DNA of 35,753 bases, taken from IMG/VR virus record IMGVR_UViG_3300002835_000559, positions 1 through 35,753 of that record; one strand, given 5' to 3'. Each line of letters opens with the position of its first letter. The first letter of the stretch is position 1. Below the pieces are notes generated by a model that searched no databases, had not been told where the DNA came from, and worked only from the letters and a program-made list of their open reading frames with translations. This DNA is from a virus. Made by a program: the position numbers and the translations under genes. Shown here one piece after another: positions 1 through 35,753 of this stretch.

Positions 1-1221
1 TATATTGTGAGTATGTCCACTAACAGAAACATCGACATTAGATACTTTTAAAGATGTAAAACTACCACTTGGTCCACTAATGATACCAGTAAAAACAGCC
101 CCAGTGAGAGGAGCATAAATTCCACTAGTTAAAGTATTTACTCTAGAATCTACTTGAGTTTGAGTTAAACCAAATGTTCCAGTAGTAGATATTGTATAAT
201 TAGAACCAACGCCAGATATACCAATACCACTACCAGCGGTTAATAATGTTATTGGTAATAATCCACTAACACTACTATTGAAATCAGTTATGCTTGAGGA
301 GGTATGAGTATGGCCGCTAACAGAAACATCAATACCACCAAGTTTAAGAGATTGAAAAGTGCCACTATTAAATATAACTGTACTAGTAAAAGTTTTTTGT
401 CCAGTAATGATTTGACTTCCAGCGGTCATAACAAAGTCTGCATCAACACCAGCCTCTGGAAGATAGTAAACTCTATCAGTATAAAGATTATTTGTTGGAG
501 TAATAGTTATAGTATTATTAAATAATGTTCCTGTATTACCTTTTAAAATAATATCTTTACGATTTATTCCTATTGCACCAGTTGTTATTTTTATTCCAGT
601 TCCACTGAAAGTTTTACCGCCAGAGAGAGTTTGTTCACCAGTTGTTCTTACAACGGTAGAATCAACAGCAATATTATCAGCACTTACAACTAAACCGTCG
701 CCCTGTCCAATGTCAAAGCTTCTATTAGCTGATAAATTACCGCCACCAATTAAGCCGCTACCAGCAGAAAAATTTACGCCAGTTAACGCAATGTTTTGAA
801 CATTATTTATAGCAAGGTCTGATTTGAATTGTGAAGGTGTTCTAGTATGAATATTACGGGCAAATGTAGATGGATCAGATATAAATACCGGAAAATGAGA
901 AGCTCCAATATTTGAGGCTTCAGATCTAGTTGCTAAATAGCCAGATATTATAACATTATCATTAAATAATTTGATTCCACTTATTGATTGATTACCAAAT
1001 GTTCTAACTATAGTGTTGCCACTAGTTAAATTTTCAATTAAGTATCCACTACCAACTCTACTGACGGGAAGAATTCCGCTAGTAAATAATATAGGGTAGC
1101 CACTGGGAGTGTCAAATGTAATAAAGTTATCAGAAGATTTTATCTCTATGATAATATCATGATCTTTGAGAACATCAAGATTAACTACATTTTCAGTAAC
1201 TTCTATAGTGTAGTTGCTCAT
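1..1221 (-). CDS. Tail-fibre-like virion protein (partial, C-terminus outside window)
   Basis: The minus-strand frame is open for 407 codons from an ATG at 1221 to the window edge. The protein starts MSNYTIEVTENVVNLDVL and is rich in Gly, Ser and Thr. It repeats blocks typical of trimeric phage fibres: 'VDVSVSGHTH'-like units near residues 310 and 400, a 'GSGLIGGGNLSANRSFDIG' block near residue 155, then 'VDSTVVRTTGEQTLSGGKTF'. Such blocks are known from fibres and other receptor-facing virion proteins of environmental phages. It is the last visible gene of the leftward structural operon and abuts the stop of the upstream gene. Receptor binding is inferred from family style; the C-terminal tip, which would decide it, is missing. 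Confidence 0.8.
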   Translation of the reverse strand, partial: MSNYTIEVTENVVNLDVLKDHDIIIEIKSSDNFITFDTPSGYPILFTSGILPVSRVGSGYLIENLTSGNTIVRTFGNQSISGIKLFNDNVIISGYLATRSEASNIGASHFPVFISDPSTFARNIHTRTPSQFKSDLAINNVQNIALTGVNFSAGSGLIGGGNLSANRSFDIGQGDGLVVSADNIAVDSTVVRTTGEQTLSGGKTFSGTGIKITTGAIGINRKDIILKGNTGTLFNNTITITPTNNLYTDRVYYLPEAGVDADFVMTAGSQIITGQKTFTSTVIFNSGTFQSLKLGGIDVSVSGHTHTSSSITDFNSSVSGLLPITLLTAGSGIGISGVGSNYTISTTGTFGLTQTQVDSRVNTLTSGIYAPLTGAVFTGIISGPSGSFTSLKVSNVDVSVSGHTHNI

Positions 1222-1617
1222 TTAGCACTCCATTTGGGTAGAATTTTTGCTATTTCTTTTTATGATTGTTATAAGGCCAAATAATACTCTTGTAGTATAC
1301 CGACCGCCGTTAGTATAGAAGATATCATTTGATTCTAACTCAAAATCATATTTTGCTGTTTTGAATGCAAAGTTATTAGTAGTAGAAGCTGGTAACATAA
1401 GAGTTATCTTACCATTGACTCCATCTATAGACATTTGGTAGTCTGAATTAGAATTTCCAGAAGTGTAAGTTATTGTTTGATTATCACTGGTCGTAATTAA
1501 AATCCTAGCGCACCAATCAGTAATATTAATTGCTGTGCCTGCATTATTTTTATAAATGAATGTCAAGTTATAAGAAGAACCCTGTTCAACATCAAAATCA
1601 TATTTTGCAGCTGCCAT
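1222..1617 (-). CDS. Small virion protein with beta-sandwich style repeat (putative)
   Basis: 131 residues starting MAAAKYDFDVEQGSSYNLTF. The pattern 'F.VEQG..Y.L.F.YKN..G..INITDW.ARI' followed by 'AKYDFEL' and a C-terminal 'G.Y.TRVL.G...I' resembles small phage structural proteins seen next to tail or baseplate genes, including the BppU-N-like beta-sandwich group. It lies between the portal gene (1-base gap upstream) and the fibre gene (immediately downstream), which supports a virion role. I see no catalytic motif. The exact place in the particle is unknown. Confidence 0.6.
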   Translation of the reverse strand: MAAAKYDFDVEQGSSYNLTFIYKNNAGTAINITDWCARILITTSDNQTITYTSGNSNSDYQMSIDGVNGKITLMLPASTTNNFAFKTAKYDFELESNDIFYTNGGRYTTRVLFGLITIIKRNSKNSTQMEC

Positions 1618-1618
1618 T

Positions 1619-3712
1619 TTATTCTTCCATTTCTGCTAATTGTGATTGGATATATAAACTTATAACGCGCATTCTGTATTTGTCTATATTCATTGACTCT
1701 GGATTAATGCTTTCTTCTTGTAGAACGCTGGCAAACGCTGTAGGAGTTTTTCTATTTTCACTAAGTATATCTCTTATTGAAGTAGCATTTACCTCAGACA
1801 TAATGTCTAGATTAGTAAGAACATCTACTTTAAATTTTTCAAGTTCTTTTACTTCTGACTTTGTTAGCTGCCTTAAGTTCTTCTTAGACTTAGAATTTAA
1901 ATATGCATTAGTAAGAACGTCTGAAATTTCTTTCCAGCTTTCTTCTGCCCAATATACAAACTCAGCTACTCCCGGTTTCTTTTTTGGAGTTGCCACCCTT
2001 TGTTTTCTTGGTCCGGTATCTTGCTTAAAAAGCGGTCGCCCATTTGGATTACTAGGTTTAGGGGCATTTGGAAGACCACCACCGGGTGCTGGTGGTTTTG
2101 GCATCAATATATCTTTTGGTACACTTGTTTTTAAACCAACGTCTTGTGGATTTACTTTTCCTGACTGTAAGGCAATCTTTTCCAAATCCATTTTATGATT
2201 AGCGTTATGGAATGGTCCAGCTTTATCTGGAGTATCTTCGCCCTGCCTCTCATCAAATTCTCTTTGTAGTCTAATCTTTTCGATCTGAGGAATCTCCTTA
2301 AATCTTTCAAGAACAGTTTCTTGACTTATAATATCTCTATCCACAAGTTGTAATAGAAGAGCTTTCTCTGCGGCTTCATCAGATAAGGTCATTTGATCAA
2401 ACTGAATATAGGCTTTGTATCTAAAACCCATAGCCTGTCTAACCATTTCAATTTCTTTTTCCCAAAATCTAGTTAACTGATCTCTACCATACTGAAGTCT
2501 TTCTACTAGAGTTTTGAGCGAAATGAAGTTATTAGTAAAGCCGCCACCGCCAGTAGCCATACCAGTTAATGTTGGAGGAACACCCAACCCAGCATATATA
2601 CTATTGAGTACCGAAGTATATTTTTCAGAACCAAGGAATTTGTATACTTCGCTGCTAGATTCTTTGAAGGATAGTTCTGGCCCCCAAACTAGTTCCATCG
2701 TGCCGCCACCAACATTACTGGCTAGAATATCTCGCAACTTGTTAATAGCTGTTTTGTTTGGTAAAATTTTATGTTCAAGATTGCCAAGTGTCCATAAACG
2801 AATATTAGAAATAGCACCATCCAAAGCGGACATATCTGCTAATCTCATTTTTTCTAACATAATAATATCATCTAAGATAGCATAGATCATGGGATTTGCC
2901 CACATCTGCCAATCATCTTTCTTATAGTGAAAAACGCAAAGTCTTTCTGAATCAAGTGGGATTCTTTTTTCTTTGTTTAGCAATGCCTTCTTAATATCAG
3001 TTGGCAAGCTATCAAGAACATCGTTGGGAAGTGAGCCTGACTGAAAAGTATCTAAGAATGTTCCAGCACTCAAGGTATAATTTGAGATACCCATGAACAG
3101 TGCTAACTTACCATCTTTTAACTCTACACTAAGAGGACTAAAGAAGTTATATCTCCAAGGAATCTGATTCTGCTTAATGTTTGGAGTTTCAACCTTAATA
3201 TCCTTTGCTAGAGACTTCATGTACTTTTCAAGCTCTGGAGTCACATTGGCATAACTGCGATACATAATCACATTGCCAGTTTTATAAAGATTATTTAAGA
3301 ATCTTTCTGATCTTTCTTTCCCATTTACACTCTTAAACCATTGCTGGTAAAATTTTTCAACTGTTTTATTAGGGTGTACAATGCTTATACCCTGACTGCC
3401 AAAGTCACCCATCAAGTCAATAATATTTCGTATAATGCCAACTTTATCGTAAGCGTCCATACACATCTTAATAATGCGTCGTTGTTGAGTGGGTACAGAC
3501 TCGGTTTGTCTAAATGCGTAATAATCAAGTTTATTAAAACCGGGTCTTACTGACCTATTTGGCTCAATGTCTATAAAGGTTCTATAAGCATCGCTACCAG
3601 TAGATTTATTTAAGCCAGAATAAGAGTTGATATTGTCGGACAACCTCTCCATAGCATTAGATTTGCTAGAAAAATTGTCATCTGACCAAGTTATCATGTC
3701 TTCTTCACTCAT
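1619..3712 (-). CDS. Portal protein
   Basis: 697 residues; start ATG at 3712 with AAGGAAAA upstream. The core has portal-like features: an N-terminal region on a neighbouring-domain scale ('QTESVPTQQRRIIKMCMDAYDK'-type helix, near residues 70-95), a central 'GLGVPPTLTGMATGGG' segment, then 'LVERLQYGRDQLTRFWEKEI' and a helical 'LSDEAAEKALLLQLVDRDII' stretch before 'ETVLERF'. In known portals this corresponds to the stem and crown helices. It follows the large terminase directly in the operon, the usual order. After about residue 490 there is a Pro/Lys-rich linker and a further helical domain of about 130 residues, longer than many portals. The portal forms the dodecameric ring through which DNA enters the capsid. 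Confidence 0.82.
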   Translation of the reverse strand: MSEEDMITWSDDNFSSKSNAMERLSDNINSYSGLNKSTGSDAYRTFIDIEPNRSVRPGFNKLDYYAFRQTESVPTQQRRIIKMCMDAYDKVGIIRNIIDLMGDFGSQGISIVHPNKTVEKFYQQWFKSVNGKERSERFLNNLYKTGNVIMYRSYANVTPELEKYMKSLAKDIKVETPNIKQNQIPWRYNFFSPLSVELKDGKLALFMGISNYTLSAGTFLDTFQSGSLPNDVLDSLPTDIKKALLNKEKRIPLDSERLCVFHYKKDDWQMWANPMIYAILDDIIMLEKMRLADMSALDGAISNIRLWTLGNLEHKILPNKTAINKLRDILASNVGGGTMELVWGPELSFKESSSEVYKFLGSEKYTSVLNSIYAGLGVPPTLTGMATGGGGFTNNFISLKTLVERLQYGRDQLTRFWEKEIEMVRQAMGFRYKAYIQFDQMTLSDEAAEKALLLQLVDRDIISQETVLERFKEIPQIEKIRLQREFDERQGEDTPDKAGPFHNANHKMDLEKIALQSGKVNPQDVGLKTSVPKDILMPKPPAPGGGLPNAPKPSNPNGRPLFKQDTGPRKQRVATPKKKPGVAEFVYWAEESWKEISDVLTNAYLNSKSKKNLRQLTKSEVKELEKFKVDVLTNLDIMSEVNATSIRDILSENRKTPTAFASVLQEESINPESMNIDKYRMRVISLYIQSQLAEMEE

Positions 3713-3751
3713 AATTTTTCCTTAATTGGAATGTAATCGGAATGCTACTTT

Positions 3752-5740
3752 TTAATACACATCTTTCATGTTATCAGAGAACCAACTGGGGCCAATATAT
3801 AGCTTTTCGTCTTCTTTTGCTGGAACATGACCACCAGTAGCAAAACCGCCATAAAACTGATAGGTTTCTGGGGTTGGAGTCCTGTGTATTATTCTACCAG
3901 CCATATTAGCCATTAAGAGTGCAGAATATCTATCTTTTCTCATTTTACTTTTTCTACCAGTTCCAACTATAACCTCTGGAGTGTCCCACCTGTCTCTACC
4001 ATTAGATGTTTGGGTCATCTGGATCATAGATAATTCATCCTTAAGTTCTTCTATATCCATGACGCACTCTTCTAAAGTGTCAAACATTCTGCTTTTTAAA
4101 CCATCTTCAGAATTTGACAATCCAAGTGTTATAGAGTCAAAGAATGGAAATAACAGAACCTTATCTTCAAAATCTTTTCTCATACCGTGATTAGCTTCTG
4201 CTAACCAATCATATCTGGCAAATTGACACATTTCTAATATGTGCAACCCTCTTTCTCCGTCTGTATCTTTGGGTTTATCGTCATCAATTGTAGGCCAGAT
4301 AGGCATTTCATCATCTTTAATTTTATCTTTATCGTGTAGTGATTCCATAATTGCAACACCGCCACCTTGAGCATCCATAGCAATATGAACACATGGGAAG
4401 AGTCTCATCAAATCTCTAATTTTTCTCGCACAATATGCATAGAAATCTGACTCTTTAGCATATCCCTTCTTCACTTTTTCTTTGTGTTCTTGCCTCGTTG
4501 TGGTCCAGCAATGAACTATTTTTCTATGATCTCCACTAATTTCTAGAACTACAATACTAAAATTGTCTACTTCAGATGCGGGGTCAACGCCAAAAACATA
4601 TCTTTTATTTGTATCGCCAATTAGACAAGCTTCAAACTTTATAATGTCACCTCTAGAGTCCATGACAGGGTTATCATTACTACCAACAACACACGACTCT
4701 ATTAATGATCTTTTGAAGAACCCCTGACTGTCTCTAGTAAAGCAAGCCCCGTATTCCATCTGATATATACCAGCGTGTACTGTAGCCTTAGACCTTGCTA
4801 CTTGATCAGCGTCCATGAAACCCACTGGCAATAGTTCGTATGGCATTCTTATTATAGAATATTGACGCCAATCAAAAGTATCTGGGGGTTGTTCTCCACC
4901 AAATACTTCAGTCAGTTTAGCTCTATTACCACGGCTTTTTATAATAGCCTTCCACTTTTTCCAATATGTAGCAAAATGATTAAAATCATAATAAGCAGTA
5001 CCAGAAAGAATAATTTGATTATCTTTTATCTCTGTATTCTCTTCTTCAGTTTCTATTTCTATTCCAAGCTCTGCCGCCTTCTTTTTTGCGGATATTCTCT
5101 TAACATTTTGCACAGGATCAGCACTAACAGCAGCAAAGCCCGCGACTACATTTTCAAATATATCCCTAGGAATAGAAGCAAACTCGTCTGCAATAATATC
5201 ATTAGCACGTTGACCTCTAATCTTTTGACCGTCACCTAGTGGTAAACATGTTATAACGCTTTCATTAATTCTCATTGTACATCTATCAACATCTCGCGTT
5301 GGGCCGCTATTCCCATCGCACATATCTCTTAACATGGGAGCATTACGCCATATAGTTTCCATGTATTCAAACAAAACCTTGGATTGTCTAAATGCAGCAC
5401 CAACTATAACAATCTTTCGCTTGGGCATTAACATTGCCCTCAATATAGAATATAACGACAACTGGAATGATTTACCAAGACCTCGACTGCCAACAAGCAT
5501 TGGGAACTTTCTATTCCAAAGTTCGTTGATAATAAGAGACTGAGATGGCAGAAGTTGTATATTCAATATCTGGTGGCATAAGAATGGCAAATACTCGGAT
5601 CTACTCATTAGCCAAGAAAGCTTGAGATGAAAATCATCATCTGATGGATTGAGAATAGACATAGGATTAAAAATGTCAGCTTCAATGACATCTAAACCTA
5701 GCCAAGCCTCATCTATTATTTTGAGGTTATCTTTTTTCAT
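3752..5740 (-). CDS. terL: Terminase large subunit (packaging ATPase and nuclease)
   Basis: 662 residues. Walker A 'VGSRGLGKS' is at residues 83-91. Walker B-like 'DIIADEF' is at residues 181-187, with the acidic pair at 185-186. An adenine-side motif lies in the preceding 'LPSQSLIINELWNRK'. The C-terminal half carries an RNase H-fold nuclease: 'VFGVDPASEVDNFSIVVLE' (first catalytic Asp) and 'HIAMDAQGGGVAIMESL' (second). It translocates and cuts concatemeric DNA at the portal. The start ATG overlaps the stop of the protease gene by 4 bases (ATGA), which implies translational coupling. An inserted charged stretch (about residues 215-240) separates the ATPase from the nuclease. Confidence 0.92.
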   Translation of the reverse strand: MKKDNLKIIDEAWLGLDVIEADIFNPMSILNPSDDDFHLKLSWLMSRSEYLPFLCHQILNIQLLPSQSLIINELWNRKFPMLVGSRGLGKSFQLSLYSILRAMLMPKRKIVIVGAAFRQSKVLFEYMETIWRNAPMLRDMCDGNSGPTRDVDRCTMRINESVITCLPLGDGQKIRGQRANDIIADEFASIPRDIFENVVAGFAAVSADPVQNVKRISAKKKAAELGIEIETEEENTEIKDNQIILSGTAYYDFNHFATYWKKWKAIIKSRGNRAKLTEVFGGEQPPDTFDWRQYSIIRMPYELLPVGFMDADQVARSKATVHAGIYQMEYGACFTRDSQGFFKRSLIESCVVGSNDNPVMDSRGDIIKFEACLIGDTNKRYVFGVDPASEVDNFSIVVLEISGDHRKIVHCWTTTRQEHKEKVKKGYAKESDFYAYCARKIRDLMRLFPCVHIAMDAQGGGVAIMESLHDKDKIKDDEMPIWPTIDDDKPKDTDGERGLHILEMCQFARYDWLAEANHGMRKDFEDKVLLFPFFDSITLGLSNSEDGLKSRMFDTLEECVMDIEELKDELSMIQMTQTSNGRDRWDTPEVIVGTGRKSKMRKDRYSALLMANMAGRIIHRTPTPETYQFYGGFATGGHVPAKEDEKLYIGPSWFSDNMKDVY

Positions 5741-6381
5741 TCTGTGAAATGCCAGTTTCGTAATATAGAATCAGCGAAACCGTAATAAACAGCTTCCTCT
5801 GCACTAAGATACCAATCTCCAGATTTCAGTTTCCTAATTAGATATTGGCGAACTTGTTTCACGCTTGGCTTCTTTCCAAATTTTTCATAGAAGAACTTGC
5901 CCTCGACACATCTTCCAGCATAAATATTAAACATTGTATCCGCAGTTTTTCTTTCGTAGTCTGCTTGATTCATAGCACTCAAATAATCTGTACCAATAAG
6001 AGTTGAGCCATAATGAGACATAAAGTGGGCATTTGGAGTCATATAGCGATAATCTGCCGCTTGCATAAAAATACTACTCATAGACTCAGCCTGACCATAA
6101 ATGATAATTGTCACATATGATCTACACATCTGTATAGCATCATAAATAGCCATGCCATCTGTCCACTCACCGCCAATACTGTGGCAATGTATAGTAATGT
6201 TAGCATTACTTCTCATATCTAATGCCCTTAAGTTTTTAATAAAGGTATTAGACATCCTATATTCAACGCCGGGGTTTTGGTTATCTTCAGCGTGATAATG
6301 ATTGTGAAGGAATATTTCCCTTGTGGCAATATTAGCTCCATAGTCATGAAAATCTTTCAATAGTTCTGGTTCAGCCATCAT
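5737..6381 (-). CDS. ClpP-like serine protease, probable prohead maturation protease
   Basis: 214 residues, the size of bacterial ClpP. The nucleophile motif 'YGQAESMSS' places Ser at about residue 100, and 'AHFMSHYGS' places the catalytic His at about 123; this Ser-His spacing matches ClpP. The oxyanion-region 'HSIGGEWTDGMAIYDAI' matches the ClpP 'SPGG...G.AIYD' motif. The third acid residue is probably in the C-terminal half but I cannot fix it. In phages, ClpP-type proteins between terminase and capsid genes act as head proteases. RBS GGGAGGA precedes tandem ATGs at 6381 and 6378. It overlaps the nuclease gene upstream and terL downstream by 4 bases each. Confidence 0.82.
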   Translation of the reverse strand: MMAEPELLKDFHDYGANIATREIFLHNHYHAEDNQNPGVEYRMSNTFIKNLRALDMRSNANITIHCHSIGGEWTDGMAIYDAIQMCRSYVTIIIYGQAESMSSIFMQAADYRYMTPNAHFMSHYGSTLIGTDYLSAMNQADYERKTADTMFNIYAGRCVEGKFFYEKFGKKPSVKQVRQYLIRKLKSGDWYLSAEEAVYYGFADSILRNWHFTE

Positions 6382-6878
6382 TTCTTCCTCCCTATTGTGT
6401 ACATTTCATTTACTCTTTTTAATATACTACTGACCGCAAGAAAAGCATTATATTTATTACCACAAAATAATATTTGAACGTTGTTATATAGCTGAAATTC
6501 AAACAAACATTTTAACATATATTTACCAGTAATCTTCAAAGCTCCCTTGTTCTTAACTGGTATTCTTGTTTCGTCAGGGAACTTGATGAGGTCTTCTAAA
6601 GAAAATTCTAAGACAATAAATTTATGAGGAAATGGAGTCATTCGCTCTACTTCAGCTAAGAATGCGTGTTTCTTTTGTCCTAGATTAACTGCTAGTTCCT
6701 CAACGCAACCCTTTCTTTCTATACATATTTTGTCTTCCATTCCAAGTATGGAATAATCACCAGTATCCAGCTTTTGATCTATCATTCCAGCGCAAGTATT
6801 GAACTCGCTAAAAAAATAGCCGTCCTGCTCTCTGGTATCTTTTATAACAGTGAATGGTGGAGCAACTTTATACGTCAT
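6378..6878 (-). CDS. ERCC4-type (XPF/MUS81 family) nuclease
   Basis: 166 residues containing the ERCC4 nuclease core: 'IKDTREQDGYFF' near residue 12 (catalytic Asp), 'DTGDYSILG' near 40, and 'ICIERKGCVEELAVNL' near 50, which is the ERKX3D-type signature with Glu replacing the final Asp. These enzymes cut branched DNA such as flaps, forks and Holliday-like structures. No helix-hairpin-helix tail is visible, so it is the nuclease domain alone. Its position just before the protease and terminase suggests a role in resolving branches before or during packaging; that is inference. Overlaps the downstream gene by 4 bases and the upstream HNH gene by 11. Confidence 0.8.
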   Translation of the reverse strand: MTYKVAPPFTVIKDTREQDGYFFSEFNTCAGMIDQKLDTGDYSILGMEDKICIERKGCVEELAVNLGQKKHAFLAEVERMTPFPHKFIVLEFSLEDLIKFPDETRIPVKNKGALKITGKYMLKCLFEFQLYNNVQILFCGNKYNAFLAVSSILKRVNEMYTIGRKK

Positions 6879-7128
6879 CGACTATAATCCTAAATAATGA
6901 TTCGTATTGGTGTTCATAACCCTTTATTGAGTCATGGCACTTTCTACATAATGTTATACCATTTGAAACGTCATATCTTAATGCACTAGCTCTAGACCAC
7001 TTTTTAATATGGTGTACTTGTAAAGACAGTTTTTTTCCGCATCCCGGCATCATACACTTTCTCTTATCTCTATTTAATACAGATTTTCTGAAGCTTTCGT
7101 AGGCTGGATCGTCATAGTTTCTTTTCAT
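6868..7128 (-). CDS. Small HNH endonuclease
   Basis: 86 residues. The beta-beta-alpha metal fold is clear: 'CMMPGC' zinc knuckle, 'LQVHHIKKWS' (HH of HNH), then 'NGITLCRKCHDSIKGYE' with Asn and the second Cys pair plus the final His. HNH proteins next to terminase genes are common and, in phages such as HK97, stimulate TerL cleavage during packaging. A homing nuclease is the alternative, but the small size and integration into the overlapping operon favour a packaging role. It overlaps the ERCC4 gene by 11 bases and the upstream gene by 4. Confidence 0.85.
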   Translation of the reverse strand: MKRNYDDPAYESFRKSVLNRDKRKCMMPGCGKKLSLQVHHIKKWSRASALRYDVSNGITLCRKCHDSIKGYEHQYESLFRIIVDDV

Positions 7129-7373
7129 AATTCGTATATTTTATCTATTCTGGATTTTCTTCTAATTTCTATACAAGCTATTCTCATCTCTATTGAGGGA
7201 TTTTGCTTCATGATAATTTTTATGAGATCGTTTAAAACTACAAAACACGCATCGTCTGGGTCATCTGCATTTACGAATATAGTAGGAAATGGACTATTAT
7301 ATGATTTAAGAAATAAATGTCTTATTCTGCTAAACACATTTGATATGTCGAGCATTATTCTGTAAGTTTTCAT
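7125..7373 (-). CDS. Hypothetical protein
   Basis: 82 residues, 'MKTYRIMLDISNVF' at the start, basic with a central 'FVNADDPDDACFVVLNDLIK' segment. I recognise no family. The start overlaps the 3' end of gmd by 44 bases, and the stop overlaps the HNH start by 4, so it is embedded in the operon. A purine-rich GAAGAGA lies before the ATG at 7373. A later Met (residue 7) could be used instead. The 44-base overlap with the sugar gene hints that gmd was inserted next to, and partly into, its 5' region. Confidence 0.6.
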   Translation of the reverse strand: MKTYRIMLDISNVFSRIRHLFLKSYNSPFPTIFVNADDPDDACFVVLNDLIKIIMKQNPSIEMRIACIEIRRKSRIDKIYEL

Positions 7374-8421
7374 TAATTTTCTCTTCTATCATAAGCTTAA
7401 TAAGACTATTTAAGTCATATTTTGGTTTCCATCCCAGTTTAGCTCTGGCCTTAGTTGATCTGCCTCTTAAGTAATCTACCTCTGCCGGTCTGTAGAATTT
7501 AGGATCTATTCCAACATAATTACTCCAATCATAAATACCAAAATAGCCAAAAGCGGCATCTAATAAGTCACGAATAGAATAGGTATTTTCTGTACATATA
7601 ACGTAATCATCTGGTTCATCTTGCTGTAACATTAGCCACATAGCTTCTACGTAATCTCCAGCATATCCCCAATCTCTATAAGCGTCCAAATTACCTAACA
7701 TCAACTTAGGAAAGGTCACATCATTATATACAATATCATTATCTAAAGATTGAAGGTATTGCATATCAGTAATATTAGTATCATGTATCCAATCTATGAA
7801 AGAAGCTACCCAGTTCACTACTTTTTTAGTAACGAAGTTATCTCCGCGCCTTGGACCTTCGTGGTTAAATAGTATGCCACAACTACCGTGTATTCCGTAA
7901 GCCTGACGATATAAACCAACGGCGTAATGGGAAGCACACTTTGCTACAGCGTATGGGGATTGGGGTAAAAATCTAGTATTTTCATCTTGGTATTTTGTAC
8001 CATCCCTGTCAATATCGTAAGCTTTACCAAACATCTCGCTGGAGGAGGCTTGATAAAACCTACTGCCCAACATCTCCAAATCTACCATAGTCTGCAATAT
8101 ATTTAAGCACCCTTTGCCAGTTATATCCCAAGTCAGGGAAGGCTGAGTGAATGAGGTTCCCACATGAGATTGAGCGGCGAGGTTGTAGACTTCATCTACA
8201 TGTTCGTTATTACGAAGAATATTTAAAACACTACTAGAATCGGTTATGTCCCCCTCGACTAGACTGAACCTAGAATGATTCAATATATGCTTTATTCTTT
8301 GGGTATTATCTACACTAGAGCGTCGAGTAACCCCGATTACATCGTACCCCTTATCTAATAATAGATCTGCTAGGTGACTACCATCTTGTCCCGTTATTCC
8401 AAATATTATTGATTTTTTCAT
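7330..8421 (-). CDS. gmd: GDP-mannose 4,6-dehydratase
   Basis: 363 residues, full family length. Extended short-chain dehydrogenase: NAD(P)-binding 'GITGQDGSHLADLL' at residues 8-21, 'RRSS' near 33 (NADP phosphate), catalytic 'ASSSEMFG' near 125, 'SPYAVAKCASHYAV' with the YxxxK pair near 155, and substrate-side 'NHEGPRRGDNFVT' near 190. It converts GDP-D-mannose to GDP-4-keto-6-deoxymannose, the branch point to GDP-fucose, rhamnose or perosamine. RBS AAGGAAAA precedes the ATG at 8421. It sits directly after the GT11 fucosyltransferase gene. No GDP-fucose synthase (reductase/epimerase) is visible here, so the host or another phage locus would have to finish the sugar. Confidence 0.95.
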   Translation of the reverse strand: MKKSIIFGITGQDGSHLADLLLDKGYDVIGVTRRSSVDNTQRIKHILNHSRFSLVEGDITDSSSVLNILRNNEHVDEVYNLAAQSHVGTSFTQPSLTWDITGKGCLNILQTMVDLEMLGSRFYQASSSEMFGKAYDIDRDGTKYQDENTRFLPQSPYAVAKCASHYAVGLYRQAYGIHGSCGILFNHEGPRRGDNFVTKKVVNWVASFIDWIHDTNITDMQYLQSLDNDIVYNDVTFPKLMLGNLDAYRDWGYAGDYVEAMWLMLQQDEPDDYVICTENTYSIRDLLDAAFGYFGIYDWSNYVGIDPKFYRPAEVDYLRGRSTKARAKLGWKPKYDLNSLIKLMIEEKINENLQNNARHIKCV

Positions 8422-8430
8422 AAATTTTCC

Positions 8431-9207
8431 TTATAATTTAATCCAGTTATTCGGCACTATATCTACATCGCAAAAGTATCCTTCACCAAACCATTTAGAT
8501 GGAGCTATGACTGTTTTATTTTTGTTCTTGTTAAGCCAAGCTCCCCACCAAGAAAAAGATGAATTAGCTATGATATTATGTTCGCATAAAGACATTAACC
8601 ACATATCTTCTATATTATCATTATTTTCAACAAAAATCATATTTTTAAATTTTAAGCTTTGTTTACACCAATCTATATCATCTGAAAATACAAGTATATT
8701 TTTATATTTGACTAGGCTTAAAGCTTCTTCATAATAACTTATAGATTGTACAGGATGAATAGTACTAAGTGCTAAATAATCCGTCCTTCTAATATGTATT
8801 GATACTGAATTACTAACTGGATAAGCAGATAATAATTTATTTTTTATAGACTCTGTTGGTTCTAAATTATCTCTAATTGTATTTTCTATATCTATAAAAT
8901 ATTTTTCAGATTGCCAATACCCTCCTAAATAATAATTATGACTAGGATCGTAATAAATTTTATTGTAATAAAAATTATCATAGATAATAATGATGTCTTG
9001 AGGTGTGCTGGAAGGATATTCTATTAAATCGTAAGATATATTAGGAAATTTATTTAAAGAAAATGATCTAAGAGTCGCACCACATTCTCTATCATAGAAT
9101 GAGGCATCTAAATAAAATGGTGTATCGTAAATTTTAGAAAGACACTTACCATAAGCCCATTGAAATATTTGATTTCCTAAACCTCCCATTACTTGCATGA
9201 TTATCAT
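8431..9207 (-). CDS. GT11 family glycosyltransferase, probable alpha-1,2-fucosyltransferase
   Basis: 258 residues from the ATG at 9207. The longer upstream frame is rejected because this ATG gives the 'MIIMQVMGGLGNQIFQWAYG' start typical of the family and overlaps the preceding stop as ATGA. GT11 motifs: 'GGLGNQIFQ' at the N-terminus, 'VSIHIRRTDYL' (HxRRxD, GDP-fucose binding) in the middle, and 'NIIANSSFSWWGAWLN' near the end. The enzyme moves fucose from GDP-fucose to a sugar acceptor. With gmd directly downstream it forms part of a fucosylation cassette. The acceptor could be a virion glycan or host LPS/capsule; the sequence does not say which. Confidence 0.9.
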   Translation of the reverse strand: MIIMQVMGGLGNQIFQWAYGKCLSKIYDTPFYLDASFYDRECGATLRSFSLNKFPNISYDLIEYPSSTPQDIIIIYDNFYYNKIYYDPSHNYYLGGYWQSEKYFIDIENTIRDNLEPTESIKNKLLSAYPVSNSVSIHIRRTDYLALSTIHPVQSISYYEEALSLVKYKNILVFSDDIDWCKQSLKFKNMIFVENNDNIEDMWLMSLCEHNIIANSSFSWWGAWLNKNKNKTVIAPSKWFGEGYFCDVDIVPNNWIKL

Positions 9208-9890
9208 TTCATAGCTCCTACGGGAAGTAGTTTCCAATAATCCTCTTTCCAATTCGGGATTATAGTTTTATGACCCTCTTCTTGTGGAAAATGATTTGAT
9301 AGATTATTATATAATTCTTGAGTAGGGATTATACCATATCCGCTAATATGAAATGTACTCATACCCCACCTGTATATCATTGATATAAAATCATAAGCAA
9401 AAATTTTAGCTTCACATTCACCGAATAGATATACATCCTCATCAATGCTTCTATGGGGATGGGATATATTTAAATAGTGTGTTTTACGAAATATATTTCC
9501 ATTATTAATACTATCAGATATGAGTTCAAATTTATTGTTTACAAAATGATAATGATTTTTGGATCTATATAAATCATAACCCGGATTATTTTTTATTTCT
9601 TTTGAGCAACTGACTAAGGCATTAGGGGTTAATAAATCATCATCGTCTAGTCTATAGATATATTCATTTGAGGCGTGTTTAAAACCTATCATTAATTTTT
9701 CTAATATACAACTAGTTCTATTTTCTAGATTAATAATTTTAATATTTGGATGATTAATTGTGTACGTTAAATTGTGTTTATCATTTACAATTATCATCTC
9801 AAAACTAGGATCATCTTGCAGTAAAAAAGAATTAACAGCTTCTTCAAGCAAATTTGTCCTACTATATGTTAGTGTGACAACGCTAATCAT
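9204..9890 (-). CDS. Family 2 glycosyltransferase
   Basis: 228 residues. GT-A fold start 'MISVVTLTYSRTNLLEEAV', nucleotide-side 'FEMIIVNDKHN' near residue 30, and the metal-binding 'YIYRLDDDDLLTP' (DXD) near 78. The C-terminal half has aromatic segments but no membrane helix, so a soluble enzyme using a nucleotide sugar is expected. Donor and acceptor are unknown. It overlaps the upstream HTH gene and the downstream fucosyltransferase by 4 bases each, so the cassette is translationally linked to the late operon. Confidence 0.85.
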   Translation of the reverse strand: MISVVTLTYSRTNLLEEAVNSFLLQDDPSFEMIIVNDKHNLTYTINHPNIKIINLENRTSCILEKLMIGFKHASNEYIYRLDDDDLLTPNALVSCSKEIKNNPGYDLYRSKNHYHFVNNKFELISDSINNGNIFRKTHYLNISHPHRSIDEDVYLFGECEAKIFAYDFISMIYRWGMSTFHISGYGIIPTQELYNNLSNHFPQEEGHKTIIPNWKEDYWKLLPVGAMK

Positions 9891-10672
9891 TCTATCACCG
9901 TGTCTGGCGTTAAGAATGGCTGATCAATCTGTCCGTCCTCATATTGATGGAACTGACTTAAACGCTCTTTCTCCTTAAGCATAGCAAGCCTCATCTTCTC
10001 CATTTCGATCCCATATCGCTTTAGAGTTTCGGGGTCTTGCATAAGGTGAGCAACCCAAGAAGTAAAGCTTTGTTTACTATCCTCAAGACGTTTGATTCTC
10101 TGTTCTCTGGTTCCTTTCATCTCACGCAACATGCTAGCCTTTTTGCTTTGGAGTTCTCGGTAGTCCCTATTAAGGGCTTCTTGCGAAGCCCGTAAGGAAG
10201 CTAGTTGACGTTCTAGATTTAAAACGTAGTCATGGTCACGTTGATCCTTATCCACGGCCCGCTCATCTGCTAACATTTTTTCTAAAGTGGTCATCTCATT
10301 AAGGTTATCTTTATTACTCTTTAAGCAGCGGTTCATAAGTATTTCTAGCTTAATAACATCTACTACCTGTAGTTCTTCTGTTGGAAAAACGTCATCTTTG
10401 AACTGTGAAATTATGCGCGACCAGTGATACTTAAAAAGCTCTAGTTCTGAAGGAGTAAACTGGTTCTCTAATTCAATCCAATAGGGGCGATCTTCTAGAG
10501 AGTATGCGGCGGCTTCTTCGTTTGATAATCCAACCTTGAACTTGCGCTTAACAAAGTTGTCAATGGATTCAACGTCACGGTCGAGTTGTTTGGCGATATC
10601 TTCTATGGTTAAGCTATTAATTAGCCTGCCGATTGTTCGCTCCTCGTCTTTAGAGATTCTACCCTTCTTCAT
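9887..10672 (-). CDS. HTH plus coiled-coil protein, possible terminase small subunit
   Basis: 261 residues from ATG 10672, with GGAG 7 bases upstream (the TTG one codon earlier is less likely). Residues about 8-45 ('EERTIGRLINSLTIEDIAKQLDR' region, then 'ESIDNFVKRKF') look like a homeodomain-type helix-turn-helix. Residues about 125-240 are strongly charged heptad-like helix ('LERQLASLRASQEALNRD' and following). HTH plus oligomerising coiled coil is the arrangement of many small terminases, and the gene is upstream of terL in the same operon. No specific small-terminase family is recognised, so this remains inference; a structural or regulatory DNA-binding protein is possible. Confidence 0.5.
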   Translation of the reverse strand: MKKGRISKDEERTIGRLINSLTIEDIAKQLDRDVESIDNFVKRKFKVGLSNEEAAAYSLEDRPYWIELENQFTPSELELFKYHWSRIISQFKDDVFPTEELQVVDVIKLEILMNRCLKSNKDNLNEMTTLEKMLADERAVDKDQRDHDYVLNLERQLASLRASQEALNRDYRELQSKKASMLREMKGTREQRIKRLEDSKQSFTSWVAHLMQDPETLKRYGIEMEKMRLAMLKEKERLSQFHQYEDGQIDQPFLTPDTVIE

Positions 10673-11147
10673 CAAGCAACTCCTTGATTATTTCAATGAT
10701 TTCTTCTCTTCTTTTTTTCGGTACGTATACGTCATTAATTATTTTTAGGTAATCAGATCGGTATTCTGCTGGTAATCTCATATCAATAGTCTTTTGTAGG
10801 GCTTGGGCGTCTATTTTGTCATCCTCAACTTTATCTTCATGAGGAACATAATCTTCATAAGATAAACTACTGGGTTTTAGGATCTTTTTCTTTTCTTCTT
10901 CATCTTTGGTGTAAAAATTATCACGAACGAAGTTTTTAAGTCTATTAGATAGGTGAACTGATAAGAAATTCTCCAAGGGGCGACTTGGATCATAGCGGTC
11001 CATAGCATCCATGCAAATAATAAAAGCTTCTTGTTTTATATCCTCAACCTCATATCCATGAAAAGTATATCGTGATGATATCCTATTAACGACAATGTTA
11101 ATCTGATCTACCACCTGTTGTTCTGTCATATTTTTAGGTATCTTCAT
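10659..11147 (-). CDS. Phage sigma factor (sigma-70 region 2), candidate late sigma
   Basis: 162 residues from ATG 11147, chosen over 11183 because it overlaps the upstream stop as ATGA. Residues about 30-85 match sigma-70 region 2: 'YEVEDIKQEAFIICMDAMDR' then 'YDPSRPLENFLSVHLSNRLK' and 'NFVRDNF', corresponding to the core-binding and -10-melting helices. A clear region 4 is not seen; the C-terminus 'YLKIINDVYVPKKRREEII' could be a degenerate HTH. The short, region-2-only layout recalls T4 gp55, which directs late transcription. Its position at the head of the structural operon fits that role. The name is inference from architecture. Confidence 0.75.
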   Translation of the reverse strand: MKIPKNMTEQQVVDQINIVVNRISSRYTFHGYEVEDIKQEAFIICMDAMDRYDPSRPLENFLSVHLSNRLKNFVRDNFYTKDEEEKKKILKPSSLSYEDYVPHEDKVEDDKIDAQALQKTIDMRLPAEYRSDYLKIINDVYVPKKRREEIIEIIKELLDEEG

Positions 11148-11923
11148 TCCGACTCGTCTTCTACCCACTTTAATGTTCTCCATTTCGAACCGTTATAGAA
11201 CTTAACGGTGTCCGTTGTTTCGTCGTAAATAAAAGTACCCTTCTTAACGTTAAGATCGCTAGAAGAATCTAATTGTAAATGTTTTACCGATAGCTTGTTA
11301 ACGCTAAGTTTTGAAGTTTTAAGCGATAGCTGTTTAGTATACTTCGTCAAAGATTCAGCAATAATATCGCTAAATGTTTTGCTATCAAATGCTAGGTTAG
11401 TCAACTCTCCATGCATTGATGTTAAAACACAATTATCTAGAATCTCTAACGCGGATGGGGCGAACTGATCTCTAGAAGCCAGTACGCAGTTCTTTGTATG
11501 AAATAAGAGAGATAAGTTAGGGGGGATGTCTGAAGATAGTATGCTAGTACTATCTGGAGGAAAGTGAAATCTTAAACAGTTATTAGTAATAACTTGTAAG
11601 TGTTTTTCGTTCTTTCCGTGAACTAGTGGCAAATCTCGCTTGAAATAATGCTTGCCTTCAGACTCATAGGCATAACCAATGCCAGTTTCATGGCCAACTA
11701 TAACATTATTCTGATAACAAACCAACCTATAAAAGAATTTATTATTGGGGCCGAGGCCGATTGAATTAGCAACTGTGTTATCTTCAGTAATGTGTTTATA
11801 ATATACGGCTTCTGAAAATTCTATATTTGCACGTTGTATATCATCTATTCCACATAATAATAGATCGTTGCTACTTGGATCATCACAAGGTTTTACAGCT
11901 TCAATCGCTTGACTTTGTTTCAT
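11144..11923 (-). CDS. Putative virion structural protein
   Basis: 259 residues. The end 'GTFIYDETTDTVKFYNGSKW' followed by 'RTLKW' matches the short 'Y..TT...K.YNG..W..L' motif common at the ends of phage fibre, fibritin-like and decoration proteins. The centre is beta-rich, with alternating Ser/Leu/Lys in 'LSLKTSKLSVNKLSVKHLQL', suggesting a repetitive fibre-like strand. RBS GAGG precedes the ATG at 11923. Overlaps the sigma gene by 4 bases and the upstream small gene by 23. I do not recognise the full-length family. Confidence 0.55.
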   Translation of the reverse strand: MKQSQAIEAVKPCDDPSSNDLLLCGIDDIQRANIEFSEAVYYKHITEDNTVANSIGLGPNNKFFYRLVCYQNNVIVGHETGIGYAYESEGKHYFKRDLPLVHGKNEKHLQVITNNCLRFHFPPDSTSILSSDIPPNLSLLFHTKNCVLASRDQFAPSALEILDNCVLTSMHGELTNLAFDSKTFSDIIAESLTKYTKQLSLKTSKLSVNKLSVKHLQLDSSSDLNVKKGTFIYDETTDTVKFYNGSKWRTLKWVEDESE

Positions 11924-12071
11924 CGTTGTCCTCTTCAGTGTCCTTGTCCTTGGTGGAGAGTAACGATGCTAGTGATTTATCCGTCTGATTTAAGTCAGAT
12001 TCTATTTGTTGCTGTAAAGAAGCGGTAGCGCGACAATCCAATTGCGTTTCAATTGTTTGTTTCTTTTTCAT
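11901..12071 (-). CDS. Small charged protein, first gene of the leftward operon
   Basis: 56 residues starting MKKKQTIETQLDCRATASLQ at ATG 12071, where AGGAG lies 7 bases upstream. The longer frame from 12218 lacks an RBS. The C-terminus is very acidic ('STKDKDTEEDNDETKSSD'). No family recognised. It overlaps the next gene by 23 bases and is the first gene after the divergent control region, so it marks the 5' end of the leftward unit. Confidence 0.6.
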   Translation of the reverse strand: MKKKQTIETQLDCRATASLQQQIESDLNQTDKSLASLLSTKDKDTEEDNDETKSSD

Positions 12072-12298
12072 AAAAAGTCTCCTATACAACATTATACACC
12101 GCATAGCGATAAATTGACAGATTAAATGAATCAAATAGGGGCGATGGGGGAGGATTGGGTAGTACATTAGTTTATATATTTCCAATTGTGAATGGACCAC
12201 CCCTCGTTTTTTCGACATATCTTGCCTAGGCTACTTATAAGATAAAACCCCCCCATATCCCCCATCTTAACAAAGAGCAGATCGTATCAATGTGGTAG

Positions 12299-12386
12299 TT
12301 GACGTAAGTGCTTGTGGGGTATAGGGTTACGACGAATATCCCCCGCCATTTTTGACGTAAACCCTTATGGGATATAGACTTACGAC
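12299..12386. repeat. Intergenic palindrome element, copy 1
   Basis: Two tandem units of the dispersed element: TTGACGTAAGTGCTTG...GGGTTACGAC, then a C/G-rich spacer, then TTTGACGTAAACCCTTAT...ATAGACTTACGAC. Each unit is an inverted repeat of GTAA...TTAC with a short loop. Related copies are at 13591, 15712, 16727, 18324, 20157, 23411, 25881 and 27577. No U-tract follows, so a simple intrinsic terminator is not obvious. Confidence 0.7.
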
Positions 12387-12430
12387 TAATAATATGATCG
12401 ACACGATGTTCTGTTTAAGAGAATAATATA

Positions 12431-12448
12431 TTTGGCACACCGTTTGCT
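12431..12448 (+). promoter_or_regulatory. Sigma-54-like -24/-12 site 1
   Basis: TTTGGCACACCGTTTGCT matches TGGCAC-N5-TTGCT with exactly GG-N10-GC spacing. It lies about 60 bases upstream of the TTGACA promoter at 12508. Whether it is a real sigma-54 promoter or a binding site of another protein is not known. Confidence 0.4.
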
Positions 12449-12507
12449 CTAGAGAATATTTCTTGCTTTGGCACAAGATTATATTCAAAAATATTTTAGA
12501 TTGCTAC

Positions 12508-12535
12508 TTGACATGGCCGATAAGTATGGTATAAT
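12508..12535 (+). promoter_or_regulatory. Early promoter
   Basis: TTGACA at 12508-12513, 16-base spacer containing GGCCGATAA, TATAAT at 12530-12535. Perfect hexamers; drives the gene at 12567 through a purine-only leader. Confidence 0.9.
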
Positions 12536-12566
12536 AAGAGCATAAGAAAGAAAGAGAGAAAGAAAA

Positions 12567-12761
12567 ATGACAATCAACACTGAAATCAAGACAACCTACA
12601 ATGGCAAGACTTATACGGGCTTCATTGTAGAAAAGAAGATGGTCAAGGGTCGTGAAATGATCCGAATCATGATTGAAGATAGTTCGCGGAATGAGGGTAT
12701 TGGATACCGTAGCATGTACGTTGACATGATGACTCAAACTTCCGAAAATCTTTTTGCTTAA
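12567..12761 (+). CDS. Small early protein
   Basis: 64 residues, 'MTINTEIKTTYNGKTYTGFI' at the start and mainly beta-like, with a charged centre. It is the first rightward gene and has its own promoter. The leader between -10 and ATG is nearly all purine (repeated GAAAGA) and stands in for a classic Shine-Dalgarno. The next promoter starts 4 bases after the stop, so this is a one-gene transcription unit. Family not recognised; position suggests a first-wave host-takeover protein. Confidence 0.75.
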   Translation: MTINTEIKTTYNGKTYTGFIVEKKMVKGREMIRIMIEDSSRNEGIGYRSMYVDMMTQTSENLFA

Positions 12762-12764
12762 GGC

Positions 12765-12793
12765 TTGACACGGGAAAAGACGATAGATATAAT
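12765..12793 (+). promoter_or_regulatory. Early promoter
   Basis: TTGACA 12765-12770, 17-base spacer ending GACGATAGA, TATAAT 12788-12793, followed by a purine-only leader to the ATG at 12821. Confidence 0.9.
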
Positions 12794-12820
12794 AGAGAGA
12801 AAGAAAGAGAGAGAAAGAAA

Positions 12821-12985
12821 ATGACATACTTCGCACAAATCGTAGACGCTTGGGATTGTGAACTAGACTTCATCGGCCCTTTCACTAGTGAGGATGCGGC
12901 CAATACTGCCGCTTTCGATAAGTGGGATGGTGAGGATGGATGTAGGGTTTATATCGTTCGTAGACTTCCCGCTTCCAATAACTGA
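12821..12985 (+). CDS. Small early protein (FTSEDAA type)
   Basis: 54 residues, MTYFAQIVDAWDCELDFIGP then 'FTSEDAANTAAFDKW'. The layout, a beta strand reporting a value, 'G.F.S...A...F' and then a second strand ('CRVYIVRRLP'), is shared with the small genes at 13062, 14318 and 20309. Own promoter and purine-rich leader GAAAGAAA before the ATG. Function unknown; I suspect a small alpha/beta fold used repeatedly by this phage. Confidence 0.7.
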   Translation: MTYFAQIVDAWDCELDFIGPFTSEDAANTAAFDKWDGEDGCRVYIVRRLPASNN

Positions 12986-13004
12986 AAAAATATTTTCTAT
13001 AGGC

Positions 13005-13033
13005 TTGACACGGCGAAAGCCGATGAGTATAAT
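13005..13033 (+). promoter_or_regulatory. Early promoter
   Basis: TTGACA 13005-13010, 17-base spacer with AAAGCCGATGAG, TATAAT 13028-13033. Confidence 0.9.
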
Positions 13034-13061
13034 AGAGCGAAAGAAAGAAAAGGAAAAGAAA

Positions 13062-13190
13062 ATGACAACGCTTGTGCTGATCGTAGTAGGAAAGAAATAC
13101 AAGGTATACAAGGATATGGGCAATGGTAAGCGTAGGCTTCTAGGCTCTTTCAATAGTTCGACTGAGGCCGAACGATTCATGAACGCTTGA
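13062..13190 (+). CDS. Small early protein, paralogue A of the LIVVG family
   Basis: 42 residues: MTTLVLIVVGKKYKVYKDMG then 'NGKRRLLGSFNSSTEAERFM'. Clearly homologous to the 42-residue product at 14318 ('QVLIVVGNKYKVYSEANGKR'). Predicted beta-beta-alpha: two strands, 'LLGSF', then a helix from 'SSTEAERFMN'. The leader is purine-rich with AGGAAAAG. The stop overlaps the next promoter's -35. No known function. Confidence 0.75.
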   Translation: MTTLVLIVVGKKYKVYKDMGNGKRRLLGSFNSSTEAERFMNA

Positions 13191-13215
13191 CAAATAGATA
13201 GACGATAGATATAAT
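13187..13215 (+). promoter_or_regulatory. Early promoter overlapping the preceding stop codon
   Basis: TTGACA 13187-13192 includes the TGA stop of the gene before it; 17-base spacer with AGACGATAGA; TATAAT 13210-13215. Confidence 0.88.
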
Positions 13216-13251
13216 ATCCACAGTTATCCAACCCTAAGAAAGAAAAAGAAA

Positions 13252-13467
13252 ATGTTTGGCACTGCATACGCTGTCCGTAAGAATAACCTCAACACTATCT
13301 TCGCATCTATGATCGCTGGTAAGTATACCAGTGTGATCGACCCGAAGGGTAGGGTATATGCTGGCCTTATCAATGCTGTCATGCGTGAGGATGGTAGTGG
13401 TCGCAACTGGATCGTAACCATCACGAATCAGACCAAGAGTGAACGGGTGTTCATTCACGCAGCCTAG
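13252..13467 (+). CDS. Small early protein
   Basis: 71 residues starting MFGTAYAVRKNNLNTIFASM. Basic N-terminus, then 'KYTSVIDPKGRVYAGLINAV' and a C-terminal 'NWIVTITNQTKSERVFIH', probably a small beta-rich protein. Own promoter at 13187 and a purine leader AAGAAAGAAAAAGAAA. Fourth of four tandem single-gene units. Family not recognised. Confidence 0.7.
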   Translation: MFGTAYAVRKNNLNTIFASMIAGKYTSVIDPKGRVYAGLINAVMREDGSGRNWIVTITNQTKSERVFIHAA

Positions 13468-13522
13468 AGCGTACTATCTAATCTAAACCGGTAAGCACCC
13501 CCCACAATAGGGAGACAATAGA

Positions 13523-13591
13523 ATGCCCATTCTAGTATTCGTATGCGTGTACGTTGGACTACTGTACATCTGTATGACTGTAGAAGATTGA
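13523..13591 (+). CDS. Possible 22-residue hydrophobic peptide
   Basis: ATG at 13523 with GGGAG 9 bases upstream, encoding MPILVFVCVYVGLLYICMTV-ED, essentially one membrane helix. It ends right at the next palindrome element. Too short for statistics; support is the RBS, the hydrophobic run and similar micro-genes at 14977, 15537, 15638 and 22690. Confidence 0.45.
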   Translation: MPILVFVCVYVGLLYICMTVED

Positions 13592-13682
13592 ACGTAAAGC
13601 CTTATCCTATAAGGACTTAGGGCGAATCCGGCCCCCCAGATTTGACGTAAACCCTTGTGGCATAAGGACTTAGGGCGAATAT
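13591..13682. repeat. Intergenic palindrome element, copy 2
   Basis: Two tandem units: ACGTAAAGCCTTATCC...AAGGACTTAGGGCGAAT, a GGCCCCCC box, then TTTGACGTAAACCCTTGT...AAGGACTTAGGGCGAAT. The right arms AAGGACTTAGGGCGAAT are identical, showing recent copying or strong selection. Confidence 0.75.
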
Positions 13683-13685
13683 CAA

Positions 13686-13703
13686 CGCAAAATCCGTGCC
13701 AAA
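13686..13703 (-). promoter_or_regulatory. Sigma-54-like site, minus strand
   Basis: Reverse complement reads TTTGGCACGGATTTTGCG: TGGCAC-N5-TTGC with GG-N10-GC spacing. It points back into the palindrome element; no gene on that strand is served. Confidence 0.3.
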
Positions 13704-13756
13704 AAATAATATATTCCACGCCTAAAAAAGAGGCATGTTAAGATGGGCAATCCGTT

Positions 13757-13832
13757 GCAAAATGCTACACTACCTCAGTTTCACGGCGGAAATCACTAAC
13801 GCAAAATGCTACAGGGTGTTGCAAAATGCTAC
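13757..13832 (+). repeat. Three direct repeats of GCAAAATGCTAC (iteron-like)
   Basis: Exact 12-mers at 13757-13768, 13801-13812 and 13821-13832, with start spacing 44 and 20 bases, close to whole helical turns. They lie in the 362-base gene-free stretch 13592-13953. This is how iteron origins and multi-site operators look, but there is no replication gene nearby to decide. Confidence 0.7.
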
Positions 13833-13902
13833 GCTCAATATCTAAGCACAAAAAATGTCATAGCGTTTTTCCCGAGCGAAACGCAAAAAAAAATAATCTA
13901 TG

Positions 13903-13920
13903 TTTGGCACGGTAGTTGCT
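13903..13920 (+). promoter_or_regulatory. Sigma-54-like -24/-12 site 2
   Basis: TTTGGCACGGTAGTTGCT: TGGCAC-N5-TTGCT, GG-N10-GC. It is 33 bases before the gene at 13954, which has no good TTGACA/TATAAT promoter. A weak sigma-70 reading (TTGGCA, 17 bases, TATAGC) is the alternative. Confidence 0.45.
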
Positions 13921-13953
13921 CTTATATATAGCATAAGAAAGAGAGAGTTTAAG

Positions 13954-14100
13954 ATGATGAATAAGACAATGAAAAATGCGATTAAGAGAATCAAGAATGA
14001 AAACAATAGGCAAGTTGCATACAATATGCCGATTGTGAATAAGGATATGAAAAAGAATGATGAAATGGTTCGTAAGTTTTTTGAAAGTATGAAAGGTTGA
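13954..14100 (+). CDS. Small basic protein
   Basis: 48 residues from the first of two tandem ATGs (13954, 13957): MMNKTMKNAIKRIKNENNRQ and a helical C-terminus 'EMVRKFFESMKG'. Purine leader AAGAAAGAGAGAG upstream. A longer frame from 13900 has no RBS and would put the start inside the promoter-like site. Lys/Asn-rich and probably helical; function unknown. Confidence 0.6.
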   Translation: MMNKTMKNAIKRIKNENNRQVAYNMPIVNKDMKKNDEMVRKFFESMKG

Positions 14101-14104
14101 TAGT

Positions 14105-14257
14105 ATGAGAAAGTCTTATAGATATTCCGATGATGGTTATGATTATTCCCGTGACAATCGGGACGGATACGTTCAAGAGTTTTTGAAGTCTCTGGAAAGA
14201 GATGAGGAAATGAAGCGTATGCAAGAAAAAACGAAAAACGAAAACAAAAAATCGTAA
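14105..14257 (+). CDS. Small charged protein
   Basis: 50 residues, MRKSYRYSDDGYDYSRDNRD then a helix 'VQEFLKSLERDEEMKRMQEK' and a Lys/Asn tail. It starts 4 bases after the previous stop with AAAGG about 9 bases upstream, so the two are probably one unit. Tyr/Asp-rich N-terminus; no family known. Confidence 0.6.
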   Translation: MRKSYRYSDDGYDYSRDNRDGYVQEFLKSLERDEEMKRMQEKTKNENKKS

Positions 14258-14267
14258 GTTTTTCCGC

Positions 14268-14295
14268 TTGCATCTTCAAGATTAGACGCTAGAAT
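14268..14295 (+). promoter_or_regulatory. Promoter of the TAGAATGTCGATA subclass
   Basis: TTGCAT 14268-14273, 16-base spacer ending AGACGC, TAGAAT 14290-14295, followed by GTCGATA. The same TAGAATGTCGATA 13-mer occurs at the promoters at 14932 and 23865. Confidence 0.7.
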
Positions 14296-14317
14296 GTCGA
14301 TAGATAAGAAAGAGAAA

Positions 14318-14446
14318 ATGAAAATGACTCAGGTTTTGATCGTAGTCGGAAACAAGTATAAGGTATATTCCGAAGCCAACGGAAAGCGTAAACTGTTGGG
14401 AGTTTTTAAGACTTCCCAAGATGCTATTCGGTTCATGAACTCTTGA
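14318..14446 (+). CDS. Small early protein, paralogue B of the LIVVG family
   Basis: 42 residues, MKMTQVLIVVGNKYKVYSEA then 'NGKRKLLGVFKTSQDAIRFM'. About half of its positions match the product at 13062, with the same length and end ('RFMNS' versus 'RFMNA'). ATG at 14318 has AAGAAAGAGA upstream; an alternative ATG is two codons on. The duplicate sits 1.25 kb from its partner under a different promoter subclass. Confidence 0.75.
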   Translation: MKMTQVLIVVGNKYKVYSEANGKRKLLGVFKTSQDAIRFMNS

Positions 14447-14463
14447 AACAAGGAAAACAAAAA

Positions 14464-14790
14464 ATGAAAAAGTTTAAGATTATCCGCGATGCCGAACGCC
14501 AGATTCGTTCATGCTTTTTGGGAATCGCCGTTCCTCATCAGCCTAGCCTAGCCGATGGTGAATACGGGCCAATCCGTAGCGAAAAGGTAATCAAGTTTAA
14601 TAAAACGGCTTTGCGAAATATGGGCAAGATGAAGAAAGAGAAAGTCGATCCCCGCCTTGTAGGGGGTAGTGATCTCATGGTTGATAAGGTAGGTAAGCCG
14701 GGAAGCAAAGATAGAGTAGAGGCTTTGCGGGCTTTCTATGAACTACAGAATATGGCAGGACAGGAAATCTCCGCATTTCACGAAGAATAG
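14464..14790 (+). CDS. Hypothetical basic protein
   Basis: 108 residues from ATG 14464 with AAGGA upstream; the TTG at 14443 would overlap the previous gene and is rejected. Starts MKKFKIIRDAERQIRSCFLG. Lys/Arg-rich centre 'ALRNMGKMKKEKVDPRLVGG', then 'DRVEALRAFYELQNMAGQEI' as a likely helix. No family recognised. Probably co-transcribed with the gene at 14318, 17 bases upstream. Confidence 0.7.
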   Translation: MKKFKIIRDAERQIRSCFLGIAVPHQPSLADGEYGPIRSEKVIKFNKTALRNMGKMKKEKVDPRLVGGSDLMVDKVGKPGSKDRVEALRAFYELQNMAGQEISAFHEE

Positions 14791-14931
14791 GGGGTTTTGG
14801 TAAGATAGGCAAGATGGGTAATCTAGGCAAAATGGGGGGTTTGGGGGGTTTGGGCAAACTGGGAAGTCTCGGCCAAACTGGCCGGATCATTTTGTAGTCA
14901 GCGTAGTCAGCAAAAATCCGCTTGACAACTA
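14791..14931 (+). repeat. GGGCAAA / G-tract segment with AGTCAGC motifs
   Basis: Gene-free. Contains repeated GGCAAGATGGG, GGCAAAATGGGG and GGGCAAACTGGG; four G-runs at 14834-14863 could fold as a G-quadruplex. Two AGTCAGC motifs follow at 14896 and 14905. A similar GGGCAAA segment followed by AGTCAGC is at 27735-27853. Confidence 0.55.
14870..14893 (+). terminator. Candidate intrinsic terminator
   Basis: Perfect 6-bp stem CGGCCA-AAC-TGGCCG at 14870-14884, then GATCATTTT. The T-run is short and 5 bases off the stem, so this is a weak but plausible terminator for the unit ending at 14790. Confidence 0.4.
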
Positions 14932-14959
14932 AAGTCTAGACGATAGAATGTCGATATAA
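14932..14959 (+). promoter_or_regulatory. Promoter of the TAGAATGTCGATA subclass
   Basis: TTGACA 14932-14937, 16-base spacer ending TAGACGA, TAGAAT 14954-14959 followed by GTCGATA. Confidence 0.85.
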
Positions 14960-14976
14960 GAACAAAGGAGAAAGAA

Positions 14977-15072
14977 ATGTATCGTGCTAGTTTCATCTTT
15001 GTCGTGTTCGTTCTGCCGATTCTGAATATTGTGTTTTGCCTTGGATTTCTGGCGGGAAAGTATTCACAATGA
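14977..15072 (+). CDS. 31-residue membrane peptide
   Basis: MYRASFIFVVFVLPILNIVF then 'CLGFLAGKYSQ': one membrane helix filling most of the peptide. AAAGGAGAAAG upstream gives a strong RBS. The stop overlaps the next ATG (15069) by 4 bases. Likely an inner-membrane early protein; function unknown. Confidence 0.65.
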   Translation: MYRASFIFVVFVLPILNIVFCLGFLAGKYSQ

Positions 15073-15218
15073 AAAAGTGGATTTGCTACAATCTGTTTGG
15101 TGAACATCCTGATGATGTTGACACGTTTGGTATGGTTAGTGGGCTAGGCATTTTGGCTTTCTTGGTTTTCTGGACTAGTTATCTTTTTGTTTATCTTCCC
15201 TTTTACTTTTGGTGCTAA
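15069..15218 (+). CDS. 49-residue membrane protein
   Basis: MKKWICYNLFGEHPDDVDTF then 'GMVSGLGILAFLVFWTSYLF' and an aromatic end 'VYLPFYFWC'. One or two membrane helices in the C-terminal half. Start chosen for the ATGA overlap with the gene before it. Second of a run of membrane micro-proteins. Confidence 0.65.
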   Translation: MKKWICYNLFGEHPDDVDTFGMVSGLGILAFLVFWTSYLFVYLPFYFWC

Positions 15219-15521
15219 ATGACTCACTCCGAAGCGACTAAGATGGTTTTGGGCAAGACTAATCGCAGTCAACGTAAGGTGGGAAACAATACCTACGCTT
15301 ACATTGAACATGATGGAAGTGTGGCGATTGAGTTGCATGGTACTAAGGTGGTGGTTTTTTATCCTAACGGGCTGATTAAGTTGAGCAGTGGTGGATATCG
15401 AACCAGCACTACTAAAAAGCGTATTAATCAGTATAGTCCGGTGAGTGTGTACCAGAAAAACTTTGAATGGTTTTTGCGTGATGGTACTCCGTTTGAAGAT
15501 AATGTTTTGGTTCGTAACTAA
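15219..15521 (+). CDS. Conserved phage hypothetical protein
   Basis: 100 residues, starting directly after the previous stop (TAA-ATG). 'KMVLGKTNRSQRKVGNNTYA' then 'VVVFYPNGLIKLSSGGYRTS' and 'TTKKRINQYSPVSVYQKNFE' match a short beta-rich protein found in many phages (pattern 'GNNTY...LHGT.VV.F...G.I.L.SGGYRT.TTK.RIN'). Role unknown. Confidence in its reality is high because of this recognisable pattern. Confidence 0.8.
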   Translation: MTHSEATKMVLGKTNRSQRKVGNNTYAYIEHDGSVAIELHGTKVVVFYPNGLIKLSSGGYRTSTTKKRINQYSPVSVYQKNFEWFLRDGTPFEDNVLVRN

Positions 15522-15536
15522 AGAAAGGGATCACGG

Positions 15537-15635
15537 ATGGTCGATATTAACTGGGTACAAATAGGTGTGGGATTTGTTATTGGCGTTGGTTGCTCTTATC
15601 TTGTTTCTGATCTTGTTTTTCCAATAAGGAAGTGA
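15537..15635 (+). CDS. 32-residue membrane peptide
   Basis: MVDINWVQIGVGFVIGVGCS then 'YLVSDLVFPIRK': one glycine-rich membrane helix. GGGATCACGG upstream is a weak RBS. Followed 2 bases later by another membrane micro-gene. Confidence 0.5.
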   Translation: MVDINWVQIGVGFVIGVGCSYLVSDLVFPIRK

Positions 15636-15637
15636 AA

Positions 15638-15715
15638 ATGCGTACAGGTGATGCGATTGTTCTTTCTATTTCATTCGTGATCGGATGTATAGCGGCTTGG
15701 ATTGTGAACAGTTGA
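15638..15715 (+). CDS. 25-residue membrane peptide
   Basis: MRTGDAIVLSISFVIGCIAA-WIVNS: a single membrane helix. AAGGAAGTGAAA precedes the ATG. Related in style to the peptide just upstream ('GFVIGVG' versus 'SFVIGCI'), perhaps a tandem duplicate. Confidence 0.5.
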   Translation: MRTGDAIVLSISFVIGCIAAWIVNS

Positions 15716-15774
15716 CGTAACTCTATATCTGACAAGGGTTTAGGGCGAACGGGGCGGGCCGCGATTTTCGTGCC
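15712..15774. repeat. Intergenic palindrome element, copy 3
   Basis: TTGACGTAACTCTATATC...AAGGGTTTAGGGCGAAC then GGGGCGGGCCGCG and TTTTCGTGCC. The left edge overlaps the stop of the preceding gene. Its tail includes a minus-strand TTTGGCACGAAAATCGC (15760-15777), again GG-N10-GC. Confidence 0.75.
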
Positions 15775-15819
15775 AAATCACCTTTCATCTTTTTAAGGAA
15801 AAAATATTGTTGGAGGGGC

Positions 15820-15847
15820 TTGACATTGCCGATATACCCTGTATGAT
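15820..15847 (+). promoter_or_regulatory. Early promoter
   Basis: TTGACA 15820-15825, 16-base spacer TTGCCGATATACCCTG, TATGAT 15842-15847. Confidence 0.85.
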
Positions 15848-15866
15848 GATGGTATCACAAGGAGAA

Positions 15867-16061
15867 ATGGAAATGAATACCTTTGAAGATCAAGAAGCGA
15901 TGGATGCTTTCTTTGCCACACTGATCGCAGAAGAAGTGGTGGAACCAATGGTTGAGCCGATTGACGAACCGGATTGTAGTCCGTTTGACTATGCAGAAGT
16001 GACGGGCCTGTGGGATGAAATGTATCCCGAGCCGCTTGACATCAACGATTTCGTGTGGTAA
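15867..16061 (+). CDS. Small acidic protein
   Basis: 64 residues from ATG 15867 with AAGGAGAA upstream: MEMNTFEDQEAMDAFFATLI then Glu/Asp/Pro-rich 'EEVVEPMVEPIDEPDCSPFD'. Net charge strongly negative. Such small acidic early proteins sometimes mimic DNA or bind host enzymes; here that is only a possibility. First gene of a three-gene unit. Confidence 0.7.
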   Translation: MEMNTFEDQEAMDAFFATLIAEEVVEPMVEPIDEPDCSPFDYAEVTGLWDEMYPEPLDINDFVW

Positions 16062-16078
16062 AGTCTAACTAAGGAGAA

Positions 16079-16300
16079 ATGAAGATGAGTCACCCAGATC
16101 CCTGCTACGATCCCGAAAACTCTTATGAGGATGATGACATGGAATACCATGATGATACTGCCGATGCTATCTATGATGATTACAATGATTTCTATGATGA
16201 TAGTATGGATGGCGACCACGATAGTGCTATGAACTCTATCGGTTGGGACGTTGATGAAGGTTATGGATGTTTTGGTGACACTTACGGAGATGATTTCTGA
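16079..16300 (+). CDS. Very acidic Asp/Tyr-rich protein
   Basis: 73 residues; Asp dominates ('MEYHDDTADAIYDDYNDFYD' and following), with Tyr, Met and Gly. RBS AAGGAGAA. The extreme negative charge could mean DNA mimicry (anti-restriction or nucleoid-binding) or simple disorder. It ends TGATGA, overlapping the next ATG. Confidence 0.65.
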   Translation: MKMSHPDPCYDPENSYEDDDMEYHDDTADAIYDDYNDFYDDSMDGDHDSAMNSIGWDVDEGYGCFGDTYGDDF

Positions 16301-16704
16301 TGAATGATGCGTTTACTTTGGGCATTTGTTTTGCTTGTGCCGTTGCGGCGATTGGTATTTTCCTTCTCTATAACATCTATAGGGGTGTAAATGATAGTCT
16401 TACTAATGCTGTTACTGGTACTGTATATAACTTTCGATACTTCCAGCCAGTAACGGGCGACTATGAAAGGTATCTCGCCAAGGTTGTTGGTGTTCGCAAG
16501 TTATCTCAGGCTGAAATCTCGCGTTTGAACTGGACAAGTGATTACCGTCAATATGATAGTGAGTTTAAGCGTAGTCCTACGCTTGTTACATGCGAAATGA
16601 GTAACGGTGATTTTCGACAGTTCTATGCTGAACGTAGCGACATGTGCAGGCGTTCAGCTGTAGGTGAACTTTTGTTCAAGGCTGGTGTGGCACACCTGTT
16701 TTAA
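16300..16704 (+). CDS. Membrane-anchored hypothetical protein
   Basis: 134 residues. N-terminal membrane helix 'LGICFACAVAAIGIFLLYNI' (residues about 7-26), then a soluble domain of about 100 residues with 'VTGTVYNFRYFQPVTGDYER' and a Cys pair. Overlaps the acidic gene at the stop. Probably faces the cytoplasm or periplasm from the inner membrane; family not recognised. Confidence 0.65.
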   Translation: MNDAFTLGICFACAVAAIGIFLLYNIYRGVNDSLTNAVTGTVYNFRYFQPVTGDYERYLAKVVGVRKLSQAEISRLNWTSDYRQYDSEFKRSPTLVTCEMSNGDFRQFYAERSDMCRRSAVGELLFKAGVAHLF

Positions 16705-16726
16705 TGTACACTGCCTAGACCCTTCT

Positions 16727-16807
16727 CCTAAGTCCTTACGGGCAAAGGAGTTAGGGCTAGGCGGGCGGGCCGGATTTGTCGTAAAGCGTTGTGGGATATA
16801 GACTTAG
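16727..16807. repeat. Intergenic palindrome element, copy 4
   Basis: CCTAAGTCCTTACGGGCAAAGGAGTTAGGG, then a GGCGGGCGGGCC box and a second unit GTCGTAAAGCGTTGTGGG...GACTTAG. It lies 22 bases after a stop and 20 bases before the next promoter. Confidence 0.75.
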
Positions 16808-16826
16808 AAAAAGTTTCAAGTCGGGC

Positions 16827-16854
16827 TTGACAAACGCCGATAATATGGTAGGCT
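16827..16854 (+). promoter_or_regulatory. Early promoter
   Basis: TTGACA 16827-16832, 16-base spacer with CGCCGATAATATGG, weak -10 TAGGCT 16849-16854. Confidence 0.7.
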
Positions 16855-16886
16855 ACGTAAGTCCGCATAGCATAAGGAGTTATGGT

Positions 16887-17012
16887 ATGTCAAAATGGGA
16901 TGAATGGGTACACTGCGAGGAATCGGCAGACTTGGTAGTTTGGGAGGAATGGGAAGAATACAAAAGGCAGGCAAAATGCGGGGGAGAGTCTTTCCCAAAG
17001 AATGAAGATTGA
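16887..17012 (+). CDS. Small Trp/Glu-rich protein
   Basis: 41 residues, MSKWDEWVHCEESADLVVWE then 'EWEEYKRQAKCGGESF'. ATG 16887 is used because AAGGAGT is 6 bases upstream; the longer frame from 16791 starts in the palindrome element. Acidic, five Trp. Part of its DNA resembles the GGCAAAATG...GGGG segment found elsewhere, so coding may have been built over a repeat. Confidence 0.6.
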   Translation: MSKWDEWVHCEESADLVVWEEWEEYKRQAKCGGESFPKNED

Positions 17013-17042
17013 TGTTGTGCAGATAGTCAGCGACAGGATGAC

Positions 17043-17071
17043 TTGACAGACCTTCCATTTTAGAGTAAACT
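17043..17071 (+). promoter_or_regulatory. Promoter, no CGAT motif
   Basis: TTGACA 17043-17048, 17-base spacer, TAAACT 17066-17071. An AGTCAGC motif lies just upstream at 17025. Confidence 0.6.
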
Positions 17072-17095
17072 TTGTAGACAAGAAAGGACGATAAT

Positions 17096-17299
17096 ATGAT
17101 TATCAAACCTAAACAGAACGCTCGCAAGTGGACAAAAGAACGGTTGAAACGGCATCCTGGCTTGTGGGAAGTTGAGCAGGAAGCAAAGGAAGCACCGTGC
17201 TGGCAGGGAGAAAAGGCTATTCTTTTGAAAAACATTCAAGATGGTTGGAGTGGCTGGTTTCCTGTAATAGACATTGAGGTAGAAAATGGGAATATTTGA
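17096..17299 (+). CDS. Hypothetical protein
   Basis: 67 residues, MIIKPKQNARKWTKERLKRH then 'EAKEAPCWQGEKAILLKNIQ' and 'GWSGWFPVIDIEVENGN'. Basic N-terminus, compact beta-like C-terminus. RBS AAAGGA. Overlaps the next start by 14 bases, implying coupled translation. No family known. Confidence 0.65.
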   Translation: MIIKPKQNARKWTKERLKRHPGLWEVEQEAKEAPCWQGEKAILLKNIQDGWSGWFPVIDIEVENGNI

Positions 17300-17564
17300 T
17301 ATCTTTACTGCATCTGAGATGAGGGCTATCTGGCGTGATGAGACTAACGCATGGCCCGAGAACTTTACTCTATGCGTGAATGATCTACTGGCTAATGATC
17401 TTCTGGATTCATGGCTTGACAACCATAGCGATGAGGAGTATCGTGAGCGTATCCGCGAGATTGTTGAGGATGAGACTTATGGCTATGAAGACGATGATGG
17501 TAACGAACTACTGGATTTCAACCCTATCGTAGAAAATGACGGACAGATTAAGTTATTTGAATAG
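17286..17564 (+). CDS. Acidic hypothetical protein
   Basis: 92 residues, MGIFDIFTASEMRAIWRDET, helical centre 'NDLLANDLLDSWLDNHSDEE', acidic tail 'YGYEDDDGNELLDFNPIVEN'. Last protein gene before the tRNA cluster; the next promoter begins on the base after its stop codon. Family not recognised. Confidence 0.65.
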   Translation: MGIFDIFTASEMRAIWRDETNAWPENFTLCVNDLLANDLLDSWLDNHSDEEYRERIREIVEDETYGYEDDDGNELLDFNPIVENDGQIKLFE

Positions 17565-17592
17565 TTGACAAACTGGGGGCTTATGGCATAAT
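17565..17592 (+). promoter_or_regulatory. Promoter of the tRNA cluster with inverted repeat
   Basis: TTGACA 17565-17570, 16-base spacer, CATAAT 17587-17592. An inverted repeat CTTATGGC (17580-17587) / GCCATAAG (17604-17611) straddles the -10 and start site and could be an operator or an attenuating hairpin. Confidence 0.75.
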
Positions 17593-17648
17593 GATATCAA
17601 AGAAGCCATAAGTAAAAGACAGTCGAGTATGGCAGACACCCCCATTTT

Positions 17649-17722
17649 GGGTCATTAGCTCAGTTGGTTAGAGCATCGGACTTTTAATCCGTTGGTCGTA
17701 GGTTCGAATCCTACATGACTCA
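17649..17722 (+). tRNA. tRNA-Lys (anticodon UUU)
   Basis: 74 nt cloverleaf: acceptor GGGTCAT/ATGACTC, D-arm GCTC-GAGC, anticodon loop CTTTTAA, T-arm GTAGG-TTCGAAT-CCTAC, discriminator A. Closely follows bacterial tRNA-Lys. No encoded CCA. First of six tRNAs. Confidence 0.95.
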
Positions 17723-17751
17723 TTGACTTTTTGGTGTGTATACAGTATAAT
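17723..17751 (+). promoter_or_regulatory. Internal promoter in tRNA cluster
   Basis: TTGACT 17723-17728 directly after tRNA-Lys, 17-base spacer, TATAAT 17746-17751. It could drive the small ORF at 17784 and the five downstream tRNAs. Confidence 0.75.
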
Positions 17752-17783
17752 AGATAAAACCATTCCTTTAACCCCTAAATACT

Positions 17784-17930
17784 ATGTACAACGAAAATGT
17801 CATGAAATGGTGCGGCCCTTACGATACTGAAGAGTATGATGATCTTATCGTATATGAGGAAGAGATTATCGTAGTAGATGATAGTGAGGAATGGTATAAC
17901 AATATTTATGCTTCGGAGGCTGACGGTTGA
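17784..17930 (+). CDS. Acidic 48-residue protein inside the tRNA cluster
   Basis: MYNENVMKWCGPYDTEEYDD then 'LIVYEEEIIVVDDSEEWYNN'. Very acidic and Tyr-rich. Promoter at 17723 gives a leader of about 25 bases without a clear Shine-Dalgarno, so translation may be weak. The frame is the only reason the 220-base gap between tRNA-Lys and tRNA-Thr exists. Function unknown. Confidence 0.5.
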   Translation: MYNENVMKWCGPYDTEEYDDLIVYEEEIIVVDDSEEWYNNIYASEADG

Positions 17931-17942
17931 GTTGCGGTGGTG

Positions 17943-18014
17943 GCCGACATAGCTCAATGGTAGAGCCACTGATTTGTAATCAGTAGGTTACAGGTTCAAG
18001 TCCTGTTGTCGGCT
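17943..18014 (+). tRNA. tRNA-Thr (anticodon UGU)
   Basis: 72 nt: acceptor GCCGACA/TGTCGGC, anticodon stem ACTGA/TCAGT with loop TTTGTAA, T-arm ACAGG/CCTGT. Discriminator U. No CCA. Confidence 0.93.
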
Positions 18015-18016
18015 CT

Positions 18017-18085
18017 TCGGGATGGTGAAACGGTATCACGACTGACTTTGGATCAGTCTTTCTACGTTCGAATCGTAGTCCCGAA
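18017..18085 (+). tRNA. tRNA-Gln (anticodon UUG)
   Basis: 69 nt: acceptor TCGGGAT/GTCCCGA, anticodon stem ACTGA/TCAGT with loop CTTTGGA, T-arm CTACG/CGTAG. Compact, with a short variable loop. Two bases after tRNA-Thr. Confidence 0.9.
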
Positions 18086-18089
18086 ATAT

Positions 18090-18161
18090 TGGCAAATAGC
18101 ACAACGGTAGTGCAAGCGGCTGTTAACCGCTAGGTTATAGGTTCGAATCCTGTTTTGCCAG
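18090..18161 (+). tRNA. tRNA-Asn (anticodon GUU)
   Basis: 72 nt: acceptor TGGCAAA/TTTGCCA, anticodon stem AGCGG/CCGCT with loop CTGTTAA, T-arm with TTCGAAT. Discriminator G. Confidence 0.93.
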
Positions 18162-18164
18162 CTT

Positions 18165-18236
18165 GGCCCCATCTTCTAACGGTTAGGAAATCGGATTTTC
18201 GCTCCGAGAATCAGGGTTCGATTCCCTGTGGGGTCA
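18165..18236 (+). tRNA. tRNA-Glu (anticodon UUC)
   Basis: 72 nt: acceptor GGCCCCA/TGGGGTC, anticodon stem TCGGA/TCCGA with loop TTTTCGC, T-arm CAGGG/CCCTG. Discriminator A. Confidence 0.93.
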
Positions 18237-18240
18237 TTTT

Positions 18241-18314
18241 GGGAATGTAGATCAATTGGTTAGATCGCTAGCCTGTCACGCTAGAGGTTGCGGGTTCAAG
18301 TCCCGTCATTCTCG
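18241..18314 (+). tRNA. tRNA-Asp (anticodon GUC)
   Basis: 74 nt: acceptor GGGAATG/CATTCTC, anticodon stem CTAGC/GCTAG with loop CTGTCAC, T-arm GCGGG/CCCGT. Discriminator G. A T-rich tail (GTTTTCTTTTC) follows and may end the transcript. Confidence 0.93.
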
Positions 18315-18323
18315 TTTTCTTTT

Positions 18324-18386
18324 CGTAAGTCCTTATCTCTCAAGGATTTAGCAACAACGGGGCGGGCCGCGTTTTTCGTGCCAAAT
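18324..18386. repeat. Intergenic palindrome element, copy 5
   Basis: CGTAAGTCCTTATCTCTCAA then GGATTTAGC, GGGGCGGGCCGCG and TTTTTCGTGCC. Right after the tRNA cluster. Its tail carries a minus-strand TTTGGCACGAAAAACGC site (18368-18385), almost identical to copy 3. Confidence 0.75.
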
Positions 18387-18420
18387 GCCCTAGGATTCAG
18401 TTATTTCATTTTTTGCAACA

Positions 18421-18438
18421 AGTGGCACACGCTTTGCT
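18421..18438 (+). promoter_or_regulatory. Sigma-54-like -24/-12 site 3
   Basis: AGTGGCACACGCTTTGCT: TGGCAC-N5-TTGCT with GG-N10-GC. Only 15 bases upstream of the TTGACC promoter at 18454, so the two could overlap in function. Confidence 0.4.
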
Positions 18439-18453
18439 CTCTAAAGATTTCTC

Positions 18454-18481
18454 TTGACCATGCCGATATAGAGTGTAGAAT
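18454..18481 (+). promoter_or_regulatory. Early promoter
   Basis: TTGACC 18454-18459, 16-base spacer ATGCCGATATAGAGTG, TAGAAT 18476-18481. Confidence 0.85.
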
Positions 18482-18504
18482 GATGGCATACACAGGAGAA
18501 AGTT

Positions 18505-19209
18505 ATGAAAGTTGCAGACGGTAACGATAAACTTGGTAAGGGTTGTTTGGTGGTGTCGCGTCCCGTGGGTGATACTTGCCCACCTACTTGTGCATTTCTT
18601 GGTGACGGTTGCTATGCAGAGCAAACCGAGAAAATGTATCCTAACGTGCGTCCTGCTGGTATGCAGAATCTTATCACAGAGAAGAATCGTATTCGTGCTA
18701 TGATTCTGGAAGCGATTCGTAAAGAGAAGTCTATTCGTTGGCATGAGCGTGGTGATTGGTTTCTCAATGGTGAGTTGGATACCAACTATGTTGAGAATGT
18801 AATGTGGGCTTGTGAGAGTATTCTGGCCGATGGGGTTGCGTTGCCCGATATGTGGTTTTATACTCATATCTACGATAGTCGCCTTGTGGCATTTGAAAAG
18901 TATATGAATGTATATGCTAGTATCCACAATGATACCGATATGAATGAGGCAAAGGCTCAAGGTTTCAAACTGTTCGCGTGGTGCGATAGTGATCAAAAGA
19001 TTGCTAAGAAGCGTCCCAAGCGTAAAGCCGCTGCTGCTGAGTGGCGTAACAGTCTGCCCAAACTCGTCGTGCTAAATGGTACGAAGTTTATCACTTGCCC
19101 CGAAATCCGTCGTGGTCGTGGCGTTGTCACTTGCACACCGACTAAGGGTAGTGTAGACTGTAATCTGTGCGTCAAGGGTTTGGCTAACGTGTTGTTTCCC
19201 TCTCACTAA
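18505..19209 (+). CDS. GP88-like phage protein
   Basis: 234 residues; RBS AGGAGAAAG. Matches the pattern of the phage 'gene product 88' type family: N-terminal Cys cluster 'DTCPPTCAFLGDGCYAE' (residues about 23-39), 'IRWHERGDWFLNGELD' near 77 (the 'R.H..GDff' motif), 'FYTHIYDS' near 118, 'YASIHNDTDMNEA' near 138, 'GFKLFAWCDSD' near 153, and a C-terminal 'CTPTKGSVDCNLCVKG' with 'LFPSH'. The conserved cysteines suggest a metal or Fe-S site. The biochemical role of the family is not established as far as I know. First gene of a four-gene unit. Confidence 0.75.
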   Translation: MKVADGNDKLGKGCLVVSRPVGDTCPPTCAFLGDGCYAEQTEKMYPNVRPAGMQNLITEKNRIRAMILEAIRKEKSIRWHERGDWFLNGELDTNYVENVMWACESILADGVALPDMWFYTHIYDSRLVAFEKYMNVYASIHNDTDMNEAKAQGFKLFAWCDSDQKIAKKRPKRKAAAAEWRNSLPKLVVLNGTKFITCPEIRRGRGVVTCTPTKGSVDCNLCVKGLANVLFPSH

Positions 19210-19217
19210 GGATAACT

Positions 19218-19433
19218 ATGGATATTTTTACTTATAAGTGCGTTACACTCAAAGATTTTTGTGACCATGTTGATTGGGATTATGAAAATACTATGGAATC
19301 ATTACTAAATAGTCCTATTAGTTTTGGCCCAAATGATGATACGCTAGTTCGTCCAGATACATTGGCAGATATTTGTGAGCGTGATTTTCCAGATAACTTT
19401 GATGCCGACATTCTTATTAGTCTAGGGAGTTGA
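19218..19433 (+). CDS. Hypothetical protein
   Basis: 71 residues, acidic: MDIFTYKCVTLKDFCDHVDW then 'NSPISFGPNDDTLVRPDTLA'. RBS AAGGATAA. Eight bases after the GP88-like gene; co-transcribed. No family known. Confidence 0.65.
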   Translation: MDIFTYKCVTLKDFCDHVDWDYENTMESLLNSPISFGPNDDTLVRPDTLADICERDFPDNFDADILISLGS

Positions 19434-19435
19434 TT

Positions 19436-19939
19436 ATGTATACTATTGTAAAGAAAAAGAGTGGTTCGGGTTGTGCATCCTCATTCTATAAACTCAAGGG
19501 AATGAAGAATAGGGGCTTCAAGGTATTCGATTCTAAAGAGAGTGCAGACATTGCACACGCTAACCAGACTGAACTCTCTATGTATAATCTTGCCCCATAT
19601 GTTTATAGTCAAGTCGGGCGTGTTCGTAGGAGTGATAAGAGTCTCAGCGGATGGGGCTTTATTACTGAAATCGCTGAACTAATCTGCTGTCCCGGTAATG
19701 GTTGTGAATGTTGTGATCGTGGAAGTATTATGTATGATTATGAAAATGAGATTGATAACCTAATCGGAAACATGGAAGATTGTGGATTTCATTTTGGTGA
19801 CGATCATCCCGGTAATGTAGGATTTGTAATGCGTGGCGGTCTTCCCGTTATGGTATGTATTGATACTGGCGATGAAAGCGTTACCAGCGATAACTGTTAT
19901 TGTATCACTTGCAGAAAGGGCGGTTGCTGCTATGAGTAA
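19436..19939 (+). CDS. Phage protein with kinase-like 'DHPGNVGF...DTG' motif
   Basis: 167 residues from ATG 19436 (AGGGAG upstream); the TTG at 19430 is rejected. Contains 'FHFGDDHPGNVGF' near residue 122 and 'PVMVCIDTGDES' near 140. This spacing recalls the catalytic-loop and DFG-like motifs of small protein-kinase-like phage proteins ('D.H..N.G......V.ID.G'). Upstream lobes of a full kinase are not visible, so activity is doubtful. Rich in Cys ('CCPGNGCECCDRGS' and 'CYCITCRKGGCCYE'), perhaps binding zinc. Overlaps the next gene by 8 bases. Confidence 0.6.
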   Translation: MYTIVKKKSGSGCASSFYKLKGMKNRGFKVFDSKESADIAHANQTELSMYNLAPYVYSQVGRVRRSDKSLSGWGFITEIAELICCPGNGCECCDRGSIMYDYENEIDNLIGNMEDCGFHFGDDHPGNVGFVMRGGLPVMVCIDTGDESVTSDNCYCITCRKGGCCYE

Positions 19940-20159
19940 GTTTTATATCAAGTCTAACACGTTGGAACTTATCTACTCTACGGATAAAAGTCCACTAGAG
20001 GCCGCTGTTGTAGCACTAGGGGAAACTAATAAGTTTGACGTACTAGATGAACACTTTTATATAGATGAGCGTGGTATGAAAGATTATGCCACAGCAAAAC
20101 CGGATACTATTGTTATTCCCACTAAACTAGTCGCCGCAGAAGCCGGTTGGACAATGTGA
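19932..20159 (+). CDS. Hypothetical protein
   Basis: 75 residues from ATG 19932: MSKFYIKSNTLELIYSTDKS then 'PLEAAVVALGETNKFDVLDE' and 'IDERGMKDYATAKPDTIVIP'. The pattern resembles a small conserved phage protein ('v.s..l..i....sp..Aa..al....g..l...f.v.e.G'). Start chosen for AAAGGGCGG upstream. The stop runs into the next palindrome element. Confidence 0.7.
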   Translation: MSKFYIKSNTLELIYSTDKSPLEAAVVALGETNKFDVLDEHFYIDERGMKDYATAKPDTIVIPTKLVAAEAGWTM

Positions 20160-20243
20160 CGTAAACCCTTGCCGCCATTAGAGTTATGGTGAGCGGGGCC
20201 GGGGAGATTTGACGTAAATCCTTACAGAATATAGACTTAGGAT
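20157..20243. repeat. Intergenic palindrome element, copy 6
   Basis: TGACGTAAACCCTTGCCGCC...GAGTTATGG, GCGGGGCCGGGG box, then TTTGACGTAAATCCTTAC...GACTTAGGATC. More degenerate than copies 2 and 5. Confidence 0.7.
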
Positions 20244-20259
20244 CATTAAAGATAGAGTC

Positions 20260-20287
20260 TTGACTTGACCGATAGTTATGGTAGAGT
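20260..20287 (+). promoter_or_regulatory. Early promoter
   Basis: TTGACT 20260-20265, 16-base spacer TTGACCGATAGTTATG-G region, TAGAGT 20282-20287. Confidence 0.75.
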
Positions 20288-20308
20288 ACGTATATAGGAG
20301 AAACAGTT

Positions 20309-20458
20309 ATGTATGTATGGAGAGTTTGGAAGAATAACCGGTTTGCGGGGTATGTAACGTCTGCAAGCCAGTTTGAAGCATATGTTAAGGCGACTGAGGA
20401 ATATGGGCAAAATGTATGGGTTGAGAAGACTGCGGAATATAAGGTTGTCTTTGCCTAA
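20309..20458 (+). CDS. Small early protein (SASQFEAYV type)
   Basis: 49 residues: MYVWRVWKNNRFAGYVTSAS then 'QFEAYVKATEEYGQNVWVEK'. Same plan as the products at 12821, 13062 and 14318: strand, 'GY.TS...FEA' helix, strand. Strong RBS AGGAGAAA and own promoter. Too short for reliable homology; family link is inference. Confidence 0.65.
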   Translation: MYVWRVWKNNRFAGYVTSASQFEAYVKATEEYGQNVWVEKTAEYKVVFA

Positions 20459-20504
20459 TCAGACAGATCATTTTCTCAGGGGTAGTCAGCCAGCCTAAAG
20501 TTTG

Positions 20505-20533
20505 TTGAACAGAATGCCGATAATCCTTATATG
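20505..20533 (+). promoter_or_regulatory. Promoter
   Basis: TTGAAC 20505-20510, 17-base spacer AGAATGCCGATAATCCT, TATATG 20528-20533. AGTCAGC at 20484 lies just upstream. Confidence 0.65.
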
Positions 20534-20551
20534 AAAAAGGAGAAAGGTATC

Positions 20552-20878
20552 ATGATTCAGTGGATTGGCGTGATTATCACGATTTGTGGATTGGTTTATA
20601 CGGGCTTCAAGGATGTTCAATCTGGAAATATAAAAATCCCTCAAATATCTAAAACTGAGGTCTTGACAAAGACGAACTATCCTATACAATACTGTCTGAT
20701 GGCTTACGATCCTAATACTGACAAAGTTTACTATCAACACGAAAACGGAATATGGTATGATTACCCTCCACAACAACGACGATACTCGGCCACGCCGAAA
20801 CGTGATCAAAATCAAGAAAGTTATGCCGTGGGAAATGCGGCAGGGACATCAAGAACACAAGTATACGGTGTTCGATAA
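20552..20878 (+). CDS. Membrane-anchored hypothetical protein
   Basis: 108 residues from ATG 20552 (AAGGAGAAAGG upstream). N-terminal membrane helix 'IQWIGVIITICGLVYTGF', then a polar region with 'YCLMAYDPNTDKVYYQHENG' and a low-complexity C-terminus. No cleavage site is obvious, so probably an anchor. Overlaps the next gene by 56 bases. Confidence 0.6.
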   Translation: MIQWIGVIITICGLVYTGFKDVQSGNIKIPQISKTEVLTKTNYPIQYCLMAYDPNTDKVYYQHENGIWYDYPPQQRRYSATPKRDQNQESYAVGNAAGTSRTQVYGVR

Positions 20879-20945
20879 TCGTCCCAAGCGTCAACGTACT
20901 CGTAAGTCTATTGACAGGAGGTGGCGTGATGAGTATGATATGTGA
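20823..20945 (+). CDS. Small basic protein
   Basis: 40 residues, MPWEMRQGHQEHKYTVFDNR then 'PKRQRTRKSIDRRWRDEYDM'. The 'FDNR.KR.RTRKS..R..RDEY' end resembles a short basic peptide seen in other phages. Start at 20823 is uncertain; the frame is open from 20757. Overlaps genes on both sides. Confidence 0.5.
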   Translation: MPWEMRQGHQEHKYTVFDNRPKRQRTRKSIDRRWRDEYDM

Positions 20946-21078
20946 ACAGTGCGATAGTAATCGTATAGGTTACGACGCATGGGTAGACCAAGATGGTAAC
21001 GTCATTGGTGGCCCGTATGATAACTGTCAGTGTATGGATTGTGGTTCCTCTAACGTCATTGAAGAAAGAGACATCTAA
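20929..21078 (+). CDS. Small zinc-ribbon-like protein
   Basis: 49 residues, MSMICEQCDSNRIGYDAWVD then 'QDGNVIGGPYDNCQCMDCGS'. Two Cys pairs (CxxC ... CxCxxC) suggest zinc binding. Best Shine-Dalgarno in the window, AGGAGG at 20917, 7 bases before ATG. The stop overlaps the Api92-like start (TAATG). Similar 'D..DG..I..YDN..C..C' mini-proteins occur in other phages. Confidence 0.7.
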   Translation: MSMICEQCDSNRIGYDAWVDQDGNVIGGPYDNCQCMDCGSSNVIEERDI

Positions 21079-21569
21079 TGCCTAACTGGTGCATGAATAA
21101 TCTGTATATTTCCCATAGCGATCCTGCGAAGTTGCAAGAGTTTGTTGATGCCTATAACTCTGGCAAAACGTGTGAGCATTACTTGCCAGTTCCCGAAGGA
21201 TATTATGAAGATGATGGGCCAAATCCGCGTTGGTATAACTGGTGTTGCAATAACTGGGGAACCAAGTGGGACTTTGGCAAGGATGAATACTACGATCCTG
21301 CTAAGATTGAAGATGGTAAGGTTATGGTGTCATTCAATACCGCATGGTCGCCCCCTATTCAGTTCTATGAAAAACTGGTAGAGTTGGATTATAATGTTCG
21401 TGCTACATACTTTGAGCCGGGAATGGCCTACTGTGGCATTTGGGATAATGGTATTGACAACTATATTGAATATGGTGATATGGATAATAAGCAGGATATT
21501 ATTCCTGTAGCACTGTGGAATGAGTATGGTATGGACGAGTTCTTTGAGATGATGGAGGAGGATGTATGA
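21078..21569 (+). CDS. Api92-like ferredoxin-fold protein (DUF1281 type)
   Basis: 163 residues. The start MPNWCMNNLYISH is the hallmark of Api92-like proteins, followed by 'HYLPVPEGYYEDDGPNPRWY' and 'NWCCNNWGTKWDFG', 'SFNTAWSPPIQFYEKLVELD' and 'ATYFEPGMAYCGIWDNG'. The family has a ferredoxin-like fold and is widespread in phages and mobile elements; its function is not known to me. Overlaps the genes on either side. Confidence 0.9.
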   Translation: MPNWCMNNLYISHSDPAKLQEFVDAYNSGKTCEHYLPVPEGYYEDDGPNPRWYNWCCNNWGTKWDFGKDEYYDPAKIEDGKVMVSFNTAWSPPIQFYEKLVELDYNVRATYFEPGMAYCGIWDNGIDNYIEYGDMDNKQDIIPVALWNEYGMDEFFEMMEEDV

Positions 21570-21976
21570 TCAAGGTACGCTATCATCTTCAGAAGGGTCA
21601 GTATTATAAGCACTGGCAGTTCAAAGATACTATAACTAAGAGGGTCTGGTATGTTCATCCAGAAGAGCAAATCATTGAACTCCATAACTGTGTTCTATAT
21701 AACAACCGTAATGTAGCAAACAAGATTTATATGGGGGCTAATAAGGATGTTTGTGCATGGATTAAGTTTAAGGATGGATTTAAATATGATGATTCATATA
21801 TCCCCTCATATTCTACTCACCTAAAGTATGACCCTAGGAAACTCCCATACTGGCATACTTGGTCAGGAAGAAACATTGACGGTCTTGCATTTGACATCCT
21901 TCACCTTACATCAAAGGGTGTGTTCTATAATGAATGTAGGCAAGATATTTTGAATCCTCTAAAGATTGCCCCTTGA
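21566..21976 (+). CDS. Hypothetical protein
   Basis: 136 residues, basic and aromatic: MIKVRYHLQKGQYYKHWQFK, 'WYVHPEEQIIELHNC' and 'YNNRNVANKIYMGANKDVCA' then 'LPYWHTWSGRNIDGL'. Resembles conserved phage proteins with 'HL..G.hy..WQ...' and 'V..P' segments whose role is unknown. Overlaps the Api92-like gene by 4 bases (ATGA). Confidence 0.7.
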   Translation: MIKVRYHLQKGQYYKHWQFKDTITKRVWYVHPEEQIIELHNCVLYNNRNVANKIYMGANKDVCAWIKFKDGFKYDDSYIPSYSTHLKYDPRKLPYWHTWSGRNIDGLAFDILHLTSKGVFYNECRQDILNPLKIAP

Positions 21977-22000
21977 CAAGCCGATAACACAGTGTAGAAT
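21973..22000 (+). promoter_or_regulatory. Promoter of the 22-kb gene-free stretch
   Basis: TTGACA 21973-21978 at the stop codon of the preceding gene, 16-base spacer AGCCGATAACACAGTG, TAGAAT 21995-22000. Confidence 0.85.
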
Positions 22001-22320
22001 GAGGGAGTAAGACAAAACAAACATCCGTGGGTCCATGCGACGGGACTAGATTAGGATAAGCCATTACGATAAACCTACGGCTGTTACGCAGCGTGGGGTT
22101 GACAGCGGGCTTATACGCTGTATAGTAGTGCTAATCTATAAGGGATGGCATCCTCACCACGAGTCATACAACCAGTAATCGTTCCAAGAGCCAGACGGCA
22201 TGAGTCATGAACTATGCCTAGGAAGGATTTCCGTGGGCGGTTTCCTCAGTTCCGTAAAAGGGTAGACTGATGGGTAATAGAATCGGGGCGTAAAAGATTC
22301 GCTGGTTTATAATACAAAGG
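22001..22320 (+). ncRNA. Candidate structured non-coding RNA region with internal promoter
   Basis: About 320 bases with no convincing ORF, preceded by a good promoter and containing a second (TTGACA 22099-22104, 16 bases, TATAGT 22121-22126). Short stems are common: GCTG-TTACG-CAGC (about 22081-22093), CAGCG-N8-CGCTG (22103-22120), GGCAT-N12-ATGCC (about 22198-22219), AGGAA-N-TTCCT (about 22222-22249). Base composition is more GC-balanced than neighbouring spacers. I recognise no known RNA family (not tRNA, tmRNA or RNase P by motif). It may also be the leader of the gene at 22327. Confidence 0.5.
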
Positions 22321-22326
22321 AAAAAA

Positions 22327-22530
22327 ATGAGAATATCTAAGAAACAAATAGCAGATGCTCTTAGTATTGATATTGATGATTTATCATTTCATGATATTGG
22401 TATTGCATTATTAAATATTGAGAATATACTTGATAGCGTTGCTGAAAATCTTGATGATGATTTTGAATCTGCGGCTTTGGGTGATGCTTCTAACCTAATC
22501 CAAATGATAAGGAATGGATTGAATGACTGA
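22327..22530 (+). CDS. Small helical acidic protein
   Basis: 67 residues, MRISKKQIADALSIDIDDLS then 'IALLNIENILDSVAENLDDD' and 'GDASNLIQMIRNGL'. Almost all helix. RBS AAAGGA. Overlaps the next gene by 8 bases. The opening resembles a short HTH-like segment, but this is weak. Confidence 0.65.
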   Translation: MRISKKQIADALSIDIDDLSFHDIGIALLNIENILDSVAENLDDDFESAALGDASNLIQMIRNGLND

Positions 22531-22690
22531 TAAAGAAAAAGCAATGCTGAAGGTGATGAAGGTTTTGAAAAGCCCTATGGTTGCGGCTTGTAAACCAATC
22601 AGAGAAGATGCCTTGACATTAGCAGCAGAGCATGGTATAACTGTGGAAGAGTTGATTGACTTTGCCTACAAAATAGCGATGAGTGTATGA
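22523..22690 (+). CDS. Small helical protein
   Basis: 55 residues, MTDKEKAMLKVMKVLKSPMV then 'REDALTLAAEHGITVEELID'. All-helical; 'LAAEHGITVEELIDFAYK' looks like an HTH-like or dimerisation helix pair. GGAATGG upstream. Its DNA contains TTGACA-N17-TATAAC (22613-22641), which could act as an internal promoter. Confidence 0.6.
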   Translation: MTDKEKAMLKVMKVLKSPMVAACKPIREDALTLAAEHGITVEELIDFAYKIAMSV

Positions 22691-22776
22691 TGACTAACGA
22701 AATGGTACAATGTATCTGTGGTACAGTAATAGCAGTTGCTTTCCTTTACTTTCAGTATAAGAATAGAAATCAATAA
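22690..22776 (+). CDS. 28-residue membrane peptide
   Basis: MTNEMVQCICGTVIAVAFLY-FQYKNRNQ: a single short membrane helix and a basic tail. ATG overlaps the previous stop (TGATG) and its stop overlaps the next ATG (TAATG), so it is tightly coupled in the operon. Confidence 0.55.
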   Translation: MTNEMVQCICGTVIAVAFLYFQYKNRNQ

Positions 22777-23051
22777 TGGAATGGATTAGTTTTCATGGCC
22801 CTCGTCGCCCTGTTAATGGTCAAAAGATCATCTATTATGGTGAGGCCATTGGTGTGTGGCGTGGTACATATAAGATAAACTATGATGATAAGTTTTGTAT
22901 TCATAATATCTATTGTGGCGAAACTTGGGGAAATGTAGATTATATGGATGCCCCGTGGTGGATGCCAGATTTAGGACAAGAGAAACCACAACCACCTAGC
23001 GAAGATTACCCTCCCGATTACCCTTGGATTACTAATAAGGAAAACAAATGA
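22776..23051 (+). CDS. DUF551-like protein
   Basis: 91 residues, MEWISFHGPRRPVNGQKIIY then 'YGEAIGVWRGTY' and C-terminal 'YMDAPWWMPDLGQEKPQPP'. The frame 'WI......P..G..I..Y...' followed by 'WMPLP..P' is the outline of DUF551, a small phage/prophage family without known role. Proline-rich end. Confidence 0.65.
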   Translation: MEWISFHGPRRPVNGQKIIYYGEAIGVWRGTYKINYDDKFCIHNIYCGETWGNVDYMDAPWWMPDLGQEKPQPPSEDYPPDYPWITNKENK

Positions 23052-23404
23052 TTAACGTTGGCATGACGATTCGTGAGATGGTGAGCATTGCTACTTCAAC
23101 CAATAGCCCCGATCTTTACGAGAGGATCATCAAGGCTCTGGAACTGGCTACTGGCAACGAGAAGTTGTTGGTTGGCTGTAACGGTGTCAGGTATGACACT
23201 CAGTATTGGGATCATAAGATCGCTGCCATCAAGGTTCTCCGATTTGCTACCGGTTGGGGACTCAAGGAAAGTAAGGATTGGGTTGAAAGTTGTCAGCACG
23301 ACGCTAAAACTAACTACTCTCCTCCTCTTGACCCAGCATCTGCACAAAAACTGTGCGACGAACTCAAGAAGTGTGGTATGGATTGCTGGACCACTAACTC
23401 TTGA
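23048..23404 (+). CDS. Ribosomal L7/L12 C-terminal-domain-like protein
   Basis: 118 residues. Residues about 55-82, 'DHKIAAIKVLRFATGWGLKE' then 'SKDWVE', align with the conserved helix-turn of ribosomal L7/L12 C-terminal domains ('KK..VIK.VR..TGLGLKEAKDLVE'). The end 'ASAQKLCDELKKCGMDC' matches the final helix ('A....L...GA'). In the ribosome this domain recruits elongation factors. A phage copy could bind those factors or share only the fold. Overlaps the gene before it by 4 bases; last gene of its unit. Confidence 0.8.
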   Translation: MINVGMTIREMVSIATSTNSPDLYERIIKALELATGNEKLLVGCNGVRYDTQYWDHKIAAIKVLRFATGWGLKESKDWVESCQHDAKTNYSPPLDPASAQKLCDELKKCGMDCWTTNS

Positions 23405-23410
23405 AGCTCG

Positions 23411-23494
23411 CCTTAAGTCCTTATCCCACAAGGATTTAGGACCAAGGGGGCGGGCCGCGTTCGTCGTAAGTCCTTACCCACCAAAGACTTATGA
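23411..23494. repeat. Intergenic palindrome element, copy 7
   Basis: CCTTAAGTCCTTATCCCACAA then GGATTTAGGACC, GGGGGCGGGCCGCG, then a second unit GTCGTAAGTCCTTACCC...AAAGACTTATGACC. Confidence 0.75.
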
Positions 23495-23522
23495 CCAATA
23501 AAAATTTTTTTCAAGATTCCGC

Positions 23523-23550
23523 TTGACAGAGCCGATAATACATGTATAAT
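23523..23550 (+). promoter_or_regulatory. Early promoter
   Basis: TTGACA 23523-23528, 16-base spacer GAGCCGATAATACATG, TATAAT 23545-23550. Perfect hexamers. Confidence 0.92.
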
Positions 23551-23598
23551 GATTAGAGTAACGGGTTGATAACACTAACTTGATAAGAGGAGATTATT

Positions 23599-23868
23599 AT
23601 GCAGAAGTTTACGTTTGTTGTTGATATTGTGACCGATTCGCCGGTTGGTATTGAGCCGCAGGCTGTTCGTGATACGCTTCTGGCGTCTGTCGATGGCATC
23701 GGCAATATCGCCGCTGTTCATCCTGTCAAGAGCGAGACTCTCAAGGAACAGGGTTTCAAGGTTTGGCGGGCAAGGGTTGCTGGTATCAAGGAACCGGCCA
23801 AGGTCAAGGTTCCCAAGGCTCCCAAGGCCAAGAAGGTCGAAGCGGAAGTTGCTACGGCTACCGCTTGA
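23599..23868 (+). CDS. Small protein with Lys/Ala/Pro-rich tail
   Basis: 89 residues. The first 65 look like a small alpha/beta domain (MQKFTFVVDIVTDSPVGIEP, 'ALRD'-like helix 'AVRDTLLASVDGIGNIAAVH'), then a basic 'KVKVPKAPKAKKVEAEVATA' tail that could bind nucleic acid or be disordered. RBS GAGGAG. Biased codons (AAG, GTC, CGT) suggest high expression. Confidence 0.7.
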   Translation: MQKFTFVVDIVTDSPVGIEPQAVRDTLLASVDGIGNIAAVHPVKSETLKEQGFKVWRARVAGIKEPAKVKVPKAPKAKKVEAEVATATA

Positions 23869-23893
23869 TTTTCTAAAGACGTTACGCTAGAAT
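23865..23893 (+). promoter_or_regulatory. Promoter of the TAGAATGTCGATA subclass
   Basis: TTGATT 23865-23870, 17-base spacer TTCTAAAGACGTTACGC, TAGAAT 23888-23893, then GTCGATA. Confidence 0.7.
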
Positions 23894-23897
23894 GTCG

Positions 23898-23927
23898 ATA
23901 CTAGGTGAAGTAGTAGTAACCTAGTAT
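23898..23927 (+). promoter_or_regulatory. 5'-leader hairpin or operator
   Basis: Perfect 9-bp inverted repeat ATACTAGGT (23898-23906) / ACCTAGTAT (23919-23927) with a 12-base loop. It begins 5 bases after the -10, so it would form at the very 5' end of the mRNA of the gene at 23960, or bind a dimeric regulator. Confidence 0.6.
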
Positions 23928-23959
23928 CCATTCTGGCAACCACTAACTAGGAGTTTACA

Positions 23960-24316
23960 ATGGGTTTGGATCAGTGGGCATTTGCTGTTGACAACAATGG
24001 AGAGAAGGAAGAACTCGCTTGCTGGCGTAAGCATCCTAATCTTCAAGGTTGGATGGAGAATCTGTGGGAAAGTAAGGGTCGCCCTAATGCCCACGAAAAT
24101 GATGACTCTTTCAACTGTGTTGAACTTGAACTTACTAAAGAAGATCTGGATAGTCTAGAGCAGGATGTTACTAATGCTAGTCTGCCAGACACCGTAGGAT
24201 TTTTCTTTGGTAGTAATAGTGATGATATCTATGGTCAACAGGACTTGGAGTTTGTCAAGAAAGCCAGAGAGGCACTTGACAGCGGACTAACGGTAGTGTA
24301 TGATAGTTGGTGGTGA
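23960..24316 (+). CDS. Conserved phage protein (MGLDQ type)
   Basis: 118 residues. MGLDQWAFAVD, 'ACWRKHPNLQGWMENLWESK' near residue 20, 'FNCVELELTKEDLDSLEQDV' near 50, 'LPDTVGFFFGSNSDD' near 75, and the end 'GLTVVYDSWW' form a strongly conserved small family common in T4-like and other phages. Its function is unknown; some database names for it (kinase-like) are not supported by motifs here. RBS CTAGGAG. Confidence 0.85.
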   Translation: MGLDQWAFAVDNNGEKEELACWRKHPNLQGWMENLWESKGRPNAHENDDSFNCVELELTKEDLDSLEQDVTNASLPDTVGFFFGSNSDDIYGQQDLEFVKKAREALDSGLTVVYDSWW

Positions 24317-24341
24317 CATTACGATAACAATGAGGAACGAC

Positions 24342-24482
24342 ATGAAGATTCTTGGATTGAATGATGAGACTGATGCGGGCAAGGTTGTGCGTATTAGTCG
24401 TGATGGTGTGACGTTTGAGAAGAACGGTGCAAGGGTTGTGTTGACCCTCACTGAAGTTGAGTCGATGGTTTTTTCTAACTAA
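24342..24482 (+). CDS. Small beta-rich protein
   Basis: 46 residues from ATG 24342 (GAGGA 5 bases upstream): MKILGLNDETDAGKVVRISR then 'DGVTFEKNGARVVLTLTEVE'. An all-beta mini-domain. The frame is open from 24300, but that start has no RBS. Function unknown. Confidence 0.6.
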   Translation: MKILGLNDETDAGKVVRISRDGVTFEKNGARVVLTLTEVESMVFSN

Positions 24483-24492
24483 GGGAGAGATG

Positions 24493-24705
24493 ATGTCTAA
24501 TAACTTTGCTAGTCTGCGTAAGGATCGTCATATCAAGTGTAAGTATCCTCTGCACGGTACTAAGAACGTGCTGAAGTTCCACACTGGTCGTGTTCTGCGT
24601 GTTGGTACTGGCCCCAATGGCAAGTATGCTGTTGTTCGTGCTATGGATAACACTGTGCGAACCCTGCTTTGCGATAAGATGTTGGAAACGAAATGCTATC
24701 GGTGA
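24493..24705 (+). CDS. Conserved phage small beta-barrel-like protein
   Basis: 70 residues, MSNNFASLRKDRHIKCKYPL then 'HGTKNVLKFHTGRVLRVGTG' and 'PNGKYAVVRAMDNTVRTLLC'. The pattern 'K.YPLHGTKNVLK...G.V...G.GPNG.Y..V...DN.VR.L...KM' recurs in phages. The SH3-like strand pattern is inferred. GGGAG 4 bases before ATG 24493; a second ATG one codon earlier is too near. Confidence 0.75.
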   Translation: MSNNFASLRKDRHIKCKYPLHGTKNVLKFHTGRVLRVGTGPNGKYAVVRAMDNTVRTLLCDKMLETKCYR

Positions 24706-24712
24706 TTCTCCC

Positions 24713-24741
24713 TTGAGTGTACGGGTGGCGTATGGTACAAT
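24713..24741 (+). promoter_or_regulatory. Promoter of tRNA-Ile with inverted repeat
   Basis: TTGAGT 24713-24718, 17-base spacer, TACAAT 24736-24741. An 8-bp inverted repeat TACGGGTG (24720-24727) / CACCCGTA (24751-24758) brackets the -10, as in the tRNA-Lys promoter. Confidence 0.75.
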
Positions 24742-24763
24742 GCTATGCGTCACCCGTATCTAT

Positions 24764-24839
24764 GGGGCGTAAGGTAAGCCGGTTGCATCCGACACTCTTA
24801 TAAGGTGTTCATAGGTAGGTTCGACTCCTACACGCCCTA
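24764..24839 (+). tRNA. tRNA-Ile (anticodon UAU)
   Basis: 76 nt: acceptor GGGGCGT/ACGCCCT with G1-U72 wobble, anticodon stem ACACT/GGTGT with loop CTTATAA, T-arm GTAGG-TTCGACT-CCTAC, discriminator A. The D-stem is weak (GG/CC plus mismatches). Anticodon UAU reads AUA, normally read by lysidine-modified CAU tRNA in bacteria. Isotype by anticodon only. Confidence 0.85.
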
Positions 24840-24871
24840 TTGTGTTGTTATCATCACACTAGGGAGGTTTC

Positions 24872-24928
24872 TTGATAGAACTAATGATTATGATATTCGT
24901 TTGGAGTATGCTGTTTACAGAAGAATAA
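24872..24928 (+). CDS. Possible 18-residue hydrophobic peptide (TTG start)
   Basis: TTG at 24872 follows AGGGAGG by 4 bases and encodes MIELMIMIFVWSMLFTEE, one short hydrophobic helix. The RBS is excellent but the product is tiny; it could be a leader peptide. Uncertain. Confidence 0.3.
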   Translation: MIELMIMIFVWSMLFTEE

Positions 24929-24990
24929 ATAGGACGTTGTTTGAATACTAAAAGTCAACACGCCCCCAACCATTTAGGAGATAGTATATT

Positions 24991-25200
24991 ATGAACGAGA
25001 AAGTAGCCACTTATGTTATGGATGATGTACAGTATGATATTTATGCGTGTTATGATTCTTGGGCTGATATGGATACTCGTAATGTATCTTTCTATGACGT
25101 TTACAACCAGAAAACGGGAGCGTGTGTAAACGAGGGAGATCCTTTCTACGAGTTTCCAACGTGGGATGATATTTTCAACAACTACTACTCAAAGGTGTAA
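24991..25200 (+). CDS. Acidic hypothetical protein
   Basis: 69 residues, MNEKVATYVMDDVQYDIYAC then 'ADMDTRNVSFYDVYNQKTGA'. Tyr/Asp-rich. RBS TTAGGAGA. The 'FYDVY....G.CVNEGDPFYEFPTW' outline is seen in other phage small proteins. One base before the next gene. Confidence 0.7.
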   Translation: MNEKVATYVMDDVQYDIYACYDSWADMDTRNVSFYDVYNQKTGACVNEGDPFYEFPTWDDIFNNYYSKV

Positions 25201-25201
25201 T

Positions 25202-25390
25202 ATGTACCATTACGTTACTGTCTGTGTTATTATGCGTGATTGTGAAAATGAAAAGGATGCTTTAGAAAAATGCTCTAGACTCCTACCATATGATCCCGAT
25301 ATAAATACTAGGCATATGGAGTCGTGGGAGATAACAGAAGTATACGAAACTGCTACTGGTAAAACATACATAGAAACTCAGGAGTGCTAA
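25202..25390 (+). CDS. Small hypothetical protein
   Basis: 62 residues from ATG 25202 (AAAGGTG upstream): MYHYVTVCVIMRDCENEKDA then 'LEKCSRLLPYDPDINTRHME'. Possible ferredoxin-like strand-helix-strand; Cys at three places without a zinc pattern. Frame extends upstream to 25166, but that overlaps the previous gene. Confidence 0.65.
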   Translation: MYHYVTVCVIMRDCENEKDALEKCSRLLPYDPDINTRHMESWEITEVYETATGKTYIETQEC

Positions 25391-25392
25391 TC

Positions 25393-25854
25393 ATGGGTAT
25401 GGGTAGTTATGCGGTAAGTAGTTATGTTATTCCATACGATGAACTGAAAAAGATTTGTCCAGATGAAATAGCGGCTATTGAAAAGGAAAAGTATTTTGAT
25501 TCTGTGGGTTGGAATAGTATTGGATGTTGGATGTCGTGGAGCGATCCCGATCAGTTCAAAGAGAATATCTTAGAATCTTTGGATAATCCAGAAAGCGAAG
25601 ATAGCGAAAAGATTGCAGAGGAAATGGTTAAGGTGTATGACAATCATATTATCAATCTTACAAAGGCTTTCAACGAAAAAACTGGATTGACTTTATACTT
25701 TGATAATTACGATGAAGATCAAGGCGATAGATATGATGAGCCGGGAGATGAAGATGGTTGTATATTCTGCGTAAGTGGTATGGTACAACTTAGTCCTGCT
25801 GGCGAGAAATATAAAGATATTATTACTGAGCGTAGATGGACTCAGTTTGGATAA
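25393..25854 (+). CDS. Acidic hypothetical protein
   Basis: 153 residues from ATG 25393 (CAGGAG upstream; the GTG at 25384 is less likely): MGMGSYAVSSYVIPYDELKK, helical middle 'ENILESLDNPESEDSEKIAE', and 'LYFDNYDEDQGDRYDEPGDE' near residue 110. The 'YD..GDRYD....D...F.V.G...L.PAG' segment is found in small phage proteins of unknown role. Ends the unit before palindrome copy 8. Confidence 0.7.
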   Translation: MGMGSYAVSSYVIPYDELKKICPDEIAAIEKEKYFDSVGWNSIGCWMSWSDPDQFKENILESLDNPESEDSEKIAEEMVKVYDNHIINLTKAFNEKTGLTLYFDNYDEDQGDRYDEPGDEDGCIFCVSGMVQLSPAGEKYKDIITERRWTQFG

Positions 25855-25880
25855 TGCTTGGGAAGACTAGCACCGTGATT

Positions 25881-25968
25881 CGCTCTAAGTCCTTTAGCCA
25901 CAAGGATTTAGGGCGAACGCGGCCCGCCCCGCTTATCGTAAGTCCTTATCTATCAACAACTTACGTCA
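25881..25968. repeat. Intergenic palindrome element, copy 8
   Basis: CGCTCTAAGTCCTTTAGCC...AAGGATTTAGGGCGAAC, GCGGCCCGCCCCG (the GC box in reverse orientation), then ATCGTAAGTCCTTATC...AACTTACGTC. Confidence 0.75.
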
Positions 25969-25993
25969 AAAAGAAAAAACTAATGCTGACCCC

Positions 25994-26021
25994 TTGACCA
26001 CGCCGATATCTATGGTATGAT
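25994..26021 (+). promoter_or_regulatory. Early promoter
   Basis: TTGACC 25994-25999, 16-base spacer ACGCCGATATCTATGG, TATGAT 26016-26021. Confidence 0.85.
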
Positions 26022-26040
26022 GGTTGAAAAGGAGACAGTT

Positions 26041-26271
26041 ATGGTTGCTGCGGTTTACGATACTTCGTGCGATGCTTTCTGCAAGAACTGCGGGCGTCAG
26101 TTTGTGCTGATGTTCAATGAGAGTGATATGTACGATTGGCTGAGTGGTGCATTTGCTATTCAAGATGCCCTGCACTATCTTTCTATGAATGAACGTGAAC
26201 TACTGTTGAGCGGAATCTGCGGACAATGTTTCGATGAAATGTTTCCGCCAGACCTTGACAACGACGAGTGA
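26041..26271 (+). CDS. Small zinc-binding-like protein
   Basis: 76 residues from ATG 26041 (AAGGAGAC upstream): MVAAVYDTSCDAFCKNCGRQ, 'MYDWLSGAFAIQDALHYLSM' and 'ERELLLSGICGQCFDEMFPP'. CxxC at about 14-17 and CxxC near 62 suggest one zinc site framing a helical hairpin ('W..G..IQ.A...L...ER..L.SG.C..C'), a layout known from other phage proteins. Its last codons contain the next promoter. Confidence 0.75.
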   Translation: MVAAVYDTSCDAFCKNCGRQFVLMFNESDMYDWLSGAFAIQDALHYLSMNERELLLSGICGQCFDEMFPPDLDNDE

Positions 26272-26282
26272 TCCTGTATAAT
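26255..26282 (+). promoter_or_regulatory. Promoter of the DUF932 gene, inside the preceding CDS
   Basis: TTGACA 26255-26260, 16-base spacer with AACGACGAG, TATAAT 26277-26282. Both hexamers perfect. Confidence 0.88.
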
Positions 26283-26318
26283 ACGAGAAGTTGATAACCC
26301 ACTACTAGGAGATTGATA

Positions 26319-27515
26319 ATGAGTTACGATAAGTTGACGATTCAGAGCAAGCCGAGCGAAGGCGATTTTGTTCGTACTCTCACTGGTGCTACTGGCACTG
26401 GTTTTGAGAAGGGTACGCATGTTCACAAGGATTGGTGGGCAAAGACCAAGACCTACGAACAGGTCATGCAGGATGCCAACGTCGCTATTGAGAACCGTGA
26501 GGATATTCTGACTGAGCGTAAGAACATTACCTGTGTTGGTAATGATAAAGGATTCTTTTTGAAGTTGAACGATGGACGAGAGTTTCGCCCTACGGACCAC
26601 GCCATTGAACAGTTTAGCGTTCGCGTGGGTGTTACCTCGTCCTCGTTCCTTCGTGAGATGCGTAATATCGAAGATTTCGACCTTGCCGATGCTGACACGA
26701 TGGCATACGTTGGCAACAATGCTCTGCGTCGAATCGAAGCCGATAAGAAGTTCCGACTCCGTACATATACGGATGGTACTTGCCGTGCGTTCGTGACTGA
26801 GCAATATGCTCCTGTTGATAACCGCTGGTATCTGGAAACCCTGTCGGAGTTTGTTCCCGGCGGTCGTTTCAGTCACTGGCGTGGCGATGAGGATACTATC
26901 TATGGTAATATCCTTATCCCCGATACTATCATGGACTACGGTGCTGACGATAGTGATTATGGTGGAATGATTAGTGTGGGCAACTGTGAAATCGGCACTC
27001 GCCGCATTAGCCAGACGCCTAGCCTTTTTCGTGCCATCTGTATGAACGGTTGCATCTGGGGTCAGACTAAGGGTGAGAAGATTCGCCGCGTTCACCGTGG
27101 CAATATCGACCTCGCTGTTCTGAAAACGGAAATCGCTCATAATATCCAAGATCAGATTCCGCTTCTTGCTCCCGGTATCAAGCAGTTTCTGGCTACCCGA
27201 GCCTTGGAAACTGGCAAGGCTAGCGTGAAGGGTGTCGTGGCTACGGTATCGTCGGATTACAAACTGAGCAAGCGTGAAGCAACTGAGTTTCTTGAGCAGT
27301 ATATTACTATGGAATCTGGAGAGCGTAATCTCTTTGGTATTATCAATGGTCTGACCCGTGCGGGACAGAAGTTTGATAATAAGACTTGGGTGAAGTTCGA
27401 TGAAATCGCTGGCAGTCTGTTGGATACTTCCGCAGACCGCTGGGCAACGATCCTGCGTCGTGCTGATACTTTCACCGACAAGGATTACGAAAAGGTTTTC
27501 GCTCTTACCGCTTAG
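26319..27515 (+). CDS. DUF932 family protein
   Basis: 398 residues from ATG 26319 with AGGAG upstream. Recognisable DUF932 (phage/plasmid-like TIGR03299-type) features: 'HAIEQFSVRVGVTSSSFLRE' near residue 90, 'RTYTDGTCRAFVTEQYAPVD' near 150, 'GMISVGNCEIGTRRISQTPS' near 215 and 'CMNGCIWGQ' near 245, then a helical C-terminus. The family is very widespread on phages and plasmids, and its molecular role is unclear. Strongly biased codons (CGT, AAG, GAG, ATC) and a personal promoter suggest that this is the most highly expressed early gene in the window. Confidence 0.88.
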   Translation: MSYDKLTIQSKPSEGDFVRTLTGATGTGFEKGTHVHKDWWAKTKTYEQVMQDANVAIENREDILTERKNITCVGNDKGFFLKLNDGREFRPTDHAIEQFSVRVGVTSSSFLREMRNIEDFDLADADTMAYVGNNALRRIEADKKFRLRTYTDGTCRAFVTEQYAPVDNRWYLETLSEFVPGGRFSHWRGDEDTIYGNILIPDTIMDYGADDSDYGGMISVGNCEIGTRRISQTPSLFRAICMNGCIWGQTKGEKIRRVHRGNIDLAVLKTEIAHNIQDQIPLLAPGIKQFLATRALETGKASVKGVVATVSSDYKLSKREATEFLEQYITMESGERNLFGIINGLTRAGQKFDNKTWVKFDEIAGSLLDTSADRWATILRRADTFTDKDYEKVFALTA

Positions 27516-27568
27516 TTAGTGGGAGGGTTGGGGTTGGGGGGAAACCCCCTTCCCCACTCTCACTGACT
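27514..27568 (+). terminator. Large hairpin after DUF932, also a G-quadruplex candidate
   Basis: Long imperfect stem: left arm AGTTAGTGGGAG plus G-runs, loop GAAA, right arm CCCCCTTCCCC plus CTCTCACTGACT. No T-run follows, so a factor-dependent terminator or 3'-end protector is likelier than a classic intrinsic terminator. The left arm 27521-27541 alone (GGGAGGGTTGGGG-TTGGGGGG) meets G-quadruplex rules. Confidence 0.6.
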
Positions 27569-27576
27569 CCTGACTC

Positions 27577-27714
27577 GTCGTAAGTCCTTTAGCAGCAAGG
27601 GTTTAGGGCGACCGGGGCCGGGGCGATCATTCATAAGTCTTTTATTTCCAAGTACTTACGTCAAGTCTAATAGTAAGACAACGTAAGTCGTTTGTTCTCA
27701 AGTACTTGTGTCGA
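27577..27714. repeat. Intergenic palindrome element, copy 9 (three units)
   Basis: CGTCGTAAGTCCTTTAGC...AAGGGTTTAGGGCGACC, GGGGCCGGGGCG box, then CATAAGTCTTTTATTT...GTACTTACGTC and ACGTAAGTCGTTTGTTCT...GTACTTGTGTCG. The last two units drift from the consensus. Confidence 0.7.
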
Positions 27715-27734
27715 GTGTGTCGATATGGTACAAT
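27706..27734 (+). promoter_or_regulatory. Promoter
   Basis: TTGTGT 27706-27711, 17-base spacer ending GTCGATATGG, TACAAT 27729-27734. Weak -35; the CGATATGG spacer end matches other early promoters. Confidence 0.6.
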
Positions 27735-27853
27735 GGGGTAGTGTGTCTTTGGTAAGATGCACAGGATAGATAAGATAGGGCAAATATATAAGCTGGGCAA
27801 ATGGGGGTGTACTTCCCCAAATATTGAGATCAACATATTGCAATACAGTCAGC
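27735..27853 (+). repeat. GGGCAAA segment with AGTCAGC motif, second copy
   Basis: Gene-free leader with GATAGGGCAAATATATAAGC, GGGCAAATGGGGG and a short GGGG...CCCC stem (27804-27819), ending in AGTCAGCGAG at 27847 just before the RBS. Similar in order and motif to 14791-14931. Confidence 0.5.
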
Positions 27854-27877
27854 GAGATTTAACCAAGGAGATAATAT

Positions 27878-28144
27878 ATGGCAAAGATTAAAAAAGAAAA
27901 CGTTGAAGAGACTACGGTGAAGAAGAGTAATTATGGATATACACCATGTGACTTTATATTTGAATACGTAGAGAAGCCCACTGATTATATATTCTCAAAG
28001 TGCTTTAATGTATTTGATGATAAGTGGCGCGTTAATCTATATAGTAAGCGTTATGTTGAGGGTATTGAAGGTAAGTATATCAGCAATAGTTATTTTGTCA
28101 AGTTCAATTCTGATAATAATAAAATATCTATTGTATCACCTTAA
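27878..28144 (+). CDS. Hypothetical protein
   Basis: 88 residues, MAKIKKENVEETTVKKSNYG then 'PCDFIFEYVEKPTDYIFSKC' and 'DKWRVNLYSKRYVEGIEGKY'. RBS CCAAGGAG. Basic N-terminus, beta-like rest ('WRVN.Y.K.YVEG.....I..SYFVK'). No family recognised. Confidence 0.65.
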   Translation: MAKIKKENVEETTVKKSNYGYTPCDFIFEYVEKPTDYIFSKCFNVFDDKWRVNLYSKRYVEGIEGKYISNSYFVKFNSDNNKISIVSP

Positions 28145-28149
28145 TTAAT

Positions 28150-28316
28150 AAGATCGCCAGAGTAGCCATAGTCAGTGAGATTTGCTTTTCTACTTATAAA
28201 TATACTAATAGTATATGCGTAGAAACTTTTTTAAAGTTGACAAACCATGGCAGACGATGTATACTGGCGTGTATCACTCAATTCTTTAAGATCGCCAAGG
28301 TAGCTATAGTCAGTGA
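28150..28316 (+). repeat. Pair of 29-base direct repeats around a promoter
   Basis: AAGATCGCCAGAGTAGCC... at 28150-28178 and AAGATCGCCAAGGTAGCT... at 28288-28316 agree at 26 of 29 bases, both ending AGTCAGTGA. Between them are an octamer TATAAATA (28195-28202) and the promoter at 28237. The second copy runs into the RBS of the next gene. Confidence 0.75.
28237..28265 (+). promoter_or_regulatory. Promoter
   Basis: TTGACA 28237-28242, 17-base spacer with CAGACGATG, TATACT 28260-28265. Confidence 0.8.
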
Positions 28317-28327
28317 AGGAGACAAAA

Positions 28328-28765
28328 ATGAAAGTCAAGCGTGGACAGAAATTATGTAAGAGTTGTAATGGTATTAATGGTGCTAGGTCACGTACCTGTA
28401 AGCATTGTAATACACCATTCAATATCGTGGCTACTTCTAAAAGTAAGAAGCCAACTAAGGTTAAGAAGGTAAAGAAGTTTGAGGAAATTGAAGATTGGAA
28501 GTCTTTAACTACTGGTGATCGTATTAAGGTCATTGGACGATCTGGTAATTATTATATAGGTGAGAATGGTGATAAGCAGTACATGACTGATGCTGGTATA
28601 TATACTGTTAAGAATAAAGACACTAATGGCTTGATTGTTTACGCTAATGATGGTGGCTTTGGGTATATATATATGGGACCAGAGATCAAGTCTGATACTA
28701 TTCCAAACATGTATCGTAGCCCACATAAGATAGTAAAGACCAATATTCCTGTTCATGCAAAATAG
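28328..28765 (+). CDS. Zinc-ribbon protein
   Basis: 145 residues from ATG 28328 (GAAGGAGA upstream). N-terminal four-Cys ribbon 'LCKSCNGINGARSRTCKHCN' (residues about 9-28), basic linker 'SKSKKPTKVKKVKKFEEIED', then a beta-rich domain 'GDRIKVIGRSGNYYIGENGD' that looks SH3-like. The ribbon 'CKSC...NG.RS..CK.C..PF' is common in phage proteins near this type of locus. DNA or RNA binding is likely but unproven. Confidence 0.7.
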   Translation: MKVKRGQKLCKSCNGINGARSRTCKHCNTPFNIVATSKSKKPTKVKKVKKFEEIEDWKSLTTGDRIKVIGRSGNYYIGENGDKQYMTDAGIYTVKNKDTNGLIVYANDGGFGYIYMGPEIKSDTIPNMYRSPHKIVKTNIPVHAK

Positions 28766-28815
28766 GTCAAATTCCTCAAATATTTATGTTTTAGCATCTT
28801 TATTTATAGATATAA

Positions 28816-28830
28816 GGGGCAAAACGCCCC
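28816..28830 (+). terminator. GC-rich hairpin in leader
   Basis: GGGGC-AAAAC-GCCCC, 5-bp stem, followed by AAATCTC rather than a T-run, 24 bases before the next ATG. It may be a weak terminator or an RBS-proximal control hairpin. Confidence 0.4.
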
Positions 28831-28853
28831 AAATCTCAAGGGGATAAAATACT

Positions 28854-29120
28854 ATGATTACAAAGAAAGAATTCTTCTTATACATGAGTGAACTGTATGA
28901 GGAACCATATACTGATAGTGACTCTTATAGAGCCTATAAAGAAATAGTAAATTGCACTGATAAATCAAAATTAAGAGAATTACGCCCACTTCCCAAGATG
29001 AAGACTAAGGAAAGGCTAGCATATAGACACGCCCTTGCTGCTAATGGTAAGGAATTGACCCCTAGACAACTAGATCAGTACCTTAGTATGATAGAACTGG
29101 CTCTGTCTAATATAGAGTAG
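28854..29120 (+). CDS. Helical hypothetical protein
   Basis: 88 residues, MITKKEFFLYMSELYEEPYT then 'SYRAYKEIVNCTDKSKLREL' and 'KTKERLAYRHALAANGKELT'. All-helix, basic. RBS AAGGGG. Codons turn AT-rich here. No family recognised. Confidence 0.65.
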   Translation: MITKKEFFLYMSELYEEPYTDSDSYRAYKEIVNCTDKSKLRELRPLPKMKTKERLAYRHALAANGKELTPRQLDQYLSMIELALSNIE

Positions 29121-29154
29121 TATATATACCATATACATATACATATATACCAAT

Positions 29155-29190
29155 AGACCCATATAGCCCCCTAAAGGTTACTGTGGGTCT
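29155..29190 (+). terminator. Candidate terminator
   Basis: AGACCCA (29155-29161) / TGGGTCT (29184-29190), 7-bp stem with a 22-base loop, followed by TACTCTTTAT. Preceded by an AT-dinucleotide-like tract (TATATATACCATATACATAT). Marks the end of the unit at 28854. Confidence 0.45.
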
Positions 29191-29253
29191 TACTCTTTAT
29201 ATACCTTCTACACTCTACCCTAGTACCCATAGACTCTAGAAAAATAGGCATAT

Positions 29254-29409
29254 ATGAAAATTTATTATTTATGTGAATTATCCACGTTCAAATCAAAATT
29301 ATGGGTAGCAATATGTAGTGTGTTATTACTCTTATGTATATGGTTTGTAGTATGTATATTATATATATGTTTTTATGGTGTTAAACGTATCTGTAGGTAT
29401 ATGCTTTAA
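29254..29409 (+). CDS. 51-residue membrane protein
   Basis: MKIYYLCELSTFKSKLWVAI then 'CSVLLLLCIWFVVCILYICF' and a basic end 'YGVKRICRYML'. A strong membrane helix with a positive C-terminal tail and many Cys. RBS weak (TAGG). It occupies most of an otherwise gene-free 408-base AT-rich gap (29121-29528). Confidence 0.45.
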   Translation: MKIYYLCELSTFKSKLWVAICSVLLLLCIWFVVCILYICFYGVKRICRYML

Positions 29410-29528
29410 CATCCCAGAATAGCATCCTTTTTGAGTGTATATTACTTATGTAATGATGGAAAAGTACCCACAGAAAACCATCGAAAAAAATACTAAAAGG
29501 GATTAAAACCCACAATTGGGAGAAAAAA

Positions 29529-29771
29529 ATGAGCGACATCAAACAAGAAATGGATCAAGTAATACAACAATTAGAGAGCCAAGGCATCAGTCCTAATAGT
29601 CATGTAGTTAATAATGTAGTAGGTTTGGGCGATGTTGTTGAAGGAGCATTAAAATCAGTAGGAATTACTGAAGAGCGATTTAAGGAATGGTTTAACTTGC
29701 AAGAGTGTAATTGTAGTAAAAGAAAAGCTTGGCTAAATAGTTTGTTTAGTTGGAAGAAGAATCAATCATGA
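29529..29771 (+). CDS. Conserved small phage protein (CNCSKRKAWLN type)
   Basis: 80 residues. The C-terminal 'GITEERFKEWFNLQECNCSK' then 'RKAWLNSLFSW' matches a common ending in short phage proteins ('..F..W......CGC..RK.WLN.LF'). The N-terminal half is a helix 'IKQEMDQVIQQLESQGISPN'. RBS TTGGGAGA. Function unknown. Confidence 0.7.
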   Translation: MSDIKQEMDQVIQQLESQGISPNSHVVNNVVGLGDVVEGALKSVGITEERFKEWFNLQECNCSKRKAWLNSLFSWKKNQS

Positions 29772-29811
29772 CATTTCAAATAAATTAGGAAAGTTAAAAA
29801 GGAAAAAACGA

Positions 29812-30360
29812 ATGAAAATTGATCCAATAGATTACTTTTTTGAACAAGGTAATTACATAACAGAAAGAGCTATAGAAGTACCAATAGGAAGAAAATGGGC
29901 AGAAAATAAAATAAATTTAATAGAAATAGGGGCTGTTCTTCCATCATACTACAATGACATAAAACATGACGTTGTTGATCCGTTTGATGAGAAAGCTAAT
30001 ATAAAGAAGTATTTACATGAAGTAGATATAAATAACAAAAATGTATTATCACTGTCTACAGTGGAGCATATAGGATTGGATGATTATGGCAGTTCATATA
30101 TAAATGAAAATGGGGCCATTGAATCAATTCAAAGAATTTTATCAGAATCTAATTCATGCTTAATAAGCGTTCCAATAGGATATAATCCTAAAATGGATGA
30201 TTGGATAAGAACAAATCATAGTAATATGAATACATTTGCATATCAAAAAACTTCACAAAATCCACTAATATGGAACTATGAAAGTCCTGCGGTTAACTTT
30301 AATTTTCAGTACAATACTCCGTTCTTGTTTGCAAATATGGTTCTTTTCATTTACAAGTAA
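29812..30360 (+). CDS. DUF268-like putative methyltransferase
   Basis: 182 residues. Rossmann-like start 'NLIEIGAVLPSYYND' (residues about 35-50), an acidic 'HDVVDPFDEK' after the second strand, then 'VLSLSTVEHIGLDDYGS' (about 79-95), which matches the DUF268 motif 'S.LSVLEHIGLGRYGD', and 'SCLISVPIGYNPKMDDW' for the later strand ('L..SVP.G'). DUF268 proteins resemble class I methyltransferases linked to glycan genes. The glycine-rich SAM loop is thin here ('EIGAVLPS'), so activity is uncertain. AT-rich and unlike its neighbours, it looks like a cargo gene. Confidence 0.7.
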   Translation: MKIDPIDYFFEQGNYITERAIEVPIGRKWAENKINLIEIGAVLPSYYNDIKHDVVDPFDEKANIKKYLHEVDINNKNVLSLSTVEHIGLDDYGSSYINENGAIESIQRILSESNSCLISVPIGYNPKMDDWIRTNHSNMNTFAYQKTSQNPLIWNYESPAVNFNFQYNTPFLFANMVLFIYK

Positions 30361-30373
30361 GAAAAACTCAAGG

Positions 30374-30401
30374 TTGACAATGCCTCTGGTCGAAGTATAA
30401 T
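30374..30401 (+). promoter_or_regulatory. Promoter facing the HNH gene's 3' end, probably for UVDE
   Basis: TTGACA 30374-30379, 16-base spacer, TATAAT 30396-30401. Perfect hexamers. The next 600 bases on this strand are antisense to the HNH gene; the first sense gene is UVDE at 31067. Confidence 0.85.
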
Positions 30402-30413
30402 AGGGTAGACACA

Positions 30414-31019
30414 CTAGATAATTTTGTCAGACTTACTAATATTATCCTTGGCCCACAATGGCTGCAAGTTAGAATAATGAAAACATAATTTTTGTTGTTC
30501 TAGATTTGTTAGATCAAAACTAGAACATGGTTTTATATGATCTATGTGCCATTGTCCATAATTATCCCAGTTCATACCATCTATAAATTTAGATTCCATA
30601 TATTTTAAAAAATCATATGTAGAACATCCTAACAGTTCTAATGTACTAGAACTTTTGCAGTCTCTAGTTATTGTTTGGTTGACTCTTCTACGTAAATTTT
30701 TTTTAATTTTATATTCAATATCATTTTTACGTCTATTACGTTCATTTTCGTTTATTTTATACTTATTTTTACGACACCAATTTATTTTTTGATTTGTCAC
30801 TTTTTCAGCATTATTTTTTCTCCAATTTTTCATATACTCTGGATTATTATTACGAAATTCTAAAGTTTTATTCTTTAATTTATCTGCATTTTTAATATAA
30901 TAATTTTTATGGTATTGAGACGCACATACTTTGCATCTATATGTTGGTTTATGATTTCTTTTTTCAAAATGATCAACAGACTTTTCTACTTGACAAACTG
31001 AACAAACTTTATTATACAT
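30414..31019 (-). CDS. HNH endonuclease with N-terminal zinc motif, probable homing enzyme
   Basis: 201 residues, RBS TAGGAGAG before ATG 31019. N-terminal 'CSVCQVEKSVDHFEKRNHKP' plus 'CKVCASQYHKNYY' forms a four-Cys zinc module. A long basic Asn/Lys helix follows. The C-terminal nuclease is 'WHIDHIKPCSSFDLTN' (DH of HNH) with 'HYSNLQPLWAKDNISKSDK' (Asn and final catalytic residues). This architecture is typical of free-standing phage homing endonucleases. It is on the opposite strand from its neighbours and lies between a good promoter and UVDE, so it looks inserted. Confidence 0.85.
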   Translation of the reverse strand: MYNKVCSVCQVEKSVDHFEKRNHKPTYRCKVCASQYHKNYYIKNADKLKNKTLEFRNNNPEYMKNWRKNNAEKVTNQKINWCRKNKYKINENERNRRKNDIEYKIKKNLRRRVNQTITRDCKSSSTLELLGCSTYDFLKYMESKFIDGMNWDNYGQWHIDHIKPCSSFDLTNLEQQKLCFHYSNLQPLWAKDNISKSDKII

Positions 31020-31066
31020 GATACTCTCCTAGAACACATTAAATTACACTAACCTATACACAAATT

Positions 31067-31978
31067 ATGAATAAAATTGGTCTTTGCTGTATATCTTTAA
31101 ATGTCAAAAATTTAGGATATTCATTTCAAACTATGACATATAAAAGATTTTCATCTTTACCAAAAGACGAAGCTCTTTCTATTCTTGGCGAAAGAATACT
31201 CAATAACATGATAACTACAAATAAAACAATAGAATATTGTGCTAATAATAATCTTACTTATAGGTTAAGTAGCGACTTATTTCCATTAATTACATATGAT
31301 AAAGCAGATATATATTTAGAAAATCTACCAAATTATGACGATATTCAAGATGAGTTTGATTCAATAGCTAATACAATATCGCAAAATCAAGTAAGGATAT
31401 CTTTACATCCATCTGAGTATAATAGTCTAGCAAGTTTGTCTAAAGATGTAGCAAACAAAACAATTACAGAACTTAATTTTTATTCATCTTTCATGGATCG
31501 TATAGGATGCCCAGCAGACTACCGATCACCCATGAATTTACACGTACACAACAAAACGGGCGATTATGAGTCTATTATATCTAGATTTACTAACAGTTTT
31601 AATCTTCTTGATCCCAATTGCCGTAGCAGGCTTGTCATCGAAAACGATGATAAAGTAAATTGCTGGAGTGTACGTGAACTTACCTCTATATTCCATTCTA
31701 AAACCAACATACCCATTACATTCGACTACTTACATCATGCCTGCCATCCAGACGGTTTATCAGAGGAAGAGGCTATAAACGCTTGCTATGCAACGTGGGG
31801 CGACTATAAACCCCTGTTCCACTACAGCGAAAGCCGTCCCGGTAATAACCCAAGAGCACACGCTGATTACGCAAATAATTCTTTTAACACTTATGGATTA
31901 GATTTTGATCTTGACTTTGAACTCAAGATGAAGGATAATGCAATATCTCGTTACACTAACAATTTGATAGGTGCATAA
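31067..31978 (+). CDS. uvsE: UV-damage endonuclease (UVDE/UvsE family)
   Basis: 303 residues, near full family length. TIM-barrel UVDE motifs in order: 'IGLCCISLN' at the start, 'TYRLSSDLFPLITYD' near residue 68, 'RISLHPSEYNSLAS' near 112, 'NLHVHNKTGD' near 150, 'RLVIENDDKVNCWSVRELT' near 185, 'ITFDYLHHACHPDG' near 215, 'FHYSESRPG' near 248 and 'RAHADYAN' near 262. His, Glu and Asp residues in these motifs bind metal. The enzyme nicks DNA 5' of UV photoproducts, starting excision repair. No RBS is obvious before the ATG, consistent with disruption of its leader by the HNH gene. Overlaps the next gene at the stop. Confidence 0.93.
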   Translation: MNKIGLCCISLNVKNLGYSFQTMTYKRFSSLPKDEALSILGERILNNMITTNKTIEYCANNNLTYRLSSDLFPLITYDKADIYLENLPNYDDIQDEFDSIANTISQNQVRISLHPSEYNSLASLSKDVANKTITELNFYSSFMDRIGCPADYRSPMNLHVHNKTGDYESIISRFTNSFNLLDPNCRSRLVIENDDKVNCWSVRELTSIFHSKTNIPITFDYLHHACHPDGLSEEEAINACYATWGDYKPLFHYSESRPGNNPRAHADYANNSFNTYGLDFDLDFELKMKDNAISRYTNNLIGA

Positions 31979-32322
31979 TGGAAGACCCACTAGTTAGAAT
32001 TAAACACTTAAAAAAGACAGCAAAGCATATTGGCAAAGACGTTGCCAGAAATAGAGAAATACCATTAGATCAACTTACTGGCTTTATAAAGCCAAGTGAG
32101 ATAGTATCTATTATAAAACAACACGCCATTGAAAGAGATGGAGATTACTTATTAAATACTAAGCTTTTACAAAAGATATTTACTGATGTAAATGATTGGG
32201 TTTTAGGGGTTCATTTATCTAAAATGGCTTCTAAAGATTTAATTGACACTTATTGGGATACTGATTTAAATTGTATGACTTTTGCAGCAAAGGATAATAA
32301 AAATGGCAAGAAAACTATTTAA
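31978..32322 (+). CDS. Hypothetical protein coupled to UVDE
   Basis: 114 residues, MEDPLVRIKHLKKTAKHIGK then 'IPLDQLTGFIKPSEIVSIIK' and 'KIFTDVNDWVLGVHLSKMAS'. Helical, basic N-terminus; the order 'A.DG....I...E....I' suggests a small DNA-associated fold, but no family is clear. ATG overlaps the UVDE stop (TAATG), so it is translated with it and may assist the nuclease. Confidence 0.65.
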   Translation: MEDPLVRIKHLKKTAKHIGKDVARNREIPLDQLTGFIKPSEIVSIIKQHAIERDGDYLLNTKLLQKIFTDVNDWVLGVHLSKMASKDLIDTYWDTDLNCMTFAAKDNKNGKKTI

Positions 32323-32578
32323 GGCCCGCCAGCATGAATCTGGCACAATTGTAACAACCAAAACACCATATGGTAGCGATTCATCTATGATCGTTGATCC
32401 ATCAAAATACAAAACAATTTCAATTAATGCAGATGAAGTAGTCTGCAAGGATGATCGTGGATTTTACGTAACAAAAAAGAATCGTATAGACAGTGGAATG
32501 GCCGACCCTAACCGTTATAGTAGTTATAAATCTAGGGTTGACCTTGAAGAACCGGTAGAAGAAACTTCAAGTACTTGA
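32303..32578 (+). CDS. Hypothetical protein
   Basis: 91 residues from ATG 32303 (AAAGGA upstream): MARKLFKARQHESGTIVTTK then 'YGSDSSMIVDPSKYKTISIN' and 'VCKDDRGFYVTKKNRIDSGM'. Basic N-terminus, acidic tail 'EEPVEETSST'. Overlaps the gene before it by 20 bases; the last codons overlap the next -35. Family not recognised. Confidence 0.65.
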   Translation: MARKLFKARQHESGTIVTTKTPYGSDSSMIVDPSKYKTISINADEVVCKDDRGFYVTKKNRIDSGMADPNRYSSYKSRVDLEEPVEETSST

Positions 32579-32603
32579 CACAAGGAAGACGATACTGTAT
32601 AAT
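32575..32603 (+). promoter_or_regulatory. Promoter
   Basis: TTGACA 32575-32580 (uses the TGA stop of the preceding gene), 17-base spacer with GAAGACGATACTG, TATAAT 32598-32603. Confidence 0.9.
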
Positions 32604-32627
32604 ACGTTCAATCGCAAAGGAGTTATG

Positions 32628-32798
32628 ATGACTTGGCGAGAACTGATGAAATTTATAGCAGATCAAGATACAGAAACACTAGATGAAGAAGTTAAAATAT
32701 ATGATTACGAAGATGGAAAAGAACACGAAGCAGAAATAACGGAATTACTGCAAGACGGTTGGACTCCATATTTAGCAATCAACAACATAGAGGAATAA
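32628..32798 (+). CDS. Small acidic protein, tandem paralogue 1
   Basis: 56 residues, MTWRELMKFIADQDTETLDE then 'VKIYDYEDGKEHEAEITELL'. AAAGGAG 5 bases upstream of ATG 32628 (another ATG precedes it). Aligns with the next gene along its length: 'MTW.E(L/I)...I', then '(V/A).(I/V)YD(Y/F)..G.E.EA.I.E'. The fold looks like strand-rich with one helix; many phages carry such 'MTW.EL...I' mini-proteins. Function unknown. Confidence 0.7.
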   Translation: MTWRELMKFIADQDTETLDEEVKIYDYEDGKEHEAEITELLQDGWTPYLAINNIEE

Positions 32799-32802
32799 AA
32801 CA

Positions 32803-32982
32803 ATGACTTGGGGCGAAATAAAAGAATATATTGACAAACACCCTAACATACACGGCGATGTTGCGTATGTTTATGATTTTGCTAATGGATCAGAATATGA
32901 GGCGGGTATTGATGAATTCAAGGTTAACGATAAGGAATGGTTTCCTAGTATAACTATTAATGAGTCAGCTTTGGAGGAATAA
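32803..32982 (+). CDS. Small acidic protein, tandem paralogue 2
   Basis: 59 residues, MTWGEIKEYIDKHPNIHGDV then 'AYVYDFANGSEYEAGIDEFK'. Four bases after its paralogue. No classic RBS apart from the GAGGAAT of the preceding stop region, so reinitiation is likely. Product of a local duplication. Confidence 0.7.
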   Translation: MTWGEIKEYIDKHPNIHGDVAYVYDFANGSEYEAGIDEFKVNDKEWFPSITINESALEE

Positions 32983-32983
32983 T

Positions 32984-33316
32984 ATGAAGATTGCAAATAA
33001 GAAAAGAAAGCAAGTATCTGTAGAATTCCTTGAACATATCAAGAATACAGTTAATGATATGCTTTCAACCAGAATTCCTCAGTCAACTAAGCAGAAGCTT
33101 TGTATATTGGTAGAGAAGATGCTTATGGAAACTAAAAGTTATGAGGGTTTCAAGTATCTTTATTGGAGTAGATTTGGTTGTCTTGATTGGGAAGAGGCAA
33201 AGCAAAAGGGAGTTTACAAGCATGTTCCGCAGGAATATATTCTTGGGCCAGATGCTACTGACAATCCCGACTTTATTAGTGATATACAGGGTGAATATTC
33301 TAGGCGTTATACATGA
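32984..33316 (+). CDS. Conserved phage hypothetical protein (EYSRRY end)
   Basis: 110 residues from ATG 32984 (TTGGAGGAAT upstream). 'SYEGFKYLYWSRFGCLDWEE' near residue 52, 'HVPQEYILGPDATDNPDFIS' near 78 and the end 'DIQGEYSRRYT' match a common phage family ('Y.GF.YL.W...G...W', 'GPE', 'EYsR.Y'). Often beside DNA metabolism genes; function unknown. Overlaps the next gene by 4 bases. Confidence 0.75.
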   Translation: MKIANKKRKQVSVEFLEHIKNTVNDMLSTRIPQSTKQKLCILVEKMLMETKSYEGFKYLYWSRFGCLDWEEAKQKGVYKHVPQEYILGPDATDNPDFISDIQGEYSRRYT

Positions 33317-33519
33317 TCAAGTTAGGTTCATTAATAATCATTAGTTCCACAATACCGACTGTTGATTACAGTCCACCAGCTAAATATGTGCCTGACAATG
33401 ATTATTCTGAAACCATTAGAATGTATTACCCACAATTAATTAAAGAAGATGATTTGACAGATTTACTTTATGAAACTTTAATACAAGAAATAGAAAGAGG
33501 ACAACATGGACCGCTTTAA
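33313..33519 (+). CDS. Hypothetical protein
   Basis: 68 residues: hydrophobic start MIKLGSLIIISSTIPTVDYS, then Pro/Tyr linker and acidic helix 'DDLTDLLYETLIQEIERGQH'. ATGA overlap with the gene before it and 14-base overlap with the one after. The hydrophobic start is too short for a sure membrane helix. Confidence 0.6.
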   Translation: MIKLGSLIIISSTIPTVDYSPPAKYVPDNDYSETIRMYYPQLIKEDDLTDLLYETLIQEIERGQHGPL

Positions 33520-33811
33520 GCTTGAAGACAAGATAACTGCTATGAATGATATTGCTGAAGAACTAAACCTTCTAGCAAGATTAGTATTAGAACATGATCT
33601 AGACCGTGATGATATTGCTAGCACACTCTTTGGTATCAGAGTATTGCATGAGGGGAGACAGGCTGAATTATTTGATACATTTACTCAGACATTTAAGTTA
33701 GATCAGTATTCAGATTCATTCTATGCTTATGCTGAAGATACTAATCCTTCAGTTGATCTAGACTTTAATGGCATTAGAAGTTGTTGTCGTAAAAGTTGTG
33801 GTAATGACTGA
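33506..33811 (+). CDS. Acidic helical hypothetical protein
   Basis: 101 residues, MDRFKLEDKITAMNDIAEEL, 'NLLARLVLEHDLDRDDIAST' and 'LFGIRVLHEGRQAELFDTFT'. RBS AGAGGACA. The pattern 'LE..I......I...L..L.....D.L..DD..N.L.GI..LH..R...L...F' is seen in several phage proteins. Cys-rich C-terminus 'SCCRKSCGND'. Confidence 0.68.
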   Translation: MDRFKLEDKITAMNDIAEELNLLARLVLEHDLDRDDIASTLFGIRVLHEGRQAELFDTFTQTFKLDQYSDSFYAYAEDTNPSVDLDFNGIRSCCRKSCGND

Positions 33812-33926
33812 TTCTAACGATTGTGAACAAAGTTTGCCAATATTGGATTTGCAGATAAACACTGACTGTCCAATATTTGGCGAACTATATTTAGATCTTT
33901 TCCCAGAATGGTATGATGTGGAGTAA
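33804..33926 (+). CDS. Small hypothetical protein
   Basis: 40 residues, MTDSNDCEQSLPILDLQINT then 'DCPIFGELYLDLFPEWYDVE'. Overlaps the preceding stop by 8 bases; 3 bases before the next gene. Acidic and short; no clear RBS of its own beyond AAAGTTGTGG. Confidence 0.5.
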   Translation: MTDSNDCEQSLPILDLQINTDCPIFGELYLDLFPEWYDVE

Positions 33927-33929
33927 AAT

Positions 33930-34370
33930 ATGGATCAAGAACTACAAAATCAACTGTTTGAAAAGTATCCAGAACTTTTTTCTAATAAAAACCTTGGAAT
34001 AAAAAATAGTTGCATGGCATGGGGAATAGAATGTGGAAATGGTTGGTTTGATATTATTTCTCCTCTTTGTTTTATGATTAAGAATCACGAAAATAATATT
34101 GTTTGGCAGACAAAATATAAACAAAAAACTGAACCAGAATACAAAAACGATTGTATTCCTGTAAAGTTCGATCAAATCAAAGAAAAATTTGGCGGTCTTA
34201 GAATATACTTTAGTGGCGGGGATGATTATGTTGAAGGATTAGTTTCTATGGCAGAGGCTATGAGTTATAAGATTTGTGAAGTTTGTGGAGACAGAGGAAG
34301 TCCAAATGAAAATGGTTGGATTAGCACTCTTTGTGATTCATGTAGGAGTAAAAATGAACAAGGACTCTAA
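33930..34370 (+). CDS. Conserved phage protein with C-terminal zinc ribbon
   Basis: 146 residues. 'MAWGIECGNGWFDIISPLCF' near residue 29, 'KFDQIKEKFGGLRIYFSG' near 79, 'MAEAMSYKICEVCGDRG' near 107 and 'GWISTLCDSCR' near 128. This 'WG.E.G.GW..I....', 'QIK.KFG.LR.Y', 'AE..S...CE.CG..G' series is a well-known phage/prophage hypothetical family with a four-Cys zinc site at the end. Function unknown. Overlaps the next gene by 17 bases. Confidence 0.8.
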   Translation: MDQELQNQLFEKYPELFSNKNLGIKNSCMAWGIECGNGWFDIISPLCFMIKNHENNIVWQTKYKQKTEPEYKNDCIPVKFDQIKEKFGGLRIYFSGGDDYVEGLVSMAEAMSYKICEVCGDRGSPNENGWISTLCDSCRSKNEQGL

Positions 34371-34524
34371 CCCTATAGACTATTTGATTGAATGTTGCGA
34401 GAATTCTATTAGCACAGGATACTGGACTATAACTAATTTCAATGTCTTAAATGCCAAAGATGAACTAAAAAGATTAAGATCTAATGAAGAAGAACTAAAG
34501 AAGCTACTTGACAAGAGCCGATGA
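34354..34524 (+). CDS. Small helical protein
   Basis: 56 residues from ATG 34354 (GGAGTAAAA upstream): MNKDSNPIDYLIECCENSIS then a coiled-coil-like 'AKDELKRLRSNEEELKKLLD'. The last codons carry the promoter of the intron-bearing tRNA. Confidence 0.6.
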   Translation: MNKDSNPIDYLIECCENSISTGYWTITNFNVLNAKDELKRLRSNEEELKKLLDKSR

Positions 34525-34536
34525 TAGTGGTATGAT
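34508..34536 (+). promoter_or_regulatory. Promoter of the split tRNA
   Basis: TTGACA 34508-34513, 17-base spacer AGAGCCGATGATAGTGG, TATGAT 34531-34536, 14 bases before the tRNA 5' end. Confidence 0.85.
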
Positions 34537-34550
34537 GAAGAAGTGAACAC

Positions 34551-34819
34551 GGGAGTATAGCCCAACGGCAGAGGCAAAGGACTTATACAATTTGAGTGCA
34601 TAAAAGGAAACTTTTAATGTAGAACCTGTCAAATTCGGTGAAGGCTTAACTGCTAATACCGAGCCAAGCATAGAAATATGAAGGTGTAGAGACTTAACGG
34701 CAGGAACCTAAAACGAAAGTTATGGTTAAGATAAAGTCCAGACTACAAACAGAAATGGTAGTGAAAACTATAGTAGTAAGAAAATCCTTAAAGTGTCGGT
34801 TCGAATCCGACTACTCCTA
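34551..34819 (+). tRNA. tRNA with UAA anticodon, interrupted by a group I intron
   Basis: Exon 1 is 34551-34584, exon 2 is 34781-34819; together 73 nt. Acceptor GGGAGTA/TACTCCT (G1-U72 wobble), D-stem GCC/GGC, anticodon stem AAGGA/TCCTT with loop CTTAAAA, T-arm GTCGG-TTCGAAT-CCGAC, discriminator A. The anticodon UAA would read the Leu codon UUA, yet the variable loop has only 5 bases, so it is class I rather than the class II form expected of tRNA-Leu. Charging identity is therefore unsure. The intron follows U34, the same site as in cyanobacterial tRNA-Leu(UAA). Confidence 0.85.
34585..34780 (+). other. Group I intron, 196 nt, no ORF
   Basis: Starts after U34 and ends in G. P1: exon ACTT pairs with GAGT at 34596-34599, giving the U.G pair at the splice site. 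P3: CCTGTC with GGCAGG. P/Q (P4): TTCGG in 'AAATTCGGTGAA' with CCGAG in 'AATACCGAGCCAAGC'. R: 'GTGTAGAGACTTAACGG'; S: 'AAGATAAAGTCC', giving P7. P8: AACCTAAAAC/GTTATGGTT. Motif set and site fit the IC3-type tRNA introns of cyanobacteria and Azoarcus. Catalysis is expected because the core is complete. Confidence 0.88.
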
Positions 34820-35275
34820 TTTATTTTTAGCACGATAGTTATCAGTTAAAGCATGACAATTAGGACACAATAACTCTAAATTTGACAGTTCATTATTCAA
34901 ATGATTACCATCTTTATGATGTAACTCAATTGGAATAAGTTGATTAAGCCAAGTTTTTTGTTTACAATTATTGCATTTATGTTCCAAAATATTTTCTTTT
35001 ATGAGCCTACGTTTCAGTTTCCAACTTTGTATTCCAGCTTTATTAGAAAGATAATCTTCTATTGGACGTTTAGGACCAATTATTTTACCTCTATTCCAAC
35101 CCTGTAGTGTAAAATGAGAGATGTCAATATTATGCAATTCAATATGTTTTTTAAGACAAGCATAGTTACCCCCTGCTGCAACTATATTCATTTTTTCTAA
35201 ACATTGTCTATAACTATAAGATTCTGCACAAATTTTTGATAATACTTCTTTTGTATAATGATGTTTGAGATTCAT
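34817..35275 (-). CDS. HNH endonuclease next to the split tRNA
   Basis: 152 residues from ATG 35275 (AAGGAG 6 bases upstream); a longer frame lacks an RBS. N-terminal helical DNA-binding region 'YSYRQCLEKMNIVAAGGNYA' (HTH-like), then 'CNNCKQKTWLNQLIPIELHH' and 'KDGNHLNNELSNLELLCPNC' with 'HALTDNY': a complete HNH with two Cys pairs. On the opposite strand to its neighbours. Its stop codon overlaps the last three bases of the tRNA. It could be the mobility enzyme of the ORF-less intron, acting from outside. Confidence 0.88.
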   Translation of the reverse strand: MNLKHHYTKEVLSKICAESYSYRQCLEKMNIVAAGGNYACLKKHIELHNIDISHFTLQGWNRGKIIGPKRPIEDYLSNKAGIQSWKLKRRLIKENILEHKCNNCKQKTWLNQLIPIELHHKDGNHLNNELSNLELLCPNCHALTDNYRAKNK

Positions 35276-35285
35276 GATTAACTCC

Positions 35286-35314
35286 TTGACATTCCATAAG
35301 GTAGACGCTATAAT
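35286..35314 (+). promoter_or_regulatory. Promoter of tRNA-Arg
   Basis: TTGACA 35286-35291, 17-base spacer ending GTAGACGC, TATAAT 35309-35314. Overlaps the RBS region of the HNH gene on the other strand. Confidence 0.88.
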
Positions 35315-35346
35315 ACAATACACCAAAACGTTTTAAGTTTTGATTT

Positions 35347-35418
35347 GGCCCCATAGTTAAACGGATATAACAACTTTCTTCTAAAAAGTGATTAGGGGTT
35401 CAATTCCTCTTGGGGCTA
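35347..35418 (+). tRNA. tRNA-Arg (anticodon UCU)
   Basis: 72 nt: acceptor GGCCCCA/TGGGGCT (G1-U72), D-stem GTTA/TAAC, anticodon stem ACTTT/AAAGT with loop CTTCTAA, T-arm AGGGG-TTCAATT-CCTCT, discriminator A. Reads AGA, a codon common in the AT-rich genes here. Confidence 0.9.
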
Positions 35419-35445
35419 CTATTGATAACTATTTGGAGAAAAATA

Positions 35446-35589
35446 ATGACTAACGAACTCAAGGATAGAATCAAAAACTTTATTGTTAGTTGGGATAATA
35501 CTATTGATGATGAGACTATGGGATTGGCCGATTATGATTTATTTTTAGAAACGGCTATTAGTCTGTTAGAAGAAACTATTGGAGAATAA
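35446..35589 (+). CDS. Small acidic helical protein
   Basis: 47 residues, MTNELKDRIKNFIVSWDNTI then 'LADYDLFLETAISLLEETIG'. RBS TTGGAGAA. All helix. Follows tRNA-Arg by 27 bases and is probably on the same transcript. No family known. Confidence 0.6.
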   Translation: MTNELKDRIKNFIVSWDNTIDDETMGLADYDLFLETAISLLEETIGE

Positions 35590-35592
35590 CTA

Positions 35593-35753
35593 ATGGAACA
35601 AGATGAAATAGGTCGCATGGATATTTGTAGACATTTGCTTCCTCCTCCTGGTGATGAAGTTGTTGGACAATTAATTGCAGAGATTCGTAGACTAAAAGAA
35701 CGAGAAGTGTTATGGGAACAATGTGCTGATAAAACAATGCTAGTATATGGCGG
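35593..35753 (+). CDS. Hypothetical protein (partial, runs off window)
   Basis: 53 codons visible from ATG 35593: MEQDEIGRMDICRHLLPPPG then 'DEVVGQLIAEIRRLKEREVL'. TTGGAGAAT upstream overlaps the previous stop. 'EI.RL..E...L' suggests a short coiled helix. The C-terminus is outside the window. Confidence 0.6.
   Translation, partial: MEQDEIGRMDICRHLLPPPGDEVVGQLIAEIRRLKEREVLWEQCADKTMLVYG

Follow-up and report, generated by a model that had tools for sequence, protein, structure and literature searches.

A split tRNA gene in a tailed-phage record

The window examined in the present study is the whole of a linear virus record of 35,753 bases. The record evidently derives from a tailed phage, given that its terminase matches phage terminases (at 23–28% among the matches listed) and that it also carries a head maturation protease gene. 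Positions 34551-34819 (+) hold a tRNA gene that is split by a group I intron between U34 and A35. The 5' exon (34551..34584, +) supplies tRNA nucleotides 1–34, the last of which is the wobble base U34, and is followed by an intron of 196 nt ending in G (34585..34780, +) and by a 3' exon (34781..34819, +) that supplies nucleotides 35–73, including the variable loop AAAGU and A73, with CCA not encoded. Once 34551-34584 and 34781-34819 are joined, ARAGORN calls the resulting 73-nt product tRNA-Leu(taa); its variable loop of 5 nt is not the long arm of a class II tRNA. Run with default settings, the same program overlooks the split gene. A second phage contig, L208, carries a 269-nt stretch 99% identical to the gene, and ARAGORN with introns allowed returns the identical junction and a 196-nt intron from it. 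An alignment to an intronless relative stops at 34585, one base beyond the 5' junction.

Two further genes adjoin the split tRNA gene. The first, on the opposite strand (34817..35326, -), encodes a 169-aa protein resembling HNH homing endonucleases (PHROG 10822, HNH endonuclease, E 1.8e-37), and its stop codon overlaps the final three bases of the tRNA gene. A Pfam search of this gene returned nothing, and an NCBIfam search just ZorE and YajD, far below the curated cut-off. The second is a tRNA-Arg(UCU) gene (35347..35419, +), which also lies 3' of tRNA-Leu(UAA) in two relatives, G002 and G003. Elsewhere in the window are an Endonuclease VII-like gene (30414-31019, -; PHROG 1035), another possible free-standing endonuclease, and a UvdE-like UV endonuclease gene (31067-31978, +; Pfam PF03851).

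Core fold and covariation of the intron

The Rfam group I intron model RF00028 matches 34575-34761 with 58.7 bits, above its gathering score of 50, and with E 1.4e-12 when the whole window is searched. The alignment spans the whole model, and no other intron match was returned for the window. An earlier note on this DNA had described a tRNA(UAA) split by a group I intron of 196 nt after U34, had predicted a 73-nt product with a UAA anticodon, a class I body and a 5-nt variable loop, and had named the Rfam group I models as a check. The model search, the joined exons and the junction in L208 agree with it on each of these points.

The splice-site helix P1 is short, with four pairs. Its exon strand ACUU (34581..34584, +) pairs with GAGU at 34594-34597, and the splice-site pair is U.G. 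In 56 sequences three of these pairs are invariant, and the fourth is paired in 45. This GAGU forms the second part of the internal guide (34591..34597, +), the first part being UUU, which belongs to P10 and faces A35–A37 (34781-34783). The strands of P3 (34625-34630 and 34699-34704) enclose P4–P6 within 34625..34704 (+) and show double changes in six of six pairs. Those of P7 (34691-34695 and 34734-34738, within 34691..34738, +) are paired in 100% of cells with double changes in three of five pairs, and, by analogy, would form the guanosine site.

Covariation was assessed on an alignment of 56 of 78 short introns, copies with ≥95% similarity having been removed. In a 53-pair model that includes the P3 and P7 strands, 95.6% of 2917 cells are paired, compared with 77.5% after shuffling, and 539 cells show double changes, compared with 147 in shuffles, with 0 of 500 shuffles as high in a test that kinship among the sequences inflates. 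Pairing falls to 29–41% once the partners are slid. Pairs changed on both sides occur in each of P3, P4, P5, P6, P7 and P8, the splice-site U.G is present in 56 of 56 sequences, and all 93 collected tRNA-Leu introns end in G. The split gene is not a product of chance, since the identical fold recurs at the identical site in many other phage contigs and 38 of the 53 pairs have changed on both sides. By core fold and ends the element is a group I intron, and we infer that it splices itself.

A degenerate relic that no longer splices, leaving a dead gene, would be a highly improbable reading of the same data. The source contig is a metagenomic fragment, but every pair from P1 to P9 is standard in the window copy, the core is conserved across the 56 introns, the exons form an intact cloverleaf, and the end branch of the window copy is short (0.018) on an intron tree whose bootstrap had not settled.

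Distribution of the intron family

A pattern for the 3' splice site found at least 119 loci in viral sequences, of which 88 have resolvable exons and 31 do not. Among the matches listed, the 88 resolved loci are divided into 79 class II and nine class I tRNA-Leu(UAA) genes and give 71 distinct spliced tRNAs; where one locus offered several exon candidates, the shortest intron above 150 nt was taken. Intron lengths across the listed loci, the window and phage records are either 178–290 nt or 599–945 nt. A second pattern, built for other 3' exons, found 20 loci, seven of which yielded a spliced tRNA and 13 none. All seven have the junction after U34, in six tRNA-Gln(UUG) genes and one tRNA-Lys(UUU) gene. 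The huge-phage record LR756508 (L006, 484 kb) carries introns of the same family in neighbouring tRNA-Lys(UUU) and tRNA-Arg(UCU) genes (849-1065 and 1247-1445 of L006, respectively), within about 600 bases. A clade of phage introns occupies the position after the wobble base U34 in tRNA-Leu of class I and of class II, tRNA-Gln(UUG), tRNA-Lys(UUU) and one tRNA-Arg(UCU), as sampled by two patterns that target only this position and chosen exons, so that other sites escape them. A Microcoleus phage tRNA-Arg annotated as 286 nt long (L005:813-1098) has an intron-like core, and joining of its exons gave no tRNA.

The cyanobacterial tRNA-Leu intron lies in the same gene type and at the same site after U34. 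The likeness to the introns described here is one of gene type and site, whereas the present introns belong to phages, occur also in class I tRNA-Leu, tRNA-Gln, tRNA-Lys and tRNA-Arg, and are associated with HNH genes. Phage group I introns such as that of T4 td lie in protein-coding genes; the present family resembles them as phage group I introns with homing endonucleases and differs in being located in tRNA genes. Records such as LR756501 presumably belong to the huge-phage paper. The main text of that paper (PMC7162821) lacks the word 'intron', and the word 'phage' is absent from a 2025 paper on a group I intron database (PMC11835236). According to a passage of a 2014 review, all phage introns observed to that date were in protein-coding genes, despite the many tRNA genes of phages (PMC3984707); papers on the cyanobacterial intron are among the references of this review. 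The open-access papers listed by our searches pointed neither to group I introns in tRNA genes of phages nor to class I tRNA-Leu in phages; a prior report of either is possible, for example in subscription papers, preprints or supplements.

Match between the P10 guide and the anticodon

Positions 35–37 of the tRNA are faced by the three intron bases that precede the P1 guide on its 5' side. These bases read UUU in 43 of the 58 Leu introns and CUG or CCG in six of six Gln introns, while a cruder count that accepted any GAG near the intron start gave UUU in 24 of 47 Leu introns. Gln guides form 3.0 pairs with their own exon and 0.83 with a Leu exon, and Leu guides 2.71 and 1.78 pairs with their own and a Gln exon, respectively. 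The mean number of P10 pairs at positions 35–37 is 2.70 on own exons versus 2.34 on shuffled exons, with 0 of 5000 shuffles as high, although kinship among the sequences inflates this comparison too. These figures are based on 67 of 102 collected introns, 24 having been dropped as long or without GAGY and 11 as identical copies. The six Gln introns may go back to just one or two origins. The two Lys guides form 2.5 pairs on Gln exons as on their own, and the Arg guide forms one of three pairs on its own exon and two of three on a Gln exon. Judged by these pairings, the guide matches the anticodon well in Leu and Gln introns, partially in Lys introns and not in the Arg intron.

One could suppose that these U34-specific introns spread by re-matching P10 for each anticodon, and that the intron, by keeping the anticodon loop from existing as long as it is present, shields the precursor from host anticodon nucleases until splicing frees a functional tRNA. 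The guide matching that such a scheme calls for is seen for Leu and Gln, any benefit to the phage would be speculation, and we regard the scheme as very doubtful.

Empty and occupied alleles at one locus

Two relatives have terminases 97% identical to that of the window. In G002 (terminase L132) the sequence corresponding to 31062-34398 matches at 86%, and the match over 34481-34585 breaks off at the 5' splice site; the orthologous tRNA-Leu is class I and intronless, the tRNA-Arg gene is next in both, and a search of the syntenic site for an HNH homologue found none. In G003 the same locus is occupied by an intronless class II tRNA-Leu(UAA) gene (L239:18948-19030), again followed by tRNA-Arg. 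Close relatives have, at a single locus, class I with the intron, class I without it, or class II without it, and the two tRNA classes appear to have been exchanged at this site; the class II tRNA-Leu(UAA) in G003 fits with both classes having one job. The tRNA-Gln gene of G003 carries a related intron (75% identity), and that of the window is intronless.

On the intron tree, for which the bootstrap had not settled, the class I label of seven rows requires five changes, all five forced by well-supported branches, and the introns nearest to that of the window are from class I (L094) and class II (L120) genes. Either the intron passes from genes of one tRNA class to those of the other, or tRNA bodies are swapped around it.

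Identity of the class I tRNA-Leu(UAA)

The earlier note considered a Leu-anticodon tRNA without the long arm to be unlike bacterial tRNA-Leu, a view that neither bacterial genomes nor isolated phages support. A scan of bacterial genomes found at least 119 loci (L360-L478), and 117 of those listed hold a tRNA-Leu(UAA) shorter than 80 nt; the pattern spans the junction and can find only intronless chromosomal genes. By reading of titles, 74 of the 80 record titles listed are actinobacterial, and the gene is chromosomal in many Actinobacteria. Single contigs of Planctomycetota, Chthonomonadales, Deltaproteobacteria and Neomegalonema are in the same listing. The complete chromosomes of Mycolicibacter sp. 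and Mycolicibacterium sediminis have one UAA tRNA each, of 75 nt, as determined by ARAGORN re-reading of every pattern place (10 and 15, respectively); raw counts of the pattern TTAA...GTTCRA are no higher than those of its reversed control, so that only the re-reading counts, and a tRNA escaping the pattern would be missed. In viral sequences, a scan for intronless class I tRNA-Leu(UAA) found at least 120 stretches with at least 120 tRNAs at no fewer than 119 loci, all below 80 nt. Such genes, intronless and annotated as tRNA-Leu, are also present in isolated phages of cyanobacteria, Acinetobacter, Pseudomonas, Rhodococcus, Streptomyces, Mycobacterium and Enterococcus, and ARAGORN detected an unannotated one in phage S-SRM01. 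A short variable loop had previously been noted in the mycobacterial tRNA-Leu(TAG) of a tRNA cluster, as mentioned in a passage of PMC6582537. Class I tRNAs of phages in L046, L084, L110 and L235 bear different Leu anticodons (CAA, UAG), and these too have A73 and A20a.

The earlier note had also asked which synthetase charges such a tRNA. Its class I body is real, but the puzzle has largely gone, as class I tRNA-Leu(UAA) is widespread among phages and chromosomal in Actinobacteria, and the published determinants of leucyl-tRNA synthetase (LeuRS) are all present in the window tRNA. A passage of PMC9976931 gives those of the E. coli enzyme as A73, A15-U48, G18G19 and A20a, with the variable arm unneeded, and adds that this arm is dispensable for recognition of human mitochondrial tRNA-Leu(UUR) as well. 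The window tRNA (row L001) has A73, A15-U48, G18G19 and A20a. Across the same phage loci, the full set is present in 27 of 33 class I Leu-anticodon tRNAs compared with 3 of 338 other class I tRNAs, in a count that left 58 of 692 tRNAs unparsed and in which isolated-phage tRNAs were chosen by similarity to the window tRNA. By anticodon, it is found in 17 of the 19 class I UAA tRNAs, in all 66 class II UAA tRNAs and in none of the 7 class I Phe tRNAs, the two class I UAA exceptions (L106, L231) having G15 in place of A15. Among the matches listed, 107 unique intronless viral class I UAA tRNAs have A73 in 107 cases and A15-U48 in 100, with G15-C48 in 5 more, and 100 unique chromosomal ones have A73 in 100, A15-U48 in 98 and C.A at 13.22 in 100; the viral and bacterial patterns fix G18G19, A20a and A22, so that only A73 and 15-48 are independent here. 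The window tRNA shares its body type (A73, A15-U48, 13.22 = C.A) with actinobacterial class I tRNA-Leu(UAA), of which the chromosomal genes findable by pattern are intronless.

Alternatively, a class I tRNA of other identity, for example with a Phe body, could have been turned into a UAA tRNA by arrival of the intron, in which case a non-Leu synthetase would charge it and UUA would be misread. The class I body is in keeping with this, as is the 3' half AAAAUCC of the window tRNA, which we take to resemble that of tRNA-Phe. However, class I UAA tRNAs without an intron are common, the syntenic G002 gene among them, so the anticodon need not stem from the intron, and the class II tRNA-Leu(UAA) at the G003 locus and the distribution of the LeuRS set also argue against another identity. 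So does codon usage: where the terminase of the window has its 14 UUA codons, the 663 non-UUA codons in 80 related loci comprise 420 for Leu, 154 for Ile, 25 for Thr, 21 for Met and 20 for Phe. We reject a Phe-derived identity, given the absence of the full set from all seven class I Phe tRNAs, the 20 Phe codons and the G003 gene, and hold any origin from a non-Leu tRNA to be extremely unlikely. Most likely, then, the window encodes an ordinary leucine tRNA that belongs to a type also used by actinobacteria and would be charged with leucine.

An adjoining HNH gene and probable intron mobility

The HNH gene of the window is homologous to ORFs within long copies of the intron: among the matches listed, 18 of 21 long introns (19 distinct) contain a homologue, one of the matches being weak (E 8e-4). 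The long introns of L091 and L093 contain an ORF that, by eye, appears to encode a different HNH-type protein from the window gene. Counting any flank, and again among the matches listed, a same-family HNH gene occurs within 900 nt of the tRNA in 26 of 71 genes with a short intron, whereas it is found near none of the 21 genes with a long intron and at none of the 119 loci where class I genes are intronless. Restricted to unique tRNAs whose flanks are complete, the comparison is 14 of 39 short-intron genes versus 0 of 85 class I genes without an intron (p 1.4e-8 by Fisher test, among the matches listed), the control consisting solely of intronless class I genes. Of the nine intron genes for Gln, Lys or Arg tRNAs, six are flanked by HNH genes, with partial matches in two, and matches in L019, L088, L518 and L512 are only partial. 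The endonuclease gene is associated with the intron and absent from the empty alleles, yet most short-intron genes (45 of 71 among the matches listed) also have no same-family HNH gene in the available flank. The link is loose, in view of the 26 of 71 and the partial matches, and some copies may be decaying.

An HNH gene adjoining ORF-less introns follows the pattern of collaborative homing, in which a free-standing endonuclease serves an intron without an ORF, and the likeness extends to HNH genes both beside ORF-less introns and inside longer copies. The present case would differ in that the putative target of cutting is a tRNA anticodon loop. A different account is that the intron is mobile by itself, through reverse splicing or plain recombination, and that the HNH gene is an unrelated phage neighbour. 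The 45 short-intron genes without HNH favour this account, and the several tRNA types that hold the intron would suit reverse splicing guided by P1 and P10; HNH homologues within most long introns, their absence beside the intronless class I loci listed and their presence beside six of nine Gln, Lys or Arg intron genes speak against it, and we judge it unlikely.

We consider it very probable that the locus represents a mobile intron in a class I tRNA-Leu(UAA) gene, with guide-directed self-splicing, charging by LeuRS and probable HNH-driven homing. The guide UUU-GAGU would pair with C32, U33 and U34 of the 5' exon in P1 and with A35–A37 of the 3' exon in P10, and self-splicing would thereby restore the anticodon loop. 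The host LeuRS would then recognise A73, A15-U48, G18G19 and A20a and charge the class I tRNA with leucine, allowing it to read UUA and UUG. The adjoining HNH endonuclease most likely cuts intronless tRNA alleles, and repair would copy the intron and the HNH gene into them, as in collaborative homing, with the endonuclease gene placed inside the intron in other phages. The sequences themselves show the structure and site of the intron, the occupied and empty alleles, the HNH association and the fit of guide to exon for Leu and Gln; splicing, DNA cutting and charging are inferred.

Implications

The newer part of these findings, absent from the earlier note, is the association of the intron with a flanking HNH gene and its spread to other tRNAs. 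The gap stated in the 2014 review is filled for group I introns in phage tRNA genes by at least 88 resolved viral loci with at least 71 distinct spliced tRNAs. Phage tRNA counts may be low, since ARAGORN run without introns overlooks such genes. One intron family is present in several tRNA types, and for Leu and Gln its guide follows the anticodon; these ribozymes form a natural collection in which the choice of the 3' splice site by P10 could be tested. The leucine tRNA without a long arm appears to be a normal tRNA of bacteria and phages, and offers a natural test of what LeuRS needs.
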